This document shows, in pieces, positions 1-64,000 of a stretch of DNA of 64,000 nt. Position 1 is the first letter of the stretch, and each line of letters begins with the position of its first letter. Origin of the DNA: an uncultured Oscillospiraceae bacterium (GTDB lineage: Bacteria > Bacillota > Clostridia > Oscillospirales > Oscillospiraceae); assembly GCA_934646005.1 (NCBI GenBank), contig CAKUED010000013.1, positions 1-64,000 of the forward strand. Direction: 5' to 3'. The translations under genes and the position numbers were made by a program. The notes under the pieces were generated by a model. The model was not told where the DNA came from, did not search any database, and saw only the letters and a program-made list of their open reading frames with translations.

Positions 1-206
1 GTGATGCCCGAGCCCGAGCCGGTGGGGTTGTAGGTAAAGGTGACGCCGGAGTTGTCCTTCATAAACTGCTCGCCGAGCGTGCCGATGACCTTTTCCATGG
101 ACGTCGAGCCGTCGGTGGAGACGCTGCCGCTCGTCTTGGCGGCGCAGCCGGCAAACAGCGATACGGCGCAAACCAGCGCCAGCGCGATTGCAATGATTTT
201 CTTCAT
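1..206 (-). CDS. pstS: Phosphate ABC transporter substrate-binding lipoprotein, PstS-like (partial, N-terminus only)
   Basis: Only the first 68 or so codons are in the window; the gene runs off the left edge on the minus strand. The start is the ATG at 206, preceded by an AGGAAG-type ribosome site at about 213-220. The product begins with a lipoprotein signal (MKKIIAIALALVCAVSLFAG followed by a lipobox Cys, residues 1-21). It continues with STDGSTSMEKVIGTLGEQF and YNPTGSGSGI, the phosphate-binding loops typical of PstS (TSGSTS-type and GSGSG). By family knowledge it captures phosphate outside the membrane for PstCAB, which would lie beyond the edge. A related phosphate- or oxyanion-binding lipoprotein is the alternative. 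Confidence 0.85.
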   Translation of the reverse strand, partial: MKKIIAIALALVCAVSLFAGCAAKTSGSVSTDGSTSMEKVIGTLGEQFMKDNSGVTFTYNPTGSGSGI

Positions 207-741
207 AAATAAGACTTCCTTTCTTATTGTCGTTCAGGACTTCTGTTCCTTACGCGCCTAATCATACCGCCGGTTTGTAAAAGGCAAAACCGCGCGATTG
301 TAAAATCCATGTCAAATCACAGCCCCGCCAGCCAAGCCGTAGGGGAGGGGCTCTGCCCCTCCCGCGCAGAACGCACCAACAAATACGACCGCACCAATGC
401 GGAATGGAACGCACCAAAGCCTCCCCTTGGTGACCAAGGTAGCAAAGCGGCGGCGTGGTGTTGAATGACAGCCCGGTGGGCTGTCAGACCCACGCCGTGA
501 CCGAGCCGCAGCGAGACGGTGGCACGGCGAAGCCGTGACGGAAGGGATGAGAAGGTGTACGTTTTGCCGCACCACCAGGTGGTGCTCTGAAACCTGCAAC
601 GTTCTGATCCCCTCAGTCGCTTTCAGCGACAGCTCCCCTTGATCACCAAGGGGAGCCTTTGGATGGCGCAAACACGGCGGCGTGTTGCATAAACGAAAAA
701 CGGGAGGGGCAAGCCCCTCCCCTACATTACGACTAATTTTG
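207..741. repeat. Gene-free gap with nested palindromic repeats (outer A-type pair, inner D-type repeat)
   Basis: No credible gene here; the open frames are low-complexity products of the repeats. An A-type hairpin (GTAGGGGAGGGGCTCTGCCC, from about 341) is mirrored by its inverse at about 699-727. Between them lies a D-type unit: GCCTCCCCTTGGTGACCAAG near 420, then CACGCCGTGACCGAGCC, GGCACGGCGAAGCCGTGACG near 523, and an inverted end (CACCAAGGGGAGCC, about 640-655). On the minus strand the A-type hairpin at 700-723 is followed by GTTTTT, so it can serve as the terminator of spoIIE. Related units recur in other gaps of the window. Confidence 0.75.
692..728 (-). terminator. Terminator of spoIIE made from an A-type repeat hairpin
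   Basis: Read on the minus strand, GGGGAGGGGCTTGCCCCTCC forms a strong stem followed by CGTTTTTCG. It lies just downstream of the spoIIE stop at 742. A dispersed repeat is doubling as a terminator here. Confidence 0.55.
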
Positions 742-2742
742 TTAGACTGCTGCCCTTGTGCGTTTTAACCGCACCACCGCCGCGCTTCTGTCATCCTCCG
801 CGCCGCAGGCGGCGACGATGGCGGCTGCCAGCTCGCAGGGGGATGTGCTTGCGGCGGCGCGGATGGTCTGCTCGGCGGTCTGCTCATCCGCGCCGTCGCT
901 CACTAAGATCAGTGTCTGCCCGCGCTGGAGCGCGAGCTGGATGCACTGCCCGCGCCGCCCCTGTTCCGCGCTCACGCCGGGCGGGGGCGCAGACGCGCCG
1001 AGCTTGTACACCCGCCGCCCCACGAGCAAGTAAGACGGCGCAGCGCCCCATTTGTGCAGCATCCCCTCGCCGGTCGTGAGGCTGACCTGCAAAAGATCCA
1101 CGGTCGAAAAGCCGCCGCTCTCGCGCAGAAGATAGACGCCGTTCAGCATCCGCAGCGCCTCCGGCGCGTCCATGCCGCTGCAAATGAGTCCTTTTAGCAG
1201 CTCCGCCGCGGCAGCCGCCTCGCCGCGTGCGGCAGCGCCTGTGCCCATGCCGTCGCACAGCAGCAGATAATACCGCTCGCCGCAGGTAAAGCTCGCGGCC
1301 AGGTCGCCGCAGACGCTGCTGCCGCGCACGCCGCAGGCGCGAAAGCCCTCCTCGGGGGCAAACGCTGCCGGGGACGCATCCGGAACACCCTGCGCCAGCG
1401 CGTGCAGATACGCCGCAAGGCAGCCGTACTGCTCCGCCGTCACGGCGCTCAGCTCCGTCAGGCGGTTTTGATATTGCAGCCGCGCGAGCTGCTCGTCCAG
1501 CGCCTGGTTGACCGCGCCGGTAAACTGCGGATACCGGCTGCACCGCGCGCGGAAAAATGGCGGCAGATCGTCCGGCAGCATCTCGCCGCGCTGCAAAATG
1601 CGCCCCGCCGCGCCCGACAGGGCGAGATAGGTGTCCGCCGCGCACGTCTCCCAGCACGTTTCCCAGCCGGAGCAGTCGCGGCAGGCAAGCTCCGCCGCGC
1701 GGTCAAACACTGCCGCCGACTGCGGCGCAAAGCTCTGCGCGCGCGTGCGCTCCAAAAGACGGCGGATGCGCCCCAGCAGCGCGCTCGCCTGTTCCAGACC
1801 CGGCGCGGCAGCGGCAGCGCCGTCCGGCGCGTCCGTGTCCAAAAGCCGCTCCAATCGCCGCGGCAGCAGCAGCGCCAGCGCCCCGCCGAGCACGCACCCC
1901 GCCATGCCCGCGACCTGCACATCCTGCCGCAGCAGCAGCCACCCGCCGCAGCACGCAAGCAGGATCACCGCCCGCATGAGCCGCGTTTTGAGCGGCAGCA
2001 CGCCGCACAGCAGCGCCGCGAGCGCAAAGCTCGGCGTGAGCGGCACGGCGCACACGCCCGTTATATCCAGCGCCAGCCCCACAAGCGCCGCCGCACGCAG
2101 CGCGTCCGCCAGCCCAAGGCAAAATCCGACCGCCGCCGCGCCGAGCACGATGCTCAGCCGCACCCCGCCCGGGAGCACCAGTGCCCCGCAGCCAGCAAGT
2201 AAACACAGCGCCAGAAAGACGCGCGCGCCGCGCGCGCGTGACGTGACGGCGTCCGTAAACGCCCACGCGCACACGCCCAGCATCCCCACACGCGCCAGAA
2301 ACAGCAGCGTCTCATCCGGCGCAAAATGCGCCTGCAAAAGCTCCAGAAATTCCACCATCCCATAGAGCACCGCCGCGCTCACGGGCAAAAACCAGCGCTT
2401 GTCCCGCGGCAGAAGCTCCCGGAAGATGAGCAGCTCCGTCTCGATGAGAAACCCCGCCGCCGCCACGCTCAGCGTCTGTGAAAGCCCATAGATCAGCGCG
2501 TGCGCACCCACCGCGCCGAGCAGTGCGCATACGCTCGCCGCGCCGAACGGCAGCGCCGCCACCAGCGCCAGCCCCAGCGGCAGGCTTCCGCCCGGCAGGC
2601 GCACGCCGGACAGCGCCGCGCCCGCGCAGCACGCCAGCGCCCCGCGCACGAGCAGCCCCAGCGGGGCACTGGCGGAGACGCGCCGCAGCACGCTCCGGCG
2701 CGCCGCGCCCAGCTTATCTTCCACCAGCGACGACCAGGACAT
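742..2742 (-). CDS. spoIIE: Stage II sporulation protein E (PP2C-type phosphatase)
   Basis: The 666-aa product matches SpoIIE, the membrane serine phosphatase that dephosphorylates SpoIIAA in the forespore and so activates sigma-F. Roughly residues 20-300 form many hydrophobic membrane segments (for example LLGRLARGALACC-like and LPFGAASVCALLGAVGAHAL stretches). The C-terminal ~200 residues are a PP2C domain with the metal-binding CDGMGTG motif, a VDLLQVSLTTGEG strand and the LILVSDGADEQ motif. It is shorter than the ~820 aa Bacillus protein, mainly in the middle region, which is common in Clostridia. A GGGAG ribosome site sits 8-12 nt before the ATG at 2742. It is monocistronic and divergent from the CYTH-pncB operon. 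I saw no clear Spo0A box. Confidence 0.92.
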   Translation of the reverse strand: MSWSSLVEDKLGAARRSVLRRVSASAPLGLLVRGALACCAGAALSGVRLPGGSLPLGLALVAALPFGAASVCALLGAVGAHALIYGLSQTLSVAAAGFLIETELLIFRELLPRDKRWFLPVSAAVLYGMVEFLELLQAHFAPDETLLFLARVGMLGVCAWAFTDAVTSRARGARVFLALCLLAGCGALVLPGGVRLSIVLGAAAVGFCLGLADALRAAALVGLALDITGVCAVPLTPSFALAALLCGVLPLKTRLMRAVILLACCGGWLLLRQDVQVAGMAGCVLGGALALLLPRRLERLLDTDAPDGAAAAAPGLEQASALLGRIRRLLERTRAQSFAPQSAAVFDRAAELACRDCSGWETCWETCAADTYLALSGAAGRILQRGEMLPDDLPPFFRARCSRYPQFTGAVNQALDEQLARLQYQNRLTELSAVTAEQYGCLAAYLHALAQGVPDASPAAFAPEEGFRACGVRGSSVCGDLAASFTCGERYYLLLCDGMGTGAAARGEAAAAAELLKGLICSGMDAPEALRMLNGVYLLRESGGFSTVDLLQVSLTTGEGMLHKWGAAPSYLLVGRRVYKLGASAPPPGVSAEQGRRGQCIQLALQRGQTLILVSDGADEQTAEQTIRAAASTSPCELAAAIVAACGAEDDRSAAVVRLKRTRAAV

Positions 2743-2847
2743 ATAGATTCACTCCCAATATATGGTATTTTTACAGCCATCTTACAACCATCTGTGCGCA
2801 AAATGCGTCGGGAGCGGTCGGTGTGGGAATACTTTGGCACTTTAGTT

Positions 2848-2876
2848 CTTGCTTCATGGGCAAAAAACGCGTACAA
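2848..2876 (+). promoter_or_regulatory. Sigma-A type promoter of the CYTH-pncB operon
   Basis: TTGCTT (2848-2853), a 17-nt spacer, and TACAAT (2871-2876). It lies 33 nt before the CYTH start codon, in the gap divergent from spoIIE. Confidence 0.55.
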
Positions 2877-2908
2877 TAGGGACAAGCAACAAATACACGG
2901 AGGATACT

Positions 2909-3511
2909 ATGGCAACGGAACTGGAGCTGAAGCTCGCGGTAGGCGACCTGCACCTGCTCGACTGCATCCTGTGCAGTCCCGATGTACGCAGCCGGATGCA
3001 CGGTGACTTCACCTATTTACAGACAGAATCGACGTATTTTGACACGCCCGACGGCAAGCTCGCCGCGCGGCACTGGGCGCTGCGGCTGCGGAAGTTCGCG
3101 GGCAAAAGCGTCGTCACGATCAAAACTCCCGGCGATGGTCTGGCGCGCGGCGAGTGGGAGACGGAGGCGGAGTATCTGGAAGATGCCGTGCCGAGGCTCG
3201 TAAAGGACGGCGCGCCGGCGGAGCTGGCGGATATTCTGCAAAGCGGCGTGCTCGCGCCTGTGTGCGGCACAAAATTCACGCGCATCCGCGCGATGCTCCA
3301 TCTGGACGGCTGCGTGTGCGAGCTGGCGGGCGATATTGGTGAGCTCTCGCGCGGGACGCGCCGCGCCCCGCTGTGCGAGCTGGAGCTGGAGCTCAAAGAG
3401 GGCGACGCCGCGCCGATGCTGGCATACGGCAGAGCGCTGGCGGAAAAATTCGGGCTGCGCGAGGAGCACAGCAGCAAATCCGAGCGCGCGCGGCGGCTCG
3501 AACAGGTATAA
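2909..3511 (+). CDS. CYTH domain protein (inorganic triphosphatase-like)
   Basis: The 200-aa product starts at the ATG at 2909, behind ACGGAGG. An in-frame ATG at 2849 precedes the -10 element and is rejected. MATELELKL carries the CYTH signature ExExK at the N-terminus. Basic and acidic strand residues follow at about 50-100 (YFDTPDGKLAARHWALRLRK, VVTIKTPG), with ELELELKEG near 165. CYTH enzymes hydrolyse triphosphates or make adenylate in a beta-tunnel with metal; in bacteria of this group tripolyphosphatase is the usual activity. It is followed by pncB after 15 nt, so the two are probably cotranscribed. Exact substrate unknown. Confidence 0.85.
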   Translation: MATELELKLAVGDLHLLDCILCSPDVRSRMHGDFTYLQTESTYFDTPDGKLAARHWALRLRKFAGKSVVTIKTPGDGLARGEWETEAEYLEDAVPRLVKDGAPAELADILQSGVLAPVCGTKFTRIRAMLHLDGCVCELAGDIGELSRGTRRAPLCELELELKEGDAAPMLAYGRALAEKFGLREEHSSKSERARRLEQV

Positions 3512-3526
3512 GGAGGACCATCCGGC

Positions 3527-4987
3527 ATGGAGGCAACGAATCAGAAGCTGAACCTGACGATGCTCTGTGATTTTTACGAGCTGACGATGGGCAACGGCTA
3601 TTTCAAGTGCGGCTATCAGGACCGCATCACCTATTTTGACGTCTTTTTCCGCACCGTGCCCGACGGCGGCGGCTTTGCCATCGCGGCGGGTCTGGAGCAG
3701 ATCGTGCGGTATATCCAGGATCTGCATTTTTCGGAGGATGATATTGCCTATCTGCGCGGGCGGGGCATTTTCTGCGAGGAATTTCTAAATTATCTGCGCG
3801 AGTTCCGCTTTACGGGCGACATCTGGGCAGTGCCGGAGGGCACGCCCATCTTCCCGCGTGAGCCGATCGTGACCGTGCGCGCCCCGGCGGTGCAGGCGCA
3901 GCTCATCGAAACGTACCTGCTGCTCGCCATCAACCACCAGAGCCTCATCGCGACCAAGGCGAACCGCGTCGTGCGCGCGGCAAAGGGTCGCCCCGTTCTG
4001 GAGTTCGGCTCGCGCCGGGCGCAGGGCGGCGACGGCGCGATTTTGGGTGCGCGCGCGGCGTTCATCGGCGGCTGCGCCGGGACGGCGTGCACCATCTCCG
4101 ACCAGCTCTACGGTGTGCACGCCGGGGGTACGATGGCGCATTCGTGGGTGCAGATGTTCGACACGCAGTATGACGCCTTCCGCGCCTATTGCGAGACCTA
4201 CCCCGAAAATCCCGTCCTGCTGGTGGACACCTACAACACGCTCAAAAGCGGCGTGCCGGACGCCATCCGCGCGTTTAACGACGTGCTGCGCCCGCGCGGG
4301 CTCACCAAATGCGGCATCCGGCTCGACTCCGGCGATATGACGTACCTGACAAAAAAGGCGCGCAAAATGCTCGACGACGCGGACTGGCAGTCGTGCGGCA
4401 TTTCGGTCTCGAACTCGCTGGATGAGTACATCATCCGCGATCTCATCGCGCAGGGCGCGCAAATTGACCTGTTCGGCGTGGGCGAGCGGCTCATCACCGC
4501 GCGCTCCGAGCCGGTGTTCGGCGGCGTGTACAAGCTCACCGCCGTGGAGGCCGCCGACGGCACGATCGTGCCCAAGATCAAGATCAGCGAAAACGTGGGC
4601 AAGATCACGAACCCGCACTTTAAAAAGCTCTACCGCTTCTTCGGCAACGACACCGGCAAAGCCATCGCCGACTACCTGTGCGTGCACGACGAGACGGTGG
4701 ACGACAGCGGCAATCTGGAAATTTTCGACCCCGAGGCGACGTGGAAGCGCAAAACGGTGTATAATTTCACCGCCAAAGAGCTGCTTGTGCCCATCTTCCG
4801 CCACGGCGAGCTGGTCTACGACCTGCCGCCCCTCGCCGAGATCAAGCGCTACTGCGCCGAGCAGGTGGACACCCTCTGGGACGAGGTCAAGCGCTTCGAT
4901 AATCCGCATACTTACTATGTGGACCTGTCCAAAAAGCTCTGGCAGATCAAATACGATCTGCTCAAAAACAACTCCGCAGGGAAATAA
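3527..4987 (+). CDS. pncB: Nicotinate phosphoribosyltransferase
   Basis: The 486-aa protein converts nicotinate and PRPP to nicotinate mononucleotide in the NAD salvage (Preiss-Handler) pathway, with ATP coupling. Family landmarks are the N-terminal LTMLCDFYELTMGNGYF, EFGSRRAQGGDGA (phosphate and nicotinate contact region), GGCAGTACTI, GTMAHSWVQMF with the catalytic-site His, LVDTYNTLKSGVP, and RLDSGDM. Length and motif order fit the ~490-aa Gram-positive subfamily. AGGAGG at 3511-3516 gives the start. The preceding CYTH triphosphatase is often found near nucleotide genes but no functional link is shown. Confidence 0.96.
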   Translation: MEATNQKLNLTMLCDFYELTMGNGYFKCGYQDRITYFDVFFRTVPDGGGFAIAAGLEQIVRYIQDLHFSEDDIAYLRGRGIFCEEFLNYLREFRFTGDIWAVPEGTPIFPREPIVTVRAPAVQAQLIETYLLLAINHQSLIATKANRVVRAAKGRPVLEFGSRRAQGGDGAILGARAAFIGGCAGTACTISDQLYGVHAGGTMAHSWVQMFDTQYDAFRAYCETYPENPVLLVDTYNTLKSGVPDAIRAFNDVLRPRGLTKCGIRLDSGDMTYLTKKARKMLDDADWQSCGISVSNSLDEYIIRDLIAQGAQIDLFGVGERLITARSEPVFGGVYKLTAVEAADGTIVPKIKISENVGKITNPHFKKLYRFFGNDTGKAIADYLCVHDETVDDSGNLEIFDPEATWKRKTVYNFTAKELLVPIFRHGELVYDLPPLAEIKRYCAEQVDTLWDEVKRFDNPHTYYVDLSKKLWQIKYDLLKNNSAGK

Positions 4988-4993
4988 GAAGAC

Positions 4994-5028
4994 ACAGGCG
5001 CGCCGCAACCGCGACGCGCCTGTTCTTT
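4994..5028 (+). terminator. Terminator after pncB
   Basis: Stem ACAGGCGCG (4994-5002) with CGCGCCTGT (5015-5023), followed by TCTTT. Confidence 0.6.
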
Positions 5029-5043
5029 GCCCCCAGTCGAACC

Positions 5044-5466
5044 GTAGGGGCGGGGTTCTACCCCGCCCGTGCAGAATGCACCAACCAATACGCACAACGA
5101 CCGGCGACCTCACACGATGTCCGTAGGGGTCGATGCCGCGCTCTCCCCGGCGGCGCGCAATTGCAAAATTGCACGAACCATCGGCGAAAACGCATAACGT
5201 TTTGTAGGGGCGGACGCCTCTGTCCGCCCGTGGGGCAATGGCAAATTTGCCGCAACGTATCATAAAAACGAGTGTGCATCGTGCGGGGAGAGCGCGGCAT
5301 CGACCCCTATAAATATGTACGGATTCGCCAGGGTGCGCCCGTGTTCATGGGTGCGTTCCGCCGGGCGGACAGAGTCGTCCGCCCCTACGGGTGCGTGCGT
5401 GTTTGCATTGGTGCAATCAATTTTGCGGCGGTGTACCGCGCGGGCGGGGCAGAGCCCCGCCCCTAC
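5044..5466. repeat. Composite palindromic array 1, order A-B-C / B'-C'-A'
   Basis: Six hairpin units each starting or ending GTAGGGG/CCCCTAC. They are A 5044-5069 (GGGGCGGGGTTCTACCCCGC), B 5123-5150 (GGGGTCGATGCCGCGCTCTC), C 5204-5230 (GGGGCGGACGCCTCTGTCCG), then inverted B' 5284-5310, C' 5361-5389 and A' 5440-5466. Linkers such as TTGCAAAATTGCAC are also shared with arrays elsewhere in the window. Open frames through it (for example 5272 onwards) are translations of repeat DNA. Confidence 0.85.
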
Positions 5467-5505
5467 GTTACGACGAATTACGGAAAATCTCAAAAACCGA
5501 CGATC

Positions 5506-5717
5506 ACAAAAGCCTCGCAGAGTTTTGCGCCCGCAGGCGCAAAAGCGATTATGATCATTTTTGCCGGCGGCGTGTACGTCGGCAAAAATTCTGCTCACGG
5601 AGCGGAGCGTGGAATTTGCGCTGCGCGCACAAATTCTGCGCGCAGCGCAGTGCAAGTCTGTTCAAACGAAAACCTGTTTTCGTTTGAGAGCGTGTTAAAA
5701 TACTTTTTGACACGCTC
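5506..5717 (+). repeat. Multi-stem dispersed element, copy 1
   Basis: About 210 nt built of successive inverted repeats: TTTGCGCC/GGCGCAAA near 5530, TTTTTGCCGGCG/CGTCGGCAAAAA at about 5560-5592, GAATTTG/CAAATTC with GCGCTGCGCGC/GCGCGCAGCGC at about 5610-5650, TCAAACGAAAA/TTTTCGTTTGA at 5661-5687, and GAGCGTGT/ACACGCTC (5688-5695/5710-5717). A second copy lies inverted at 41355-41580. Several stems differ in sequence between the copies but keep pairing, which suggests selection on structure. Confidence 0.75.
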
Positions 5718-5720
5718 AAG

Positions 5721-5748
5721 AGCCCGGAAAGCAGTTGCTTTCCGGGCT
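5721..5748. terminator. Strong hairpin next to the multi-stem element
   Basis: AGCCCGGAAAGCA and TGCTTTCCGGGCT pair perfectly around a 2-nt loop. There is no T-run directly after it on either strand, so terminator function is uncertain. Confidence 0.35.
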
Positions 5749-6048
5749 TCTGCCGGTGAAGGCGGCGGGCGCGTCCTTGAGATGCCGGCGCACACGCCGC
5801 CGGGAGAGATCTGCCGTGCGCCGCTCCGGCAAAGCGCGGCGGATGCAAACGCTACCGGGCACACGGCGGCATCTGCTGACAGGGCATGGCTTTTGCGCAG
5901 GACGCCCGATCCATGCACCTGCCGGGACATCTGCCCTTTTGTGTATGGAAATCGGCATTCCTGTTTTGGAAAGCTCCGAATCTCTCTGGCATCAGTATGC
6001 CCGCCACGCGCGGCGTCATACGCGGAAAAATTCGCCGTTTTCATGCGA
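5749..6048. other. 300-nt intergenic stretch without a recognised feature
   Basis: GC-rich sequence upstream of the cobamide operon promoter. I looked for the cobalamin riboswitch core (B12 box AGYCAGGAGACCTGCC and GCCACTG) on both strands and did not find it. No credible gene was seen. Confidence 0.5.
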
Positions 6049-6077
6049 TTGACAACCCCCGCCGAAAAGGGTAAGAT
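6049..6077 (+). promoter_or_regulatory. Promoter of the NUDIX-cob operon
   Basis: TTGACA (6049-6054), 17-nt spacer, TAAGAT (6072-6077). It rules out the in-frame ATG at 6076 as the start, because that ATG is inside the -10 element. Confidence 0.75.
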
Positions 6078-6102
6078 GAGAGCGAAAAAGGGGCTGAGAC
6101 AC

Positions 6103-6666
6103 ATGGCTGACACCATCGACCTGCGCGAGCGGACGCTTGCCTCGCGCGAAATTTTTGACGGGAAAATCCTGCACGTTTTTGAGGACACCGTCCGTCTGCC
6201 GAACGGGCAGACGGCGACGCGCGAATACCTGCGCCACGTCGGCGCGGTGTGCATCGTGCCGCTGTTTGAGAACGGCGACGTGCTCATCGAGCGCCAGTTC
6301 CGCTATCCCATCGGGCGCGTGGTCACGGAGATCCCGGCGGGCAAGCTGGACAGTCCCACGGAGGACCGTCTGGCGGCGGCGCAGCGCGAGCTGCACGAGG
6401 AGACGGGCGCGGCGGCAGCCTCGTGGCGCAGTCTGGGGCTGTTTCAGCCCGCGTTTGCGTATTCGGATGAGACGATCGAGATGTTTCTTGCCGAGGGGCT
6501 GACGTTCGGCGCGCAGAAGCTGGATGCGGACGAATTTTTGCAGCTCGACCGCGTCCCGCTGGAAGCGCTCGTGCGGGATATTCTGGACGGCAAAATTCTG
6601 GACGCAAAAACGCAGCTCGCCATCCTCAAAACAAAGCTCCTGCTGGAGCGGGACGGGCGCGCATGA
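6103..6666 (+). CDS. NUDIX hydrolase (ADP-ribose pyrophosphatase type)
   Basis: The 187-aa protein is chosen to start at the ATG at 6103, 9 nt after AAAGGGG and 26 nt after the -10 element. The NUDIX box is intact: GKLDSPTEDRLAAAQRELHEETGA (about residues 85-108; G-x5-E-x7-REUXEE pattern with TED at the start). The order of strands (IVPLFENGDVLIERQFRYP, then EIPAGKLD) is that of ADP-ribose pyrophosphatases, which split ADP-ribose into AMP and ribose-5-phosphate. It heads a tightly packed operon (ATGA overlap with the next gene) leading into cobT-cobU-cobS. Whether it has a role in cobamide metabolism or is only co-transcribed is unknown. Confidence 0.9.
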   Translation: MADTIDLRERTLASREIFDGKILHVFEDTVRLPNGQTATREYLRHVGAVCIVPLFENGDVLIERQFRYPIGRVVTEIPAGKLDSPTEDRLAAAQRELHEETGAAAASWRSLGLFQPAFAYSDETIEMFLAEGLTFGAQKLDADEFLQLDRVPLEALVRDILDGKILDAKTQLAILKTKLLLERDGRA

Positions 6667-7409
6667 AAAAGGAGCGGCTTTTTCTCTCCACCATCGCGGA
6701 CGACGCCGTGCAGACTGCGCGGGAATTTGGGCTCGGCGTGGAGCTGGCGCAGTTCTGCCTGGCGGAGAACATGGACAAGACCCCGCCGGACGTGCAGGCG
6801 AGTCTGGACGCGGCGCTCGAAGTGCCGCGCCGGGTGTTCCACGCGCCGTTTGCGGAGCTGTGCCCCGCCGCCATCGACCCGCTCGTGCGCGAGGTGGCGA
6901 AACGGCGCTTTTTGCAGGCGGCGGCGCTGGCAAAGCGCTATGGCGCGGAAAAAATGGTGGTGCATTCGGGCTTCATCCCGCTCGTCTATTACCCGGAGTG
7001 GTTCGCGCCGCAGTCAGCGGCGTTCTGGCGGGAATTTCTGAACGATGTGGACGGGCTGACGCTGTGCGTCGAAAATGTGATGGAAACGTCGCCGGACGCA
7101 CTGCGGCAGGTCGCGGAGCAGGTGAACGATCCGCGCCTGCGCATCTGTTTCGATGTGGGGCACGCATTCTGTCAGAGCGGCGAGCTTGCGCCGTGGCTGG
7201 ACGCGCTCACGCCGTACAGTTCCCATGTGCACCTGCACAACAATCACGGCACGTCTGACGAGCATCTTGGGTTGCCGGACGGCACGCTCGATATGGCGGC
7301 GGTCATCCGGCAGTTAGAGGCGCTTGCACCGCAGGCGACGTACACGCTGGAGGTGCGCTCCGCGCGCGCGTCGGTCGAGTGGCTTTTGAAAGAGGGACTT
7401 TTATCATGA
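6663..7409 (+). CDS. Sugar phosphate isomerase/epimerase family TIM-barrel protein
   Basis: The 248-aa protein overlaps the NUDIX gene by ATGA and cobT by ATGA. It fits the AP-endonuclease-2/xylose-isomerase-like TIM barrel: MVVHSGF (about residue 99), LCVENVMET (metal-ligand Glu, about 137), RICFDVGHAF (Asp and His), SHVHLHNNHGT (His), and a C-terminal TLEVR Glu. These His/Glu/Asp positions are the usual divalent-metal ligands. The substrate cannot be told from sequence. Its place between the NUDIX gene and cobT suggests a role with ribose or ribosyl phosphates, which is inference only. Confidence 0.8.
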   Translation: MKKERLFLSTIADDAVQTAREFGLGVELAQFCLAENMDKTPPDVQASLDAALEVPRRVFHAPFAELCPAAIDPLVREVAKRRFLQAAALAKRYGAEKMVVHSGFIPLVYYPEWFAPQSAAFWREFLNDVDGLTLCVENVMETSPDALRQVAEQVNDPRLRICFDVGHAFCQSGELAPWLDALTPYSSHVHLHNNHGTSDEHLGLPDGTLDMAAVIRQLEALAPQATYTLEVRSARASVEWLLKEGLLS

Positions 7410-8500
7410 ATCGGGACGCATTTTCCGCGCGGCTCGCCGCCATCCGACCGGCGGACGCGGCGGCGATGGATGCCGCCAGACGGCGGCAGGCGCAGCTTGC
7501 AAAGCCCCCCGGAAGCCTCGGCAAGCTGGAGGACATCTCCATTCAGCTCGCCGGGATCACGGGTCATATTTATAATGAGATTGAAAAGACGCGCATTTAC
7601 GTTCTTGCCGCCGACAACGGCGTGGTGGCGGAGGGTGTTTCCTCCGCACCGCAGTCGGTCACGCGGCAGCAGGCGATCAACCTCACGCGCGGCGTGACGG
7701 GCGCAAGCGCCATCGCGCGCCGGTTCGGCGACGAGCTGGTCGTGGTGGACGTGGGCATCGCGGAGGACTACACCTGCCCGCAGATCGTAAACCGCCGCAT
7801 CGCGCGCGGCACAAAAAATATTGCAAAAGAGCCTGCCATGACCGTGCAGCAGGCGCTCACTGCGCTGGACACCGGCATGACGCTCGCGGCGCAGGCAAAG
7901 CGCGACGGCGTGCAGGCGCTGGGCGTGGGCGAGATGGGCATCGGCAACACCACCACCTCGGCGGCTGTGCTCATGGCACTGACGGGCTGCGCGGTGGAGG
8001 ACGCCGTGGGGCGCGGCGGCGGCGTGACGGAGGAAGCGTTCGCGCGCAAGCGCGCCGTTGTAGCCGGGGCGCTTGCGCGCCTGCACCCGGACGCGGGCGA
8101 TGCAGTCGATGTGCTCGCCAAGGTCGGCGGCTTCGATCTTGCGGCGATGGCGGGCGTGTTCCTCGGCGCGGCGGAGAGCCGCCTGCCGGTGGTGATCGAC
8201 GGATTTATCTCCGTGGTCGCGGCGCTGTGCGCCGTGCGGCTGTGCCCGGCGGCGCGGGACTTTTTATTCGCGTCGCACGGCTCGTTTGAGCGCGGCTACG
8301 CCGTCGCTGCGCAGGCGCTTTCGCTCACGCCAGTGCTGACGCTGGATATGCGGCTGGGCGAGGGCAGCGGCTGCCCGCTGGGGTTTCGTGTGTTGGAGGC
8401 GGCGTGCGCCGCGATGAACGGGATGGCGACGTTTGAGGACGCGCGGATCGACGACGGCTATCTTGCGCCCATCCGCGCAAAGGACTGCTTTACGGTATGA
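7406..8500 (+). CDS. cobT: Nicotinate-nucleotide:dimethylbenzimidazole phosphoribosyltransferase
   Basis: The 364-aa protein activates the lower-ligand base of cobamides by moving phosphoribose from nicotinate mononucleotide to make alpha-ribazole phosphate. Typical features are QLAKPPGSLGKLEDISIQLAGI near the N-terminus, VLAADNGVVAEGVSSAPQ (catalytic and binding loop), GEMGIGNTTTSAAV (about 170-185, base and phosphate binding) and GFISVVAAL. The start at 7406 is fixed by the ATGA overlap with the upstream gene. The product feeds CobS in the same operon. There is no cobC/cobZ phosphatase nearby, so alpha-ribazole phosphate may be used directly or dephosphorylated elsewhere. Confidence 0.97.
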   Translation: MNRDAFSARLAAIRPADAAAMDAARRRQAQLAKPPGSLGKLEDISIQLAGITGHIYNEIEKTRIYVLAADNGVVAEGVSSAPQSVTRQQAINLTRGVTGASAIARRFGDELVVVDVGIAEDYTCPQIVNRRIARGTKNIAKEPAMTVQQALTALDTGMTLAAQAKRDGVQALGVGEMGIGNTTTSAAVLMALTGCAVEDAVGRGGGVTEEAFARKRAVVAGALARLHPDAGDAVDVLAKVGGFDLAAMAGVFLGAAESRLPVVIDGFISVVAALCAVRLCPAARDFLFASHGSFERGYAVAAQALSLTPVLTLDMRLGEGSGCPLGFRVLEAACAAMNGMATFEDARIDDGYLAPIRAKDCFTV

Positions 8501-9036
8501 ATGTTTTTTTATCAGGCGGCTCGAAGAGCGGCAAATCCATGCTGGCGCAGCGCATCGCGCGCGCGATGCAGCCGGGGCGGACACACTATTATCTTGCCAC
8601 GATGATCCCGCATGACGCGGAGGACGACGCGCGCATCACGCGCCACCGCCAAGAGCGCGCGGGCTGGGGCTTTGAAACGGTCGAATGCGGAACACACATC
8701 CTTGCCGCGCTGGAAAAGACCGACCTGGCTGGCGTGTTTTTGCTGGACAGCGTGACGGCACTTTTATCCAACGAGATGTTCCGCGCGGACGGCACGATGG
8801 ACGAAGACGCCGGGGCGCGGCTTGCGCGCGAGCTGACAGAGCTTGCGGAAAAAACGGGCAATTGCGTGTTCGTCTGCGACAATATCTTTGCCGACGCCGG
8901 CGCTTACGGCGAGTGGACCGAGCGCTACCGGCAGGCGCTGGGCGCGCTCGGCGCGGCGCTGTGCCGCGTGTGCGACGCTGCGGGCGAGGTCTGCTGCGGC
9001 GTGCCGGTTTGGCACAAGGGAGGATGGGCAGAATGA
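8497..9036 (+). CDS. cobU: Bifunctional adenosylcobinamide kinase/guanylyltransferase
   Basis: The 179-aa protein phosphorylates adenosylcobinamide and transfers GMP to give AdoCbi-GDP. It starts with a P-loop, FLSGGSKSGKSMLAQRIA, and has the second conserved loop HRQERAGWGFETVE (the GMP-accepting His lies in this segment in CobU) and LLDSVTALLSNEMF. Its length matches the family (about 180 aa). It overlaps cobT (ATGA) and cobS (ATGA), indicating translational coupling. Confidence 0.96.
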   Translation: MNVFLSGGSKSGKSMLAQRIARAMQPGRTHYYLATMIPHDAEDDARITRHRQERAGWGFETVECGTHILAALEKTDLAGVFLLDSVTALLSNEMFRADGTMDEDAGARLARELTELAEKTGNCVFVCDNIFADAGAYGEWTERYRQALGALGAALCRVCDAAGEVCCGVPVWHKGGWAE

Positions 9037-9767
9037 AAAAGCAATGGCGCGCGCTGTGCATGGCGTGGGGGATGTTCTGCATCGTCCCATGCCCCAGCCG
9101 CCGGTGGGACGAGGCGGCGCGAAGCTGGATGATCGTCTGGTTTCCGCTCGTGGGGCTGCTGGCGGGCGGCGTATGGCGGCTGCTGGCGCTGCTGCCCGGC
9201 TCGATGCTCACGGCGGCGCTGCTGTGCGCCGCGCCGTTCGTTGTGACGGGCTTTTTGCATCTGGATGGCTATATGGACTGCTGCGACGCCATTCTTTCCC
9301 GCCGGGAGCTTGCCGTGCGGCAGAAAATTCTCAAGGACTCGCACGTCGGCGCATTCGCCGTGATCGGGCTGGCAATTTTATTTTTGCTGCAATTCGCGGC
9401 GTTTTGCACGCTGAATGTGACAAACAGCGCCCTGGCGCTGCTGCTGCTTCCTGTGTGCACGCGCGCGGCGGCGGGGCTGTGTGTGAGCACGATGCGCCCG
9501 ATGGGCACGAGCCAGTACGGCGGCGACTTCGCGCGCGAGAAAAAAACGCCGCAGTGCGTGTGCCTTGCGCTGTGGCTCGCGCTTGCGCTCGCTGCGGGGT
9601 GGTTTTTCTGCGGCTTGCGGGCGCTTGCGCTCGGCGCGGGAGCGCTCTGCGTGTGGCTGGCGGCGCTGTACGGCAAGAGCGAGCTCGGCGGGATGTCCGG
9701 CGACGTGTCCGGCTTTGCGCTGACGCTGGGCGAGCTGGCGGGTCTTTTATGCCTGTGTCTGTTTTAA
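9033..9767 (+). CDS. cobS: Adenosylcobinamide-GDP ribazoletransferase (cobalamin synthase)
   Basis: The 244-aa integral membrane enzyme joins AdoCbi-GDP with alpha-ribazole (phosphate), the last step of cobamide assembly. Signatures are PSRRWDEAARSW near the N-terminus, HLDGYMDCCDAILS with the metal-binding Asp cluster (about residues 75-90), LKDSHVGAFAVIG, and several hydrophobic helices to the C-terminus. The true start is the ATG at 9033 overlapping the cobU stop; upstream extension of the frame is shadow. Located in the cytoplasmic membrane. Confidence 0.96.
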   Translation: MKKQWRALCMAWGMFCIVPCPSRRWDEAARSWMIVWFPLVGLLAGGVWRLLALLPGSMLTAALLCAAPFVVTGFLHLDGYMDCCDAILSRRELAVRQKILKDSHVGAFAVIGLAILFLLQFAAFCTLNVTNSALALLLLPVCTRAAAGLCVSTMRPMGTSQYGGDFAREKKTPQCVCLALWLALALAAGWFFCGLRALALGAGALCVWLAALYGKSELGGMSGDVSGFALTLGELAGLLCLCLF

Positions 9768-9779
9768 GGAGGAGCTTCG

Positions 9780-10145
9780 ATGATCCTGATCGTGGGCGGC
9801 GCGTATCAAAATAAGCGCACCTTTGCCATGGCGCGTTTCGGGCTTACGCCGGAGGATTTCTGCGACTGCGCGCAGAGCGCACCCGATTTTTCCAAACCGG
9901 CTCTGTGCCACCTGGAGCAGTATGTACTGCGCTGCGTGCGCGAGGTTCAGGACGAGGCGGCGCTGCTGAATGCGCCGCTGGATGATAAAATTCTGATTTT
10001 TGACGATATTTCCTGCGGCGTTGTGCCGCTGGACGCGGAAACGCGCGCGTGGCGCGAACGCTCTGGGCGGCTCGCGGCGGCGCTGGCGCAGCGGGCGGAC
10101 GAGGTCTGGCGTGTGTTTTTCGGACTGGGCGAGCGGATAAAATGA
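9780..10145 (+). CDS. Short CobU-like protein with altered P-loop
   Basis: The 121-aa protein follows cobS after 12 nt with its own AAGGAGGAGC site. It starts MILIVGGAYQNKRTFA, a P-loop-like GGAxxxK loop lacking the GKS/T ending. It ends with DDISCGVVPLDAETRAWRERSG...RADEVWRVFFGLGERIK, which corresponds to the C-terminal part of CobU (VGMGIVP...RFRDLAGRLN...ADEVYLVVAGLPLRLK). The region that carries the GMP-accepting His in CobU is short or missing. By position it belongs to cobamide salvage. It could be a partner or regulator of CobU, or a kinase-only form. Short CobU-like proteins of this type occur in other Clostridia, but I know of no assigned function. Confidence 0.75.
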   Translation: MILIVGGAYQNKRTFAMARFGLTPEDFCDCAQSAPDFSKPALCHLEQYVLRCVREVQDEAALLNAPLDDKILIFDDISCGVVPLDAETRAWRERSGRLAAALAQRADEVWRVFFGLGERIK

Positions 10146-10163
10146 ATCGGAAAAACCATCCGC

Positions 10164-10192
10164 TTGCATAAATCGCGCGGATATGCTACACT
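10164..10192 (+). promoter_or_regulatory. Promoter upstream of the toroid-SLH gene
   Basis: TTGCAT (10164-10169), 17-nt spacer, TACACT (10187-10192). It implies that the toroid/DUF4430 pair can be expressed independently of the cob genes. Confidence 0.6.
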
Positions 10193-10251
10193 GCTGTAAA
10201 TACTATAAAAATCATTTTTTGCATGGAACTTCCGAAGGGAGGCTCATATCA

Positions 10252-11805
10252 ATGAAGAAAAAACTGCTTGCCATTTTGCTGGCGGCGGGCATTTTGCTCA
10301 CGCTCTGCCCCGCGGCGCTTGCTGCGGAGATCCCGGCGGACGCGATCGCGGGCGCGCAGAAGTATCTGCTGGAGTCCATGCCGCGCGGCACGTCCGGCGG
10401 CGCGGCGGACCATGTGATGTTCACACTCGTGCGCAGCGGCGCGGCGCTCCCGGAGGGGTACGCGCTGCAATATTACGAGAGCGTGACGGCGGAGCTGGCG
10501 GAAAACGGCAGCCCCGCCGGGCGCGGGCGCTCGGGCGAGTTTGCCCGCGCGGCGCTGGCGCTGCGCGCCATGGGAAAAGACCCTGCGAACGTCTGCGGGC
10601 AGAACCTTTTGACGGCGCTGGCGGATTTTGACGCGTGCGCGCAGACAGGTCTGCCGGGCGTTCTGACGGCGCTGCGCACGCTCGACTGCGCAAATTACGA
10701 CATTCCCGCGGTGGACGGCGTTGCCACCCCCGCGACGCGCGAGCTGTATCTCAGCACGATCCTCAACGCGCAGCTTCCCGACGGCGGCTGGGCGCTGCAC
10801 GGCGGCAAGGCGGACGCCGCGACGACCGCGTCGGTCTTACAGGCGCTCGCGCGCTACCGCGACCAGCAGCAGGTGGCGAACGCCGTCGCGCTCGGCGTGG
10901 AGCGGCTGTCGGCGCTGCAGCAGGACGACGGCGGCTATACCGTCTGGTCAACGCCCTCATCCGAGCCGACGGCGCAGGTGCTGCTTGCGCTGTGCGCGCT
11001 GGACATCGCGGTGGACGACGAACGCTTTACGAAGAACGGCGCGACCGCGCTCGACAAGCTCCTGAGCTATCGCGATGCGTCCGGCGGCTTTTTGGGAACG
11101 CTGCACCCCAGCCTCACCGCCACCTATCAGGCGCTTCAGGCGCTGTGCGCCGTGCAGCGTGCGCAGGGCACGCAGGCGGAGCTGTATGACCTGCGCGACG
11201 TGACGCTGACCGCCGAGCCGGAGCTTGCCTCGGGTGTGAAGGCGGCACAGCTTCAGAAAAACGGCGCGGTGTTTTCCGACACCGAAGCCCATGAAAACCG
11301 CGACGCCATCAGCATCCTCGGCTCGTTCGGCATCATCAGCGGCGTAGGCGGCGGGCGCTTCAGCCCCGACAGCACCATGACCCGCGCGCAGTTCGCCAAG
11401 ATCGTTGTATGCGCACTGGGACTGGAGGCACAGTACCGCGGCACGTTTGCCGACGTCGCCGAGAGCGCGTGGTACGCCCCCTATGTGGACACGGCGGCGG
11501 CGTATGGCATCGTGCGCGGCGTGGGCGACGGCAAGTTTAACCCCGACAGCAGCATCACCCGGCAGGAATCCGCCGTGATGCTCGCGCGCGCGGCGGCGCT
11601 GTGCGGCTTTGACACCGCCGTGGAGGACACCTCCGCCGTGCCGGACACGGTGTCCGACTGGGCAAAGAGCGGCGTGGCGTTCTGCCTGAAAAATGAGATC
11701 ATGACCACCGCACAGGCAGAGCAGCCGACTGCCTCCGTGCTGCGCTGCGAGATCGCGCAGATGCTGTGTAACCTCCTGATGCAGACAGCGATTTTGAATT
11801 TTTAA
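10252..11805 (+). CDS. Secreted alpha/alpha-toroid (prenyltransferase/squalene-cyclase-like repeat) protein with SLH domains
   Basis: The 517-aa precursor starts at 10252 behind GGGAGG. A signal peptide (MKKKLLAILLAAGILLTLCP...ALAAE, cut about residue 23) is followed by a helical-repeat domain to about residue 310. That domain has QxxDGG-type turns: AQLPDGGWALHGGKADAATT, LQQDDGGYTVWST, and RDASGGFLGT. These are the repeats of terpenoid-cyclase-fold toroids, the fold that also forms the cobalamin-binding alpha domain of intrinsic factor and transcobalamin. From about 345 there are SLH modules (LGSFGIISGVGGGRFSPDST...TRAQFAKI, FADVAESAWYAPYVDTAA...ITRQESAVML), which attach proteins to secondary wall polymers. 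It lies directly after the cobamide genes and before a DUF4430 lipoprotein. Enzymatic prenyl or squalene activity is unlikely for a secreted SLH protein. Confidence 0.82.
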   Translation: MKKKLLAILLAAGILLTLCPAALAAEIPADAIAGAQKYLLESMPRGTSGGAADHVMFTLVRSGAALPEGYALQYYESVTAELAENGSPAGRGRSGEFARAALALRAMGKDPANVCGQNLLTALADFDACAQTGLPGVLTALRTLDCANYDIPAVDGVATPATRELYLSTILNAQLPDGGWALHGGKADAATTASVLQALARYRDQQQVANAVALGVERLSALQQDDGGYTVWSTPSSEPTAQVLLALCALDIAVDDERFTKNGATALDKLLSYRDASGGFLGTLHPSLTATYQALQALCAVQRAQGTQAELYDLRDVTLTAEPELASGVKAAQLQKNGAVFSDTEAHENRDAISILGSFGIISGVGGGRFSPDSTMTRAQFAKIVVCALGLEAQYRGTFADVAESAWYAPYVDTAAAYGIVRGVGDGKFNPDSSITRQESAVMLARAAALCGFDTAVEDTSAVPDTVSDWAKSGVAFCLKNEIMTTAQAEQPTASVLRCEIAQMLCNLLMQTAILNF

Positions 11806-11816
11806 GGAGAGCTATC

Positions 11817-12278
11817 ATGAAAAAACGTATTTTTGCGGCGCTTTGCGCGCTGCTGCTGATCCTGAGCCTGTCCGCGTGCGCCGCGAAAAAGACGACCTGC
11901 ACGCTGACGATCGCCTGTGAAACGGCGCTGACAAGCGCCGAGCTGGACGCGGAAACGGTCGCGGCGCTGCCGTCCGATGGCTATCTGCTGCCCGCGACCG
12001 AGGTCGAATTTACCGACGGCGAGAGCGTGCTGGAGGTCTTACGCCGCACCGCGCAGGAGCACGCTCTGACGCTGGACGTGGTGGACGGCGAATATCCGTA
12101 TGTAAACGCCATCGGTGAGCTTGCGGGCGGCAGCGCCGGTCCGATGTCCGGCTGGCTGTTCAGCGTGAACGGCGAATATCCGTCCGTGGGCGTCGCCGAT
12201 ATTAAGGTGCAGGCGGGCGACGCCATCGTCTTTTCCTACACCTGCGACGGCGGGGCAGACCTTGGAATTGTCTGGTGA
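11817..12278 (+). CDS. DUF4430 lipoprotein (transcobalamin C-domain-like)
   Basis: The 153-aa precursor has a lipobox (LLLILSLSACAAKK, Cys at about residue 21). The single C-terminal domain ends GWLFSVNGEYPSVGVADIKV-QAGDAIVFSYT, the hallmark of DUF4430. The same fold forms the C-terminal beta domain of intrinsic factor and transcobalamin, which closes over the cobalamin. It follows the toroid-SLH gene by 11 nt with AAGGAGA, so the two are cotranscribed. Inference: the toroid and this protein act together as a two-piece surface binder of cobamides or of another small ligand. A transporter for the ligand is not encoded in the window. Confidence 0.8.
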   Translation: MKKRIFAALCALLLILSLSACAAKKTTCTLTIACETALTSAELDAETVAALPSDGYLLPATEVEFTDGESVLEVLRRTAQEHALTLDVVDGEYPYVNAIGELAGGSAGPMSGWLFSVNGEYPSVGVADIKVQAGDAIVFSYTCDGGADLGIVW

Positions 12279-12298
12279 ACTGTTTTAGAAACTGAATC

Positions 12299-12340
12299 GC
12301 GCCGGTGTATAAGAATTTGCTCTTTACACCGGCGCTTTTT
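12299..12340 (+). terminator. Terminator after the DUF4430 gene
   Basis: GCGCCGGTGTA (12299-12309) pairs with TACACCGGCGC (12325-12335), followed by TTTTT. Confidence 0.85.
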
Positions 12341-12350
12341 GTGTTAAAAT
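12323..12350 (+). promoter_or_regulatory. Probable promoter of lpdA
   Basis: TTTACA (12323-12328), 16-nt spacer, TAAAAT (12345-12350). The -35 element overlaps the 3' arm of the preceding terminator. Confidence 0.5.
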
Positions 12351-12396
12351 AGAGACAAACACTATACTAGGAAAGTTTGCGGGAGGAACTACATAC

Positions 12397-13770
12397 ATGG
12401 ATACTTTTGATGTCGTGGTCCTGGGCGGCGGCCCGGGCGGCTATCTGTGCGCCGAACGCGCGGCGCAGGGCGGACTGACGGCGGCGGTCGTGGAGCAGCG
12501 GGCGCTGGGCGGAACGTGCCTGAACGAGGGCTGCGTCCCCACCAAGAGCCTTTTGTACTGCGCCAAGCAGTACGCCGCCGCGCAGCACGGCGCGGATTAC
12601 GGCGTGCACGCGGAGAACGTCTCGTTTGACCACGCGGCGGTCATCGACCGCAAGAACAAGGTCGTCAAAACGCTCGTCTCCGGCGTCGGCTTCACGATGA
12701 AGTCCAACAAGGTCAAGGTCTACACCGCGTCCGCGAAGGTCCTCGGCAAGAACGCAGCGGGGCTGTTTGAGGTGGATGCAGGCGGTACGACCATCGCCGG
12801 TAAGCGCCTCGTCGTTGCCACCGGCTCGGTCGCGTCCGTCCCGCCCATTCCGGGCGTGAAGGAAGGGCTCGCCTCCGGCTTTGTGATGACGAACCGCGAA
12901 ATTCTCGACCTGCGCGAAGTGCCCAAGACGCTCGTGTGCATCGGCGGCGGCGTCATCGGTCTGGAAATGGCGTGCTATTTTGCCACCATCGGCGTCAAGG
13001 TCATCGTCATCGAAATGATGTCCAAGATCGCAGGTCCGACCGATCTCGAAATTTGCGACATCCTCATGAAGACCTATAAAAAGCTCGGCATGGAGTTCTA
13101 TCTGAACGCGGGCGTCAAGAAGGTCGAAGCCGGCAGCGTCACCTATGAGGACGCGTCGGGTCTGCACACCGTCGCGTGCGACCGCGTGCTCCTGTCCGCC
13201 GGCCGCCGCGCCAACATCGAGGGGCTGGAGCTGGAAGAGAAGCTGGGCGTCGCCACCGAGCGCGGCAAGGTCCTCACCGACGAGCACCTGTGCACGAACG
13301 TCGAGGGTGTGTACGCCGTGGGCGACTGCAACGGCAAGCTCATGCTCGCGCACACCGCCTACCGTGAGGCGGAGGTCGCCGTGAACCATATGCGCGGCAT
13401 CAAGGATCATATCGACTACAGCATCATCCCCTCCGTCATCTACACGACCCCTGAAGTCGCCTGCGTCGGCGAGACCGAGCAGAGCGCGAAGGACAAGGGT
13501 CTGGACGTGAAGGTCGTCAAAGCGCCCATGATGGCGTCGGGTCGCTTCGTCGCTGAAAACCTGAAGGGCGACGGCTTCTGCAAGCTCATCTATGATGTCA
13601 AGAAGCGCGAGCTCGTCGGCGTGCACATCATCGGCAGCTACGCCTCCGAGATGATCTACGGCGCGGCGGCGATGGTCTACTCCAAGCTGCCCGTGCAGCA
13701 TCTGGACAAGATCGTGTTCCCGCACCCCACCGTCTGCGAGGTCATCCGCGAAGCGCTGTTCATGCTGTAA
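12397..13770 (+). CDS. lpdA: Dihydrolipoyl dehydrogenase
   Basis: The 457-aa flavoprotein oxidises dihydrolipoyl groups with NAD+. It has the FAD-binding VVLGGGPGGYLCAERAAQGG (residues ~6-25), the redox disulfide GGTCLNEGCVPTKS (C43 and C48 approximately), NAD-binding CIGGGVIGLEMACYFATIG (about 185-203), VYAVGDCNGKLMLAHTA, and the C-terminal HPTVCEVIREA. The family's HPT(x)E catalytic pair appears as HPTVCE, as expected. No pyruvate-dehydrogenase E1/E2 or glycine-cleavage gene is adjacent, so its partner complex is elsewhere. GGGAGGAAC precedes the ATG. Confidence 0.95.
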   Translation: MDTFDVVVLGGGPGGYLCAERAAQGGLTAAVVEQRALGGTCLNEGCVPTKSLLYCAKQYAAAQHGADYGVHAENVSFDHAAVIDRKNKVVKTLVSGVGFTMKSNKVKVYTASAKVLGKNAAGLFEVDAGGTTIAGKRLVVATGSVASVPPIPGVKEGLASGFVMTNREILDLREVPKTLVCIGGGVIGLEMACYFATIGVKVIVIEMMSKIAGPTDLEICDILMKTYKKLGMEFYLNAGVKKVEAGSVTYEDASGLHTVACDRVLLSAGRRANIEGLELEEKLGVATERGKVLTDEHLCTNVEGVYAVGDCNGKLMLAHTAYREAEVAVNHMRGIKDHIDYSIIPSVIYTTPEVACVGETEQSAKDKGLDVKVVKAPMMASGRFVAENLKGDGFCKLIYDVKKRELVGVHIIGSYASEMIYGAAAMVYSKLPVQHLDKIVFPHPTVCEVIREALFML

Positions 13771-13777
13771 AAGTTAC

Positions 13778-13814
13778 AAAAATTCCCCGTTCCGATCGGA
13801 ACGGGGAATTTTTT
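13778..13814. terminator. Bidirectional terminator between lpdA and the MATE gene
   Basis: AAAAATTCCCCGTTCCG pairs with CGGAACGGGGAATTTTT. It has A/T runs on both sides and convergent genes on either side; the MATE stop codon lies in its edge. Confidence 0.9.
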
Positions 13815-15177
13815 ACGCTTCGCGCGTTAATTTGTGGATCCAATGATAGCGGTTGACACGAATGGCGTTGGGGATACATTTGAAGAACTGGTCGGCGTTG
13901 AGGCAGATCGCCACGACGATGGCGGGGGCTTTCCACACGAACGCCGCCAGATACGACACCGGCAGCACGATGCACCAGATCGAGATGAGATCGACGATCA
14001 CGGGGAACTTCGTGTCGCCGCCGCCGCGCAGGATACCCATGCTCGCGGGCATCTGGTACGACATCGTAAACACCACCGCGCATTGCAGCAGCAAAAACTG
14101 CTCCGCCAGCGCGTGTGTCGTATCAGACAGCTTATAGAGCGACAGCAGCGGCACGCGGATGGCGAACAGGATGAGCGCCAGCGTCAGCCCCGTGGCAAGA
14201 TAAATTGCCTGCATGGTGTGCACGCTCTGGTGCAGCGCCCGGTCGTCCGCATTCGCACCGATCTGCTTGGCGATGAGGATGCTCGACGCCGTCGCCGCGC
14301 CGACCGCCGCGACCTTCAAAAGCAGGAAGATCGTGGACGAGATGGAATACGCCGCCACGGCGTTGTCGTTCATGTGCCCCAAAATCGCAGTCTGCAAGCA
14401 GTTGGACGCGCCCCACATCGCGCCTTGCAGCACGATGGGCAGGGCGACCTTGCCGTAATCGCGGGCGAGCTCGCCGCCGCGCCGGAACAGCCCGCGCAGG
14501 CGCAGGGCAAGGCGCTTGTCATGCACGAGCACATACCACGCCACGATGAAAAATTCCAGCACGCGCGCCGTGAGCGTCCCGATGGCAGCGCCGCGCACGC
14601 CCAGCTCCGGCGCGCCGAGATTGCCGCCGATGAGCAGGTAGTTGATGCAGCAGTTCACCACCAGCGACACGACCGACACCCGCAGCGCGAGCTGCACGTT
14701 CTCCACGCTGCGCATCGCGCCGAGCAGCACGGTCGTGACGGCGAAGAACGGGTAGGAAAAGCGCAGGATGTCCAGATAGCGCACGCCCTCGGCGATCATT
14801 GCCTCGTCCTTTACGAACAGCGCCACGCACTGCCATGGCGCGATGGACGTGAGCGCGAACATCACGAGCGAGAAGATCAGCTCCAGCCGCACGCCGATGG
14901 CGGTCAGCCGCCGGATGGGCTCGGTGCGCTTCTGCCCCCAATACTGCCCCGCCAGCACGATGAGCGCGTTGGAGATGGCAAAGGCGATCTGCTGGATGAA
15001 AAACTGGATCTGGTTGACCGCAGCCACGCCGGAGAGCGAGATCTCGGAGTACGAGCCGATCATGACGTTATCCGCCAGATTCACGCACAGCACGACCGCC
15101 TGCTCCAGCATCAGCGCGCCCGACAGCGCCAGAAAACTGCGGTAAAACGCCTTGTCGCGCACAAAAAAGTTCCGCAT
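13813..15177 (-). CDS. MATE family efflux transporter
   Basis: The 454-aa protein has about twelve hydrophobic segments and MATE-type features: FLALSGALMLEQAVVLCVNLADNVMIGSYSE at the N-terminus, QIAFAISNALIVLAGQYWGQ in helix 2, and a matching second half (IVLQGAMWGASNCLQTAILGHM). MATE pumps export drugs or metabolites using Na+ or H+ gradients. The start ATG at 15177 is preceded by AGAGGG. It lies downstream of the xylose-isomerase-type gene on the same strand but is separated from it by a terminator. Substrate not predictable. Confidence 0.9.
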   Translation of the reverse strand: MRNFFVRDKAFYRSFLALSGALMLEQAVVLCVNLADNVMIGSYSEISLSGVAAVNQIQFFIQQIAFAISNALIVLAGQYWGQKRTEPIRRLTAIGVRLELIFSLVMFALTSIAPWQCVALFVKDEAMIAEGVRYLDILRFSYPFFAVTTVLLGAMRSVENVQLALRVSVVSLVVNCCINYLLIGGNLGAPELGVRGAAIGTLTARVLEFFIVAWYVLVHDKRLALRLRGLFRRGGELARDYGKVALPIVLQGAMWGASNCLQTAILGHMNDNAVAAYSISSTIFLLLKVAAVGAATASSILIAKQIGANADDRALHQSVHTMQAIYLATGLTLALILFAIRVPLLSLYKLSDTTHALAEQFLLLQCAVVFTMSYQMPASMGILRGGGDTKFPVIVDLISIWCIVLPVSYLAAFVWKAPAIVVAICLNADQFFKCIPNAIRVNRYHWIHKLTREA

Positions 15178-15194
15178 GATAAAATCCCTCTTTG

Positions 15195-15222
15195 AAAAAT
15201 GGGAGCGGCGCGCGCCGCTCCC
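15195..15222 (-). terminator. Terminator of the xylose-isomerase-like gene
   Basis: GGGAGCGGCGC/GCGCCGCTCCC perfect stem (15201-15222), followed on the minus strand by ATTTTTC. Confidence 0.8.
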
Positions 15223-15250
15223 ATTCGGAGTATGTGCAAGATCGTGAAGC

Positions 15251-16291
15251 TTACTTCACGCCCATCAGAAGCTCCATGACGTACATCTCGAGCTTCTCGA
15301 AGTTCTGCTCCTTGACGCAGGCCGCCTGGAACTTGTAGTCGAACTGCTTGACCTTCTCCAGCAGCAGCTCAAAGATGCGCTTGGAGTTGACGAGGTGACG
15401 GTAGCAGTCCTCGTCGGGCTGGGTACGCATAGCCTTGACGTCAAGACCGACGCACTCGAAGTTGCCGCGGTCGCCGTAGTTGTTTTCGTACAGGACCTTG
15501 ACCTGATTGAACGCGTTGCGCAGGTTGTCAACGCCGAAGGACTTATCCTGGTCATAGCGGCAGCCGTTCTGGTCGTTGAGGTGCACGCCCCACAGCTTGT
15601 TGAGCGCCAGAGCGAAGCCCATGTCGTTGGCGGGATCGAGACCGGCGAGGATGGAGTGCGCGGACTCGATGCAAAGACCGACACGGCTGGGATCGACGGT
15701 GTAAGCACCGACTGCCAGAGCGTGACCGGCAGTGCCGCAGATGGAGCGGTCGATGGGCTCATTGGGCTTCGGCTCAACGAGGATCAGAGCATCGTCACGA
15801 TAGGTGAGGATGTCGTTGAACGCGTCGCGCAGCTGGAGCGTCATCTCGACGGGGTTCTTGCCCTCGGCGCAGAGCGTGCCTTCACGAGCCAGCCACAGCT
15901 GGATCTTGTTGGTGCCCAGAGCCTTGGCGATGTCGCAGGAGCGGCGTGCACGCCACTGTGCGAACTCGCGGTCTTCCTTCAGGGACGCGGTGAAGCCGCC
16001 GTCATTCGTGCGCTTGTCGAACCACAGACGCGGAGCGACGAACTCAGCGAACAGACCGTACTTGTCCAGCATCGCCTTGACGTCCTTAGCATAGTCAACG
16101 ATCTGCTTCTCGGTCATGTTGTTCATGTCGGGAACAGCGTCGTCATCATGGAACTGCATGCCAGCCAGACCGATCTCGGCATACTTCTTCATTTTCTCTT
16201 CCAGGGGGATGCTCTTGCGGTGACCCGGACCAAAGGTCTCGTTGCCTTCGTGAACGTTCCACGGACCGGCGGTAAAGCGGAATGTAGCCAT
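15251..16291 (-). CDS. Xylose isomerase-family enzyme with an L-rhamnose-isomerase-like metal ligand
   Basis: The 346-aa TIM-barrel protein starts at 16291 (MATFRFTAGPW), 9 nt from AGAGG; a second ATG at 16297 is too close to it. It shows the actinobacterial xylose isomerase pattern: FHDDDAVPD (catalytic His and Asp), DGGFTA, QLWLAREG (Trp), EPKPNEP (metal Glu and Lys), CIESAHS (Glu, His), YDQDKSFG (two Asp) and GLDVKAMRT (Asp). One difference stands out. Where xylose isomerase has HIDLNGQNG with a metal-binding Asp, this protein has GVHLNDQNG with His, as in Pseudomonas-type L-rhamnose isomerases. Metal-dependent aldose-ketose isomerisation is expected but the sugar is uncertain. No xylulokinase is nearby. 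An AraC regulator gene lies upstream on the same strand. Confidence 0.85.
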   Translation of the reverse strand: MATFRFTAGPWNVHEGNETFGPGHRKSIPLEEKMKKYAEIGLAGMQFHDDDAVPDMNNMTEKQIVDYAKDVKAMLDKYGLFAEFVAPRLWFDKRTNDGGFTASLKEDREFAQWRARRSCDIAKALGTNKIQLWLAREGTLCAEGKNPVEMTLQLRDAFNDILTYRDDALILVEPKPNEPIDRSICGTAGHALAVGAYTVDPSRVGLCIESAHSILAGLDPANDMGFALALNKLWGVHLNDQNGCRYDQDKSFGVDNLRNAFNQVKVLYENNYGDRGNFECVGLDVKAMRTQPDEDCYRHLVNSKRIFELLLEKVKQFDYKFQAACVKEQNFEKLEMYVMELLMGVK

Positions 16292-16506
16292 AATCATTAC
16301 CTCTTTCGTTTTAATTAGTATGGTTTATGGTGTATGCTCCGGGGTGGCGGACAAAGTTGTCACGCTCCCGGTGTTTCTGCTACCACTATGCCGCAAAAAC
16401 AGTTTATTTTCCAGAGGAAACTTGCCTTTGGCAAATGACAATCTTGCGGTTTTCTGCTTTTTGATACATTTCATAATTTTGATGCCCGCTTCTTGTGCAC
16501 ATTGCA
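16292..16506. other. Intergenic region upstream of the isomerase gene
   Basis: 215 nt, more AT-rich than its surroundings. I see no convincing -35/-10 pair. CATACT around 16318 on the minus strand could be a -10 element. An AraC operator cannot be assigned by eye. Confidence 0.4.
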
Positions 16507-17472
16507 TCAAGATTCCCAGCCCTCCGCGTCCGGGAAGTGGAGCTGCGCGAAGGCGGCGATGTGCTCCAGACACGCTTCGGCGTCCGCCGCCTGCTGCGTG
16601 GGGACGTTCTGCGCGTGCAGCGGCAGCGACTGGATGGCATTCTGCCGGTGCGCGCCGGGTGTGCAGCCAAAGCGCTCGGCAAACATCCGCTTCATATACT
16701 TGGGGTCAGAAAAGCCGCTGGCGAGACTCACGTCGCTCAGGCACATATCGGTCGTCTCGATGAGCTTGCGCGCCTTTTCAAAGCGGAGGTTGTTGAGATA
16801 CTGCTGGAAGGTCATGTTGAGGTTGTCACGGATAAAATGGGAGAGGTACGTCGTGGTGATGTTCTCCTGCTCCGCCAGCTCCTCCAGCGTCAGGCGTTCG
16901 GTGCAGTGCGTGTCCATATACTCGGTGATGCGCTGGATGCGTGCCATTTTTTTGCCGTGCGCCTGATACGCCGTCTCATTGAGATAGCGGTAGGGCACGA
17001 GCGTGAGAAGCTGGTGCAGCAGCGTACACACGTCGCACAGCACCTGCAGCCGGTCGGCGCTGTCGGGCGTAAAATAATCGCGCATGGTGACGAGTATCTG
17101 CCGCGTGAGCGCCCTTTGCTGCTGCGCGGTCAGAAATTCCGCCGCGTCGTTTCCCTGAAGCTCGAGATTGCGCAGCGGACGGATGTAATCGCGGCAGAAG
17201 TGGCTCGCGATCTGGATATAGGCGATGCGCACGCCCTGCGGGTCGGTGGAGGAAATTTCATGCGGCTCGCCGGGGCTGAAGAGCAAAATTGCGCCCTCGC
17301 CCGTGTGGAACACATGGTCGCGCGCCCACACGTCCGCCTCGCCCTCCAGAACGAGGCAAATTTCCAGCGCCTGATGAATATGCGGGTTGCGGTAGCCGAT
17401 CTGCGTGACGCTCATGGTGACATGGTTCAGCCGGGAAAATGACAGGACTTCAAATTCGTCCATCTGGGGCAT
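16507..17472 (-). CDS. AraC family transcriptional regulator
   Basis: The 321-aa protein has an N-terminal cupin sensor domain (HQALEICLVLEGEADVWARDHVFHTGEGAILLFSPGEPHEI, residues ~30-75) and a C-terminal two-helix-turn-helix AraC domain (about 190-290). The latter contains LTLEELAEQENITTTYLSHFIRDNLNMTFQQYLNNLRFEKARKLI and the second HTH, LSDVSLASGFSDPKYMKRMFAERFG. AraC proteins of this design usually sense a sugar. The neighbouring isomerase gene downstream on the same strand is the obvious candidate target. Its own start (17472) is 4 nt after the stop of the small membrane-protein gene, so they share a transcript. Confidence 0.92.
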   Translation of the reverse strand: MPQMDEFEVLSFSRLNHVTMSVTQIGYRNPHIHQALEICLVLEGEADVWARDHVFHTGEGAILLFSPGEPHEISSTDPQGVRIAYIQIASHFCRDYIRPLRNLELQGNDAAEFLTAQQQRALTRQILVTMRDYFTPDSADRLQVLCDVCTLLHQLLTLVPYRYLNETAYQAHGKKMARIQRITEYMDTHCTERLTLEELAEQENITTTYLSHFIRDNLNMTFQQYLNNLRFEKARKLIETTDMCLSDVSLASGFSDPKYMKRMFAERFGCTPGAHRQNAIQSLPLHAQNVPTQQAADAEACLEHIAAFAQLHFPDAEGWES

Positions 17473-17476
17473 GGGG

Positions 17477-17782
17477 TCACTTCCTTTCCTCTTTCTCGTT
17501 TTTCGGGGATTTGGGGGTAAATCGGTCGTATTTTTTTCCGTAATGCCGCCCCCAGCGCTCGGGCGTGCGCAGCAGCAGCCGCAGCGCGCCGCCGCCGAGC
17601 AGCGCGATCAGAAGCGCCAGCGGGATGACCCACCATGTGAGCGCGGCAAACGGGTCGTTTTGCGCGTCTGTATCCGCCTCCGGCGCGTCCTCCGCCGCCA
17701 GCGCCGGCAGCGTCAGCGCCGCAAGCACGAGCAGCGTCAGCAAAAGCGCCAGCGCGCGGCGCAGACAGCTTCGGTGCGTCAT
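17477..17782 (-). CDS. Small secreted/membrane protein of unknown function
   Basis: The 101-aa protein starts at the ATG at 17782 behind GGAGGG; longer in-frame starts lack a ribosome site. It has a signal peptide (RRALALLLTLLVLAALTLPALA, cut after ALA), an acidic stretch (EDAPEADTDAQNDPFAA), one membrane helix (WWVIPLALLIALLGGGALRLLL) and a basic tail (RHYGKKYDRFTPKSPKNEKEERK). The topology is a type-I-like single-pass protein with a short cytoplasmic tail. It is followed by the AraC gene in the same transcription unit. No family recognised. Confidence 0.65.
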   Translation of the reverse strand: MTHRSCLRRALALLLTLLVLAALTLPALAAEDAPEADTDAQNDPFAALTWWVIPLALLIALLGGGALRLLLRTPERWGRHYGKKYDRFTPKSPKNEKEERK

Positions 17783-17846
17783 GCTGATCCCTCCGTCGGA
17801 CAATCTTGCTATTATCATACAGGAAGATCGTGAAAGAATCAAGAGC

Positions 17847-17874
17847 ACAAGTTGGCATTTCGGTGCATATAGTA
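17847..17874 (+). promoter_or_regulatory. Possible sporulation sigma-K-type promoter
   Basis: AC (17847-17848), 17-nt spacer, CATATAGTA (17866-17874), matching the AC-N16/17-CATAnnnTA pattern. It lies 69 nt before the Cys-rich protein gene. Short patterns like this arise by chance, so support is modest. Confidence 0.35.
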
Positions 17875-17942
17875 TCGTGTAGCGGAACACTTGCAGACAG
17901 ATGTCACAGGCACTACACAATCAAGCTCCAAGGAGTGATCGC

Positions 17943-18935
17943 ATGAGTAATTGTAACAACTACACCACCACCGGCACGCAGGCGTGCGCCTGCCAGCAGG
18001 AGGAGCAGACCGGCGCGTGCGGCGCGCGTCCGCCGCAAAACGCCTGCGGCTGCACGCAGCAGACCGCTGCCGATGCCGCGGGCACGCAGACGGACGAAAC
18101 GAACAACTGCGCCTGCCGCGACTCGCTGGCGACCGCGCTGCGCCTTTTGTGCTCCGGCGACCTGGCGGGGCTGGTCGATTTTAACCGCTTCGCCTTCATC
18201 GGAAAAAATTTCCTCATCGGCACATACCGTACCTGCCCCTGCGGCGAGACGGGCGTGTACGACAATCTTGCCGACACGCTCACGGGCTCGTTCAACCGCT
18301 TCACCCCCTGTTCGTGCGACCTGATCGACATTTCCGGCACGGTCTACGGCGATACGCCGCTGGCAAATCCCGATCTGGTCTCCACGCTCTTCACCACGCT
18401 CAGTGAAAACCTCGACGGCACGACCGGCACGGAGGGCGTTGTGACGGCGCTGGCGGCGCTTGCCGACCGGCTCAACCCCACGAGCGCGAACTTCCGCGCG
18501 GATTTGCAGGCGGCGTTTTTGCCGCTGCTGGGCGGCTGTGCGTGCCCGCAGGTCACGGTGGACGAAGTGTCGCTGTGCGCGCTCGGCGCCATCGCCTTTG
18601 ACGCCGCCGGCAGCGGCACGGTGCAGGAGGCGAATTATCAGGCGCTCAAGCAGATCTTACTGCAAATTCTGCGCCCGAAGTGCCCGCCGCCCTGCCCGCC
18701 GTGCACGCCGCCGAAGCCGCAGCCGTGCCAGGTGCCGTGCGGCTGCAAGAACACGGGCATCCTTGCCTCGCTCGACCGCTGCGGCATGGTGCAGGCGCTC
18801 TCGCTCACGGCAGGGCCGCTGCTGCTGAAGGACGTGACGCTGCTCGGCGCGATCGGCAGCGCCCTCATTCTTGCCAACGACAGCGCCCGCCGCATCTATT
18901 ACGTCTGCGCCGAGGACGTGGAGTTCCTGGGCTGA
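17943..18935 (+). CDS. Cysteine-rich protein, possible spore coat/exosporium component
   Basis: The 330-aa protein starts at 17943 after AAGGAG. The N-terminal ~65 residues are Cys/Gln/Thr rich (NYTTTGTQACACQQEEQTG, NACGCTQQTAADAAG, NNCACRDSLATALRLLCSG). A central domain follows, with TYRTCPCGETG and RFTPCSCDLIDISG. A proline-cysteine hinge (KCPPPCPPCTPPKPQPCQVPC) leads to a C-terminal ~65-residue hydrophobic domain (GILASLDRCGMVQALSLTAG, LILANDSARRIYYVCAEDVE). It has no signal peptide. More than twenty Cys in an intracellular protein suggests disulfide or metal cross-linking, as in coat proteins, and a sigma-K-like promoter precedes it. I do not recognise a named family; coat function is inference. 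Confidence 0.7.
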   Translation: MSNCNNYTTTGTQACACQQEEQTGACGARPPQNACGCTQQTAADAAGTQTDETNNCACRDSLATALRLLCSGDLAGLVDFNRFAFIGKNFLIGTYRTCPCGETGVYDNLADTLTGSFNRFTPCSCDLIDISGTVYGDTPLANPDLVSTLFTTLSENLDGTTGTEGVVTALAALADRLNPTSANFRADLQAAFLPLLGGCACPQVTVDEVSLCALGAIAFDAAGSGTVQEANYQALKQILLQILRPKCPPPCPPCTPPKPQPCQVPCGCKNTGILASLDRCGMVQALSLTAGPLLLKDVTLLGAIGSALILANDSARRIYYVCAEDVEFLG

Positions 18936-18940
18936 GAAAA

Positions 18941-18972
18941 ATCCCGGGAGCGGCGAGCGCCGCTCCCGGGAT
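18941..18972. terminator. Bidirectional terminator after the Cys-rich gene and aminotransferase
   Basis: ATCCCGGGAGCGGCG pairs with CGCCGCTCCCGGGAT. A-run on the left, CATTTTG on the right; convergent genes flank it. Confidence 0.8.
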
Positions 18973-18983
18973 CATTTTGCCGT

Positions 18984-20255
18984 TTACGCGCCGAGCTGTT
19001 CCAGGGCGGCGAGTTTGAGGCTGGTGCAGAACACGTCCATCGCCTGCTCCAGCTCGCGGACGGGCGGGAGGCTGGGGGCGATACGGATGTTGGAGTCCTG
19101 CGGGTCGATGCCGTAGGGGAACGTCGCGCCTGCGCCGGTCATCACAACGCCTGCCTCCCTGCACAGCGCCAGCGTGCGTTTGGCAAGACCGGGCGCGGTA
19201 TTGACCGAGATGAAGTAGCCGCCCTTCGGGCGCTCCCACTGCGCGATGCCGAGCGGGGCGATCTCACGGTCGAGGCTGTCCAGCACGCAATGGAACTTCG
19301 GCGCGAGGATCTTCGCGTGCTTCTGCATCAGCTCCAGCGTGTGCGCCTTGTCCTTGAGGTAGCGCACATGGCGCAGGGCATTGACCTTGTCATACGAAAT
19401 GGTCTGGATGGAGATAAGCTTTTCCATATACTTCTGGTTCGCCACCGATGCCGCCATGACCGACACGCCCGCGCCGGGCAGCGTCACCTTGGACGTGGAG
19501 GCGAACTCAAAGACCATATCGGGGTTGCCCGCCTCGCGGCAGAGCGTGAGAATGTCGCGGAAGGGGACAAACTCGCCCTCGAACTCGTGGATGCAGTAGG
19601 CGTTGTCCCACATGAGCGTAAAGTCCGGCGCGGCGGGCTTCAGGTGCGCGATGCGGTCGATGGTCTCGTCGGAGTAGATGATGCCGTCGGGGTTGGAGTA
19701 TTTCGGCACGCACCACATACCCTTGACCGCCGGGTCCTTCACCAGCTCCTCGACCAGATCCATATCGGGACCGGTCGGGGTCATGGGGACGGTGATGAGC
19801 TCAAAGCCGAACGACTCCGTGACCTTGAAGTGCCGGTCATAGCCGGGGGACGGGCAGAGCCATTTGACGGTATCGAGCTTGCACCACGGCGTTCGCGAGT
19901 GCAGAAGCCCGTGCGTATATGCCTTAGAGATGGTGTCGTACATGAGCGTGAGCGACGCGTTGCCGCCGATGAAGCACTCCTCGGGCTTGCAGCCGAGGAT
20001 GTCCGCCCACAGCGCCTTTGCCGACGGCAGACCCGTCAACTCGCCGTAGTTGCGCGCGTCGATGCCGTCCACCTGGCAGTCCTCCGGGGTCTGGAGCACC
20101 GTCAGAATGTCAGATACAAGATCGAGCTGCTCCTTGCCGGGCTTGCCGCGCGCCATGTTCAGCTTGAGCGCCTGCGCCTTGAGATCGTCAAAATGTGCCG
20201 CAACAGCGGCCTTTTCGGCGGCAAGCTCCGCCTTTGTCCAATCACGATATGCCAT
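18984..20255 (-). CDS. Aminotransferase (aspartate aminotransferase type Ic / PF12897-like)
   Basis: The 423-aa PLP enzyme shows NMARGKPGKEQLDL (substrate-binding start), YGELTGLPSAKALWADILG, GGNASLTLMYD (PLP phosphate loop), CPSPGYDRHF, YSNPDGIIYSDETI, LMWDNAYCIHEF (Asp and Tyr for PLP) and EFASTSKVTLPGAGVS with the Schiff-base Lys. C-terminal FPYGIDPQDSNIRIAPS carries the substrate-carboxylate Arg. This arrangement is that of the aspartate aminotransferase subgroup annotated as AspT/'alanine aminotransferase-like', which makes aspartate or glutamate from the keto acids. Single-gene unit. The exact amino acid is not certain. Confidence 0.88.
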   Translation of the reverse strand: MAYRDWTKAELAAEKAAVAAHFDDLKAQALKLNMARGKPGKEQLDLVSDILTVLQTPEDCQVDGIDARNYGELTGLPSAKALWADILGCKPEECFIGGNASLTLMYDTISKAYTHGLLHSRTPWCKLDTVKWLCPSPGYDRHFKVTESFGFELITVPMTPTGPDMDLVEELVKDPAVKGMWCVPKYSNPDGIIYSDETIDRIAHLKPAAPDFTLMWDNAYCIHEFEGEFVPFRDILTLCREAGNPDMVFEFASTSKVTLPGAGVSVMAASVANQKYMEKLISIQTISYDKVNALRHVRYLKDKAHTLELMQKHAKILAPKFHCVLDSLDREIAPLGIAQWERPKGGYFISVNTAPGLAKRTLALCREAGVVMTGAGATFPYGIDPQDSNIRIAPSLPPVRELEQAMDVFCTSLKLAALEQLGA

Positions 20256-20351
20256 AGTCCGCGTTCCTCACTTTCAATTTTTCGTACAGTATACCTCAAA
20301 ATGCAGCGGGGTGCAATAGGATAGGGGATCGGGAAGAAGTGATTATTTTGC

Positions 20352-20618
20352 GTAGGGGCGGGGTTCTGCCCCGCCCGTGCAGGATGCAATTACAAAATTG
20401 TACACGCCACCGGCGAAACCGTAAAACATCCTGTAGGGGCGGACGCCTCTGTCCGCCCGTGGGGCAATTGCAAATTTGCCGCAGCGTTTCGTAAAATCGG
20501 ATGTGCCCCGTGCGGGTCGATGTGGGCATCGACCCCTACAAATGTGGTGCGGATTCGCATTGGTGCGTCCGTATTCGCGGGTGCGTACCGCCGGGCGGAC
20601 AGGGTCGTCCGCCCCTAC
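20352..20618. repeat. Composite palindromic array 2 (A-C / B'-C')
   Basis: Units: A about 20352-20377, C 20433-20459, B' 20513-20539, C' 20591-20618, with the same linkers as array 1. The flank GTGATTATTTTGCGTAGGGG just before A is repeated before array 3 at about 22900. No gene is credible between 20256 and 20724. Confidence 0.85.
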
Positions 20619-20680
20619 AACGGAATTTGCCGGTTTCTGCTGCCATGAAAATACCCGCTTCGCTGGGCTGTGAGCCGGTG

Positions 20681-20715
20681 AAAAAACGCCCGCAGTAAAA
20701 CTGCGGGCGTTTTTA
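20681..20715. terminator. Terminator of the symporter gene
   Basis: AAAAAACGCCCGCAG pairs with CTGCGGGCGTTTTT around TAAAA. On the minus strand the stem ends in a T-run, right after the symporter stop. Confidence 0.85.
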
Positions 20716-20724
20716 AGATCGCGC

Positions 20725-21975
20725 TTATTTGGCAGCCTTGGCAGCCTGCTTTGCCTTGCGTTCACGCTCTACACGGGAGACCCACAGGGCGCAGGTGGCG
20801 TCGCCGGTGATGTTCAGCGTCGTGCGGCCCATGTCGAACAGCTTATCGACGCCCGCGATGAGCGCGATGCCTTCGACCGGCAGACCGACGGAGGTCAGCA
20901 CCATCGCCAGCATGATCATGCCGGCGCCCGGCGTACCGGCAGTGCCGATGGAAGCGAGCGTTGCGGTGAGAACGATCATCGCCATCTGACCGAGGGTCAG
21001 GTCGATGCCGTAGCAGCAGGCGATGAAGACTGCGCAGACCGCCTGATAGATGGCGGTGCCGTCCATGTTGATGGTCGCGCCCAGCGGCAGCACGAACGCG
21101 CTGATCTCGGGCTCAGCGCCCATCTTGTTGCAGCACTCGATGTTGACCGGCAGGGTGGCGTTGGAGGAGGTGGTGGTAAAGGCGGTGATCATGGCGGGGA
21201 AAATGCCCTTGAAGAACTTGAACGGACTCATGTGCGACAGGAAGCGCACGGACAGACCGTAGACCACGAGCACATGGATGATATAGCCGATATAGGCAAC
21301 GCCGATGACGAGCGCGAGCTTGCCGACGATCTGCGGACCGTTGACCGCGACAACGTCGGTCATCAGGCAGAACACGCCGATCGGGGTGAAGCTGATGATC
21401 ATCATCATGATCTTCATGACGACTTCCAGACCGCAGTTGATGAGCTCGCCGATCTTCTGACCCTTTTCGCCGGCGGAGAGCACGCCCGCGCCGAGGAAAA
21501 TGGCGATCACGATGACAGGCAGCATATCCGCCTTGACCATCGGCTCAAAGAAGTTGCTCGGGAAGATGGCGACGATCGTCTGCATGACGGACGGGGCTTC
21601 CTTTGCCTCATACGCCAGCTCGCCCAGCTCCGCAGAGGGGAGGGGCGTGAAGCTGCCCTTGAAGACGTTGACCAGCACCAGACCGATGACGACCGCCAGA
21701 GCGGTGGTGAACATATAGTAGATGAACGTCTTGATGCCGACAGAGCCGACACGCTTGAGGTCATTCAGGGAGATAACGCCGTCAGCGATGGAGAACAGCA
21801 CCACGGGAACGACCAGGAATTTCAGCAGGTTCACATAGATCGTGCCGATGGGCTTGATCCATTCGGTGGTAAAAGCGCCTTGCTTGAAATACGCGAAAAT
21901 CAAACCGGCGATGATACCGAGCGCCATGCCGATGAATATCTTGATCGGCAGACTGAGCTTCTTCTTCTCTTTCAT
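20725..21975 (-). CDS. Dicarboxylate/amino acid:cation symporter (DAACS family)
   Basis: The 416-aa membrane protein has the DAACS layout: IKIFIGMALGIIAGLIF, FLVVPVVLFSIADGVISLND, the serine/threonine-rich hairpin TAFTTTSSNATLPVNIECC (about 265-283), ATINMDGTAIYQAVCAVFIA, and SIGTAGTPGAGMIMLAMVL. The NMDGT and TxSSxxTLP motifs bind cation and substrate. Such symporters import glutamate, aspartate, serine/threonine or C4-dicarboxylates. The gene upstream on the same strand is an Asp/Glu racemase, which favours an acidic amino acid. An AGGAG site precedes the ATG at 21975. Confidence 0.93.
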   Translation of the reverse strand: MKEKKKLSLPIKIFIGMALGIIAGLIFAYFKQGAFTTEWIKPIGTIYVNLLKFLVVPVVLFSIADGVISLNDLKRVGSVGIKTFIYYMFTTALAVVIGLVLVNVFKGSFTPLPSAELGELAYEAKEAPSVMQTIVAIFPSNFFEPMVKADMLPVIVIAIFLGAGVLSAGEKGQKIGELINCGLEVVMKIMMMIISFTPIGVFCLMTDVVAVNGPQIVGKLALVIGVAYIGYIIHVLVVYGLSVRFLSHMSPFKFFKGIFPAMITAFTTTSSNATLPVNIECCNKMGAEPEISAFVLPLGATINMDGTAIYQAVCAVFIACCYGIDLTLGQMAMIVLTATLASIGTAGTPGAGMIMLAMVLTSVGLPVEGIALIAGVDKLFDMGRTTLNITGDATCALWVSRVERERKAKQAAKAAK

Positions 21976-22085
21976 TTGGGAACTCCTTTCACCTCGTGCA
22001 AAATTGCGGAAGGTCTGTCACACTTTCCTTCAAGCGTTAGTATAGCAGGCGCGGCAAGAAATGTAAAGGAATTTTCTGTATCGAG

Positions 22086-22100
22086 TGTATACTTTATACA
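22086..22100. promoter_or_regulatory. Perfect inverted repeat, candidate operator upstream of the symporter gene
   Basis: TGTATA-CTT-TATACA lies about 110 nt before the symporter start, in an AT-rich stretch that contains possible minus-strand -10 sequences (TATAAAG). Operator function is inferred only from symmetry and position. Confidence 0.4.
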
Positions 22101-22146
22101 GTTTTACAGAATTTTTTTAGTAAAAATTGTGCAAGTATACGAAAAT

Positions 22147-22848
22147 TTACACACATTCGTAGCCGCAGAAGCGGATCGCGGCGCGCGCGAGCTCCGCCGT
22201 GGGGTCAATAAACGGTCCGGGGTGCGGCAGGGTGTCCGCCAGCAGCGGCAGCTCCGTGCAGCCGAGGATGAAATAGTCCGCCCCACGCGCACAAAGGTCG
22301 TTGAGTAAACGCGCCCACGCGTCGGTCTCCGGCGCGAGCGGGCGATTTGCCTTCACAACGTCGTAAATCAGGCGCATCAGCTCGTCCTGCTCCGGCTCGT
22401 TCGGCGTAAGGGCGGGCACGCCCTGCGCCGCCAGTGCGTCGTGATACAGGCGGGTCTGGAGCGTCCCCTTCGTGCCGAGGATCGCGGCGGTCTTGCCGGG
22501 GTACGCCGCGGCGCAGGCTTTGGCGGTGGCTTCGAGCATACTGATGAACGGGATGCCGGTCAGCGCCTGCAGGCGGGGGAGAAAATAATGCGCCGTGTTG
22601 CAGGGCATGATGATGCAGTCTGCCTCGCATTTTTCAAGCGAGCGCAGCGCGCGCGTCATCTCCGGCACGGGGTCGGCGCCGCCGGAAAGAATTGCTGCCG
22701 TGCGGTCGGGGATGGCGGGGTTGGAGTCGATGAACACGCGGATATGATCCGCGTCGCACGCCGCGCGCGTGTGCAGCGTGATCTTCCGCAGCAGGTCCGC
22801 AGTAGCCAAAGGACCCATGCCGCCAAGAATGCCGATGGATTTTTTCAT
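22147..22848 (-). CDS. Aspartate/glutamate racemase family protein
   Basis: The 233-aa protein carries the two-cysteine racemase signature. IGILGGMGPLATADL is at the N-terminus, IIMPCNTAHYF (about residues 80-90) carries the first catalytic Cys, and FILGCTELPLL (about 188-198) the second. The MPCNTAH and GCTELPLL motifs are those of cofactor-independent aspartate racemases (RacX/YgeA group). Probable role: interconversion of L- and D-aspartate or a related amino acid in the cytoplasm. It is transcribed toward the acidic amino-acid symporter gene 171 nt downstream. Confidence 0.92.
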   Translation of the reverse strand: MKKSIGILGGMGPLATADLLRKITLHTRAACDADHIRVFIDSNPAIPDRTAAILSGGADPVPEMTRALRSLEKCEADCIIMPCNTAHYFLPRLQALTGIPFISMLEATAKACAAAYPGKTAAILGTKGTLQTRLYHDALAAQGVPALTPNEPEQDELMRLIYDVVKANRPLAPETDAWARLLNDLCARGADYFILGCTELPLLADTLPHPGPFIDPTAELARAAIRFCGYECV

Positions 22849-22911
22849 AACGAGACCTCCGTGATTTGAAGTAATAGGGAAGAGTGAATAGTGAAGAAGT
22901 GATTATTTTGC

Positions 22912-23177
22912 GTAGGGGCGGACGCCTCTGTCCGCCCGGCGGCACAAACCCACAAAAACGGACGCACCGATGCAAACCCGCACACCGTTTGTAGGGGTCG
23001 ATGCCCACATCGACCCGTATGACGCACGACCGTTTTTATGAAACATTGCGGCAAAATTGTGATGCCGATCGGGCGGACAGGGTCGTCCGCCCCTACAGGA
23101 CGTTTTGCGTTTTCGCTGATGGTGCGTGCAATTTTGCAATTGCGTGCCGCCGGGTCGATGTGGGCATCGACCCCTAC
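22912..23177. repeat. Composite palindromic array 3 (C-B / C'-B')
   Basis: C 22912-22938, B 22991-23017 (GGGGTCGATGCCCACATCGA), C' about 23069-23097, B' about 23152-23177. It fills the gap between the racemase start and the TauE stop; nothing else is seen there. Confidence 0.85.
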
Positions 23178-23198
23178 GGCGTTTCGGGAGATGCGCCG

Positions 23199-23975
23199 TC
23201 AGCCGCCGGTCACGAGCTGCTGCACGACCTTGACTGCCAGCAGGATGAGGACGATGATGACGGTAGGCTTTACGATCTTCGAGCCGTTTTTGATCGCCAG
23301 TCCCGCGCCGAGGAAGTGACCGAGCAGGCTCGTGACCGCGCCGATGAGACCGAGCGCGAGGAACACCTGCCCGCTGCGAAGGGACGTGACGAACGCGCCG
23401 ACGTTCGACGCGAAATTCACGAGCTTCACATTGCCGCCCGCCGTGCGCACGTCCATTTTGGCGAGATTGCAGTAGATGAGCAGCAGAAATGTGCCCGTGC
23501 CCGGACCGTAAAAGCCGTCGTACGCGCCTACGATGAGCGACGCGAGCAGGACGATGAGGGTCTGCTTTCGGCGCGCGATCTCCCCCGCCGTCTCCGGGAA
23601 GGTGCGCTGCCGCAGCACGACGAACGCCACCACCGGCAGCACGAGCAGCAGCAGGTATTGCAGATACGCCTCCGGGATCATGAGCTGCAGGCTCGTCCCA
23701 AAATGCGAGCCGATGAGCGCCAGCCCGACCGACGGCAGCGCGAGCGCCCAATCGACATAGCCGTTTTTGATAAAGCGCGCGGTAGAGGCGATCGTGCCGA
23801 TGCCCGCCGAGACCTTGTTCGTGCCCAGCGCCATGTGCGCCGGCAGCCCGGCGATGAGATACGTCGGGATGGAGATGATGCCGCCGCCGCCCGCGATGGC
23901 GTCCATAAACGACGCGAGGAACACGCCCACCGCCACGATCAGCGCCATCTGCCAGGTCAGGCTTTCGATGCCCAT
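23199..23975 (-). CDS. TauE/SafE family sulfite/organosulfonate exporter-like membrane protein
   Basis: The 258-aa protein has about eight hydrophobic helices. The family pattern is FLASFMDAIAGGGGIISIPTYL (about residues 18-39), LGTNKVSAGIGTIAST, and GAYDGFYGPGTGTFLLL (about 152-168). The last corresponds to the second-half repeat DGFxGxGxG. Members export sulfite, sulfoacetate or other small anions. It overlaps the 3' end of the upstream HAD gene by 19 nt, so they are cotranscribed. Ligand unknown. Confidence 0.9.
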   Translation of the reverse strand: MGIESLTWQMALIVAVGVFLASFMDAIAGGGGIISIPTYLIAGLPAHMALGTNKVSAGIGTIASTARFIKNGYVDWALALPSVGLALIGSHFGTSLQLMIPEAYLQYLLLLVLPVVAFVVLRQRTFPETAGEIARRKQTLIVLLASLIVGAYDGFYGPGTGTFLLLIYCNLAKMDVRTAGGNVKLVNFASNVGAFVTSLRSGQVFLALGLIGAVTSLLGHFLGAGLAIKNGSKIVKPTVIIVLILLAVKVVQQLVTGG

Positions 23976-24802
23976 TCGTCAAACTCTCCTTCCGCGATGC
24001 GGTTTAAGATCTCCGCCATGCCGCCGTGCTCGTTGTCGGCGACGACGACGTCCGCCGCCGCGCGCACCGCGTCCGACGCATTTCCCATGGCGACGGACAG
24101 CCCCGCGCAGCGGAGCATCGGCAGGTCGTTGCTGCTGTCGCCCACGGCGGCGACCTCCGCCGCCGTAAAGCCCAGAAGCGCGGCAAGCTGCGTCAGCCCG
24201 ACACCCTTGTCAACGCCGGGGCGCATGATCTCAAAATCGTTGAAGCCCGCGTCGGTGATGTAATACGGAAGCTGCGCAGCACGCGCATACGCCGTATCAC
24301 GCTCGGATTTGTCGAGGAACGAGACGTAGAATTTTTCAACAGGGCCGCCGTAGCGGGCGACAAACCCGTCCAGATCGTCCTCAATGACGTGCGTGCGCAC
24401 GAACATCTCGCGGATGGGCGCGGTGGTGTAGGGCATGAAGCGCTCGACCTGCGCCCGGCTGTTGTGCACCACGCCGTCTGCGATGAAGCTGATGCAGCAG
24501 TCGTACTCGCGCACGATGGCATACAGTGCCCGCGCCTCGTCCGCCGTGAGGGCGTTTTGCGCGAGGACGGTGTTGTTTTGGAGGTCAAGAATATTCGCGC
24601 CCGTGCAGAACGAGCCGTAGCGCATCGCGGGGAGCTGCGGGAACAGGTCGCGGCATTCCGCAGCGGCGCGCCCGGTGCAGAAGCAAAATTCCATGCCCGC
24701 CGCCTGCACGCGCTCGACTGCTTTGCGCGTCTCGGCGGGGATGACCTGCGAGCGCGGCAGCAGCGTGCCGTCCAGATCGACGGCGATCAGGCGAATTGCC
24801 AT
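23957..24802 (-). CDS. Cof-type HAD-superfamily hydrolase
   Basis: The 281-aa phosphatase has HAD motif I VDLDGTLLP (nucleophile Asp), motif II FCTGRAAAE, the C2-type cap in the middle, motif III Lys in VDKGVGLTQLA, and motif IV VAAVGDSSNDLPMLRCAG. This is the Cof/YwpJ/YidA type, usually acting on sugar phosphates, FMN or pyridoxal phosphate. It is the first gene of a two-gene unit with the TauE-like exporter and is divergent from secA. Confidence 0.93.
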   Translation of the reverse strand: MAIRLIAVDLDGTLLPRSQVIPAETRKAVERVQAAGMEFCFCTGRAAAECRDLFPQLPAMRYGSFCTGANILDLQNNTVLAQNALTADEARALYAIVREYDCCISFIADGVVHNSRAQVERFMPYTTAPIREMFVRTHVIEDDLDGFVARYGGPVEKFYVSFLDKSERDTAYARAAQLPYYITDAGFNDFEIMRPGVDKGVGLTQLAALLGFTAAEVAAVGDSSNDLPMLRCAGLSVAMGNASDAVRAAADVVVADNEHGGMAEILNRIAEGEFDEWASKA

Positions 24803-24909
24803 AGTGTAGATCAGCCTTTCTAAAGGGGTTTTTCCTATTTTATCAGGGGCGTTTTATATTTGCAATCCCTGCAAATTCACAAATTCTTCTTTTTTTACAG
24901 GCATACTTA

Positions 24910-24918
24910 TGGTATAAT
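24910..24918 (+). promoter_or_regulatory. Extended -10 promoter of secA
   Basis: TGGTATAAT (TGn extension plus TATAAT at 24913-24918), preceded by T-rich DNA rather than a good -35. It lies 55 nt before the secA start, which has GGGGGAGGG as ribosome site. Confidence 0.65.
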
Positions 24919-24972
24919 CTCACTTTAGTATACGACCGCGCCGGGCAGCCGGGGCGGGGGAGGGTTTTCAAT

Positions 24973-27732
24973 ATGGGACTGTTTACAAAAATGTTCGGCA
25001 CACGCTCGGAGCGCGAGGTCAAAAAGCTCACGCCGCAGGTGGATGCCGTGATGGCACTGGAGGACGAGTATCGGAAGCTCACCGACGAGCAGCTCAAGGA
25101 TAAAACGCGGCAGTTCAAGGAGCGGCTGGCAAACGGCGAGACGCTCGACCAGCTCCTGCCGGAGGCGTTCGCCACCGTGCGCGAGGCGGCGGACCGCGTG
25201 CTCGGGATGCGCCCGTACCGCGTGCAGGTCATCGGCGGCATCATCCTGCATCAGGGGCGTATCGCCGAAATGAAGACCGGCGAGGGCAAAACGCTCGTGG
25301 CGATCCTGCCGGCGTATCTCAACGCACTGACGGGCAAGGGCGTGCACATCGTCACCGTCAACGACTACCTCGCCAAGCGCGACTCGGAGTGGATGGGAAA
25401 AGTTTACCGCTTCCTGGGGCTGTCGGTGGGACTGATCATCCACGATCTGCTGCCCGAGCAGCGCCGCGCGGCGTATGCCGCCGACGTGACCTACGGCACG
25501 AACAACGAGCTGGGCTTTGACTACCTGCGCGACAATATGGCGATCTACAAGCAGGAGATGGTCCAGCGCGAGCATAATTTCGTCATCGTGGACGAGGTGG
25601 ACTCCATCCTCATCGACGAGGCGCGCACGCCGCTCATCATCTCCGGCAAGGGCGAGGAATCGTCGAAGCTCTATGAAATGGCGGACTATTTCGTCTCGCG
25701 GCTGAAAAAGCAGGTGTTCGCCAGCACCGACGATAAGGAGCTGCAGGATCAGTACGACTGCGATTACATCGTGGTGGAGAAGGAGCGCACCGTCTCACTC
25801 ACGCAGACCGGCATCCGCAAGGCGGAGGAATTTTTCCATGTGGAAAACCTCGCCGACGCCGAAAACGCCACGCTTTCGCACCACCTCAATCAGGCGATGA
25901 AGGCGCGCGGGCTGATGAAGCGCGATATTGACTACGTCGTCAAGGACGGGCAGGTCATCATCGTGGACGAGTACACGGGCCGCCTGATGTACGGCAGACG
26001 CTATAACGAGGGTCTGCATCAGGCAATTGAAGCCAAAGAGGGCGTGCAGGTCGCCAGCGAAAATAAGACGCTCGCCACCATCACGTTCCAGAATTTCTTT
26101 AGACTTTACGCCAAGCTCTCCGGCATGACCGGCACGGCGCTCACGGAGGAGGAGGAGTTCTCCGGCATTTACGATCTGGACGTCGTGGAGATCCCCACGA
26201 ACCGCCCCGTCATCCGAAAGGACGACCCGGACGTGGTGTATAAGACCGAGGCGGCAAAATTCCGCGCCGTTGTGCGGCAGGTGCGCGAGTGCCACGAGCG
26301 CAAGCAGCCCGTGCTGGTGGGCACGATCTCCATCGAAAAATCCGAGCTGGTGTCGCAGATGCTCAAAAAAGAGGGCATCGCGCACAACGTCCTCAACGCG
26401 AAGCACCATGAAAAGGAAGCCGAGATCATCGCGCAGGCGGGTCATCTCGGCGCGGTGACGATCGCCACGAACATGGCGGGACGCGGCACGGACATCATGC
26501 TCGGCGGCAACGCCGAATTTATGGCGAAAAACGACCTGCGTAAGCAGGGCATGGCGGAGGAGCTGATCGTGGAGTCGAACTCGTTCGCCGAGACGGACGA
26601 TCCCGACATCCTCGCCGCCCGTGCGGCGTATAACGAAGCCTACGCCCGCTACAAAAAAGAGGCGGACGCGCAGGCGGACCTCGTGCGCGCGGCAGGGGGA
26701 CTCTTCATCGTGGGCACGGAGCGGCACGAGTCGCGCCGGATCGACAATCAGCTCCGCGGACGCGCCGGACGTCAGGGAGACCCCGGTGAGACGCGCTTTT
26801 TCCTCTCGCTTCAGGACGATGTGATGCGGCTGTTCGGCTCGGAGCGGGTGCAGAATATGATGGAGGCGCTCGGCATCGACGAGGACACGCCCATCGACGC
26901 AAAAATTCTCTCCGGCGCGATCGAAAACGCGCAGAAGACCGTGGAGAGCCGCAACTATCAGGCGCGTAAAAACGTGCTGGAATACGACGACGTGATGAAC
27001 GTCCAGCGGAAGATCATCTACGAGCAGCGCCGTCAGGTGCTTGACGGCGAGGACCTGCGCGGGAACATCCAGTCGATGGTGCGCTTTGTGGCGGAGCGGG
27101 CGCTGCACGCCGCCTTTGGCGAGCAGCATCATCTGGACAGCGAACAGTTTGGCGACCTTGTGCGCCAGTTTGAGGGCGTTTATTTCCCGCAGGGCGCGTG
27201 GGTCGAGTCGGCGGAAGCGCTCGAGTCCATGACGGACAAAGCGGCGGAGGAAAAGCTGCTGGCGCTGCTGAACCGCAGCTATGAAAAGCGCGAGGAGCAG
27301 TACGGCGAGGCGGTCATGCGCGAGGTCGAGCGCATCATCACGCTGCGCGTGGTGGACGAGTACTGGATGGATCACATCGACGCGATGGACGATCTGCGGC
27401 AGGGCATCGGTCTGCGCGCCTACGCGCAGTCGAACCCCGTGGTGGAGTATAAGCGCGAAGGCTTTGCCATGTTCGAGGCGATGACGAACGCCATCAAGGA
27501 GGAGATCGTCCGGCGGCTGTATACCTTCCGCCTCAAGACGAACGAAGAGGTCAAGCGCCAGCGCGTCGCCAGAGTCACGGGCGAGGGAGGCGGCGGCGAC
27601 AAGACCGTGCGCCGTCAGCCGGTGGTCAAAAAGATCAAGGTCGGTCCGAACGACCCGTGTCCGTGCGGCAGCGGCAAGAAGTACAAAAAATGCTGCCGCG
27701 ATAAGGACCTCGCGGCAGGCAAGACGCAATAA
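24973..27732 (+). CDS. secA: Preprotein translocase ATPase SecA
   Basis: The 919-aa motor drives proteins through SecYEG. Recognisable in order: [20 protein letters not shown], Walker [13 protein letters not shown] (about 98-109), [31 protein letters not shown], Walker [17 protein letters not shown] (about 208-223), [29 protein letters not shown] (motif VI region), [21 protein letters not shown], and the C-terminal SecB/lipid zinc knuckle [13 protein letters not shown] (about 896-908). It is a full-length canonical SecA, with no sign of a second, accessory type. YfiH-family gene follows after 25 nt. Confidence 0.98.
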
Positions 27733-27757
27733 AACGACGGAATAAAAAGGAGCTGCC

Positions 27758-28546
27758 ATGTTTCACGTTGTGCGCCGGGATGCGCTGGAATATCTGACCG
27801 CCGACGCGCTTGCGGGAAGCGTCCACTGCTTTTCCACGCGCTTCGGCGGCGTGAGCGAGGACGTGCTTGCGAGTCTGAACCTCGGCACGCACCGGGGAGA
27901 CAGCCCCGAAAATGTGCGCAAAAACTATGAAATTCTGGGCAGCGCCGTCGGCTTTTTGCCGGAGCAGACCGTCTTTACCAGGCAGCAGCACACCGCGATC
28001 GTCGCACCCGCGACGCGCGCGGACTGCGGCACGGGGTTGCTGCGCGAGCGCGAGGATGTGTGTGACGCGCTGGTGACGAACGAGCCGGGCGTGGCGCTCG
28101 TGTGCTTCGCCGCCGACTGCACGCCCGTGCTGCTCTATGACCCCGTGGCGCGCGCCGTGGGCGCGGCGCACTCCGGCTGGCGCGGCACGGCGCAGGGCAT
28201 TGCTGCCCGCACGGTGGAAGAAATGCAGCGCCTGTACGGCTGCAAGCCGGAAAATATTCGCGCGGCGATCGGTCCGTCCATCGGGCAGTGCTGCTTTGAG
28301 ACGGACGGGGATGTGCCGGAGGCGATGCGCGCCGCGCTCGGCGCGGCGGCAGAGCCGTTTATCGAGCGCCGGGGTGAAAAATTTTTTGTAGATAACAAAG
28401 GTCTGTGCGCGCTGTGGCTGCAAAACTGCGGCGTTACCCAGATCGACGTGAGCTGTGACTGCACCAAGTGCCAGCCGCAGCGCTTCTGGTCGCACCGTGT
28501 GACCGGCGGCGCGCGCGGCTCGCTCGCGGCAGTCATCATGCTCTGA
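27758..28546 (+). CDS. pgeF: YfiH/PgeF-family multicopper-oxidase-fold protein (purine nucleoside phosphorylase/peptidoglycan editing factor)
   Basis: The 262-aa protein has the family zinc/copper site: TRQQHTAIV (His), ADCTPVLLYDPVARAVGAAHSGWRGTAQGI (Asp-Cys and His; about 125-155) and GPSIGQCCFE. Members are reported to act on purine nucleosides (phosphorolysis, adenosine deamination) and, in E. coli, to prevent misincorporation of amino acids into peptidoglycan. It probably shares a transcript with secA. AAAGGAGC precedes the ATG. Confidence 0.92.
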   Translation: MFHVVRRDALEYLTADALAGSVHCFSTRFGGVSEDVLASLNLGTHRGDSPENVRKNYEILGSAVGFLPEQTVFTRQQHTAIVAPATRADCGTGLLREREDVCDALVTNEPGVALVCFAADCTPVLLYDPVARAVGAAHSGWRGTAQGIAARTVEEMQRLYGCKPENIRAAIGPSIGQCCFETDGDVPEAMRAALGAAAEPFIERRGEKFFVDNKGLCALWLQNCGVTQIDVSCDCTKCQPQRFWSHRVTGGARGSLAAVIML

Positions 28547-28560
28547 ATGTGGGAGGAATT

Positions 28561-30180
28561 ATGAAACGAGTCATCGCGCTGCTGCTGGCGGCGGCTTTGC
28601 TGGCGGCGCTCTGCGGCTGCACCGCCGAGCGGATGCAGTCTGTGCGCGAGCTGTTCGGCATCGGCGAACAGACGGTGGAGGAGGACACGCCCGCGCAGGA
28701 CGAGACCGCGCAGCCGTCGGCGCAGACCGCGCCCGTGAGCACGGACGAGGACGCGCAGAGCGCGTTCGGTTTGGGCTATCAGACGCAGTTCGGGCTGCAC
28801 CCGTATACCTGCACGAGCCTGAATAACCGCGCGATTTTGTCGTTCCTCTATGAGAGCCTGTTTGTGGTGGACGGCAGCTTCCGCGCCCAGCCCGTGCTGG
28901 CGGAGAGCTGGAGCGTTTCGGACGACGGCATGACCACCACCATCACGCTCCGCTCCGGCGTCAAATTCCACAACGGCAGGACGCTGCGCGCGCAGGACGC
29001 GGCGTATTCACTTAGAAGCGCGGCGGGCAGCGACTATTACGGCGACCGGCTGCGAAACGTGACCTCCATCACGGCGAGCGACACGCGCACGCTCGTGCTC
29101 ACAACGCTTGTGAGCTATGAGTGCCTGCCGCTGCTGCTGGATATTCCCATCATCCCCGAAAATACGGCAGACAGTGCCGTCCCGCCGGGGACAGGACCGT
29201 ATGAGTATACCTCCGCCGCGCGCCTGTCGCGCTTTTCGGACTGGTGGCAGGACACGGCGCTGACCGACGCGCCGTATATCACGCTCCATGCCGCCGAGAC
29301 GAGCGTGGACGTGCGCGACCAGTTTGAGTACGCCAACGTGAACCTCGTGCTGACCGACCCCAATTCCACCGCCTACGCCAGCTTCCACAACGACTATGAG
29401 CTCTGGACGGCGAACACCACGGTCATGCAGTACATCGGCTACAATATCACCAACAAGGTCTTTTCCAACTACGGTCTGCGCTCGTCGATCACCTACGCCA
29501 TCGACCGCGAGACGATCGTCACGGAGCTGGCGGGGGGCTTTGCCCTGCCCGCGACGCTGCCAGCATCGCCGCTCGCGGAGCAGTACGACGTGCGGCTGGC
29601 GAACAGCTTTGACTACAGCCAGTCGGACTTCGAGGCGCATCTGGAGAGCGCCAGCGTGGAGGATATGGACGGCGACGGCGTGCTCGATCTGTATGTCGCG
29701 TCGCTGGGCTATGCCATCCCCGTGGAGGGGACGATGATCGTCTGCGCGGGCAGCTATCAGCGCGTGCAGACCGCGCAGCGCGTCGTGGACGCGCTCAATT
29801 CCCGCGGCTTTAAGCTCACGCTTCAGACGCTCGACGAGGCGGAGTACCGCTCGGCGCTGCAAAACGGCAATTTTGACCTCTATTTCGGCGAGGTGCGGCT
29901 GTCTGCCAATTTTGACCTCACGCCGTTTTTCTCGATCTACGGCTCGCTCAATTTCGGGGGGCTTTCGGACTCGACGATGCTGAACCTCTGCGAGCTGGCG
30001 CTGACGAACAACGGCAACGCCTACAGCCTGCACAAGCGCGTCTGTGAGCGCGGCTACATCACGCCCGTGCTCTTTAAGGTGGACGCGCTGTACACAACGC
30101 GCGGCATGGTGGCAGACCCCACGCAGTACCTCGACTGGTACATCCCGCCGATCGCGTCCGGCGAAGAAACGGAGGGCTGA
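28561..30180 (+). CDS. ABC transporter substrate-binding lipoprotein, family 5 (oligopeptide/nickel type)
   Basis: The 539-aa precursor starts at 28561 behind GGGAGGAA. The signal LLLAAALLAALCGC is a lipobox with Cys near residue 20, followed by an acidic linker (EEDTPAQDETAQPSAQ). The mature part has the family 5 pattern: LESLFVVDG-like start, AESWSVSDDGMTTTITLRSGVKFHNGR, DAAYSLRSA, PIIPENTADSAVPPGTGPYEY, and a C-terminal DLYFGEVRLSANFDLTPFFS. No permease or ATPase genes are adjacent, so it is an orphan binding protein that may serve a distant transporter or act as a surface receptor. It is followed after 2 nt by a CapA-like gene. Confidence 0.88.
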   Translation: MKRVIALLLAAALLAALCGCTAERMQSVRELFGIGEQTVEEDTPAQDETAQPSAQTAPVSTDEDAQSAFGLGYQTQFGLHPYTCTSLNNRAILSFLYESLFVVDGSFRAQPVLAESWSVSDDGMTTTITLRSGVKFHNGRTLRAQDAAYSLRSAAGSDYYGDRLRNVTSITASDTRTLVLTTLVSYECLPLLLDIPIIPENTADSAVPPGTGPYEYTSAARLSRFSDWWQDTALTDAPYITLHAAETSVDVRDQFEYANVNLVLTDPNSTAYASFHNDYELWTANTTVMQYIGYNITNKVFSNYGLRSSITYAIDRETIVTELAGGFALPATLPASPLAEQYDVRLANSFDYSQSDFEAHLESASVEDMDGDGVLDLYVASLGYAIPVEGTMIVCAGSYQRVQTAQRVVDALNSRGFKLTLQTLDEAEYRSALQNGNFDLYFGEVRLSANFDLTPFFSIYGSLNFGGLSDSTMLNLCELALTNNGNAYSLHKRVCERGYITPVLFKVDALYTTRGMVADPTQYLDWYIPPIASGEETEG

Positions 30181-30182
30181 CC

Positions 30183-31463
30183 ATGCGGGGAAGATTTCAA
30201 GAGCCGCGCCGCCATATCAGCTTGCGGACGGTTTTGATCGCACTGGGCGTGCTCGTCCTGGCGGCGGCAGCGTTCGGCGTCTGGAAATTCACGCGCCCAG
30301 CGCCGCTGCCGGAGATCGCCGTGCCGGTGATGCAGAGCCAGCCGGTCGAGACCCCGGCGCAGCCGGAGGCGCAAGCGCCGTCCGAGACGCCGGAAGCGCC
30401 CGCCGCGCGCGAGCTGGAGGCGGACGTTGTGGAGCAGACGCCGCCTGAGCCTGCCGGGCAGTCGCTGCGGCTGATGGCGGTGGGCGACGATCTTATCCAC
30501 AACTCAATCTACTGGTCGGCGGAGCTGCCGGACGGCAGCTATGATTTTACACCGTTTTATCAGGACATCGCGCCGGTCGTCGCGGACTATGACCTCGCCT
30601 GCATCCAGCAGGAGACGATTTTTGTAAACGACCCCGCGCTCTATGACAATTATCCGCGCTTTGCCTCGCCCACAGCGGTCGGCGACGCGCTGGCGCAGGC
30701 GGGCTTCAACGTCGTGACGATGGCGGGCAACCACTGCTACGACAAGGGCATGACGGGCATCACCGACACGCTCACGTTCTGGCGCGAGCAGCACCCGGAG
30801 GTCACGGTGCTCGGCATCCACGACTCGCAGGAGGACGCGGACACCGTCCGCGTCGTGGAGCAGAACGGGCTGCGCGTGGCGCTGCTCGACTACACCTACG
30901 GCGTGAATTACGAAAAACCGGAAAACGATTGGACGGTCGATTTCCTCGACCGCGACAAGGCCGCGCGCGATCTGGAAAACGCCCGCGCGCAGGCGGATTT
31001 TGTGATCGTGTTCGCCCACTGGGGCGAGGAGGGCGAGTTCTCGCCGAACGACTACCAGCGCGATTGGGCGGAATTTTTTGCTGCGCAGAACGTGGACGCC
31101 GTCATCGGCGGGCATCCGCACGTTTTGCAGCCGATGCAGACGCTGACGCGCGCGGACGGAAAGCCGATGCCGGTGTATTACTCGCTCGGCAATTTCCTCT
31201 CGCACCAGATGAGCGCCGAGCAGATGCTCGGCGGCATGGCGAGCCTGCGCCTCGTGAAGGACGACGCGGGCACGCGCGTGGAGGACGCGGAGCTGCTGCC
31301 GACGGTCACCGTCATCACGCACAAAGACACCGGCTGGTGGAGCTACCGCCCCATGCTGCTGGAAAACTACACCGACGAGCTTGCCGCGCAGCACCGCCTC
31401 CCCGAGGCAACGCCGGACTATTTGTGGGATCTGTTTAACCAGATCACCGGCAAAGAGGAATAA
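30183..31463 (+). CDS. CapA/poly-gamma-glutamate synthesis family metallophosphatase-like protein
   Basis: The 426-aa protein has an N-terminal membrane anchor (TVLIALGVLVLAAAAFGVWKF, residues ~17-37) and a Pro/Glu/Ala-rich linker (to about 90). The CapA domain follows: RLMAVGDDLIHNSIYW, LACIQQETIF, DALAQAGFNVVTMAGNHCYDKG, IVFAHWGEEGEFSPND and DAVIGGHPHVLQPM. The GDxxxH, GNH and GHxH motifs are those of calcineurin-like metal sites. Family members are tied to poly-gamma-glutamate capsule export but most, like this one, lack capBC neighbours and have unknown function. Extracellular side of the membrane. Confidence 0.88.
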   Translation: MRGRFQEPRRHISLRTVLIALGVLVLAAAAFGVWKFTRPAPLPEIAVPVMQSQPVETPAQPEAQAPSETPEAPAARELEADVVEQTPPEPAGQSLRLMAVGDDLIHNSIYWSAELPDGSYDFTPFYQDIAPVVADYDLACIQQETIFVNDPALYDNYPRFASPTAVGDALAQAGFNVVTMAGNHCYDKGMTGITDTLTFWREQHPEVTVLGIHDSQEDADTVRVVEQNGLRVALLDYTYGVNYEKPENDWTVDFLDRDKAARDLENARAQADFVIVFAHWGEEGEFSPNDYQRDWAEFFAAQNVDAVIGGHPHVLQPMQTLTRADGKPMPVYYSLGNFLSHQMSAEQMLGGMASLRLVKDDAGTRVEDAELLPTVTVITHKDTGWWSYRPMLLENYTDELAAQHRLPEATPDYLWDLFNQITGKEE

Positions 31464-31465
31464 AA

Positions 31466-31500
31466 ACCGCCCCGCTCCAAACGGAACGGGGTGATTTTTT
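31466..31500 (+). terminator. Terminator after the CapA-like gene
   Basis: CCGCCCCGCTCC and GGAACGGGGTGA form an imperfect stem followed by TTTTTT. Confidence 0.75.
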
Positions 31501-31543
31501 AATGAATATTGAATGATGAATCATGAAAAATGAATAATATTGC

Positions 31544-32028
31544 ATAGGGGCGGGGTTCTACCCCGCCCGCGCAGGACGCACGGGCAAATTTGCACAACAG
31601 ATGGCGAATACGAAAAATGTCCGTAGGGGTCGATGCCCATCTTCGGCGCTAAGAGCCGCGCTGCGCGCGGTTGCGCCTCGAAACTAGCCTGCGGGCGTCG
31701 CATCGACCCGGCGGTGCGCAATCGCAAAATTGCACGATGTTCGGCGAAAACGTAAAACGTCCTGTAGGGGCGGACGACCCTGTCCGCCCGTGGGGCAATC
31801 TCGGGTTTGTTGCAACGTATCGTAAAAACGAACGTGTCCCCATGCGGGTCGATGTGGGCATCGACCCCTACAAATATTGTACGATTTCGCATTGGTGCGT
31901 TCGTTTTTTGCGGGTGCATCCTGCCGGGCGGACAGGGTCGTCCGCCCCTACAGGTGTGTTTGCATTTGCATTGGTGTATTCAAATTTGCATTATTGTACC
32001 GCCGGGAGGGGCAGAGCCCCTCCCCTAC
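31544..32028. repeat. Composite palindromic array 4 (A-B-C / B'-C'-A'), B unit with expanded loop
   Basis: A from about 31544, B from about 31622, C about 31763-31790, B' about 31846-31872, C' about 31921-31950, A' about 32002-32028. The B hairpin (GTAGGGGTCGATGCC...GCATCGACCCGG) contains about 60 extra nt (CTTCGGCGCTAAGAGCCGCG and on) in its loop. Gene-free otherwise. Confidence 0.85.
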
Positions 32029-32079
32029 GCAATCGAGGCGGTTTTTGCACGGTCGCATTGGTGCGTGCAGAATAAAAAA

Positions 32080-32110
32080 CGCGCCCCGTTCCGAATGGAA
32101 CGGGGCGGTC
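32080..32110. terminator. Terminator of tpiA
   Basis: CGCCCCGTTCC/GGAACGGGGCG around GAAT. On the minus strand it ends in GCGTTTTTTATT, downstream of the tpiA stop. Confidence 0.8.
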
Positions 32111-32120
32111 GTTATTTTGC

Positions 32121-32897
32121 TTATGCCGTCGGCTGATTAGCTGCCTCGATGATCTTGACGAACTTTTCGGGCACGAGGGACGCGCCGCCGATGAGGCCGC
32201 CGTCGATGTCCGGCTGCGCCAGCAGATCAAACGCGTTCTTCTCGTTCATAGAGCCGCCGTAGAGGATGGAGATGGCGCGGGAGACCTTGGCACCGTACAG
32301 CTTGCGCACCACGGCGCGGATGTTCTCGCAGACCTCCTCCGCCTGCTCCGGCGTGGCGGTCTTGCCCGTGCCGATCGCCCAGATGGGCTCATAGGCGATG
32401 ATGATCTTGCGGATCTTGTCCTCGCCCACGCCGCACAGACCGGCCTTGATCTGCATGGTGATCCACTCGGTGGTGATGCCCGTCTCGCGCTGCTCGAGGC
32501 TTTCGCCCACGCAGAGGATGGGGGACAGACCGTTTTCCAGCGCCGCAAGGACCTTGGCGTTCACGTCGGCGTCCGTCTCGCCCATGGCGCGGCGCTCGGA
32601 GTGACCGAGGATGACGTACTTGCAGCCCGCGTCCACGAGCATATTCGCGGCGATCTCGCCGGTGTAAGCGCCGGAGGCGTTGGCGTTGCAGTTTTCAGCG
32701 CCGATGCCCACGCGCGTCTCGCGCATGGCGCGCACGGCGGCGGGGATGCACACGGCGGGCACGCACAGCGCCACGTCGCACCAGCGGCCCTTGGGCATGA
32801 TGGTCTTAAATTCGGTCATAAACGCCTTGGTTTCCGACGGCGTCTTGTTCATCTTCCAGTTGCCGGCGATGACAGTCTTGCGATATTTTCTGTTCAT
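32121..32897 (-). CDS. tpiA: Triosephosphate isomerase
   Basis: The 258-aa glycolytic enzyme interconverts DHAP and glyceraldehyde-3-phosphate. Catalytic and binding motifs: AGNWKMNKT (Asn and Lys, residues ~11-19), ILGHSERR (electrophilic His, about 97), IAYEPIWAIGTGKTA (catalytic Glu and flexible loop 6, about 166-180) and ILYGGSMNEKN. Length is normal (about 250 aa). In many Firmicutes it is next to pgk; here pgk lies upstream on the same strand but 500 nt of repeats separate them. Confidence 0.98.
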   Translation of the reverse strand: MNRKYRKTVIAGNWKMNKTPSETKAFMTEFKTIMPKGRWCDVALCVPAVCIPAAVRAMRETRVGIGAENCNANASGAYTGEIAANMLVDAGCKYVILGHSERRAMGETDADVNAKVLAALENGLSPILCVGESLEQRETGITTEWITMQIKAGLCGVGEDKIRKIIIAYEPIWAIGTGKTATPEQAEEVCENIRAVVRKLYGAKVSRAISILYGGSMNEKNAFDLLAQPDIDGGLIGGASLVPEKFVKIIEAANQPTA

Positions 32898-32947
32898 GAT
32901 TTTCTCTGCTCCTAATGAATATGGTTTTCCAATTTCCTGTGAAATGC

Positions 32948-33390
32948 CTTCCCCATGTGGGGAAGGTGGCGAACGAAGTGAGCCGGATGAGGAGAAGGGT
33001 GGTACGTTTTGAGATGTTCTGCGTTTGCACCATCCAAAGCCTCCCTTGTGTAAAGGGAGGTGGCACGGCGAAGCCGTGACGAAAGGATTGTGCAGTAGGG
33101 AGTTGCCAATTTGAATGTACCAATGCGAACACGAACAGTTTTACGAGTTCGCCGGGGTACATTCGGTCTTGTAAGTGCATTCTGCGCAATCCCTCAGTCG
33201 CCTTCGGCGACAGCTCCCTTTACACAAGGGAGCCTTACGAAGGCGCGCATCGTTCGTGCACTCAAAACGCGTGACAGCTCAAAAACAAGGACGCTTCCCC
33301 TCATCAGTCACCTTCGGTGACAGCTATCCCTACCCCCTTTGTCCCTTCGGGACATTTCCCCCTGATAGGGGGAATCTGCCCCCCGAGGGG
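32948..33390. repeat. D-type nested palindromic repeats between pgk and tpiA
   Basis: Units include GCCTTCCCCATGTGGGGAAG near 32948, AAGCCTCCCTTGTGTAAAGG near 33040, GGCACGGCGAAGCCGTGACG near 33062, their inverted partners TCAGTCGCCTTCGGCGACAG near 33193 and TCCCTTTACACAAGGGAGCC near 33214, and a final TCACCTTCGGTGACAGC plus CCCCTGATAGGGGG near 33360. Frames that cross it are repeat translations. No gene seen in 32898-33401. Confidence 0.8.
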
Positions 33391-33401
33391 AAGCCTTAGA
33401 G

Positions 33402-34601
33402 TTACTTATCCTGCAAGCAAGCAATGCCCGGCAGTTCCAGACCTTCCAGGAACTCCAGGGACGCGCCGCCGCCGGTGGAGATGTGCGTGATCTTATCGGC
33501 AAAGCCGAGCTGCTCGCACGCCGCCGCGGAGTCGCCGCCGCCGACGATGGTGATGGCGCTGGAATCCGCAAGCGCCTGCGCCACGGCGATCGTTCCCTTG
33601 GCAAGCGTCGGGTTCTCAAACACGCCCATAGGACCGTTCCACACGACCGTCTTGGCGCTCTTCACGGCGCTTGCGAACAGTTCGCGGGTCTTTTCGCCGA
33701 TGTCCATGCCCTCCATGTCGGCGGGGATGGCGGCAACGTCCACGGTGCTCACTTCGATGGGCGCGTCAATGGGGTCGGGGAAGGACGCGGCGATGACGGT
33801 ATCGACCGGCAGCAGGAGCTTCACGCCCTTTTCCTCCGCCTTCTTCATCATGTCCTTGCAATAATCGACCTTTTCCGCGTCAAACAGGGACTTGCCGATG
33901 CCGTAGCCCTTCGCGGCGAGGAAGGTGTATGCCATGCCGCCGCCGATGATGAGCGTATCGACCTTTTCCAGCAGATTGTTGATGACGTTCAGCTTGTCGG
34001 AGACCTTTGCGCCGCCGAGGATGGCGACGAACGGACGTTCGGGATCGGCAAGCGCCTTGCCCATCACGCCGATCTCCTTCTGGATGAGGTAGCCGCAGAC
34101 GGCGGGCAGATAGTCGGCGACGCCCGCGGTGGACGAATGGGCGCGGTGCGCCGTGCCGAACGCGTCGTTCACGAAAATGTCCGCCAGAGAGGCGAGCTTC
34201 TTCGACAGCTCAGGGTCGTTCTTCGTCTCGCCCTTTTCAAAGCGGGTGTTTTCCAGCAGCATGACCTCGCCGTCCTTGAGGGACGCGGCAAGGGACTGTG
34301 CGCTTTCGCCCACGACGTCCTGCGCCATCTTGACCGGCTGACCCAGCAGCTCGGACAGGCGGTCGGCGACGATCTTCAGCGACAGCTCGGGCTTGACCTC
34401 GCCCTTGGGCTTGCCCATGTGGGAGCAGAGGATGACGCGCGCGCCGTGCTTGACCAGATATTCGATGGTCGGCAGCGCGGCGACGATGCGCTTGTCGCTG
34501 GTGATGACGCCAGCCTTGGTGGGGACGTTGAAGTCGCAGCGGCAGAGCACGCGCTTGCCGTGAACGTCGATGTCTTCAATGGATTTTTTGTTGTAGTTCA
34601 T
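33402..34601 (-). CDS. pgk: Phosphoglycerate kinase
   Basis: The 399-aa enzyme makes ATP from 1,3-bisphosphoglycerate. The start is the ATG at 34601, right behind AAGGAGGGTCC; the frame extends upstream without a ribosome site. Motifs: [16 protein letters not shown] (substrate Asp/Asn/Arg), [46 protein letters not shown], and the C-terminal [13 protein letters not shown] and [13 protein letters not shown]. Its position 21 nt downstream of trmL suggests a trmL-pgk transcript. Confidence 0.98.
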
Positions 34602-34622
34602 AAGGACCCTCCTTAATGTCAA

Positions 34623-35108
34623 TTACCAGTTTACCATGCCGCCCTGCCCCAGCAGATGCGGAAAATCCTGCTGCCGCAGCGCCTCAAACACGCCCACGGC
34701 GACCGAATTGCTCAGATTCAGGCTCCGCGCCGCCGCGCGGATGGGGATGCGCACGCAATCATCAAAGTGCGCCGCCAGAAATTCCTCCGGCAGACCCTTC
34801 GTCTCCTTTCCGAAGAAGAGGAAGCAGCCGTCGGGATACGCTGCCTCGGCGTAGCTGTGCGGCGCTTTGGTGGAGAACAGACGCATGGTCCGCACATCGT
34901 TCCGGGCGAAAAAGTCGTCCAGGTTTTCGTACACGCGCACGTCCACCAGATGCCAGTAGTCCAGCCCCGCGCGCTTGACCGCCTTGTCCGAAATATCGAA
35001 GCCGAGCGGCTGAATCAGATGCAGTACGCTCCCGGTGGCGGCGCAGGTGCGGGCGATATTGCCGGTATTCGCCGGGATCTCCGGCTCGACCAGAACAATG
35101 TTGAGCAT
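34623..35108 (-). CDS. trmL: tRNA (cytidine/uridine(34)-2'-O)-methyltransferase (SPOUT)
   Basis: The 161-aa SPOUT enzyme methylates the wobble ribose of certain tRNA-Leu species using SAM. Start at 35108 (MLNIVLVEPEIPANTGNIAR) behind CCGGAGG. Knot motifs: LVEPEIPANTGNIARTCAAT (motif 1), FLFFGKETKGLPEE (motif 2) and IPIRAAARSLNLSNSVAVGVFEALRQ (motif 3). These are diagnostic of TrmL/CspR and the length is typical. It lies upstream of pgk on the same strand. Confidence 0.95.
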   Translation of the reverse strand: MLNIVLVEPEIPANTGNIARTCAATGSVLHLIQPLGFDISDKAVKRAGLDYWHLVDVRVYENLDDFFARNDVRTMRLFSTKAPHSYAEAAYPDGCFLFFGKETKGLPEEFLAAHFDDCVRIPIRAAARSLNLSNSVAVGVFEALRQQDFPHLLGQGGMVNW

Positions 35109-35374
35109 AGCAAGCCTCCGGGAAAAGCACATTTTTCGCCCGCCAATGCAAGCAAGCATATTCTATGACAAAACATCGTAGATTTCAACTGTTTTTAGAG
35201 TGAAAATGAAAAATTTTCACGATAAAATTTGTAATCCTTCACAAAAGAGATTTGAAATTTCCGATGGATTCGCAATGCCAAGAGCCTTCCCCGTGTGGGG
35301 AAGGTGGCAGCCGCAGGCTGACGGATGAGGAGAAGGGCTGTACGTTCTGAGCTGTTGCCACGTTTCGTCGTAAT
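35109..35374. repeat. AT-rich gap with one D-type hairpin
   Basis: About 150 nt of AT-rich DNA (35160-35275), then GAGCCTTCCCCGTGTGGGGA near 35280 and GGCAGCCGCAGGCTGACGGA near 35306. It is probably the upstream region of trmL; no clear promoter identified. Confidence 0.55.
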
Positions 35375-35797
35375 GTAGGGGCGGGGCTTGCCCCGCCCGT
35401 GCACGGCGCACCATCAAATTCGCACAACAAACGGCGACAATGTAAGATCTCCGTAGGGGTCGATGCCCACATCGACCCGGCGGCACGCAATCACAAAATT
35501 GCACATACCATCGGCGAAACCGTAAAACGTCCTGTAGGGGCGGACGACCCTGTCCGCCCGATGGGCAATTGCGGGTTTGCCGCGGCGTATCGTAAAAACG
35601 GGCGTACGGTGTGCGGGTCGATGTAGGCATCGACCCCTACAAACGGTATGCGTTTTTGCATTGGTGCGTTCGTTTTTTTGGGTGCGTCCTGCCGGGCGGA
35701 CAGAGGCGTCCGCCCCTACGGGTGCATACCGTTTCGCATCGGTGCAGACAAATTCGCAATTACATTCTGCCGGGCGGGGCAGAGCCCCGCCCCTACG
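35375..35797. repeat. Composite palindromic array 5 (A-B-C / B'-C'-A')
   Basis: A from 35375, B about 35453-35480, C about 35533-35560, B' about 35614-35640, C' about 35692-35720, A' about 35770-35797. Same unit order and linker sequences as array 1 (for example ACCATCGGCGAAA and TTGCATTGGTGCGTTCG). Confidence 0.87.
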
Positions 35798-35817
35798 AGC
35801 ATCCTGGGAGAGTATGC

Positions 35818-35855
35818 AAAACCCCGGAAGATTTTCTCTCCCGGGGTTCTTTTTT
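35818..35855. terminator. Terminator downstream of the HD nucleotidase gene
   Basis: AACCCCGG/CCGGGGTT stem around a 13-nt loop, with TTTTTT to the right and A-rich sequence to the left. It can work on the minus strand for the gene ending at 35854. Confidence 0.6.
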
Positions 35856-36429
35856 ATTCCAGCTCATCCAGCGTCAGCCGGAAGCTATCCAGACAGTGCT
35901 CCATGAAATAATCCAGACACGGAAGCTTCATCTGCTCCAACGCTTCTCTCGTCTGGCGGGCGGCGGAATCGAACTCGGCGTTGCCGGCTTTCTGCTCCTC
36001 CAGACATTTGATATGCGCCGAGAGCTTGTCCGCCGCTTTGACGATGCGCGCGACCTGCTCGTCCGACTCCAGCAGCAGCGGGCGGTAGCTCTCCCGCAGC
36101 GCCTCCGGCAGCAGCGCCAGCAGCTTTTCGCAGCTGATCGCCTCCACCTGCTTGTACGCCTGCTTGATGGCGGGGTTATAATACTTGATCGGCGTGGGCA
36201 GGTCGCCCGTCAGAATTTCCGACGCATCGTGGAACAGCGCCGCCGCCGCGCAGCGGTCGGGGTCGGCGGGCTCGTGCAGAATGTCGCGCTGGATGAGCGC
36301 CAGCGCGTGCGCCAGCACCGCCACCATGTGGCTGTGCTCCTGAATATTTTCCTGAAACGTATTGCGCATGAGCCCCCAGCGCCCGATGTAGCGCATCCGG
36401 GAGATGAGCGCGTAAAACCGGCTTTGCAC
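35854..36429 (-). CDS. HD-domain 5'-deoxynucleotidase (YfbR-like)
   Basis: The 191-aa protein has HD-domain ligands: ENIQEHSHMVAVLAHAL (His, about 27-43), CAAAALFHDASEILTGDLPTPIKYY (His-Asp pair, about 60-84) and KAADKLSAHIKCLEE (Asp, about 135). The HDASEILTGDLPTPIKYYN stretch is very close to E. coli YfbR, which removes phosphate from dNMPs. A cytoplasmic role in nucleotide pool control is expected. It is 25 nt downstream of the MATE gene, same strand, with TAGGAGGAT as ribosome site. Confidence 0.9.
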   Translation of the reverse strand: MQSRFYALISRMRYIGRWGLMRNTFQENIQEHSHMVAVLAHALALIQRDILHEPADPDRCAAAALFHDASEILTGDLPTPIKYYNPAIKQAYKQVEAISCEKLLALLPEALRESYRPLLLESDEQVARIVKAADKLSAHIKCLEEQKAGNAEFDSAARQTREALEQMKLPCLDYFMEHCLDSFRLTLDELE

Positions 36430-36454
36430 GGTAAGATCCTCCTACATTATAATA

Positions 36455-37795
36455 TTACTTGACGAGCGATCTGGTTTTCCACGTCCCGCGGAAGTAGTGG
36501 CAGTAGCAGAAGATGAGCGTCACGACCCACGCCAGAAGCTGACTCCACCAGATGGCGGCGACGCCGAAGAGCGCCGTTTTGACGAGCAGATACGCCAGCG
36601 CCACGCGCACGCCCAGCGCCAGCGCCGCGCAGGCGGTGGCATACAGCCCCTCGCCCGCGCCCTGAAGCAGCCCGTTGCAGGGGAAATAGACCGCGAACAC
36701 GAGCACTGCCCATGCCGCCAGATGCAGATGCTGCGTGCAGTACGTTGCCGCCTGCCCACTGATGGCAAACAGCGCGATGATCTGCGGCGCGAGGAAATAC
36801 GCGACCGCGCTCAGCGGCAGCGTGATGCAGATCGCAAGCAGAATGACCTGCCGCAGCCCGCGGCTCACGCGCTCGGGCTGCTTTGCGCCGATGTTCTGCC
36901 CGGTGTACGTCGCCATGGTGCTCTGGAACGAGAGTGTGGGCAGGATGAGATAATTTTCAATGCGGCTGCCCACGGTGAACGACGCGACCATATCCTCGCC
37001 GCAGGAATTGACGAGCCGCTGCATGAACATGAAGCCGCACGAGACGACCGACTGCTGCACCGCCATCGGCGCACCGATGGTGAGCACGCGCCGCGCAAGT
37101 TTCGGCTCAAAGCGCAGCTCTCGCGGCGAAAAACGCAGAAATTCGTACTTTTTGTGCATATACCAGAAGCTCAGCACGCACGAGAGAAGCTGCGAAAAGA
37201 CCGTCGCCACCGCCGCGCCGGCCACGCCCATCTTCACCACCGCCACCAGCAGCAGGTCGAGCACGACGTTCAGAAGCGACGAGGCAAAGAGGAAATACAG
37301 CGTCGCCTTGCTGTCGCCGATGGCGCGCAAAATCGCGGCAGCGATGTTGTAGCCGAACTGAAAGATCAGCCCCGCCGCATAGATCATAAAGTAAGTGACC
37401 GCCATTTCCAGCAGCGCTTCGGGCGTTTGCAGCAGCCCCGCCAGCAGCGGGCGCGTGAGCACCACGCCGAGCACGCTCATCCCCGCGCCGAGCGCCAGAA
37501 ACAGCACGATGGACGTGGACGCAATGCGCCGCACCTCGTCCAGCTTCTGCGCGCCGAAATACTGCGCGACCAGCACGCCCGCGCCGATGGAAAAGCCCAG
37601 CGCCAGCGCCGTAAAGAGCATCGTCAGGCTCGTGCACGAGCCCACGGCGGACAGCGCGCGGTCACTCACATAGTTGCCGACGATGATGGTGTCGGCGGTG
37701 TTGTAGAGCTGCTGCAATAAATTCCCCAGCAGCAGCGGCAGTGCAAAGCGCAGCGCGCCCTTCCACGGCGTGCCGCGTGTTAAATCCAGCGTCAT
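36455..37795 (-). CDS. MATE family efflux transporter (second copy)
   Basis: The 446-aa protein of about twelve helices starts with GTPWKGALRFALPLLLGNLLQQLYNTADTIIVGNYVSD, the N-terminal signature of the DinF/NorM-like clostridial MATE group. It continues with SIGAGVLVAQYFGAQKLDEVRR and GAPMAVQQSVVSCGFMFMQRLVNSCG in the second half. It is not closely similar to the MATE at 13.8-15.2 kb and represents another subgroup. Probably cotranscribed with the nucleotidase. Substrate unknown. Confidence 0.92.
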   Translation of the reverse strand: MTLDLTRGTPWKGALRFALPLLLGNLLQQLYNTADTIIVGNYVSDRALSAVGSCTSLTMLFTALALGFSIGAGVLVAQYFGAQKLDEVRRIASTSIVLFLALGAGMSVLGVVLTRPLLAGLLQTPEALLEMAVTYFMIYAAGLIFQFGYNIAAAILRAIGDSKATLYFLFASSLLNVVLDLLLVAVVKMGVAGAAVATVFSQLLSCVLSFWYMHKKYEFLRFSPRELRFEPKLARRVLTIGAPMAVQQSVVSCGFMFMQRLVNSCGEDMVASFTVGSRIENYLILPTLSFQSTMATYTGQNIGAKQPERVSRGLRQVILLAICITLPLSAVAYFLAPQIIALFAISGQAATYCTQHLHLAAWAVLVFAVYFPCNGLLQGAGEGLYATACAALALGVRVALAYLLVKTALFGVAAIWWSQLLAWVVTLIFCYCHYFRGTWKTRSLVK

Positions 37796-37916
37796 GCTTC
37801 GTCATCCCCTATCTATTCTATATAAATAGTATCACAAGCACGAGGGAATGTAAATCGGCGTTTTGACGCACAGCATTGTGCTGTATTTTTGCGGCAGTTT
37901 TTGTGCAAATTGCCAC

Positions 37917-37945
37917 TTTACAAATGAGAATCATTCTTATATAAT
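37917..37945 (+). promoter_or_regulatory. Promoter of the perR-rubrerythrin operon
   Basis: TTTACA (37917-37922), exactly 17 nt, TATAAT (37940-37945). The spacer itself contains a Fur/Per-like box. Confidence 0.85.
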
Positions 37946-37972
37946 TAACTTGCAAATGATAATTATTATTGA
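37923..37972. promoter_or_regulatory. Two Fur/PerR-type operator boxes
   Basis: ATGAGAATCATTCTTAT at about 37924-37940, inside the promoter spacer, and ATGATAATTATTATTG at about 37956-37971, downstream of the -10. Both fit the GATAATnATTATC-type inverted repeat of Fur/PerR. The first gene of the operon encodes such a regulator, so autoregulation is likely. Confidence 0.8.
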
Positions 37973-37987
37973 TTTGGAGGGATGCGC

Positions 37988-38386
37988 ATGGCAGTCCGAA
38001 AATACAGCCGCAAGCGCGACGCGATCTTGGAATGCGTGCGCAGTACGACCGAGCACCCGGCTGCGGAGTGGGTCTATTCGCACCTGAAGAACGAATTTCC
38101 CGATCTGAGCCTCGCCACGGTCTATCGCAACCTCGCCATGTTCAAGGACGAGGGGCTGGTCGAATCGCTGGGCACGGTCGGCGGCATCGAACGCTTTGAC
38201 GGCAATACCGCCCCGCACGATCATTTTATCTGCACCGCGTGCAACGCGGTCATCGACTTTGAAGCCCCCGCGCTGCCGGATGCACTTTTGGAGCAGGTGC
38301 AGACGCAGCTCGGTGCAAAGCTCTCCGGCTACCGCCTGCATTACTACGGGCTGTGCCGAAGCTGCAAAAATAAAAAAATCAATTAA
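37988..38386 (+). CDS. perR: Fur-family peroxide/iron-responsive regulator (PerR type)
   Basis: The 132-aa protein is taken to start at 37988 (7 nt from TTTGGAGG) rather than at 37982, which is only 1 nt from it. Fur fold: winged helix KRDAILECVR...LSLATVYRNLAMFKDEGLV (DNA-reading helix), metal site GNTAPHDHFIC, and structural zinc pairs CTAC (about 80) and CRSC (about 128). It controls a downstream reverse rubrerythrin, which in Clostridia is a PerR target, so PerR is favoured over Fur or Zur. Two operator boxes overlap its promoter. Confidence 0.88.
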   Translation: MAVRKYSRKRDAILECVRSTTEHPAAEWVYSHLKNEFPDLSLATVYRNLAMFKDEGLVESLGTVGGIERFDGNTAPHDHFICTACNAVIDFEAPALPDALLEQVQTQLGAKLSGYRLHYYGLCRSCKNKKIN

Positions 38387-38415
38387 ACGGATCAAAACAA
38401 TGGAGGTAAATCAAA

Positions 38416-39006
38416 ATGAAAAAATTTGTGTGCAAGGTCTGCGGTTACGTTTACGAGGGCGAGGAAGCGCCCGATGTCTGCCCCGTCTGCAAGGCAAAGA
38501 AGGAAATGTTCGAGGAAGTCAAGGGCGAGATGAAGCTGGCTGCCGAGCATGAGTACGGCATCTATGCCAAGACCGTCAAGAACAACCCCGACATCTCCGC
38601 CGAGGATAAGAAGTATATCTTCGAGCAGCTCATGGCGAATTTCAACGGCGAGTGCAGCGAGGTGGGTATGTACCTGTGCATGGCGCGCATCGCGCACCGC
38701 GAGGGCTATCCCGAGGTCGGTCTGTACTGGGAAAAGGCGGCGTACGAAGAGGCGGAGCACGCGGCAAAGTTTGCAGAGCTGCTCGGCGAGGATCTGGAAG
38801 CGAACATGAAGGCGACCACGAAGGACAACCTCAAGTGGCGCGTGGACTGCGAGTTCGGCGCGACCGCGGGCAAGTTCGAGCTGGCGGGCTGCGCCAAGAA
38901 GAACGGTCTGGACGCCATCCACGACACCGTGCACGAAATGGCGCGCGATGAGGCTCGTCACGGCCGCGCCCTCAAGGGTCTGCTGGACCGCTACTTTGGC
39001 AAATAA
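38416..39006 (+). CDS. Reverse rubrerythrin
   Basis: The 196-aa protein has its rubredoxin domain first ([25 protein letters not shown], residues ~3-28, four Cys) and the di-iron ferritin-like domain second (Glu/His positions in [38 protein letters not shown]). This swapped order defines 'reverse rubrerythrins', NADH-dependent peroxidases that protect anaerobes from H2O2 and O2 with a rubredoxin and its reductase as electron donors. A rubredoxin gene follows within the operon, and the PerR-type regulator gene precedes by 29 nt. Confidence 0.96.
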
Positions 39007-39009
39007 GCC

Positions 39010-39213
39010 ATGGACTATACAGAGAACACCGAGATCTGTCACTGCAAGCACGTCACGCTGGCGGACATCGACGATGCGCTGCATCGGAGCGCGCACTTTT
39101 CCGACGTGGAGGAGGAGTTCCGGCAGGTGCAGGCGATGACGCAGTGCTCAACGGGCTGCGGCGGCTGCCATGATAAGATCATGGGGATCATTTCTGAACG
39201 GCTCAGCGGCTGA
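39010..39213 (+). CDS. BFD-like [2Fe-2S] protein
   Basis: The 67-aa protein has four Cys arranged as ICHCKHVTLADID and CSTGCGGCHDKI (CxC...CxxGCxxC), the bacterioferritin-associated ferredoxin (BFD)-like pattern that binds a [2Fe-2S] cluster. It starts 3 nt after the rubrerythrin stop. Likely role: electron carrier to or from the rubrerythrin/rubredoxin pair, or iron release. The gap to the rubredoxin gene is 20 nt. Confidence 0.88.
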   Translation: MDYTENTEICHCKHVTLADIDDALHRSAHFSDVEEEFRQVQAMTQCSTGCGGCHDKIMGIISERLSG

Positions 39214-39233
39214 TTCAATAAAGGAGAACAGCT

Positions 39234-39395
39234 ATGGAAAAATACGTCTGCGACATCTGCGGCTACGTCTACGACCCGGAAGCCGGCGATCCTGACAACG
39301 ACGTCGCCCCCGGCACGCCGTGGGAGGAAGTCCCCGAGGATTGGGTCTGCCCGCTCTGCGGCGTCGGCAAAGACCAGTTCAGCCCGGAAGAATAA
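39234..39395 (+). CDS. Rubredoxin
   Basis: The 53-aa protein has [19 protein letters not shown] and [14 protein letters not shown], the two CxxCG knuckles binding one iron. Length is standard. It starts behind AAAGGAGAA. It is the last gene of the perR-rubrerythrin-BFD operon and is the probable electron donor to the reverse rubrerythrin. Confidence 0.97.
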
Positions 39396-39402
39396 ATCAG
39401 AT

Positions 39403-39436
39403 GCGGAGAAGGGCACGTCCCTTCTCCGCGTTTTTT
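39403..39436 (+). terminator. Terminator of the peroxide-defence operon
   Basis: GCGGAGAAGGG (39403-39413) pairs with CCCTTCTCCGC (39419-39429), followed by GTTTTTTG. Confidence 0.9.
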
Positions 39437-39451
39437 GTGAAAAGCGCCCAT

Positions 39452-39481
39452 TTGCATGGCGCGTGCCAATTGTGGTACACT
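39452..39481 (+). promoter_or_regulatory. Promoter of the small hypothetical gene
   Basis: TTGCAT (39452-39457), 18-nt spacer, TACACT (39476-39481). Confidence 0.5.
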
Positions 39482-39504
39482 AGTTCAAAAAAGGAGGCTG
39501 TTTT

Positions 39505-39726
39505 ATGAACGAATACGAACTGCTCATCGAGACCATCAACCCCTGCGGGGGCGAGGCACACAGCAAAAAGGAATTTCTGGAGGTCACCGCGTCCAGCCCC
39601 GAAGCATACATCGCCCAAAACGGGCGCTACCCCGTGATCGACAGCGGCAAAAACGCCGCCGGGGATACCGTCATCACCACCGGCGACGGCAAGGGCACAC
39701 TGGTGCGGTATACGTTTACGGAGTGA
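39505..39726 (+). CDS. Small hypothetical protein
   Basis: The 73-aa acidic, soluble protein (start MNEYELLIETINPCGGEAHS) has AAAGGAGG 9 nt before the ATG and its own promoter, so it is probably real. It has one Cys, no membrane helix and no signal. Residues ~22-65 (EFLEVTASSPEAYIAQNGRY, GDTVITTGDGKGTLVRYTF) suggest a small alpha/beta fold. I do not recognise a family and no neighbour hints at function. Confidence 0.65.
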   Translation: MNEYELLIETINPCGGEAHSKKEFLEVTASSPEAYIAQNGRYPVIDSGKNAAGDTVITTGDGKGTLVRYTFTE

Positions 39727-39744
39727 GCGGCACGGCGGAGGTTT

Positions 39745-39925
39745 GCAGAAGTCCCTTGGCTCTCCCTCTGGGAGAGCTGTCGCCGAAGGCGACTGAGAGG
39801 GTCTTCATTATTTACCCTCTCCGTCCTTCGCTGCGCTCGGACACCTCCCCCAAAGGGGGAGGCAAGGGTGCGTGCCGCACCGTCGGGTTTGCAGAAGTCC
39901 AAGGCTTCCCCACATGGGGAAGGCA
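39745..39925. repeat. D-type nested palindromic repeats
   Basis: TTGGCTCTCCCTCTGGGAGA near 39757, CTGTCGCCGAAGGCGACTGA near 39777, CTCCCCCAAAGGGGGAGGCA near 39845 and CTTCCCCACATGGGGAAGGC near 39904. It fills the gap before the livK promoter; no gene. Confidence 0.75.
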
Positions 39926-39991
39926 AAAATGCTGTTCCGGCAGGGCATTTTGCTCTGGCGGAATTTTTTGCGGTTTTTTGAAAGAAAACTC

Positions 39992-40020
39992 TTGCATTTA
40001 CTGGAACGGGTCGCTATAAT
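39992..40020 (+). promoter_or_regulatory. Promoter of livK
   Basis: TTGCAT (39992-39997), 17 nt, TATAAT (40015-40020). A ~110-nt leader follows, with small hairpins GTCCGCGTGGCGCGGAC and GGCTGCTCCGGCAGCC. Confidence 0.8.
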
Positions 40021-40138
40021 AGGGAACTATAAAAATGCTCTTACCGTGAACACTCGTCCGCGTGGCGCGGACACACGGCGCGGCATTCCCAAAATCCCGC
40101 AGTGATGGCTGCTCCGGCAGCCGAGAAGGAGGAAAACC

Positions 40139-41356
40139 ATGAAAAAGATCCTTGCACTCATCCTTGTATGCTCCCTGGCGCTGTGCCTGCTGGCAGGCTG
40201 CGCGGGCGGCAAGCCCGCGGCTGACGCGTCCAGCGACGCTTCCGCCGATGCCGCCGCCTCCGAAAGCGGCAACAAAGTCGTAAAGATCGGCGTGTACGAG
40301 CCGCAGACCGGCGACAATGGCGCGGGCGGCAAGCAGGAAATTCTGGGTATGCAGTATGCAAACTATGTGCAGCCCACCGTCGAGATCGGCGGCGAGACCT
40401 ATGACGTCAAGCTCGAGATCGTCGATAACCGCACCACTGCCGAAAACGGCCCGTCCGCAGCGGCGGAGCTTGTGAACCGCGACGTGTCCATCGTGCTCGG
40501 CTCTTACGGCTCGGGCGTGTCCACTGCCGGCGGCAAGGTCTTTGCCGAAGCGGGTGTGCCCGCCATCGGCGTCTCCTGCACCAACCCGCAGGTCACAGCG
40601 GAATGCGACGTCTACTTCCGCATCTGCTTCCTCGATCCGTTCCAGGGCACGGTCCTTGCCAACTACGCGTGGAACTCCGGCGTGACCACCGCCTACACGC
40701 TGGCGATGCTCGGCTCTGACTATGACCAGGGTCTGGTCTACTACTTCAAGCAGGCGTTTGAGGCTCTGGGCGGCACGGTCATTTCCGAGGACTTCCCGGA
40801 GGGCACTGCCAACTTCGTCTCCTACATCAATAACGCGCAGTCCGCGGGCGCGGGCGTCATCATGGCGCCGGTCTCCACCAACTACGCGCAGCTCATCATC
40901 GAGGCTGCCTCCGCACAGGGCTATACGGGCGAGCTGCTCGGCTCTGACACATGGGACAACAACATGGTCGTCGAGTCCGCCAAGGGCAAGGACGTGAGCA
41001 TCAAGGTCACCACCTTCTATCAGGAGGGCGGCGCGCCGGAATTTGACTCCGGCATCAAGGAGTGGATGAACGCCAACGCCGATGCACTGACCAACAACGG
41101 CGGCAACGACATGGTCGCGGCTGTGACCGCGATGGGCTATGACGCCTACTTCACCGCGCTTGAGGCGCTGAAGGCTGCCGGCTCTGCCGCGCCTGCCGAC
41201 GTGCTGAAGGCTCTGCCGTCCGTCACCTACGAAGGCGTGTCCGGCAAGATCGCCTTTGACGACATCGGCGATGCCAAGCGCGACACCGCGTACATCAAGA
41301 CCGCGAACACCACCGACGGCGTTTGGGAGTTCTACGCGGTGCAGGGCGTCGAATGA
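40139..41356 (+). CDS. livK: Branched-chain amino acid ABC transporter substrate-binding lipoprotein
   Basis: The 405-aa precursor has the lipobox LALCLLAGCAGG (Cys about residue 21) and an Ala/Ser/Asp linker. The LivK-type periplasmic-binding fold follows: VVKIGVYEPQTGDNGAGGKQE, LEIVDNRTTAENGPSAAAEL, VLGSYGSGVSTAGGKVFAEAGVPAIG, and ALKAAGSAAPADVLKALPSV. The ligand loop resembles LivJ/LivK (Leu/Ile/Val, sometimes other amino acids or amides). It is the first gene of the complete livKHMGF set; strong expression from its own promoter, with partial stop at the hairpins after it, is expected. Confidence 0.93.
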   Translation: MKKILALILVCSLALCLLAGCAGGKPAADASSDASADAAASESGNKVVKIGVYEPQTGDNGAGGKQEILGMQYANYVQPTVEIGGETYDVKLEIVDNRTTAENGPSAAAELVNRDVSIVLGSYGSGVSTAGGKVFAEAGVPAIGVSCTNPQVTAECDVYFRICFLDPFQGTVLANYAWNSGVTTAYTLAMLGSDYDQGLVYYFKQAFEALGGTVISEDFPEGTANFVSYINNAQSAGAGVIMAPVSTNYAQLIIEAASAQGYTGELLGSDTWDNNMVVESAKGKDVSIKVTTFYQEGGAPEFDSGIKEWMNANADALTNNGGNDMVAAVTAMGYDAYFTALEALKAAGSAAPADVLKALPSVTYEGVSGKIAFDDIGDAKRDTAYIKTANTTDGVWEFYAVQGVE

Positions 41357-41580
41357 ATTGTGTCATTTTCATGACACAATTCTCAAACGAAAACCGCTTC
41401 GCTGGGTTTTCGTTTGAACAGGATTGCACTGCGTTGCGCGCATAATTTTTGCGCAAGCACAAAAATTCTACACTCCACTCCGTGAGCAGAATTTTTGCCG
41501 ACGCGCAGGTCGCCGGCAAAAATGATTCCAATCATTTTCGCCGCTGCGGCGGCGAAACTCTGCGAGGCTTTTCGTAGCTT
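41355..41580 (-). repeat. Multi-stem dispersed element, copy 2 (inverted relative to copy 1)
   Basis: On the minus strand: AAAAGCCTCGCAGAGTTTCG, stems TTTCGCCGC/GCGGCGAAA and TTTTTGCCGGCG/CGTCGGCAAAAA, the shared ATTCTGCTCACGGAG, TCAAACGAAAACC/GGTTTTCGTTTGA, and a last stem GAATTGTGTCAT/ATGACACAATTC abutting the livK stop. It matches copy 1 (5506-5717) along its whole length, with paired substitutions in the first and last stems. Confidence 0.75.
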
Positions 41581-41589
41581 TTCGGACTT

Positions 41590-41609
41590 GGCGGGGCGTT
41601 TGCCCCGCC
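41590..41609. terminator. Hairpin in the livK-livH gap
   Basis: GGCGGGGC-GTTT-GCCCCGCC, perfect stem, no T-run right after it. May stabilise the livK mRNA or attenuate transcription. Confidence 0.4.
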
Positions 41610-41637
41610 AGGTCTTGCATAATTTTATTGAACTGGA

Positions 41638-41706
41638 ATGATAACAGAGAATCCGCGCGGCGGATTTAGTCTTTTGCGCGATCGGGCGCGGGGATTCTCC
41701 GTTATC
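41638..41706 (+). promoter_or_regulatory. Long-range stem before livH
   Basis: GATAACAGAGAATCC (about 41639-41653) can pair with GGATTCTCCGTTATC (about 41691-41705). The loop contains GCGCGGCGG and GCGCGATCGGGCGCG. It sits 30 nt before the livH start. Attenuation or mRNA processing is possible; no known riboswitch recognised. Confidence 0.4.
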
Positions 41707-41734
41707 CCATACGATCTTCAGGAGGACTCCGCTT

Positions 41735-42610
41735 ATGCAAGGACTGCTTCCCTACATTATTAACGGCATTTCCGCCGGCGGTCAGTACGCGCTGATCGCC
41801 ATCGGCTATACGCTGGTCTACGGCATCCTGCGGCTCATCAACTTCGCCCACGGCGATGTGTTCATGGTCGCGGGGCTCATCATGGTGTACGCCTCGGCGT
41901 CCATGCCGATGTACATCGCGCTGCCGCTGGTCATCGTCGCCACGGCGCTGCTGGGCTTTCTCATCGAGCGCGCGGCGTATAAGCCTCTGCGCACCGCGCC
42001 GCGGATGTCGCTCATGATCTCCGCCATCGGCGTGAGCTATCTCATCCAGAACCTCGCGTTCTACATCACCGGCGGTCAGCCGCAGCCGGTCACGCATCCC
42101 ATCCCCTGGATCTCCGACACCATCAGCGTCCTCGGTGCGTCCACCAAGCGCGTCACGCTGGTCACGCCGGTGCTGACGATCGGGCTCGTGCTGCTGCTCG
42201 TGTGGCTGACGAAAAAGACGAAGGTCGGTCTCGCCATGCGCGCCGCGTCCAAGGATTTTGAAACGGCGCAGCTCATGGGCGTGAAGATCAACTCCGTCAT
42301 CTCCTTTACATTCGTCATCGGCTCGGCGCTGGCAGCCGTCGGCGCGATGCTGTACTTTACGAACTACCCCAACGTCGCCATCGGCTCGGGCAGTATGCCG
42401 GGACTCAAGGCGTTCGTCGCAGCGGTGTTCGGCGGCATCGGCTCGATCCCCGGCGCGGTCGTGGGCGCGTTCATCATCGGTCTGTGCGAGGAGCTCATCA
42501 AGGCGATCCAGCCCACGTTCTCCGACGCGTTCACGTTCGTCATCCTCATCGTGGTGCTGTGCGTCAAGCCCACGGGTCTGTTCGGTGAAAAAGTCACCGA
42601 CAAGGTGTAA
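41735..42610 (+). CDS. livH: Branched-chain amino acid ABC transporter permease LivH
   Basis: The 291-aa membrane protein has about eight helices and the LivH signature near its start, NGISAGGQYALIAIGYTLVYGILRLINFAHGDVFMVAG, plus MRAASKDFETAQLMGVKINSVISFTFVIGSALAAVGA, the EAA-like cytoplasmic loop that contacts the ATPases. It pairs with LivM to form the channel. AGGAGGAC precedes the ATG. livM follows after 12 nt. Confidence 0.95.
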   Translation: MQGLLPYIINGISAGGQYALIAIGYTLVYGILRLINFAHGDVFMVAGLIMVYASASMPMYIALPLVIVATALLGFLIERAAYKPLRTAPRMSLMISAIGVSYLIQNLAFYITGGQPQPVTHPIPWISDTISVLGASTKRVTLVTPVLTIGLVLLLVWLTKKTKVGLAMRAASKDFETAQLMGVKINSVISFTFVIGSALAAVGAMLYFTNYPNVAIGSGSMPGLKAFVAAVFGGIGSIPGAVVGAFIIGLCEELIKAIQPTFSDAFTFVILIVVLCVKPTGLFGEKVTDKV

Positions 42611-42622
42611 GGAGGCTTTGGC

Positions 42623-43732
42623 ATGAAGAAAAACAATCATCGTGAAAGCCTCATTCTGGCGCTCATTCTGCTCATCGTGCTGGCAGCGGCAATTTTCCTC
42701 GACGCGAAGCTCCCCAGCTATCACATCGCCATCAAGGTCATCAAAAAGGCGTGCGTGTATTCGCTCGTCGCCGTGTCCATGAACCTGCTCAACGGCTTTA
42801 CGGGTCTGTTCTCCCTCGGTCAGGCGGGCTTTATGCTGCTCGGCGCGTATGCCTACGCCATTTTGTCCATCCCCGTTGCCAAGCGCGCGGGCGTGTATCA
42901 GTATTTTGAGGGCGGCATCGTCAAATTCTCCCTGCCGGAGGTCTTTTCCGGCATGTTCGGCGAATCGGTCGGTCCGATCGTCGGGATGCTCCTCGCGCTG
43001 CTCATCGGCGGCATGATCGCGGGTCTGGTCGCGTATCTCATCGGTCTGCCGGTGCTGCGCCTGCGCTCGGACTACCTCGCCATCGCAACGCTCGGCTTTG
43101 CCGAAATTCTGCGCGCGCTCATCCAGTGGAGCGCCCTCGGTCCTCTTACGAATGCGTCGAACCTGCTGCAAAACTATCCGGAGCTTGGCGGCGCGACGGC
43201 ATATCTCATCCTCATCGCCGTATTCATCGGCATGATCCTGCTATTGGTCAACTCGACCTACGGACGGGCGTTCAAGGCGATCCGCGACGACGAGGTCGCG
43301 GCGGAGGCGATGGGCATCAACCTCGCGCACCACAAGCGCGCGGCGTTTATCATCTCGTCCTTCTTCGCCGGCGTCGGCGGCGGGATGCTGGCGATGTACA
43401 TGGGCACGGTGCAGGCGCTGTCGTTTAAGAGCACGATGACGTATGAGATCCTGCTCATCGTGGTCATCGGCGGCATCGGCTCGCTCACCGGGTCGATCCT
43501 CACGAGCTTTTTGTATGTGGCCAGCCTCGAGTGGCTGCTGCGCGGTCTGGACTCCGGGAAATTCCTCGGCATCGAAGCCCCCGGCGTGTTCAAAAACGGC
43601 TTCCGTATGGCGGTCGTGTCGGTCATCATCATGGTGGTCGTGCTGTTCTTCCGCAAGGGCATCATGGGTGACCGCGAGCTGACCGACCTGCTGCGCAGGC
43701 GGGGCAGACGGAAAGGAGATCGTGTGGAATGA
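42623..43732 (+). CDS. livM: Branched-chain amino acid ABC transporter permease LivM
   Basis: The 369-aa membrane protein has family motifs MNLLNGFTGLFSLGQAGFMLLGAYAYA (about 52-78), LPVLRLRSDYLAIATLGFAEILRALI and RAFKAIRDDEVAAEAMGINLAHHKRAAFIISSFFAGVGGG (EAA-like loop). The C-terminal tail (RKGIMGDRELTDLLRRRGRRKG) is basic and cytoplasmic. It overlaps livG by 4 nt (ATGA). Confidence 0.95.
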   Translation: MKKNNHRESLILALILLIVLAAAIFLDAKLPSYHIAIKVIKKACVYSLVAVSMNLLNGFTGLFSLGQAGFMLLGAYAYAILSIPVAKRAGVYQYFEGGIVKFSLPEVFSGMFGESVGPIVGMLLALLIGGMIAGLVAYLIGLPVLRLRSDYLAIATLGFAEILRALIQWSALGPLTNASNLLQNYPELGGATAYLILIAVFIGMILLLVNSTYGRAFKAIRDDEVAAEAMGINLAHHKRAAFIISSFFAGVGGGMLAMYMGTVQALSFKSTMTYEILLIVVIGGIGSLTGSILTSFLYVASLEWLLRGLDSGKFLGIEAPGVFKNGFRMAVVSVIIMVVVLFFRKGIMGDRELTDLLRRRGRRKGDRVE

Positions 43733-44568
43733 AGCCTGTTCTGAAACTCGAAAATGTGACCATGCAGTTTGGCGGCGTCATCGCGGTCAATAACCTCTCG
43801 ATGGAGATAAACGAAGGCGAGATCGTCGCGCTCATCGGTCCGAACGGCGCGGGCAAGACCACGGCGTTCAACTGCGTCACCGGCGTGTACGAGCCGACCA
43901 ACGGCAAAATTGAGTATTGCGGCGAGACCATCGCCGAAAATTTCCCGCGCGGCAAGCTGAAGCGCCTGTACGCGGGCGAGCATAACGGGCTGTACACCAA
44001 AACCGTCTCGCTCACGCCCGACGCCATCACGCGCCGCGGCATCGCGCGCACGTTCCAGAATATCCGGCTGTTTTCGTCCATGACGGCGTTTGAAAACGTC
44101 CTGACCGCCATGCACGTCCGCCGCACGAGCAACCTCTTCACCGCCACGTTCCGCCTGAATCATAAAGAAGAGCAGGCGCAGCGCGAGCGCGCGCTGGAGC
44201 TGTTGAAGATCGTCGGTCTGGAAAATGAAAAGGACGAGCTGGCGACAAGCCTGCCCTACGGCAAGCAGCGCCGTCTGGAGATCGCCCGGGCTCTTGCGAC
44301 CGAGCCGAAGCTGCTGCTGCTCGACGAGCCGGCAGCCGGTATGAACCCGCAGGAAACGGAAGAGCTGACGGCGTTCATCCGCCGCATCCGCGACGAATTT
44401 GGTCTGACGGTGTTTTTGATCGAGCACCATATGGATCTCGTCATGGACATTTCCGACCGCATTTACGTCATCGACTTCGGCAAGCTGATCGCGGCGGGTG
44501 TCCCGGCGGACATTCAGAACGATCAGCGCGTCATCGACGCATATCTGGGGGTGGACGAAGATGAATGA
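43729..44568 (+). CDS. livG: Branched-chain amino acid ABC transporter ATP-binding protein LivG
   Basis: The 279-aa ATPase has Walker A GPNGAGKTTAFNC (about 36-48), Q-loop RTFQNIRLFSSMTAFEN, signature SLPYGKQRRLEIARAL (LPYGxQR variant usual for LivG), Walker B LLLLDEPAAGMNPQE and switch His IEHHMD. It carries the LivG-type insertion after Walker A that contacts the permeases. Overlaps livM by 4 nt and livF by 8 nt. Confidence 0.97.
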   Translation: MKPVLKLENVTMQFGGVIAVNNLSMEINEGEIVALIGPNGAGKTTAFNCVTGVYEPTNGKIEYCGETIAENFPRGKLKRLYAGEHNGLYTKTVSLTPDAITRRGIARTFQNIRLFSSMTAFENVLTAMHVRRTSNLFTATFRLNHKEEQAQRERALELLKIVGLENEKDELATSLPYGKQRRLEIARALATEPKLLLLDEPAAGMNPQETEELTAFIRRIRDEFGLTVFLIEHHMDLVMDISDRIYVIDFGKLIAAGVPADIQNDQRVIDAYLGVDEDE

Positions 44569-45289
44569 TCCAAGAAATATTCTGGAGATCCGCGGCTTGG
44601 TCGTCTCCTACGGCGGCATTGAAGCCGTGCGCGGCATCGATCTGGATGTGCCCAAGGGCAAGATCGTCACGCTCATCGGCTCAAACGGCGCGGGAAAATC
44701 GACCACGCTCAAAACCATCGCCGGGCTCGTGAAGCCCAAGAGTGGCACAGTGGAAATGGAGGGCACGGTGATTACTGGAAAGTCCTCCGACTTTATCGTC
44801 TCGCAGGGCGTCACGCTCGTGCCGGAGGGACGCCGCGTGTTCCCGAACCTCACAGTGGAGGAAAACCTGCGCATCGGCGCATATTTGCGCAAGGACAGCC
44901 TGAAGGACGATCTTGCGAACGTTTACAGCCTGTTCCCGCGCCTCAAAGAGCGCGAATGGCAGCTTGCCGGCACGCTCTCCGGCGGAGAGCAGCAGATGCT
45001 CGCGGTGGGCAGAGCGCTCATGGCGCGCCCGAAGCTCATCATGATGGACGAGCCGTCGCTCGGTCTTGCACCGATCGTCGTCAAGGGTATTTTCGACATC
45101 ATCCGCGAAATTAACCGTCAGGGCATCACGGTGCTGCTCATCGAGCAGAACGCGAACATGGCGCTCAAGATCGCGGACCTTGCCTACGTCATCCAGAACG
45201 GCACGATCCTCATGCAGGGCGCCGGTCAGGAGCTGCTGGAAAACGAAGAAGTCAAAGCCGCCTACCTCGGCAGCGCAAAGAAGAAATAA
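44561..45289 (+). CDS. livF: Branched-chain amino acid ABC transporter ATP-binding protein LivF
   Basis: The 242-aa ATPase starts at 44561 inside the end of livG. Walker A GSNGAGKSTTLKTI, Q-loop/LivF loop VPEGRRVFPNLTVEENL, signature LSGGEQQMLAVGRALMARP, Walker B LIMMDEPSLGLAP, and switch region IEQNANMAL (Gln in place of His, usual for LivF). It is the last gene of livKHMGF. Confidence 0.97.
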   Translation: MNDPRNILEIRGLVVSYGGIEAVRGIDLDVPKGKIVTLIGSNGAGKSTTLKTIAGLVKPKSGTVEMEGTVITGKSSDFIVSQGVTLVPEGRRVFPNLTVEENLRIGAYLRKDSLKDDLANVYSLFPRLKEREWQLAGTLSGGEQQMLAVGRALMARPKLIMMDEPSLGLAPIVVKGIFDIIREINRQGITVLLIEQNANMALKIADLAYVIQNGTILMQGAGQELLENEEVKAAYLGSAKKK

Positions 45290-45292
45290 AGA

Positions 45293-45323
45293 AAAGACGT
45301 CCCACAAGGGACGTCTTTTTTCT
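45293..45323 (+). terminator. Terminator of the liv operon
   Basis: AAAAGACGTCCC/GGGACGTCTTTTTT around ACAA. Confidence 0.92.
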
Positions 45324-45365
45324 TGCGGAGTGCATTTGTTTTGCGGCAGTAGCGGTTTGCGCATG

Positions 45366-45805
45366 TCCAAGGCTTCCCCGTGTGGGGAAGCTGTCACCGA
45401 AGGTGACTGATGAGGAGAAGGGTTGTGTGTTTTGAGCTGTAACGCGTTTTGACTGTACCAAAGCCTCCCCTTGGTGACCAAGGGGAGGTGGCACGGCGTA
45501 GCCGTGACGGAAGGGATGAGAAGGTGTACGTTTTGCCGCACCACAGGGTAGCGCTCTGCAAACCTGCGGCGTTCTGATCCCTTCAGTCGCCTGCGGCGAC
45601 AGCGTCTCGCTGCGGCTCGGTCACGGCGTGGGTCTGACAGCCCACCGGGCTGTCATTCAGCACCACGCCGCCGCTTCGCTACCTTGGTCACCAAGGGAAG
45701 CCTTTCGATGGTGCAAACGTGTTACAGCTCAAAAGCAAGAACCCTTCTCCTCATCCGTCTCGCTGCGCGAGCCACCTTCCCCACACGGGGAAGGCTTTGG
45801 TGCGT
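45366..45805. repeat. D-type nested palindromic element
   Basis: Outer pair GGCTTCCCCGTGTGGGGAAG (about 45371) and CTTCCCCACACGGGGAAGGC (about 45776). Inner pair AAGCCTCCCCTTGGTGACCA (about 45463) and ACCTTGGTCACCAAGGGAAG (about 45680). Then GGCACGGCGTAGCCGTGACG, CAGTCGCCTGCGGCGACAGC and GACAGCCCACCGGGCTGTC hairpins. The whole forms a 440-nt nested palindrome. No gene in 45290-45836. Confidence 0.82.
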
Positions 45806-45836
45806 GCCGTTCCGCATTGGCGCTGGCAGATTTGCT

Positions 45837-46403
45837 TTAGCCCATCATCCTTGCCAGCCAAAGCGCCTTTGCGGTATTCTCTGCGGCGCAGAGGAGGGCG
45901 GCGGCGTCCTCCAGCGTGCCGGAGACGCTTACCGCGCCGTGTCCGCCGAGCAGACAGACCGGGCACTGCGCCAACGCGTTTTCGATGCCCCGGTGGATCT
46001 CATGCGTGCCCGGCTGCCCGAAGGGCAGGCAGACCATGCGCGGGAAAAAGCCGCGGATCGACGCCGTCTCCGGCACGACAAGGTCTTCATAGCGCAGCGC
46101 ATACGCCGTGAGGTACGGGCTGTGGCTGTGTACGACGGCGCGGACATCCGGGCGGGCGCGGTAGATCGCTTCGTGCAGGAAAAACTCGCTCGACCGCCGT
46201 CCAGTGCCGCCGATCTGCTCGCCGTCTGCATCCACCACGCAAATATCCTCCGGCGTGAGCAGCAGCTTCATCCGCCGCGAGGGTGTGATGAAAATATGCC
46301 CCGTCTCGCGGTCAATGACCGAAATATTCCCCTCAATGCCGCTCAAAAGCCCCTTCTGCTCCAAAATAGCGGCGAATTTTGCGACCTCTTCCGCGTGATT
46401 CAT
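45837..46403 (-). CDS. Class II aldolase/adducin family protein (L-fuculose-phosphate aldolase-like)
   Basis: The 188-aa protein starts at 46403 (MNHAEEVAKFAAIL) behind GGAGGAT; longer frames upstream are shadow. Zinc site: SEFFLHEAIYR (catalytic Glu), VVHSHSPYLTAYA (two His, about 90-95) and LGGHGAVSVSG (third His, about 150). NISVIDRETGHIFITPSRR gives the phosphate-binding start. Members cleave sugar phosphates (fuculose-1-P, ribulose-1-P) to DHAP or glycolaldehyde and lactaldehyde, or act as 5-deoxyribulose/methylthioribulose enzymes. At under 200 aa it is slightly shorter than FucA (about 215), so the specificity is open. No sugar kinase nearby. Confidence 0.88.
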   Translation of the reverse strand: MNHAEEVAKFAAILEQKGLLSGIEGNISVIDRETGHIFITPSRRMKLLLTPEDICVVDADGEQIGGTGRRSSEFFLHEAIYRARPDVRAVVHSHSPYLTAYALRYEDLVVPETASIRGFFPRMVCLPFGQPGTHEIHRGIENALAQCPVCLLGGHGAVSVSGTLEDAAALLCAAENTAKALWLARMMG

Positions 46404-46542
46404 CGTACATCCTCCGATCCTCAAAATTCTACCGGCAGTGTACCGCACCGCGCCGCCGCTGTCAATCCCCGGGCGCAGAAAAACCTGCCCGGACGGGTCT
46501 GCGCCCGTCCGGCGCGCCATAGGATAGAGCGGGGGTGTTTCT

Positions 46543-47349
46543 ATGATCCGTTTTATCCGGCAAAATGCGCGGCTGGTGGCGGTCGCGCTGGCGGTGGTGC
46601 TGTTCTGCGGCGGCGTTTCGGCAATGTTCGGTCTGCATGACGCGATCGAGACCGGCTCGTGGGGGCTGAGCTTCCGCGAGGAGGGCGAGCCGCCCATCGG
46701 CAACGCCGACGCCGCGTCGCTGCGGCGGTACGACGCGGTGTATCTCGGCGACACGAACGACAAGGTGCTCTACCTCACCTTTGACGCGGGCTACGAAAAC
46801 GGCTGCACCGCGCAAATTCTCGACACGCTGAAGGCGCACGATGCCAAGGCTGCGTTTTTCGTCGTGGGAAATTATCTGGAGACCGCGCCGGAGCTGGTGC
46901 AGCGTATGGCGGACGAGGGGCATCTGGTGGGCAATCACACGTGGCATCACTACGATATGTCCCGCATCGCGGACGAGGCGACGTTTACCGACGAGCTGAC
47001 GCGCGTGGAGGAAAAGTACCGCGAGCTCACGGGGCAGGCGATGAAAAAATATTACCGCCCGCCGCAGGGCGTTTACAGCGAGGAAAACCTGCGCATGGCG
47101 CAGGCGCTGGGGTATCGGACGGTGTTCTGGAGTCTTGCCTACGTTGACTGGCTTCAGGACGACCAGCCCACGGCGGAGGAGGCGTTTTCCAAGCTCCTGC
47201 CGCGCACGCATCCGGGCGCGATCGTGCTGCTGCACAGCACGTCCGCAACAAACGCGGCGATCCTGGACGATCTGCTCACGCGCTGGGAGGAGGCGGGCTA
47301 CCGCTTCGGCTCGCTGGAAGAAATCTATGCGCCGGACGCACCGTTTTGA
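46543..47349 (+). CDS. pdaA: Polysaccharide deacetylase, PdaA-type (muramic delta-lactam)
   Basis: The 268-aa protein has an N-terminal membrane/signal segment (LVAVALAVVLFCGGVSAMFG) and a CE4 NodB domain: YLTFDAGYENGCTAQILD (the catalytic FDxGYENG of PdaA, not FDDG), VGNHTWHHYDM (zinc His pair), KKYYRPPQGVYSEENL, WSLAYVDWL and IVLLHSTS. PdaA deacetylates N-acetylmuramic acid in the spore cortex to allow delta-lactam formation needed for germination. This supports a spore-forming host. The first Asp-plus-Ala (FDAGY) matches the family's tolerance at that position. Followed by a tiny Cys-tailed membrane peptide. Confidence 0.92.
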   Translation: MIRFIRQNARLVAVALAVVLFCGGVSAMFGLHDAIETGSWGLSFREEGEPPIGNADAASLRRYDAVYLGDTNDKVLYLTFDAGYENGCTAQILDTLKAHDAKAAFFVVGNYLETAPELVQRMADEGHLVGNHTWHHYDMSRIADEATFTDELTRVEEKYRELTGQAMKKYYRPPQGVYSEENLRMAQALGYRTVFWSLAYVDWLQDDQPTAEEAFSKLLPRTHPGAIVLLHSTSATNAAILDDLLTRWEEAGYRFGSLEEIYAPDAPF

Positions 47350-47414
47350 GCCGCCTGCATAACATGGAATGAGCGGGCGAGATTCGCTACGACATTATTT
47401 CAGGAGGTTTCATT

Positions 47415-47543
47415 ATGTCTTGTAATTCTTCCGGCATCTGCGCCTTTGGCAACAGTTGGTGGTGGATCATCATTCTGGTCATCATCTTCGTGCTCGGCAA
47501 CGGCGGCAATGGCTGCGGCTGCGGCTGCGACAGCGGCTGCTGA
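47415..47543 (+). CDS. Tiny membrane peptide with Cys/Gly tail (YjcZ-like)
   Basis: The 42-aa peptide, behind CAGGAGGT, reads MSCNSSGICAFGNSWW, a single helix (WIIILVIIFVLG) and a tail NGGNGCGCGCDSGC. Six of its Cys are in Gly-rich repeats. The layout (short polar N-end, one helix, Gly-rich ends) resembles the YjcZ/YtaF-type tiny sporulation proteins, and it follows pdaA. Cys pattern CxCxCxxxC could bind metal or form disulfides. Function unknown. Confidence 0.75.
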   Translation: MSCNSSGICAFGNSWWWIIILVIIFVLGNGGNGCGCGCDSGC

Positions 47544-47556
47544 GCTACATGAAGGG

Positions 47557-47585
47557 CGGGGAGCGGAAAACCGCTCCCCATTTTA
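47557..47585 (+). terminator. Terminator after the tiny peptide gene
   Basis: GGGGAGCGG-AAAA-CCGCTCCCC followed by ATTTTAA. Confidence 0.85.
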
Positions 47586-47634
47586 AGCGCGGTCCGCTCC
47601 GCCGAAAAAAGCGGCGGAGCGGGTGAAAAAGCCG

Positions 47635-47662
47635 TTGCAATTTGCGCCCAAAGTGCTATAAT
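47635..47662 (+). promoter_or_regulatory. Promoter of the antiporter gene
   Basis: TTGCAA (47635-47640), 16 nt, TATAAT (47657-47662). Confidence 0.75.
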
Positions 47663-47719
47663 AGCCTGCGTTGCCGAAAAGCGGCGAATAATCTTGAAAG
47701 AAAACGCAGGATATTTAGT

Positions 47720-49012
47720 ATGCAGATCTTACTCTCTCTGTCCGTCGCCATTCTGGCGGGACTGTTGATGACCCGGCTGGCAAAGCCGCTGGGTCTGCCG
47801 TCCGTGACGGCGTATCTGGTCGCAGGCGTGCTCATCGGGCCGTTCTGCCTCGGCAGACTCGGCATCGAGGGGCTGGGCTTTACCTCCATGGCGGAGGTCG
47901 ATCGCCTGAGCCTTGTTTCCGATGTGGCGCTGGGCTTCATCGCCTTTTCCATCGGCAATGAGTTCCGGCTCTCGCAGCTCCGGCAGACCGGCAAGCAGGC
48001 GACTGTCATCGGCATCGTGCAGGCGCTGAGCGCCACGGTGCTGGTCGATCTGGCGCTGCTGCTGTTCCACCTGCTCTTCCCGCAGCTTTTGAATGTGGAG
48101 CAGGCAATCACCCTCGGCGCGATCGCCACCGCTACCGCGCCCGCCGCCACGCTGATGGTCGTGCGGCAGTATAAGGCAAAGGGTCCGCTGACCGATCTGC
48201 TGCTGCCCATCGTCGCGCTGGACGACGCGGTGGGTCTGGTCGTGTTCGCGGTGTCGTTCGGCATCGCCAAGGCGATGCACGTCGGCTCGTTCGACCTTGT
48301 CTCCATCCTCGTCAATCCCATCGTGGAGATCGTGCTGTCGCTGGGGCTGGGCGCGCTGCTGGGCGCGATCCTCACAAAGATCGAAAAGCTCTTCAACTCC
48401 AACACCAACCGCCTGAACATGACCATTGCGTTCGTGTTCCTCACGGTGTCGCTGGCAAAGCTGGAGTTCCAGATCGGACCGGTCACGGTCGGCTTCTCGT
48501 CGCTGCTGGTGTGTATGATGCTCGGCACGATGTTCTGTAACCTCTGTCCGCTGTCGGACGAGCTGATGGGAAAGGCAGACCGCTGGACATCGCCGCTGTT
48601 TGCGCTGTTTTTCGTGCTCAGCGGCGCGGAGCTGGAGCTGGACGTGTTTGCGAACCTCATGATCGTGCTGCTGGGGCTTTTGTACGTCGTGGCGCGCTCG
48701 GCGGGCAAGTACCTCGGCGCGTACCTCAGCGCCCGGGCGCTGGGATGCAGCCGCAGCGTGTACCATAACCTCGGCATCACGCTCCTGCCGCAGGCAGGCG
48801 TGGCGCTGGGCATGTGCGTGACCGCGCGCGAGCTTGGCGAGGCAGGGGAGCTGATCTGCAATATCACGCTCTTTGCCATCCTCATCTACGAGCTGGTCGG
48901 ACCGATGCTCACCAAGCAGGCGCTCCAGCGCGCGGGCGACATCCAGCCCATGAGCGAGGAGGTTCTGAACAGACGACAGATCAAACTCCAGAATGCGGAG
49001 AAAAAGAAATAA
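47720..49012 (+). CDS. Cation:proton antiporter, CPA2/KefB-like membrane domain
   Basis: The 430-aa protein starts at 47720 (MQILLSLSVAILAGLLM), about 58 nt after the -10. It has about twelve helices with CPA2 features: RLAKPLGLPSVTAYLVAGVLIGPF, DVALGFIAFSIGNEF, ATATAPAATLMVVRQYKAKGPL and VALDDAVGLVVFA (the paired charged residues of the ion site), and LLPQAGVALGMCVTARELG. It lacks a TrkA-N/RCK domain at the C-terminus, so it is a bare antiporter rather than a Kef channel. Exchanges Na+ or K+ for H+ across the cytoplasmic membrane. Confidence 0.9.
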   Translation: MQILLSLSVAILAGLLMTRLAKPLGLPSVTAYLVAGVLIGPFCLGRLGIEGLGFTSMAEVDRLSLVSDVALGFIAFSIGNEFRLSQLRQTGKQATVIGIVQALSATVLVDLALLLFHLLFPQLLNVEQAITLGAIATATAPAATLMVVRQYKAKGPLTDLLLPIVALDDAVGLVVFAVSFGIAKAMHVGSFDLVSILVNPIVEIVLSLGLGALLGAILTKIEKLFNSNTNRLNMTIAFVFLTVSLAKLEFQIGPVTVGFSSLLVCMMLGTMFCNLCPLSDELMGKADRWTSPLFALFFVLSGAELELDVFANLMIVLLGLLYVVARSAGKYLGAYLSARALGCSRSVYHNLGITLLPQAGVALGMCVTARELGEAGELICNITLFAILIYELVGPMLTKQALQRAGDIQPMSEEVLNRRQIKLQNAEKKK

Positions 49013-49017
49013 AAAAA

Positions 49018-49047
49018 CGCGGCAGGCAAGCGCCTGCCGCGATTTTT
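49018..49047. terminator. Bidirectional terminator between the antiporter and dUTPase genes
   Basis: CGCGGCAGGC-AAGC-GCCTGCCGCG, A-run before and TTTTTTG after. Convergent genes flank it. Confidence 0.9.
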
Positions 49048-49050
49048 TGC

Positions 49051-49482
49051 TTATTTCCGGCCCGTTGAGCCGAAGCCGCCGCGGTCTACCTCCGAGAGCG
49101 TGTCGCACTCTTCAAATTCGAGCGCGGGCTGGGTCTCAAAAATGCGGAACTGGCAGATACGGTCGCCCTTTTCCAGCACCGTGTCGCGCGTGGCGTAGAC
49201 GGGGAGCTTCCACTCGTCGTTCGTGCCGCAATAGCTGTTGTCGATCACGCCGACGGAATTTGCCTGCAAAATGCCCCAGCGCCTGAACGTGGACGAGCGC
49301 GGCGCGGTGCGCGCCTCGTAGCCCTCCGGGAGCTGCATCGAAACACCCAGCGGCACGAGTGTAAAATCGCCCGCGTGCAGCTCCATCGTCTCGGCGCAGT
49401 ACAGGTCGATCCAGTCGCCCTTGTCGGTGATCTTCAGACGCGGCGCGTCGGGGGAAAAATAGTGGATCTTGATCTTCAGCAT
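49051..49482 (-). CDS. dut: dUTP diphosphatase (dUTPase-family)
   Basis: The 143-aa trimeric-type dUTPase hydrolyses dUTP to dUMP. Motifs: AGDFTLVPLGVSMQLPEGYEA (motif 1, Asp), RSSTFRRWGILQANSVGVIDNSYCGTNDEW (motifs 2 and 3, with GVIDNSYCG: catalytic Asp and sugar-binding loop), KGDRICQFRIF (motif 4) and the glycine-rich GGFGSTGRK tail (motif 5). Canonical dUTPases have a Tyr in YxGxI of motif 3. Here the equivalent SYCGTNDEW is a common clostridial variant. It is 21 nt downstream of nrdG and so is probably cotranscribed with it. Confidence 0.93.
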   Translation of the reverse strand: MLKIKIHYFSPDAPRLKITDKGDWIDLYCAETMELHAGDFTLVPLGVSMQLPEGYEARTAPRSSTFRRWGILQANSVGVIDNSYCGTNDEWKLPVYATRDTVLEKGDRICQFRIFETQPALEFEECDTLSEVDRGGFGSTGRK

Positions 49483-49503
49483 ACGCTTGCTCCTTACTTC
49501 TAT

Positions 49504-50019
49504 CTACTGCGTCTCGTCCCACAGGACGACGGCGCCGGTTTTTAAGGTCTGCGGCATATCGATGAGCCGCTGATTCTCTGACCCGCGGAAGCGCAGCGTC
49601 AGATTTTTTTTCTCCGCGATGAACGGTCCGTCCACCAGCACGTCCAGAAGCCCCAGCAGCTCCTGCGTCACGCCGTCCACCTGCGGAAGGTTTTTGCCGT
49701 ACACATAGCCCGTGAATGACCACACGGTCTTTTCCGGCAGACGCGCGCGGAGCTTGCGCGTGAGGGCGAGCAGCGCGGGCTGGTTGCGCGGGTCAAACGG
49801 CTCGCCACCGAGATAGGTGATGCCGCGGATGTAGGGCTTGCTCATGAAATCGAGAATTTTTTCCTCGACCGCCTCGTCAAACGGCTCGCCGTAGTCAAAA
49901 TCCCACGTTTCGGGATTGAAGCAGTCCTTGCAGTGGTGCGTGCAGCCGGAGACGAACAGGCTCACCCGCACGCCCGGTCCGTTGGCGATGTCCCAGGGCT
50001 TGATGCTGGCGTAATTCAT
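49504..50019 (-). CDS. nrdG: Anaerobic ribonucleotide reductase activating protein
   Basis: The 171-aa radical-SAM activase starts at 50019 (MNYASIKPWDIANGPGVR), behind AGGAGGAG. It carries SGCTHHCKDCFNPETWDFDYG, the CxxxCxxC [4Fe-4S] site in NrdG spacing, and ITYLGGEPFDPRN (the GGEP SAM-binding motif). It makes the glycyl radical on NrdD. It is transcribed divergently from nrdD with shared operators and followed by dut. All three handle deoxynucleotides. Confidence 0.96.
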   Translation of the reverse strand: MNYASIKPWDIANGPGVRVSLFVSGCTHHCKDCFNPETWDFDYGEPFDEAVEEKILDFMSKPYIRGITYLGGEPFDPRNQPALLALTRKLRARLPEKTVWSFTGYVYGKNLPQVDGVTQELLGLLDVLVDGPFIAEKKNLTLRFRGSENQRLIDMPQTLKTGAVVLWDETQ

Positions 50020-50044
50020 GCGCGCTCCTCCTTCCTTCCCCGGC

Positions 50045-50050
50045 AAGTAT
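50045..50050 (-). promoter_or_regulatory. Probable -10 element of nrdG
   Basis: TATACT on the minus strand at 50045-50050, about 26 nt upstream of the nrdG start. No strong -35 was identified. Confidence 0.4.
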
Positions 50051-50091
50051 AGCACGGTTTTGCGCGCCGCGCAACTGCTTTTTGCTGTGAA

Positions 50092-50107
50092 ACACAAGAT
50101 ATAGTGT
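50092..50107. promoter_or_regulatory. NrdR-like box 1
   Basis: ACACAAGATATAGTGT, an imperfect inverted repeat matching the ACACwATATAtwGTGT-type NrdR consensus, between nrdG and nrdD. Confidence 0.7.
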
Positions 50108-50146
50108 TTCACGCAAAAATAGCCCGCAATATCTGTGAAATCACTC

Positions 50147-50175
50147 TTGACAGCGCCGGGATTTTTGTGTATAGT
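50147..50175 (+). promoter_or_regulatory. Promoter of nrdD
   Basis: TTGACA (50147-50152), 17 nt, TATAGT (50170-50175). Confidence 0.8.
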
Positions 50176-50188
50176 TTTTCTTGCAGCG

Positions 50189-50204
50189 ACACAAGATGTT
50201 GTGG
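50189..50204. promoter_or_regulatory. NrdR-like box 2
   Basis: ACACAAGATGTTGTGG, starting about 14 nt past the -10 of nrdD, so a bound repressor would cover the start of transcription. It is 97 nt from box 1. Confidence 0.6.
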
Positions 50205-50286
50205 TCGATTTTCAAATCACTTTCTATATTTAGTGTCATTTTGTTACGGATTTCCCGCGTTTTTGAGAGGAGAGGAGCGTTTACCC

Positions 50287-52512
50287 ATGAAGATCATCAA
50301 GCGAAACGGCTCGGAGGCGACGTTTGATCTGATGAAGATCATCTCCGCCGTCACCAAGGCGAACAACGTCGTGGAGGACGAGGACCGGCTGACGCCGATG
50401 CAGATCCGCCGCATCGCCGAGAGTGTGGAGCTGGCGTGCCAGTCGATGAACCGCGCGCTGAGCGTGGAAGAAATTCAGGATCTCGTCGAGCACCAGATCA
50501 TGGCGCACGGCGCGTATGAGGTCGCCAAAAAGTACATCACCTACCGCTACACCCGCACGCTGGTGCGGAAGTCCAACACCACCGACGATAAGATCCTCAC
50601 CCTGATCGAGTCGAACAACGAGGAGGTCAAGCAAGAAAATTCCAACAAGAACCCCACCGTCAACTCCGTCCAGCGCGACTATATGGCGGGCGAGGTGTCC
50701 AAGGATCTGTCCAAGCGTCTGCTGCTGCCGCAGGATGTGGTGGAGGCGCACGAGGCGGGCATCATCCACTTCCATGACGCCGACTATTTTGCGCAGCATA
50801 TGCACAACTGCGACCTCGTGAACCTCGAGGATATGCTGCAAAACGGCACGGTCATCTCCGGCACGCTCATCGAAAAGCCGCACAGCTTCTCGACCGCCTG
50901 CAATATCGCCACGCAGATCATCGCGCAGATCGCCTCCAACCAGTACGGCGGTCAGTCCATTTCGCTGACGCACCTCGCGCCGTTTGTGGACGTTTCGCGC
51001 CAGAAGATCCGCAAGTCCGTGCTCGAGGAGCTGTCCGCGTTCGGCGTTGCGCCGGACGAGGCGGCGGTGGGCAGGGTCGTGGAGGAGCGCCTGCGCGATG
51101 AAATTCGCCGCGGCGTGCAGACCATCCAGTATCAGGTCGTCACCCTCATGACCACCAACGGGCAGGCACCGTTCATCACCGTGCTCATGTACCTCGGCGA
51201 GGCACGCAGCGAGCAGGAGCGGCACGATCTTGCCATCATCATCGAAGAGACGCTCAAGCAGCGTATTCAGGGTGTGAAGAACGAAAAGGGCGTGTGGATC
51301 ACCCCGGCGTTCCCCAAGCTCATCTATGTGCTGGACGAGGACAATATCCGCGAGGGCGCGCCGTATTGGGAGCTGACGAAGCTCGCCGCCAAGTGCACCG
51401 CCAAGCGCATGGTGCCCGACTATATCTCGGCAAAGAAAATGCGCGAGCTCAAGCTCTCCAAGGGCGAGACACCGGGTCACGGTGACGTGTACACCTGCAT
51501 GGGCTGCCGCAGCTTCCTCACGCCCGACCGCTCCGGCAATGGCTGGAACAACGTCGCCAACGCCGGAAACTACGAGCCGGGCAAGCCGAAGTATTACGGG
51601 CGCTTCAATCAGGGCGTCGTGACCATCAACCTGCCGGATGTGGCGCTGTCCTCCGGCGGCGCGCTCGATAAGTTCTGGAAGATTTTTGACGAGCGGCTGG
51701 AGCTGTGCTACCGCGCGCTGATGTGCCGCCACAACCGCCTGCTCGGCACGCTGTCGGACGCCGCGCCCATCCTGTGGCAGTACGGCGCACTGGCGCGCCT
51801 TCCGAAGGGCGAGCCGATCGACAAGCTGCTCTACGGCGGCTACTCCACCATCTCGCTGGGCTACGCGGGTCTTTATGAGTGCGTCAAATACATGACCGGC
51901 AAATCGCACACCGACCCCGCCGCAACGCCCTTTGCGCTGGAGATCATGCAGCACATGAACGACGCCTGCAAGCGCTGGAAGGAAGCCACCGACATCGACT
52001 TCTCCCTCTACGGCACGCCGCTGGAGTCCACAACGTACAAATTCGCGCAGTGCCTGCAAAAGCGCTTTGGCGTGATCGAGGGCATCACCGATAAAAACTA
52101 TATCACGAACTCCTACCATATCCACGTCACCGAGCATATCAACGCCTTTGACAAGCTCCAGTTCGAGTCGCAGTTCCAGGCGCTCTCGCCCGGCGGCGCG
52201 ATCAGCTACGTCGAAGTGCCGAATATGCAGGGCAATATCGACGCCGTGCTGGAGGTCATGCAGTTCATCTACGAGCACATCATGTATGCCGAGCTGAACA
52301 CCAAATCCGACTACTGCCAGGTCTGCGGCTACGACGGCGAGATCGAGATCCGGGAGGACCGCGACGGCAAGCTCATCTGGGCCTGCCCGCAGTGCGGCAA
52401 CACCGACCAGTCGAAGATGAACGTCGCCCGCCGTACCTGCGGCTACATCGGCTCGCAGTTCTGGAATCAGGGCAGAACGCAGGAAATTCGTGACAGAGTT
52501 CTTCATCTGTAA
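50287..52512 (+). CDS. nrdD: Anaerobic (class III) ribonucleoside-triphosphate reductase
   Basis: The 741-aa glycyl-radical enzyme makes dNTPs without oxygen. The start is 50287 behind GAGAGGAG; the frame extends upstream through the promoter and is not translated. Residues ~1-95 are an ATP-cone (MKIIKRNGSEATFDLMKIIS...RKSNTTDD). The catalytic barrel includes FHDADYFAQHMHNCDLVNLE and YTCMGCRSFLTPDRSGNGWNN (substrate Cys). Near the C-terminus are the zinc site CQVCGYDGEIE...CPQCGN and the radical loop RTCGYIGSQFWNQGRTQEI, with the Gly in GYIGS. NrdG, encoded divergently, activates it. Confidence 0.98.
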   Translation: MKIIKRNGSEATFDLMKIISAVTKANNVVEDEDRLTPMQIRRIAESVELACQSMNRALSVEEIQDLVEHQIMAHGAYEVAKKYITYRYTRTLVRKSNTTDDKILTLIESNNEEVKQENSNKNPTVNSVQRDYMAGEVSKDLSKRLLLPQDVVEAHEAGIIHFHDADYFAQHMHNCDLVNLEDMLQNGTVISGTLIEKPHSFSTACNIATQIIAQIASNQYGGQSISLTHLAPFVDVSRQKIRKSVLEELSAFGVAPDEAAVGRVVEERLRDEIRRGVQTIQYQVVTLMTTNGQAPFITVLMYLGEARSEQERHDLAIIIEETLKQRIQGVKNEKGVWITPAFPKLIYVLDEDNIREGAPYWELTKLAAKCTAKRMVPDYISAKKMRELKLSKGETPGHGDVYTCMGCRSFLTPDRSGNGWNNVANAGNYEPGKPKYYGRFNQGVVTINLPDVALSSGGALDKFWKIFDERLELCYRALMCRHNRLLGTLSDAAPILWQYGALARLPKGEPIDKLLYGGYSTISLGYAGLYECVKYMTGKSHTDPAATPFALEIMQHMNDACKRWKEATDIDFSLYGTPLESTTYKFAQCLQKRFGVIEGITDKNYITNSYHIHVTEHINAFDKLQFESQFQALSPGGAISYVEVPNMQGNIDAVLEVMQFIYEHIMYAELNTKSDYCQVCGYDGEIEIREDRDGKLIWACPQCGNTDQSKMNVARRTCGYIGSQFWNQGRTQEIRDRVLHL

Positions 52513-52545
52513 CGCAGCCCCAGCTACATAACAGGAGGACACCAT

Positions 52546-54192
52546 ATGTCTTTTTACAAGCGCCAGCCGGATATGATCATCAAGAACGGCACGATCGTGG
52601 ACGGCACGGGCGACCTGCCTTATTTTGCGGACATCGCCATCATCGGCGACAGGATCGACTACATCGGCGACCTGCGGGGCGTGAGTGCGCCGCTCGTCAT
52701 CGACGCGCACCATAAATACGTCACCCCCGGCTTTATCGACCCCCATACGCATTCCGACCAGTCCATCTGGGCAAATCCGCGCGCGGAGAGCGCCGTGCGG
52801 CAGGGTGTGACGACCGAGGTAGTCGGCAACTGCGGCTACTCGCTGCGCCATGTGCTGAGCGGCATCCCCTTTGACCCGGCGGGTGACGGCGTCCGCTGCG
52901 TGTATGACTACGGCCGCGCGCCCGCCCCGCGCGGGAGCATGGCGGCGGTGCTGGATAAAATGGACGCGATGGGCGCGTCCATCAACACCGCGTGGCTGTG
53001 CGGGCACAACTCGCTGCGCCGCCTTGCGGGGCTGTACACCACCGACTATACGCCCGAGCAGTTTGACGCCATGGCGGCGTTTTTGCGCGAGGCGATGGAG
53101 GCTGGCTTTGTGGGCTTCTCCACGGGTCTGGAGTTCGTCCCCGGCATCAACTCCCGCCCGGAGGAGGTCGAGCGCCTTGCCGCCATCGCGGCGGAATACG
53201 ACGCGAACTACTCCACGCATATGCGCGACGAGGGCACTTATATTTTAGAGGCCATCAACGAATTTTTGAACGTCATCCGCAAAACGGGGCTGCGCGGCAC
53301 GATCTCGCACCTGAATGTGAAATATGACAACGGTATCCCCAACGAATACCTGCAAAAGGGGATGCAGATGCTGAAGGACGCGCGCAGCATCGAGCATCTG
53401 AACGTCCTGTGCGATATGCTGCCGACGTGCTTCGCCACCGGCGACGCGCTGGCGATGATGCCGCCCTGGCTGTACGCAAACGGCTGGGAGGAGGCGCAAA
53501 AGACTCTCCGCGACCCCGCCGGGCGCGAAAAGGTCAAGGGCGATATGAACCGCTACTGGCGCTTCCTCGCTGCCGGGCAGTGGGACAGGCTGCTGTTCGT
53601 GCAGCCGCCGTATCAGCCCGAAATTGCGAACACGCCGTTTGGCGAGCTGGCAGAGCGGCGCGGGCGCGCGCCGGACGATCTGTTTTTGGACATCCTCGCC
53701 GAAGCCCCGTCGCTGGACGCGGCGCAGTCGATCCTGATGCAGGGCACGGTGTTTCAGGAGCAGACCATGATCGACAGCGTCGTGACCGACCCCATTTATA
53801 TGTGGCAGAGCGACAGCTTTGTCACGGTGGAGGAGGGCGAGCTTGCCCGCCGGACGGCGAACGTGCAGAATTATATGTCCATGACCTATTTCTTCGCGCG
53901 CTACGTCCGCGACCTCGGCGCGATCTCCATGCCCGAGGCGGTGCGCAAGGCGACGTCCATGCCCGCCAAGCACTTCCATCTGGAGGGGCGCGGCGTGCTG
54001 GCAGCCGGCAATTACGCCGATGTGAACGTCTTTGACCTGAACGCGCTGAAGATCCACTCGACGTTCTCCGACGTCTGCCGCTATTCCAGCGGCATGGACT
54101 ATGTGATCGTCAACGGCACGCCCGTCATCGCAAACGGCGAGCACACCGGCGCGCGCGCCGGCAAAACGCTGCGCCACCTGCCGAAAAAATAA
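52546..54192 (+). CDS. D-aminoacylase / N-acyl-D-amino-acid deacylase family amidohydrolase
   Basis: The 548-aa amidohydrolase-superfamily protein has the N-terminal small beta domain (DMIIKNGTIVDGTGDLPYFADIAIIGDRIDYIGDL), then YVTPGFIDPHTHSDQSIW (metal His-x-His, about 65-75), RQGVTTEVVGNCGYS (Cys, a D-aminoacylase ligand), YSTHMRDEG (His), RGTISHLNVKY (His) and the C-terminal PAKHFHLEGRGVLAAGNYADVNVFDLN. These are traits of N-acyl-D-amino-acid deacylases; D-glutamate or dipeptide-like substrates also occur in the family. No adjacent racemase or transporter. GGAGGACAC is the ribosome site, 33 nt after nrdD, so read-through from nrdD is possible. Confidence 0.9.
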   Translation: MSFYKRQPDMIIKNGTIVDGTGDLPYFADIAIIGDRIDYIGDLRGVSAPLVIDAHHKYVTPGFIDPHTHSDQSIWANPRAESAVRQGVTTEVVGNCGYSLRHVLSGIPFDPAGDGVRCVYDYGRAPAPRGSMAAVLDKMDAMGASINTAWLCGHNSLRRLAGLYTTDYTPEQFDAMAAFLREAMEAGFVGFSTGLEFVPGINSRPEEVERLAAIAAEYDANYSTHMRDEGTYILEAINEFLNVIRKTGLRGTISHLNVKYDNGIPNEYLQKGMQMLKDARSIEHLNVLCDMLPTCFATGDALAMMPPWLYANGWEEAQKTLRDPAGREKVKGDMNRYWRFLAAGQWDRLLFVQPPYQPEIANTPFGELAERRGRAPDDLFLDILAEAPSLDAAQSILMQGTVFQEQTMIDSVVTDPIYMWQSDSFVTVEEGELARRTANVQNYMSMTYFFARYVRDLGAISMPEAVRKATSMPAKHFHLEGRGVLAAGNYADVNVFDLNALKIHSTFSDVCRYSSGMDYVIVNGTPVIANGEHTGARAGKTLRHLPKK

Positions 54193-54203
54193 TTGCAAAT
54201 TTG

Positions 54204-54236
54204 CCGCCCGCCGGGAAACCCCGGCGGGCGGTTTTG
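54204..54236 (+). terminator. Terminator after the amidohydrolase gene
   Basis: CCGCCCGCCGGG/CCCCGGCGGGCGG stem with AAA loop, followed by TTTTG. Confidence 0.8.
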
Positions 54237-54242
54237 TTTGTA

Positions 54243-54271
54243 TTGCACGCGGGCGCGCGGTGTGGTATACT
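54243..54271 (+). promoter_or_regulatory. Promoter of the dlt-like operon
   Basis: TTGCAC (54243-54248), 17 nt, TATACT (54266-54271); ribosome site AAAAGGAGGG at 54281-54290. Confidence 0.75.
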
Positions 54272-54298
54272 GTATAAATTAAAAGGAGGGGTGTGCCC

Positions 54299-55801
54299 AT
54301 GCGGAACGTTTTGGAATATCTGGAGCGCACGGCGGCGCGCGTGCCAGACAAGACCGCGTTTGCCGATGAGGCGCACACGCTCACGTTTTCGCAGCTTCTC
54401 GCGGGCTCGCGCGCGGTGGGGACGCTCGTGGCGCGGCGCGCCGAAAAAAGCCGCCCCGTGGGCGTGCTCGTCGGGCGCGACGCGTATACGCCGCTGGGCT
54501 TTTTCGCGGCGCTGCAAGCCGGGTGCTGCTATGTCCCGCTCGACCCGCAGATGCCCTCCGCACGGCTGGACGCGATCCTGCGCCAGCTCGACCCCGCAGT
54601 CGTTTTGTACACGCGCGAGAGCGCAAAGGTCGCCGCGCAGCTCGGCTGCCCCACCCTCAGTATTGAGGATGATCTGAACGCGGACGTTGACGGCGCGCTG
54701 CTGAAAACGCGGCGCGAGGCGGTGCTGGACACCGACCCGGTGTATATCATCTTCACCTCCGGCTCGACGGGCGTGCCCAAGGGCATCGCCTGCCACCACC
54801 GGGGCGTGATCGACCTCGCCGACTGGCTGGCGGGCGCGGCGGAATTTTCGCCGGACGACGTGCTGGGAAACCAAGCGCCGTTTTATTTCGACGGCTCGGT
54901 CAAGGATCTGTATATCTGCGTTTCGTGCGGGCTGACGTGCCATATTTTGCCCAAAAAGCTGTTTTTGTTTCCGAAGCTGCTCATCGAATACCTGAACGCG
55001 CACGGCGTGACGGCGCTGCAATGGGCGACGTCGGCGTTCCACCTGGTCGCCGCGTCGGGCGTGCTGGAAAAATACCGCCCCGAAAAAATTCGCAAGGTCC
55101 TGCTCGGCGGCGAGGCGCTGCTTGCCCGCGACGTAAATATTTGGCGCGCGGCGCTGCCCGACGCGCAGTACTATAATCTTTATGGACCGACTGAGGCGAC
55201 CGTGGACGCGCTGTGGTATCGCGTGGATCAGGAATTTGCCGACCATGAGGCCATCCCCGCGGGCAGACCCTGCGCCAATAAGGACGTATTCCTGCTGGAT
55301 GAGCACCGGCAGCCGGTCAAGCCGGGGCAGCCGGGCGAGATCTGCATCCGCGGCACGGGGCTGGCGCTGGGCTATTACAACGACCCCGAAAAGACCGCCG
55401 CCGCGTTCATCCAGAACCCGCTGCAAAAAAATTACCCGGAGCGCATCTACTGCACGGGCGATATTGCCGTGCAGGATGAAAACGGGCTGTTCATCTTCCA
55501 GTCCCGGCAGGACGGGCAGGTCAAGCACATGGGCTACCGCATCGAGCTGGGCGAAATTGAACGCGCGCTCGCGTCCTGCCCCGGCGTGAACGACGCGGCG
55601 TGCCTGTTTGACGCAGGCAAGGACGCCATCGTCTGCTGCTACGCGGGCGAGGCGACGCCGGCGCAGATTCTGGCGCACCTGCGCACGCTCGTGCCGAAAT
55701 ATATGTTCCCGAACGTGTTCTGTGCGCGTGAGCGCCTGCCGCATAACCAAAACGGCAAGATCGACCGTGCGGCGCTCAAAAAGGACTGTCTCGATGGATA
55801 A
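54299..55801 (+). CDS. AMP-forming amino acid ligase (DltA/NRPS adenylation type)
   Basis: The 500-aa adenylation enzyme starts at 54299, 9 nt from the ribosome site. Core motifs: VYIIFTSGSTGVPKG (A3, about 148-162), FYFDGSVKDLY (A4, Asp198, which binds the alpha-amino group in amino-acid adenylating enzymes), YNLYGPTEATVD (A5), GEICIRGTGLALGYYN (A7/A8), YCTGDIAVQDENGLFIFQSRQDGQVKHMGYRIELGEIE (A8) and NGKIDRAAL (A10 Lys). DltA has the same architecture and length and loads D-Ala onto DltC. The gene is followed by a carrier protein, an MBOAT acyltransferase and a SGNH protein, like dlt. The actual amino acid cannot be read off; other amino acids are possible. Confidence 0.9.
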   Translation: MRNVLEYLERTAARVPDKTAFADEAHTLTFSQLLAGSRAVGTLVARRAEKSRPVGVLVGRDAYTPLGFFAALQAGCCYVPLDPQMPSARLDAILRQLDPAVVLYTRESAKVAAQLGCPTLSIEDDLNADVDGALLKTRREAVLDTDPVYIIFTSGSTGVPKGIACHHRGVIDLADWLAGAAEFSPDDVLGNQAPFYFDGSVKDLYICVSCGLTCHILPKKLFLFPKLLIEYLNAHGVTALQWATSAFHLVAASGVLEKYRPEKIRKVLLGGEALLARDVNIWRAALPDAQYYNLYGPTEATVDALWYRVDQEFADHEAIPAGRPCANKDVFLLDEHRQPVKPGQPGEICIRGTGLALGYYNDPEKTAAAFIQNPLQKNYPERIYCTGDIAVQDENGLFIFQSRQDGQVKHMGYRIELGEIERALASCPGVNDAACLFDAGKDAIVCCYAGEATPAQILAHLRTLVPKYMFPNVFCARERLPHNQNGKIDRAALKKDCLDG

Positions 55802-56549
55802 GATCACCGATTTTGCCGCCCTGCGCGCGGCGCAGAGCGCGTGCCTGCGCCCGGGGCTCATCACAAACTGCGTATTGCCCGCGCAGGCGCTGCGCGAGCT
55901 GTGCGAGAGCGGGCAATTATTCGCAGAACGCGCGGACGGCGGGCTGCTCCTGCTGGCGCGCGGAACAGTTGACAGGCTGTATTTTTACGTCACCGACCCC
56001 ACGGCCGCGCCGCGCGCGGCGCTGCCGGAGGGGACAGTGTGCGAATATCCCTACGCGAATGCCCCCGCGCTGCCGGAGAGCTGGTTCGCCGCGCTCGGCT
56101 TTTGCCGTGTGCTCACGCGGGAGCGCCGGACGCGCCCGGCGGGTGAAGCACCCGCAGGACCGTCGCCGTGCGAAGAAATTTCCGCACAGGCGGCGCTGGA
56201 GATTTTAAGCGCCTGCTTCCCGCGCGACACCGGCTGCATCCCGTCGCTCCCTGAACTGGAGCTGGCGGCGCGGGAGGGGCGGCTGCTGGGCACAGAACAG
56301 ACCGCCGTGCTGCACGCAAGGCCCGATCGCGGCGCGATGGAGCTGCGGCATCTCGCCGTGCTGCCCGCCGCGCGCGGGCGGGGGCTGGCATCCAAACTCG
56401 TGCGGGACTTCTGTGCGCGCTTCGGCGCGCAGACCTGCCGCGTGTGGGCGGCGCAGGACAACGCCGCCGCGCGGCGCATTTACGAACAAAACGGATTTTT
56501 GCCGGACGGACGCATGGCGCAGGTCTGGCGGATAGAAAGGAAGCACTGA
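55794..56549 (+). CDS. GNAT-family acyltransferase in the dlt-like operon
   Basis: The 251-aa protein overlaps the ligase gene by 8 nt (start 55794, MDKITDFAALRAAQSACL). The C-terminal ~90 residues form a GNAT domain: MELRHLAVLPAARGRGLASKLVRDFC contains the acetyl-CoA P-loop (RxxGxG/A as ARGRGLA) and VWAAQDNAAARRIYEQNGFLPDGRM the end of the fold. The N-terminal ~125 residues show no recognised motif but may be a second, degenerate GNAT-like half (LYFYVTDPTAAPRAALPEG). No such gene is part of standard dlt operons. It could acylate the aminoacyl group, modify a sugar, or make the substrate. Confidence 0.85.
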   Translation: MDKITDFAALRAAQSACLRPGLITNCVLPAQALRELCESGQLFAERADGGLLLLARGTVDRLYFYVTDPTAAPRAALPEGTVCEYPYANAPALPESWFAALGFCRVLTRERRTRPAGEAPAGPSPCEEISAQAALEILSACFPRDTGCIPSLPELELAAREGRLLGTEQTAVLHARPDRGAMELRHLAVLPAARGRGLASKLVRDFCARFGAQTCRVWAAQDNAAARRIYEQNGFLPDGRMAQVWRIERKH

Positions 56550-56550
56550 C

Positions 56551-56775
56551 ATGGAACAGCTTTTGAATATTTTGCAGCAGACGTGCCCCGGCATCGACTT
56601 TACCGCGTCCGACCGCCTGATCGACGACGGCATCATCGACTCGCTCGACCTCGTCACGCTCGTGACCGTGCTGATGGACGAGTACGACGTGGAAATTTCG
56701 GTCGATGATCTCGTGCCGGAGAATTTCAACTCCGTGCAGGCGATCTATGACCTCGTCGAGCGCGCAAGGGGCTAA
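56551..56775 (+). CDS. Acyl/peptidyl carrier protein (DltC-like)
   Basis: The 74-aa acidic protein has DDGIIDSLDLVTLVT, whose Ser31 is the phosphopantetheine attachment site (DSL motif). The four-helix pattern and VEISVDDLVPENFNSVQAI match DltC-type carriers. It starts 1 nt after the GNAT stop. Expected role: carry the aminoacyl group activated by the ligase to the MBOAT transferase. Confidence 0.94.
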   Translation: MEQLLNILQQTCPGIDFTASDRLIDDGIIDSLDLVTLVTVLMDEYDVEISVDDLVPENFNSVQAIYDLVERARG

Positions 56776-56778
56776 GGT

Positions 56779-58335
56779 ATGTCCTTTACGTCGCTGACGT
56801 TCCTTGCGTTTTTAGCGGGGCTGATCGTTTTATACTACGTTCTGCCGCGAAAGCTCCAGTGGGTGCTGCTGCTTGCGGCAAGCTGCGCGTTTTACCTGTG
56901 CGGTGGGGCAAAAACGATCGGCTACCTCGCCTTTACCGCCCTGACGACCTACACCGCCGGGCGGCGCTTGGGCGTTTTGAACGCGCGCTGGAAGGCTTTG
57001 GACGCGCAGGAGAAAAAGCAGCGCAAGCGCGCGCACGACCGGCGGCGCAAGGGCGCTGTGTGGCTGGTGTGCCTGTTGAATTTCGGCGTGCTGTTCGCGC
57101 TCAAATACTGGGCGTTCCTCGCCGGGGCGCTCTCGCGCCGGACGGGGCTTTCCATCTTTGCGCCGGAGCTTTTAATGCCCGTGGGCGTGTCGTTTTATAC
57201 GTTCCAGTCCATCGGCTATGTGGTGGACTGCTATCGCGGCAAGGTGCAGCCGCAGAAAAATTTTGCAAAATACGCGCTGTTTGTGTCGTTTTTCCCGCAG
57301 ATCGTGCAGGGACCGATCGGGCGCTACGACGCGCTCGCGCCGCAGCTTCTGGCGGAGCACACGCTCGACTGGGAGAATATCCGCGGCGGCTTGCAGCTCG
57401 CCCTGTGGGGCTATTTTAAGAAGCTGCTGCTCGCCGAGCGCACGGCGGCGCTGGTGAATACGGTGTTTGCATTGCCCGAGAGCTACGGCGGCGCGGTGCT
57501 GGTGCTGGGCGTGTTTGGCTACTGCGTGCAGCTCTACTGCGATTTTTCCGGCGGCATCGACATCTCGCGCGGCGCGGCGCAGATGCTCGGCATCACCATG
57601 GCGGAAAATTTCCAGCGCCCGATCTTTGCCCGCAGCCTGACGGAATACTGGAGGCGCTGGCACATCTCGCTCGGGAGCTGGATGCGCGACTATGTGTTCT
57701 ACCCGCTGGCGCTCTCGCGCCCGTTCCGCGCGCTGGGGTCATTTGCCCGCAAGCATTTTCGCGGGATGCTGAGCAAAATTTTTGCCACGTCCATGGCGAC
57801 GTTCGTGGTGTATTTCATCATCGGCATCTGGCACGGGGCGAATTTCCGCTACCTCGCGTTCGGGCTGTATAACGGCGTGCTCATCACGGCGGCGCTGCTT
57901 TTAGAGCCGCTCTTTGTGCGCGTGCGCGAAAAGCTCCCCATCCGCTGGGACGGCTGGCTCTGGCACGGCGTGCAGATGCTGCGCACGGGCGTGATCGTGT
58001 TCATCGGGCGCTATATCACCCGCGCGCCGCGGCTGACGACGGCGCTTTCCATGCTGCGGCGGTCGGTGACGGACTTTTCGCTTTCACAGCTTCGCGGCGG
58101 CGCGCTGTTCTCGCTCGGCATGACAAAGTCCGACTGGCTCGTCGTGCTGGCGGGGCTTTTCGTGCTGCTGGCGGTGGAGGTGTATCAGGAGCGCGGCGGC
58201 AGGGCGCGCGCGCTTCTCGCGCGGCAAAAGCCCGCCGTGCAGGGGCTTGTGACGCTCGCATGGCTGGCGGCTCTGCTGCTGCTCGGCGCGCTGGGCGGCT
58301 ACACCGGCGCGGGCTTCATTTATGCACAATATTAA
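56779..58335 (+). CDS. MBOAT O-acyltransferase (DltB/AlgI/PatA type)
   Basis: The 518-aa polytopic protein has FYTFQSIGYVVDCYRGK, FFPQIVQGPIGRYDAL, YCVQLYCDFSGGIDISRGAAQMLGI, LTEYWRRWHISLGSWMRDYVFYPL and the active-site His in IGIWHGANFRYLAFGLYNG. This is the O-acyltransferase core shared by DltB and AlgI. It would move an acyl or aminoacyl group from the carrier protein across the membrane onto an extracellular polymer. A C-terminal extension of about 120 residues (two or three further helices) is of the AlgI rather than the DltB sort. Confidence 0.93.
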   Translation: MSFTSLTFLAFLAGLIVLYYVLPRKLQWVLLLAASCAFYLCGGAKTIGYLAFTALTTYTAGRRLGVLNARWKALDAQEKKQRKRAHDRRRKGAVWLVCLLNFGVLFALKYWAFLAGALSRRTGLSIFAPELLMPVGVSFYTFQSIGYVVDCYRGKVQPQKNFAKYALFVSFFPQIVQGPIGRYDALAPQLLAEHTLDWENIRGGLQLALWGYFKKLLLAERTAALVNTVFALPESYGGAVLVLGVFGYCVQLYCDFSGGIDISRGAAQMLGITMAENFQRPIFARSLTEYWRRWHISLGSWMRDYVFYPLALSRPFRALGSFARKHFRGMLSKIFATSMATFVVYFIIGIWHGANFRYLAFGLYNGVLITAALLLEPLFVRVREKLPIRWDGWLWHGVQMLRTGVIVFIGRYITRAPRLTTALSMLRRSVTDFSLSQLRGGALFSLGMTKSDWLVVLAGLFVLLAVEVYQERGGRARALLARQKPAVQGLVTLAWLAALLLLGALGGYTGAGFIYAQY

Positions 58336-58347
58336 GGAGGGCGCACC

Positions 58348-60174
58348 ATGAAAGCAAAAAGCTGGGTCGTGATGTGCCTGCTGCTGGCGCTGGCGCTGGT
58401 TCTGGCGGTGGCGGCGCTGAACTTTTTTGTCGATCCGTTCGGCGTGTTCGGTCAGAACGTCTGGTATTCCTACGCCGAAACGCTCAACCCCCGTGTGGGC
58501 AAGACCGCGTACCTGATGGAGCACGCGGACGAGTACGATTCCTACCTCGTCGGCTGCTCGTCCACCAGCTCGTACCCGGCAGAGGTGCTGAACGAGTATC
58601 TGGACGCGAAATTTTACAACACCTTCGTCTACGGCGCGGATATGCAGGACACGCGCCTGACGGTCCAGTGGCTGCTGGAACACTGCACCGTCAAAAATAT
58701 CGTCCTCAATGTGTACATCGACAACGGTCTGACCTACGCCACGGGCGAGGATTCTCTCAGCTACAAGCTGCACGAGGCGGTGAGCGGCGCGGGAAAGCTC
58801 GGCTTTTACGGCGGCTACCTGCTGGCGAGCCCGCAGTATGCGCTCGATAAGCTGAAGGCGCAGCGGGATGAGCTGCTGCTGCCGCAGAGCTACAACGTCT
58901 TTGACGAACAGACCGGCGCGTATGACAAGCGCGCGCGGGATGTGGAGAATATCGGCTCGCTCGACCGCTATTACGAGCACTACCCCGTGTTTACGAATTA
59001 CCCGCGGGGACCGTCGCAGCTCGGCTATACGGACGCGTGTATGCAGGACGTGGCGGCGATCGTGGAGCTGTGCCGGGACGCGGGCGTGCGGCTGTATGTG
59101 GTCTGCGCGCCGGTCTACCGCGACTATTTTGAGGGCTACAGTGCCGAAGCAGTCACGGATTTTTACACAAAGCTCGCCGCCGTGACGGATTATTGGGATT
59201 TTTCCTACAGCTCCGTGAGCTGTGATGCGCGCTATTTTTACGACGCGACGCATTTCCGCAACGACGTCGGGCGCATGGCGCTGGCGCGGATGTTCGGCGA
59301 CGACTCCGTCTACATCCCGGACGATTTCGGCGTGTATGTGACGCGGGAGAACGCGGACGCGCACGCGCGGACGCTCTGCGCGCATGGGGCGGTCGCTGAC
59401 GAGGCGGCGTATACAAAGGATCTGCCTGTCCTCATGTATCACGACCTGCTGGCGCAGGACGACGGCACGGGCGCGATGACCGCCGAAATTTTTGACGAGC
59501 AGATGCGCTCGCTGCAAAGCGCGGGCTACACGGCCGTGAGTCTGGACGAGGTCTACGACTATGTCTATCACGGCGCAGACTTGCCCGAAAAGCCCATCCT
59601 CATCACGTTTGACGACGGCTACCGCAGCAATTACGAGCTTGCCTACCCCATTTTGCAGAACTACGGCATGAAGGCGGCGATGTTCGTCATCGGCGTGTCG
59701 GTCGGGCAGGACACCTATAAGGACACCGGTGTTTCCATCACGCCGCATTTTTCCTACGAAGAAGCGCAGCAGATGATCGCGTCGGGACTTGTCGCCATCG
59801 GCAGCCACACCTATGACCTCCACCAGTCGCCGCAGCTCGATGCCGCGCCCGTGCGCGAAACGGCGGGCATTCTGCCGGGCGAGAGCCAGACGGACTACGC
59901 CATTGTTTTTTCCGACGATCTGGCGCAGTCGGTGCAGGCAATTTGGGAGGGAACGGGGCAGACCGTCACGGCGCTGGCGTATCCCGAGGGCGTGTATACC
60001 ACGCTTTCGCAGGCGCTGTGCCGCGAGGCAGGGCTGCTCGCCACGTTTTCAAGCGACGTGCATGGCAATACGCTCGTGCGCGGGCTGGGGCAGTGCCTGT
60101 ACGCCATGGGGCGATACAGCGTGACCCCGTGCTCCGGCGCGGAACTGATCGCCCTGCTGGACGGCGCAGAATAA
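58348..60174 (+). CDS. SGNH/DltD-AlgX-like domain fused to polysaccharide deacetylase (NodB/PgaB-like)
   Basis: The 608-aa protein has an N-terminal membrane anchor/signal (VVMCLLLALALVLAVAALNFF, residues 7-27). The SGNH-like domain (about 30-330) has LVGCSSTSSYPAE (Ser nucleophile block, 68-79) and YFYDATHFRND (Asp299-x-x-His302). From about 358 comes a CE4 deacetylase: LPVLMYHDLL, ILITFDDGYRSNYELAYPIL (Asp422/Asp423) and AIGSHTYDLHQ (zinc-type His487 and His492). Both activities would act outside the membrane. In dlt operons the fourth protein is DltD (SGNH-like); here it has gained a deacetylase, as in PNAG-modifying PgaB/IcaB. It is the last gene of the operon, 12 nt after the MBOAT gene. 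Confidence 0.85.
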   Translation: MKAKSWVVMCLLLALALVLAVAALNFFVDPFGVFGQNVWYSYAETLNPRVGKTAYLMEHADEYDSYLVGCSSTSSYPAEVLNEYLDAKFYNTFVYGADMQDTRLTVQWLLEHCTVKNIVLNVYIDNGLTYATGEDSLSYKLHEAVSGAGKLGFYGGYLLASPQYALDKLKAQRDELLLPQSYNVFDEQTGAYDKRARDVENIGSLDRYYEHYPVFTNYPRGPSQLGYTDACMQDVAAIVELCRDAGVRLYVVCAPVYRDYFEGYSAEAVTDFYTKLAAVTDYWDFSYSSVSCDARYFYDATHFRNDVGRMALARMFGDDSVYIPDDFGVYVTRENADAHARTLCAHGAVADEAAYTKDLPVLMYHDLLAQDDGTGAMTAEIFDEQMRSLQSAGYTAVSLDEVYDYVYHGADLPEKPILITFDDGYRSNYELAYPILQNYGMKAAMFVIGVSVGQDTYKDTGVSITPHFSYEEAQQMIASGLVAIGSHTYDLHQSPQLDAAPVRETAGILPGESQTDYAIVFSDDLAQSVQAIWEGTGQTVTALAYPEGVYTTLSQALCREAGLLATFSSDVHGNTLVRGLGQCLYAMGRYSVTPCSGAELIALLDGAE

Positions 60175-60180
60175 TGCAAT

Positions 60181-60212
60181 TTCGGGCTGCTTTCGGGCAG
60201 CCCGAATATTTT
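60181..60212 (+). terminator. Terminator of the dlt-like operon
   Basis: TTCGGGCTGC-TTTCG-GGCAGCCCGAA followed by TATTTTA. Confidence 0.75.
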
Positions 60213-60224
60213 ACGCAAATGCCG

Positions 60225-60253
60225 TTGACTTCCCGATTTTTCCGCCGTATACT
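60225..60253 (+). promoter_or_regulatory. Promoter upstream of the hairpin-rich leader
   Basis: TTGACT (60225-60230), 17 nt, TATACT (60248-60253). Confidence 0.75.
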
Positions 60254-60274
60254 GCAATTAGAGAATTAATACTG

Positions 60275-60414
60275 TTTCTTGATTCAAATATTGAATCAAG
60301 AAACCCGCGTGCTTCGCACGCTGGAATTGCACAATTGTGCAATTCCCCGTCTCATACAGTTCTTAACGCACCTGCGGTGCTATAAAAATCTTTTCAAGAT
60401 TTTTAATAAGAACT
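60275..60414 (+). other. Hairpin-rich 5' leader, candidate structured RNA or terminator cascade
   Basis: Four adjacent stems: TTTCTTGATTCAA/TTGAATCAAGAAA (60275-60303), GCGTGC/GCACGC (60307-60321), GGAATTGCACAA/TTGTGCAATTCC (60323-60346), and AGTTCTTA/TAAGAACT (60358-60414), which encloses GCACC/GGTGC (60368-60380) and AAAAATCTT/AAGATTTTT (60384-60404). The region is transcribed from the promoter at 60225-60253 and ends 22 nt before a start codon. No known riboswitch consensus recognised. Confidence 0.55.
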
Positions 60415-60436
60415 AGTAAAAAAAGGAGGAGATACT

Positions 60437-61444
60437 ATGGTTACATCCATCTACAAAAAGGCGTTTGCCGTGCTCCGGCAGAAGCCGGTCACGCTGTGGG
60501 GCATCTCGCTGCTGTGCGGGCTGCTGGAGCTTCTGGCGTTCATCGGCTTTGGCGCAGTGCCTGTCGGCGCGTTCATCGTGGCGTGGGCGCTGGAGGCGGG
60601 CATGGCGATGATCTATCTCAACAGCTACCGCACGGGTCTCAAGCCCAAGAGCACCTATCTCTTTGCCGCGTTCAAAAAAGACCGCTTCTGGCGCGTCGTG
60701 GGCGGTCTTGCGTGGATGGAGCTGTGGATCTTCCTGTGGGCGCTGATCCCGATCGTGGGCATCGTGTTTGCCGTCATCCGCGCGTATGAATACCGCTTTA
60801 CGCCGTATATCCTCATGACGCGCGACGACGTGAAGGCGACCGACGCCATCAAGCTCTCCAAGCAGGAGACGATGGGTTACAAGGGCAAGATGTTCTGGGC
60901 GGATATGCTGATCGTCCTGCTGTATCTGGCGGCGGCGCTCGTGCTGCTCATCCTCTCGCTCATTCCGTTTATCGGCGTGCTGTTCCGCGTTGTAAATACC
61001 CTGCTGAGCATCGCGTTCAGCCTGTTTGCACCGCTGTTCCTCGGCATCGTGCAGGCGGCGTTCTATGTGGAGACCAAGTCCGCGCCTGCCGCGCCCGCAC
61101 AGCCGACCCCGCCGACCATCCCCGCCCCGGTCGCGCCGACCGCTCCGGCAGCCCCCGAAGCGCCCGTGACGGAAGCCCCGGCGGAGGAAGCACCCGCCGA
61201 AGCGCCGACAGAGGAAGTGCCTGCGGAGACTCCGGCGGAAGAAGCCCCGGCAGCACCGGCAGAGGAAGCACCCGCCGAAGCGCCGACGGAGACCGCTCCC
61301 GCCGAAACGCCGGCAGAGGAAGCCCCTGCGGAGGTTGCCCCCGAAGCCCCGCGCGCCCGTTTCTGCCCGACTTGCGGTCACGAGTTCGCCCCGGCAGACC
61401 GCTTCTGCCAGTCCTGCGGCACGCCTGTTCCGAATCTTCCGTAA
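60437..61444 (+). CDS. Multi-pass membrane protein with Pro/Ala/Glu repeats and C-terminal zinc ribbon
   Basis: The 335-aa protein starts at 60437 behind AAAAAGGAGGAG. Residues ~15-215 hold about four to six hydrophobic segments (WGISLLCGLLELLAFIG, LWIFLWALIPIVGIVFAVI, LIVLLYLAAALVLLILSLI) and resemble DUF975-type membrane proteins (RAYEYRFTPYILMTRDD). Then comes a repetitive linker (APAEEAPAEAPTEE-type units, about 215-305), which includes near-copies of one ~24-residue unit. The last residues are a zinc ribbon, RFCPTCGHEFAPADRFCQSCGTPV (CxxC...CxxC). Function unknown. Confidence 0.8.
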   Translation: MVTSIYKKAFAVLRQKPVTLWGISLLCGLLELLAFIGFGAVPVGAFIVAWALEAGMAMIYLNSYRTGLKPKSTYLFAAFKKDRFWRVVGGLAWMELWIFLWALIPIVGIVFAVIRAYEYRFTPYILMTRDDVKATDAIKLSKQETMGYKGKMFWADMLIVLLYLAAALVLLILSLIPFIGVLFRVVNTLLSIAFSLFAPLFLGIVQAAFYVETKSAPAAPAQPTPPTIPAPVAPTAPAAPEAPVTEAPAEEAPAEAPTEEVPAETPAEEAPAAPAEEAPAEAPTETAPAETPAEEAPAEVAPEAPRARFCPTCGHEFAPADRFCQSCGTPVPNLP

Positions 61445-61446
61445 CG

Positions 61447-61490
61447 ATAAAAAACGCCCCCGAAACCAGGCGGTTTCGGGGCGTTTTTTC
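61447..61490. terminator. Bidirectional terminator between the zinc-ribbon and MocA-like genes
   Basis: AAAAAACGCCCCCGAAACC/GGTTTCGGGGCGTTTTTT around AGGC. Convergent genes flank it. Confidence 0.9.
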
Positions 61491-62037
61491 ATCCGTCGCA
61501 GTCAACGAGCTCCCGCTCGGGGAGCTGGACGGGGAGGAGGGAGGCAGGGTGGTTGCGGATGACGCGGGTGCCGCCGTGCGCGCCCTCGAGGGCGCACAGC
61601 TCGGGGAAGTATTTTGCCGGAAACAGATTCGGGTTGCCGCGGCGCTCGCCGCACATCGCGGCAGCGATGCGGTCGGGGTGGACACGCCACGCGTCGGCGA
61701 TTTTTGCGACCGACGCACGCGTCAGGTGCGGCTGGTCGGCGACGAGGTACAAAATGCCGTCGCAGCCGGACAGCGCCTGCGTGCCGAGGCGGATGGTGCG
61801 GCTGATGCCGCGCGCGGGCTGCTCATTCGGCAGGACGGCAAAGCCGCGCGCACGCGCCAGCTCCGCCACGCCCTCGCCCGACGCGACGACGACGGTATCG
61901 CCCGCCAGCTCCGGCGGCACGGCGTCGAGCGCGCGGGCGATGAGCGCCTTGCCGTTATACGGGCGCAGCAGCCGCGCCTGCTCCGTGCCCGCCGCCATCA
62001 CGACGCAGCCGATGCGCGGGGAATTTTTGCGATCCAT
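61489..62037 (-). CDS. MobA/MocA-like nucleotidyltransferase (molybdenum cofactor)
   Basis: The 182-aa protein starts at 62037 (MDRKNSPRIGCVVMAAG), 9 nt from AGGAGG. It has the NTP-transferase fold: VVMAAGTEQARLL...NGKALIARAL (altered LAAGxSxRxGxxK loop: TEQAR in place of SxRMG), ILYLVADQPHL (metal Asp), RGNPNLFPAKYF and GAHGGTRVI. MocA/MobA enzymes add cytosine or guanine nucleotide to Mo-molybdopterin. It lies next to and divergent from a molybdenum hydroxylase subunit that needs such a cofactor (MCD type). The altered nucleotide loop is unusual. The protein is slightly shorter than the family norm (about 190-200 aa). Confidence 0.8.
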   Translation of the reverse strand: MDRKNSPRIGCVVMAAGTEQARLLRPYNGKALIARALDAVPPELAGDTVVVASGEGVAELARARGFAVLPNEQPARGISRTIRLGTQALSGCDGILYLVADQPHLTRASVAKIADAWRVHPDRIAAAMCGERRGNPNLFPAKYFPELCALEGAHGGTRVIRNHPASLLPVQLPERELVDCDG

Positions 62038-62188
62038 AGGGTCATGCCTCCTGTCATTTTCTCCAAACAGAATACCCGATTTTTGGAGAAATAACCAAAC
62101 GCCCGCAAAAGCGTTCGACAGTTCCGAAAACATTCGTTATCCTGAAAGTAGTATCATGCTTCTTCTTTCCCTTTGATTTTTTCGGTGT

Positions 62189-62194
62189 TATAAT
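62189..62194 (+). promoter_or_regulatory. Probable -10 element of the xdh gene
   Basis: TATAAT at 62189-62194, within an AT-rich stretch. No good -35 at the usual distance. It leaves a ~245-nt leader. Confidence 0.5.
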
Positions 62195-62254
62195 GATATA
62201 AACTTATAGAAAATCGGCGGATTTTATACTCTTGCTTTCACAATTCGCCCAAAA

Positions 62255-62420
62255 AGGGAAGGCTACGAAGCAGCCGCCGCGAGGATTCGGCGAGAGATTT
62301 TGCCGCAAGGCAAGACTTTGGAAACGCCGGAATACTTTGTGTATTTCAAGTTTTCAAAGCCGCGGCATTGCGGCAAAAGATCCGGCGAAGCCTGTGGCGG
62401 ATGATTCGGAGGCTTCCCCT
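62255..62420 (+). other. Long rod-like imperfect hairpin in the xdh leader
   Basis: The arms pair over about 75 nt. AGGGAAGGC (62255) pairs with GGCTTCCCCT (62411), CGAAGCAGCCGCC (62265) with GGCGGATGATTCG (62396), and TTTTGCCGCAA (about 62298) with TTGCGGCAAAA (about 62368). CTTTGGAAAC (about 62316) pairs with GTTTTCAAAG (about 62350), and AATAC/GTATT forms the terminal loop. The element ends 22 nt before the start codon. It could be a regulatory RNA or a mobile palindromic repeat. Confidence 0.55.
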
Positions 62421-62442
62421 ACAAAAACAGGAGGTAGCAGAT

Positions 62443-64000
62443 ATGAGCATCGTAGGCAGCAGCGAAGTGCGCGTGGACGCTTTTGACAAGGCGACCGGGC
62501 GGACAAAATACTATGACGATCTTGCGCCGAAGGAGGCGCTGCTCGTGCGCATCAAGCATTCGACGATCGCGCACGGCTTTGTAAAGTCCATCGACAAGAC
62601 CGAGGCGGAAAAAATTCCGGGCGTCGTGAAGATCCTTACCTGCTTTGACGTGCCGGACATCCCGTTCCCCACCGCCGGTCACCCGTGGTCCATGGACCCG
62701 CACCATCAGGACGTGCGTGACAGGTATCTGCTGAACCGCCATGTGCGCTACTATGGCGACGATGTGTGCGCCGTCATCGCGGAAAATGAGGTCGCCGCCA
62801 ATCAGGCGATCCGCGCCATTCAGGTGGAATATGAAGAGCTGCCGTTCGTGCTGGACGTGCAGGAGGCGATGCAGCCCGGCGCGCCGCAGCTCCATGAAAA
62901 GTACCCCAACAACATCCTCAACCACACCACGATGGCAGCCGGCAGCTATGCCGAGGCGATCCAGGAGCCGGGGCTGATCCGCGTTGAGGGCTGGTACGAC
63001 ACGCCCACCGTGCAGCATTGCCACATCGAAAACCACGGCTGCTTCTGTCAGGAGGAAAACGGGCGGCTGGTCGTCACGTCGTCCACGCAGATCCCGCACA
63101 TCATCCGCCGCATCGTCGGGCAGGCGCTCGGTCGTCCGTGGGGCGACATCCGCATCATCAAGCCCTACATCGGCGGCGGCTTCGGCAACAAGCAGGACGC
63201 GCTGTATGAGCCGCTGTGTGCATGGTGCTGCACGCAGGTCGGTGGGCGGCTGGTCAAGCTCGACTGCTCGCGCGAGGAGACGTTCGTCTCCAACCGTGTG
63301 CGCCACGCCATCCGCATCCATATTATTTCCTGGCTGCGCAAGGACGGCACGATCGCCGCGAAAAAGGTCGAATGCTTCTCCAATCAGGGCGCTTACGCCT
63401 CGCACGGTCATTCGATCGTCGCCAAGGCGCTGGGCTCGTTCAACCAGCATTATCCCTGCCCGAATTTTGAGGGCGACGCCTACACCGTGTTCACCTGCCG
63501 CCCTGCGGCGGGCGCGATGCGCGGCTACGGAATGCCGCAGGCGTCGTTTGCCGATGAATCGCACGCCGAGGAATGTGCGGCGGCGGTCGGCATGACGCCG
63601 CTGGCGTACCGCTGGCAGAACCTGATGAAAAAGGGCTATGTGGACGGCTTCTCGCACAATGAGCTGTACACCGATTCGTTCCGCGAGTGCATGGAAAAGG
63701 GCATGAAGGCGATCGGCTACGAAGAAAAGCTCAAAAAATATCAGAACCAGACAGGACCTATCCGCCGCGGCGTCGGCATGGCGACGTTCTGGTATAACAC
63801 CGCCGTGTATCCCATCTCGCTGGAGACCTCGTCCTGCCGGTTGCAGCTCAACCTCGACGGCACGATCAATTTACAGGTCGGCGAAACGGAGATCGGTCAG
63901 GGCGCGGACACCGCCTATGCGCAGATGTGCGCCGAGGTGATGGGGCTGTCGGACTACAAAAAGGTGCACGTCCTGTCCTGCCAGGACACCGACGTGACCC
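62443..64000 (+). CDS. xdhA: Xanthine dehydrogenase-type molybdenum-binding subunit (partial, C-terminus beyond the window)
   Basis: 519 codons of a molybdopterin hydroxylase large subunit, starting at 62443 behind AGGAGGTAGC and open to the right edge. The N-terminal domain (VRVDAFDKATGRTKYYDDL, GVVKILTCFDVPDIPFP, VRYYGDDVCAVIAENE) and the Mo-binding domain (TSSTQIPHIIRRIVGQALG, KPYIGGGFGNKQDALYE with the substrate Gln/Gly loop, CRPAAGAMRGYGMPQ, NLQVGETEIGQGADT) match XdhA/HypX-type xanthine dehydrogenases. It may be a selenium-dependent purine hydroxylase. The FAD and Fe-S subunits are not in the window. The adjacent MocA-like gene would supply the cofactor. Confidence 0.93.
   Translation, partial: MSIVGSSEVRVDAFDKATGRTKYYDDLAPKEALLVRIKHSTIAHGFVKSIDKTEAEKIPGVVKILTCFDVPDIPFPTAGHPWSMDPHHQDVRDRYLLNRHVRYYGDDVCAVIAENEVAANQAIRAIQVEYEELPFVLDVQEAMQPGAPQLHEKYPNNILNHTTMAAGSYAEAIQEPGLIRVEGWYDTPTVQHCHIENHGCFCQEENGRLVVTSSTQIPHIIRRIVGQALGRPWGDIRIIKPYIGGGFGNKQDALYEPLCAWCCTQVGGRLVKLDCSREETFVSNRVRHAIRIHIISWLRKDGTIAAKKVECFSNQGAYASHGHSIVAKALGSFNQHYPCPNFEGDAYTVFTCRPAAGAMRGYGMPQASFADESHAEECAAAVGMTPLAYRWQNLMKKGYVDGFSHNELYTDSFRECMEKGMKAIGYEEKLKKYQNQTGPIRRGVGMATFWYNTAVYPISLETSSCRLQLNLDGTINLQVGETEIGQGADTAYAQMCAEVMGLSDYKKVHVLSCQDTDVT

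Follow-up and report, generated by a model that had tools for sequence, protein, structure and literature searches.

Animal cobalamin carriers are single soluble polypeptides that are internalized by receptor endocytosis. The SLBB superfamily was named by Burroughs et al. 2007 (PMC1796856), and the available parts of that study note toroid fusions, a surface location, and operons with CbiO/CbiQ, propose scavenging of B12 or its precursors by a transcobalamin-like SLBB clade, and suggest that the animal carriers were acquired from low-GC Gram-positive bacteria. The term 'S-layer' is absent from its text, and its available parts were not found to mention linkage to cobT/U/S, cobalamin riboswitches, or an S component of the CbrT type. 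Among transporters, ECF-CbrT of Lactobacillus delbrueckii (deposited structure 6FNP) transports cobalamin and cobinamide; CbrT itself is the binder, and the accessible sections describe no external capture protein (PMC5997447). Surface capture of B12 is also performed by BtuG and BtuH of gut Bacteroidetes (PMC8941943, PMC6977713), of which BtuG is a beta-propeller that works with outer-membrane BtuB, unlike the toroid-DUF4430 pair considered here (PMC6977713). No experiments that tested cobamide binding by a Gram-positive toroid-DUF4430 protein were found in the accessible portion of the open-licence literature.

The present work concerns two adjacent genes of an uncultured Oscillospiraceae bacterium, encoding an exported toroid protein with SLH repeats and a DUF4430 lipoprotein, located behind genes for cobamide salvage. 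The two probably form a two-polypeptide trap of the transcobalamin/intrinsic-factor type that hands corrinoid to an unlinked ECF importer of the CbrT type, and cobamides or cobinamide are the most likely ligands. Domain content, predicted folds, and gene order, as well as riboswitch and transporter associations in relatives, were determined computationally. Both the prediction of 2007 and CbrT itself were known; the locus offers concrete and small candidate capture proteins for Gram-positive gut bacteria, and what appears to be new is a split, SLH-anchored form within a salvage operon that is backed by riboswitch, CbrT, and cob evidence.

The salvage operon and its gene pair

The window, i.e., the whole stretch of 64,000 nucleotides that was analysed, comprises positions 1 to 64,000 of the forward strand of contig CAKUED010000013.1 (assembly GCA_934646005.1). 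It contains one same-strand run of genes, a cobamide salvage operon in which all three assembly genes (cobT, cobU, and cobS) are present:

6663..7409, + strand: TIM-barrel protein of the AP_endonuc_2 family (PF01261, 1.8e-20)
7406..8500, + strand: cobT, lower-ligand base phosphoribosyltransferase (PF02277, 1.4e-125; TIGR03160 above cut-off)
8497..9036, + strand: cobU, adenosylcobinamide kinase/guanylyltransferase (PF02283, 2.7e-29)
9033..9767, + strand: cobS, cobamide synthase (PF02654, 1.4e-40; TIGR00317 slightly under cut-off)
9780..10145, + strand: CobU', short CobU paralogue with altered P-loop (PF02283, 3.1e-8, C-terminal half)
10252..11805, + strand: exported alpha/alpha toroid and SLH protein, 517 aa (Pfam; AF2 model, pLDDT 92; fold matches)
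11817..12278, + strand: DUF4430 lipoprotein, 153 aa, with transcobalamin-type SLBB domain (Pfam PF14478)
12299..12340, + strand: intrinsic-terminator-like hairpin with U-run, after the DUF4430 gene (RNA fold)

The toroid/SLH and DUF4430 proteins are encoded by two reading frames with 11 nt between them, and are not a single polypeptide as in the animal carriers. The hairpin behind them (fold of 12285-12350, -26.4 kcal/mol, z -5.7) was not among the sites from a consensus scan. A six-frame search of the window with the genes of relatives found no EcfT, EcfS, or CobC-like phosphatase, and its sole ABC matches were at 43.7-45.3 kb; by eye, these belong to a LIV-type set and not to an ECF transporter. 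The set in question, assigned by eye to a LIV-type branched-chain amino acid ABC transporter, spans positions 40139-45289. Inspection of the window by eye revealed no BtuFCD genes. No cobalamin riboswitch was detected in the window at the Rfam gathering cut-off, nor at E <= 1 within 5300-12500.

The genes flanking the assembly genes recur in relatives, of which loci are designated L and genomes G. A TIM-barrel homologue is located directly 5' of CobT in L002, L060, L094, L106, L107, L108, L109, and L110, and none was found in L092, a contig of G002; the gene is possibly an unrecognised member of the cobamide pathway. Homologues of CobU' occur beside full-length CobU in L002, L060, L094, and L106-L110. 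The CobU' P-loop reads GGAYQNKR in the window and GGAYQGK or similar in several relatives, unlike the neighbouring full-length CobU that keeps the normal GGxKxGKS loop, and CobU' is perhaps a non-catalytic partner.

The toroid/SLH product consists of a toroid domain (approximately residues 26-308) followed by a three-part SLH region (approximately 340-514) with repeats of the wall-binding fold that is found in SLH surface proteins. Its model contains 12 helices between residues 29 and 305, with 119-130 taken as one, and thereby the six-plus-six helices of a toroid, a fold that is also encountered in cyclases and sugar epimerases. Among structural matches of the toroid, terpene cyclases scored above transcobalamin, which was missing among the 50 matches listed for the model (VIA), and Foldseek matches to transcobalamin gave E values of about 1e-4 to 1e-3 and a TM of 0.31-0.38 of the query, with cyclases performing no worse. 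Profile searches of the PDB with the toroid and DUF4430 proteins recovered no B12 carrier chain by sequence. In viral contigs a single match was found, confined to residues 341-512 of the SLH part.

The DUF4430 protein matched PF14478 with 52.1 bits (cut-off 23.8), and a lipobox pattern is present in 20 of 21 aligned rows, including the window protein. Its AF2 model, with a helix at 71-81, strands at 86-89 and 95-99, and a further strand at 112-117, shows a beta-grasp core in which a beta-hairpin follows the helix as an insertion, and its best structural matches are the beta domains of B12 carriers. The initial annotation had reported the pair behind the cob genes, and had assigned the alpha/alpha toroid fold to one protein and the transcobalamin/intrinsic-factor beta-domain fold to the other; the observation was confirmed, and both assignments are borne out by the predicted structures, the second also by the structural matches. 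The exported DUF4430-type beta-grasp, the hairpin after the helix, and the ties to toroids and CbiO/CbiQ-type genes resemble the transcobalamin-like SLBB clade; in the available text, that clade comprises toroid-SLBB fusions and paired SLBB proteins, whereas the window holds an SLH-anchored split pair (PMC1796856). Moreover, intrinsic factor, transcobalamin, and haptocorrin are each one soluble chain, whereas the window encodes two polypeptides predicted to be surface-anchored, and its relatives add a membrane importer.

Transporters and riboswitches at toroid loci of relatives

A toroid-domain scan of genome contigs yielded 20 loci, of which 16 had a DUF4430-type domain, 14 ECF genes, and one cob genes. 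Toroid matches were subsequently found in 87 of 245 genomes from the order of one such locus, and the higher-scoring ones, picked down the list, provided 40 loci (L052-L091) from 39 genomes, leaving out G035, G233, and several second matches of like score. A DUF4430-type domain was fused or adjacent to the toroid in 39/40 of these loci, cob genes were present in one (G230), and same-strand ECF genes were located within 6 kb of the toroid in 33, a count that relies on matches to the genes of one locus, such that a general ABC gene could be included and diverged ones missed. The L002 transporter is built from an EcfT of the CbiQ type together with an 871-aa protein in which two ATPases and an S component are fused. 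The best PDB relative of the aligned S components (n = 14) is CbrT (6fnp, E 7.8e-20), followed by a riboflavin uptake protein (4.4e-4); these S components are fused or linked in toroid-DUF4430 operons.

Scanning of all 40 loci with Rfam detected 25 cobalamin riboswitches in 21 loci, each of them on the toroid strand and either upstream of the toroid gene or across the start of its longest ORF; 21 were found within 2.3 kb of the toroid gene and the other four 3.2-8.8 kb upstream. The four riboswitches of other types (two c-di-AMP, one lysine, and one FMN) were on the opposite strand or downstream. Genome-wide, under stricter filters by which weak matches are lost, 26 of the 51 over-cut-off cobalamin riboswitches of the 39 genomes fell inside the fetched toroid stretches, which represent approximately 0.8% of the bases; the P value of this comparison presumes uniform placement and rounded genome sizes and serves as a guide only. 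All copies were inside toroid stretches in 14 of the 25 genomes with any cobalamin riboswitch. This placement is the strongest evidence that the toroid family serves cobamide uptake, and, combined with the CbrT association, makes a well-supported uptake system out of a domain prediction in the sampled order. An opposite pattern was observed at cob-linked loci: none of the eight that were scanned (L002, L003, L060, and L106-L110; L092 was outside the scan) contained a cobalamin riboswitch, like the window and in contrast to the 21/40 in L052-L091, L060 being in both sets and without one.

Several of these operons begin with genes for very large surface proteins that contain DUF4430-like or SLH parts, as was seen at L002:5263-9810 and for the first genes of L052, L053, L054, and L056. 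The L002 protein also contains PQQ-propeller, cadherin-like, and dockerin domains, and its gene adjoins MoxR-DUF58-transglutaminase genes.

Linkage of toroid and cob genes

Positions of toroid and CobS genes were compared in 300 genomes of one family. Both were present in 54 genomes and, with a limit of 7 kb on the same strand that was set after the coordinates were seen, were close in six of these (G230, G279, G476, G445, G392, and G486); random placement would give six or more with a P of 1e-6 to 6e-4, according to the number of toroids. In the order set the two were close in G001 and G230, out of 16 genomes with both. Seven genomes thereby combine the toroid with cobT/U/S genes, two of them as transcobalamin-like fusions, and G002 would be an eighth, provided that its two contigs adjoin (their ends share an exact overlap of 141 nt); its second contig (L092) carries cobS and the phosphatase gene, and cobT and cobU were not found there. 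Genome-wide co-occurrence of toroid and CobS was not above chance in the family set (OR 0.91, p 0.72), nor in the order set (OR 0.71, p 0.34), which has some genomes in common with the former, and most toroid loci are located away from cob genes.

Gene order was compared after a renewed six-frame search of 11 sources (10 cob-related loci and the window), which added the phosphatase in L002, EcfT in L106 and L108, CobS in L108, and the TIM-barrel gene in L109. The order nearest to that of the window is encountered in G279, i.e., Nudix (by eye)-TIM-CobT-CobU-CobS-CobU'-phosphatase-toroid/SLH-EcfT-EcfAAS, and that of G230 is TIM-CobT-CobU-CobS-CobU'-phosphatase-SLBB/LysM-toroid-DUF4430-EcfT-EcfAAS. 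In G001 and G445 the trap and transporter genes come first, and in G476 the trap genes are accompanied by an ATPase gene and cob genes, but EcfT is missing from the vicinity and a genome-wide search recovered no S gene resembling that of CbrT. A separate DUF4430 gene was not found by the toroid gene in G279 and G486, the latter having another SLBB-like protein. One-chain proteins, with the toroid followed by DUF4430, are encoded beside cob genes in G445 and G392 (loci L108 and L109), their domains being arranged as in the animal carriers.

These comparisons bear on the further claims of the initial annotation. A tie to cobamide uptake is upheld by the CbrT-like ECF transporters, cobalamin riboswitches, and cob salvage genes of relatives, and joint action of the two proteins is backed by the natural fusions in L108 and L109. 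Concerning the genome survey that it had proposed, toroid and CobS did not co-occur above chance, and ECF genes adjoined the toroid in most loci. The homologues do lie mainly away from cob genes (close in 6 of 54 genomes with both), which it had listed among the refuting outcomes, but they mostly adjoin CbrT-like and not unrelated transporters. The suggestion that the absence of corrin-ring genes from the operon is accounted for by the pair is not supported, since CbiC and CbiD occur elsewhere in three of the eight cob-linked genomes (G230, G279, and G486). Overall, its interpretation is partly supported, and the general idea was already put forward by Burroughs et al. 2007 (PMC1796856).

The proposed trap and its alternatives

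In the proposed mechanism, the toroid/SLH protein would be the first half of the trap, its SLH repeats fixing the toroid to a cell-wall polymer, and the DUF4430 beta-grasp protein would be the second half, held in the membrane by its lipid anchor. As in the animal carriers, the central cavity of the toroid and the DUF4430 hairpin would close on a corrinoid, here extracellularly and on either a complete cobamide or cobinamide, and the separate anchoring would hold the complex, once loaded, at the membrane face, ready for the ECF importer. The corrinoid would then be passed to this CbrT-type importer, presumably encoded away from the operon in the window organism, and inside the cell CobU, CobS, and CobT may attach, complete, or exchange the lower ligand. 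Ligand binding, contact of the two proteins, hand-over, and an importer in the window genome are inferred; the wall-bound toroid and its membrane-bound partner may fail to meet.

Alternatively, the ligand of the pair could be cobinamide, as an incomplete corrinoid, or a piece of the lower ligand (alpha-ribazole or benzimidazole) and not finished cobamides, which we consider unlikely though deserving of attention. The linked CobU, CobS, and CobT constitute the assembly branch, with enzymes that use cobinamide or lower-ligand pieces, and a CobC-like histidine phosphatase was detected by similarity at the expected CobC position in 8/8 cob-linked genomes (three of them were run against Pfam and matched His_Phos_1), but was not detected in the window. 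CbrT also takes cobinamide, according to the available sections of its description (PMC5997447). However, many loci that lack cob genes have the toroid-DUF4430-ECF set under a cobalamin riboswitch, because of which the family as a whole looks tuned to cobamides.

It is improbable that the pair no longer feeds an importer in the window lineage, the ECF genes having been lost and the proteins being a sink, a store, or a relic. ECF genes do follow the toroid genes in G279 and G230, where the window has the terminator-like hairpin instead, but both frames of the window pair are intact and carry clean signal sequences, and the toroid/SLH protein has six homologues (61-98% identity) with a length of 517-519 aa. 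Moreover, G486 has cob-linked toroid and SLBB-like genes without adjoining ECF genes and a CbrT-like gene on another contig, and hence provides a precedent for an unlinked importer in the window organism.

Still less probable is binding of another ligand (a glycan, a peptide, or another cofactor) with an incidental place behind the cob genes. SLBB domains bind diverse ligands, a point raised by a reviewer in the available text of Burroughs et al. 2007 (PMC1796856), many enzymes match alpha/alpha toroids, and the homologues are mostly found elsewhere than at cob genes. Against this, cob linkage requires at least five changes on a quick toroid-domain tree (in which one L110 sequence was entered twice), the 40 loci yielded 29 riboswitches, 25 of which are of the cobalamin type and share the strand of the toroid, and the transporter resembles CbrT. 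Class II cyclases carry a DxDD motif, and a squalene-hopene or terpene cyclase-type enzyme can be dismissed as the identity of the toroid, since the protein is exported, has SLH repeats, and lacks DxDD in all 34 aligned rows.

Returning to the two-polypeptide trap, a more specific version can be put forward tentatively. The halves might close on the corrinoid only where wall meets membrane, load the CbrT-type importer, and feed lower-ligand remodelling by the same operon, and animal intrinsic factor and transcobalamin might be secreted descendants of bacterial one-chain forms of the L108 and L109 type, freed from the transporter. With these cob-linked one-chain relatives, whose domains follow the order of human transcobalamin, the bacterial origin proposed for the animal carriers can be put to the test. 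As a separate observation, a second small exported SLBB-like protein is encoded 5' of the toroid gene in five cob-linked loci (L060:10639-11577, L107:13400-14119, L108:1466-2545, L109:14689-15570, and L110:11880-12569); Pfam detected no DUF4430 in the three of these that were searched, and the L060 copy has a LysM domain.
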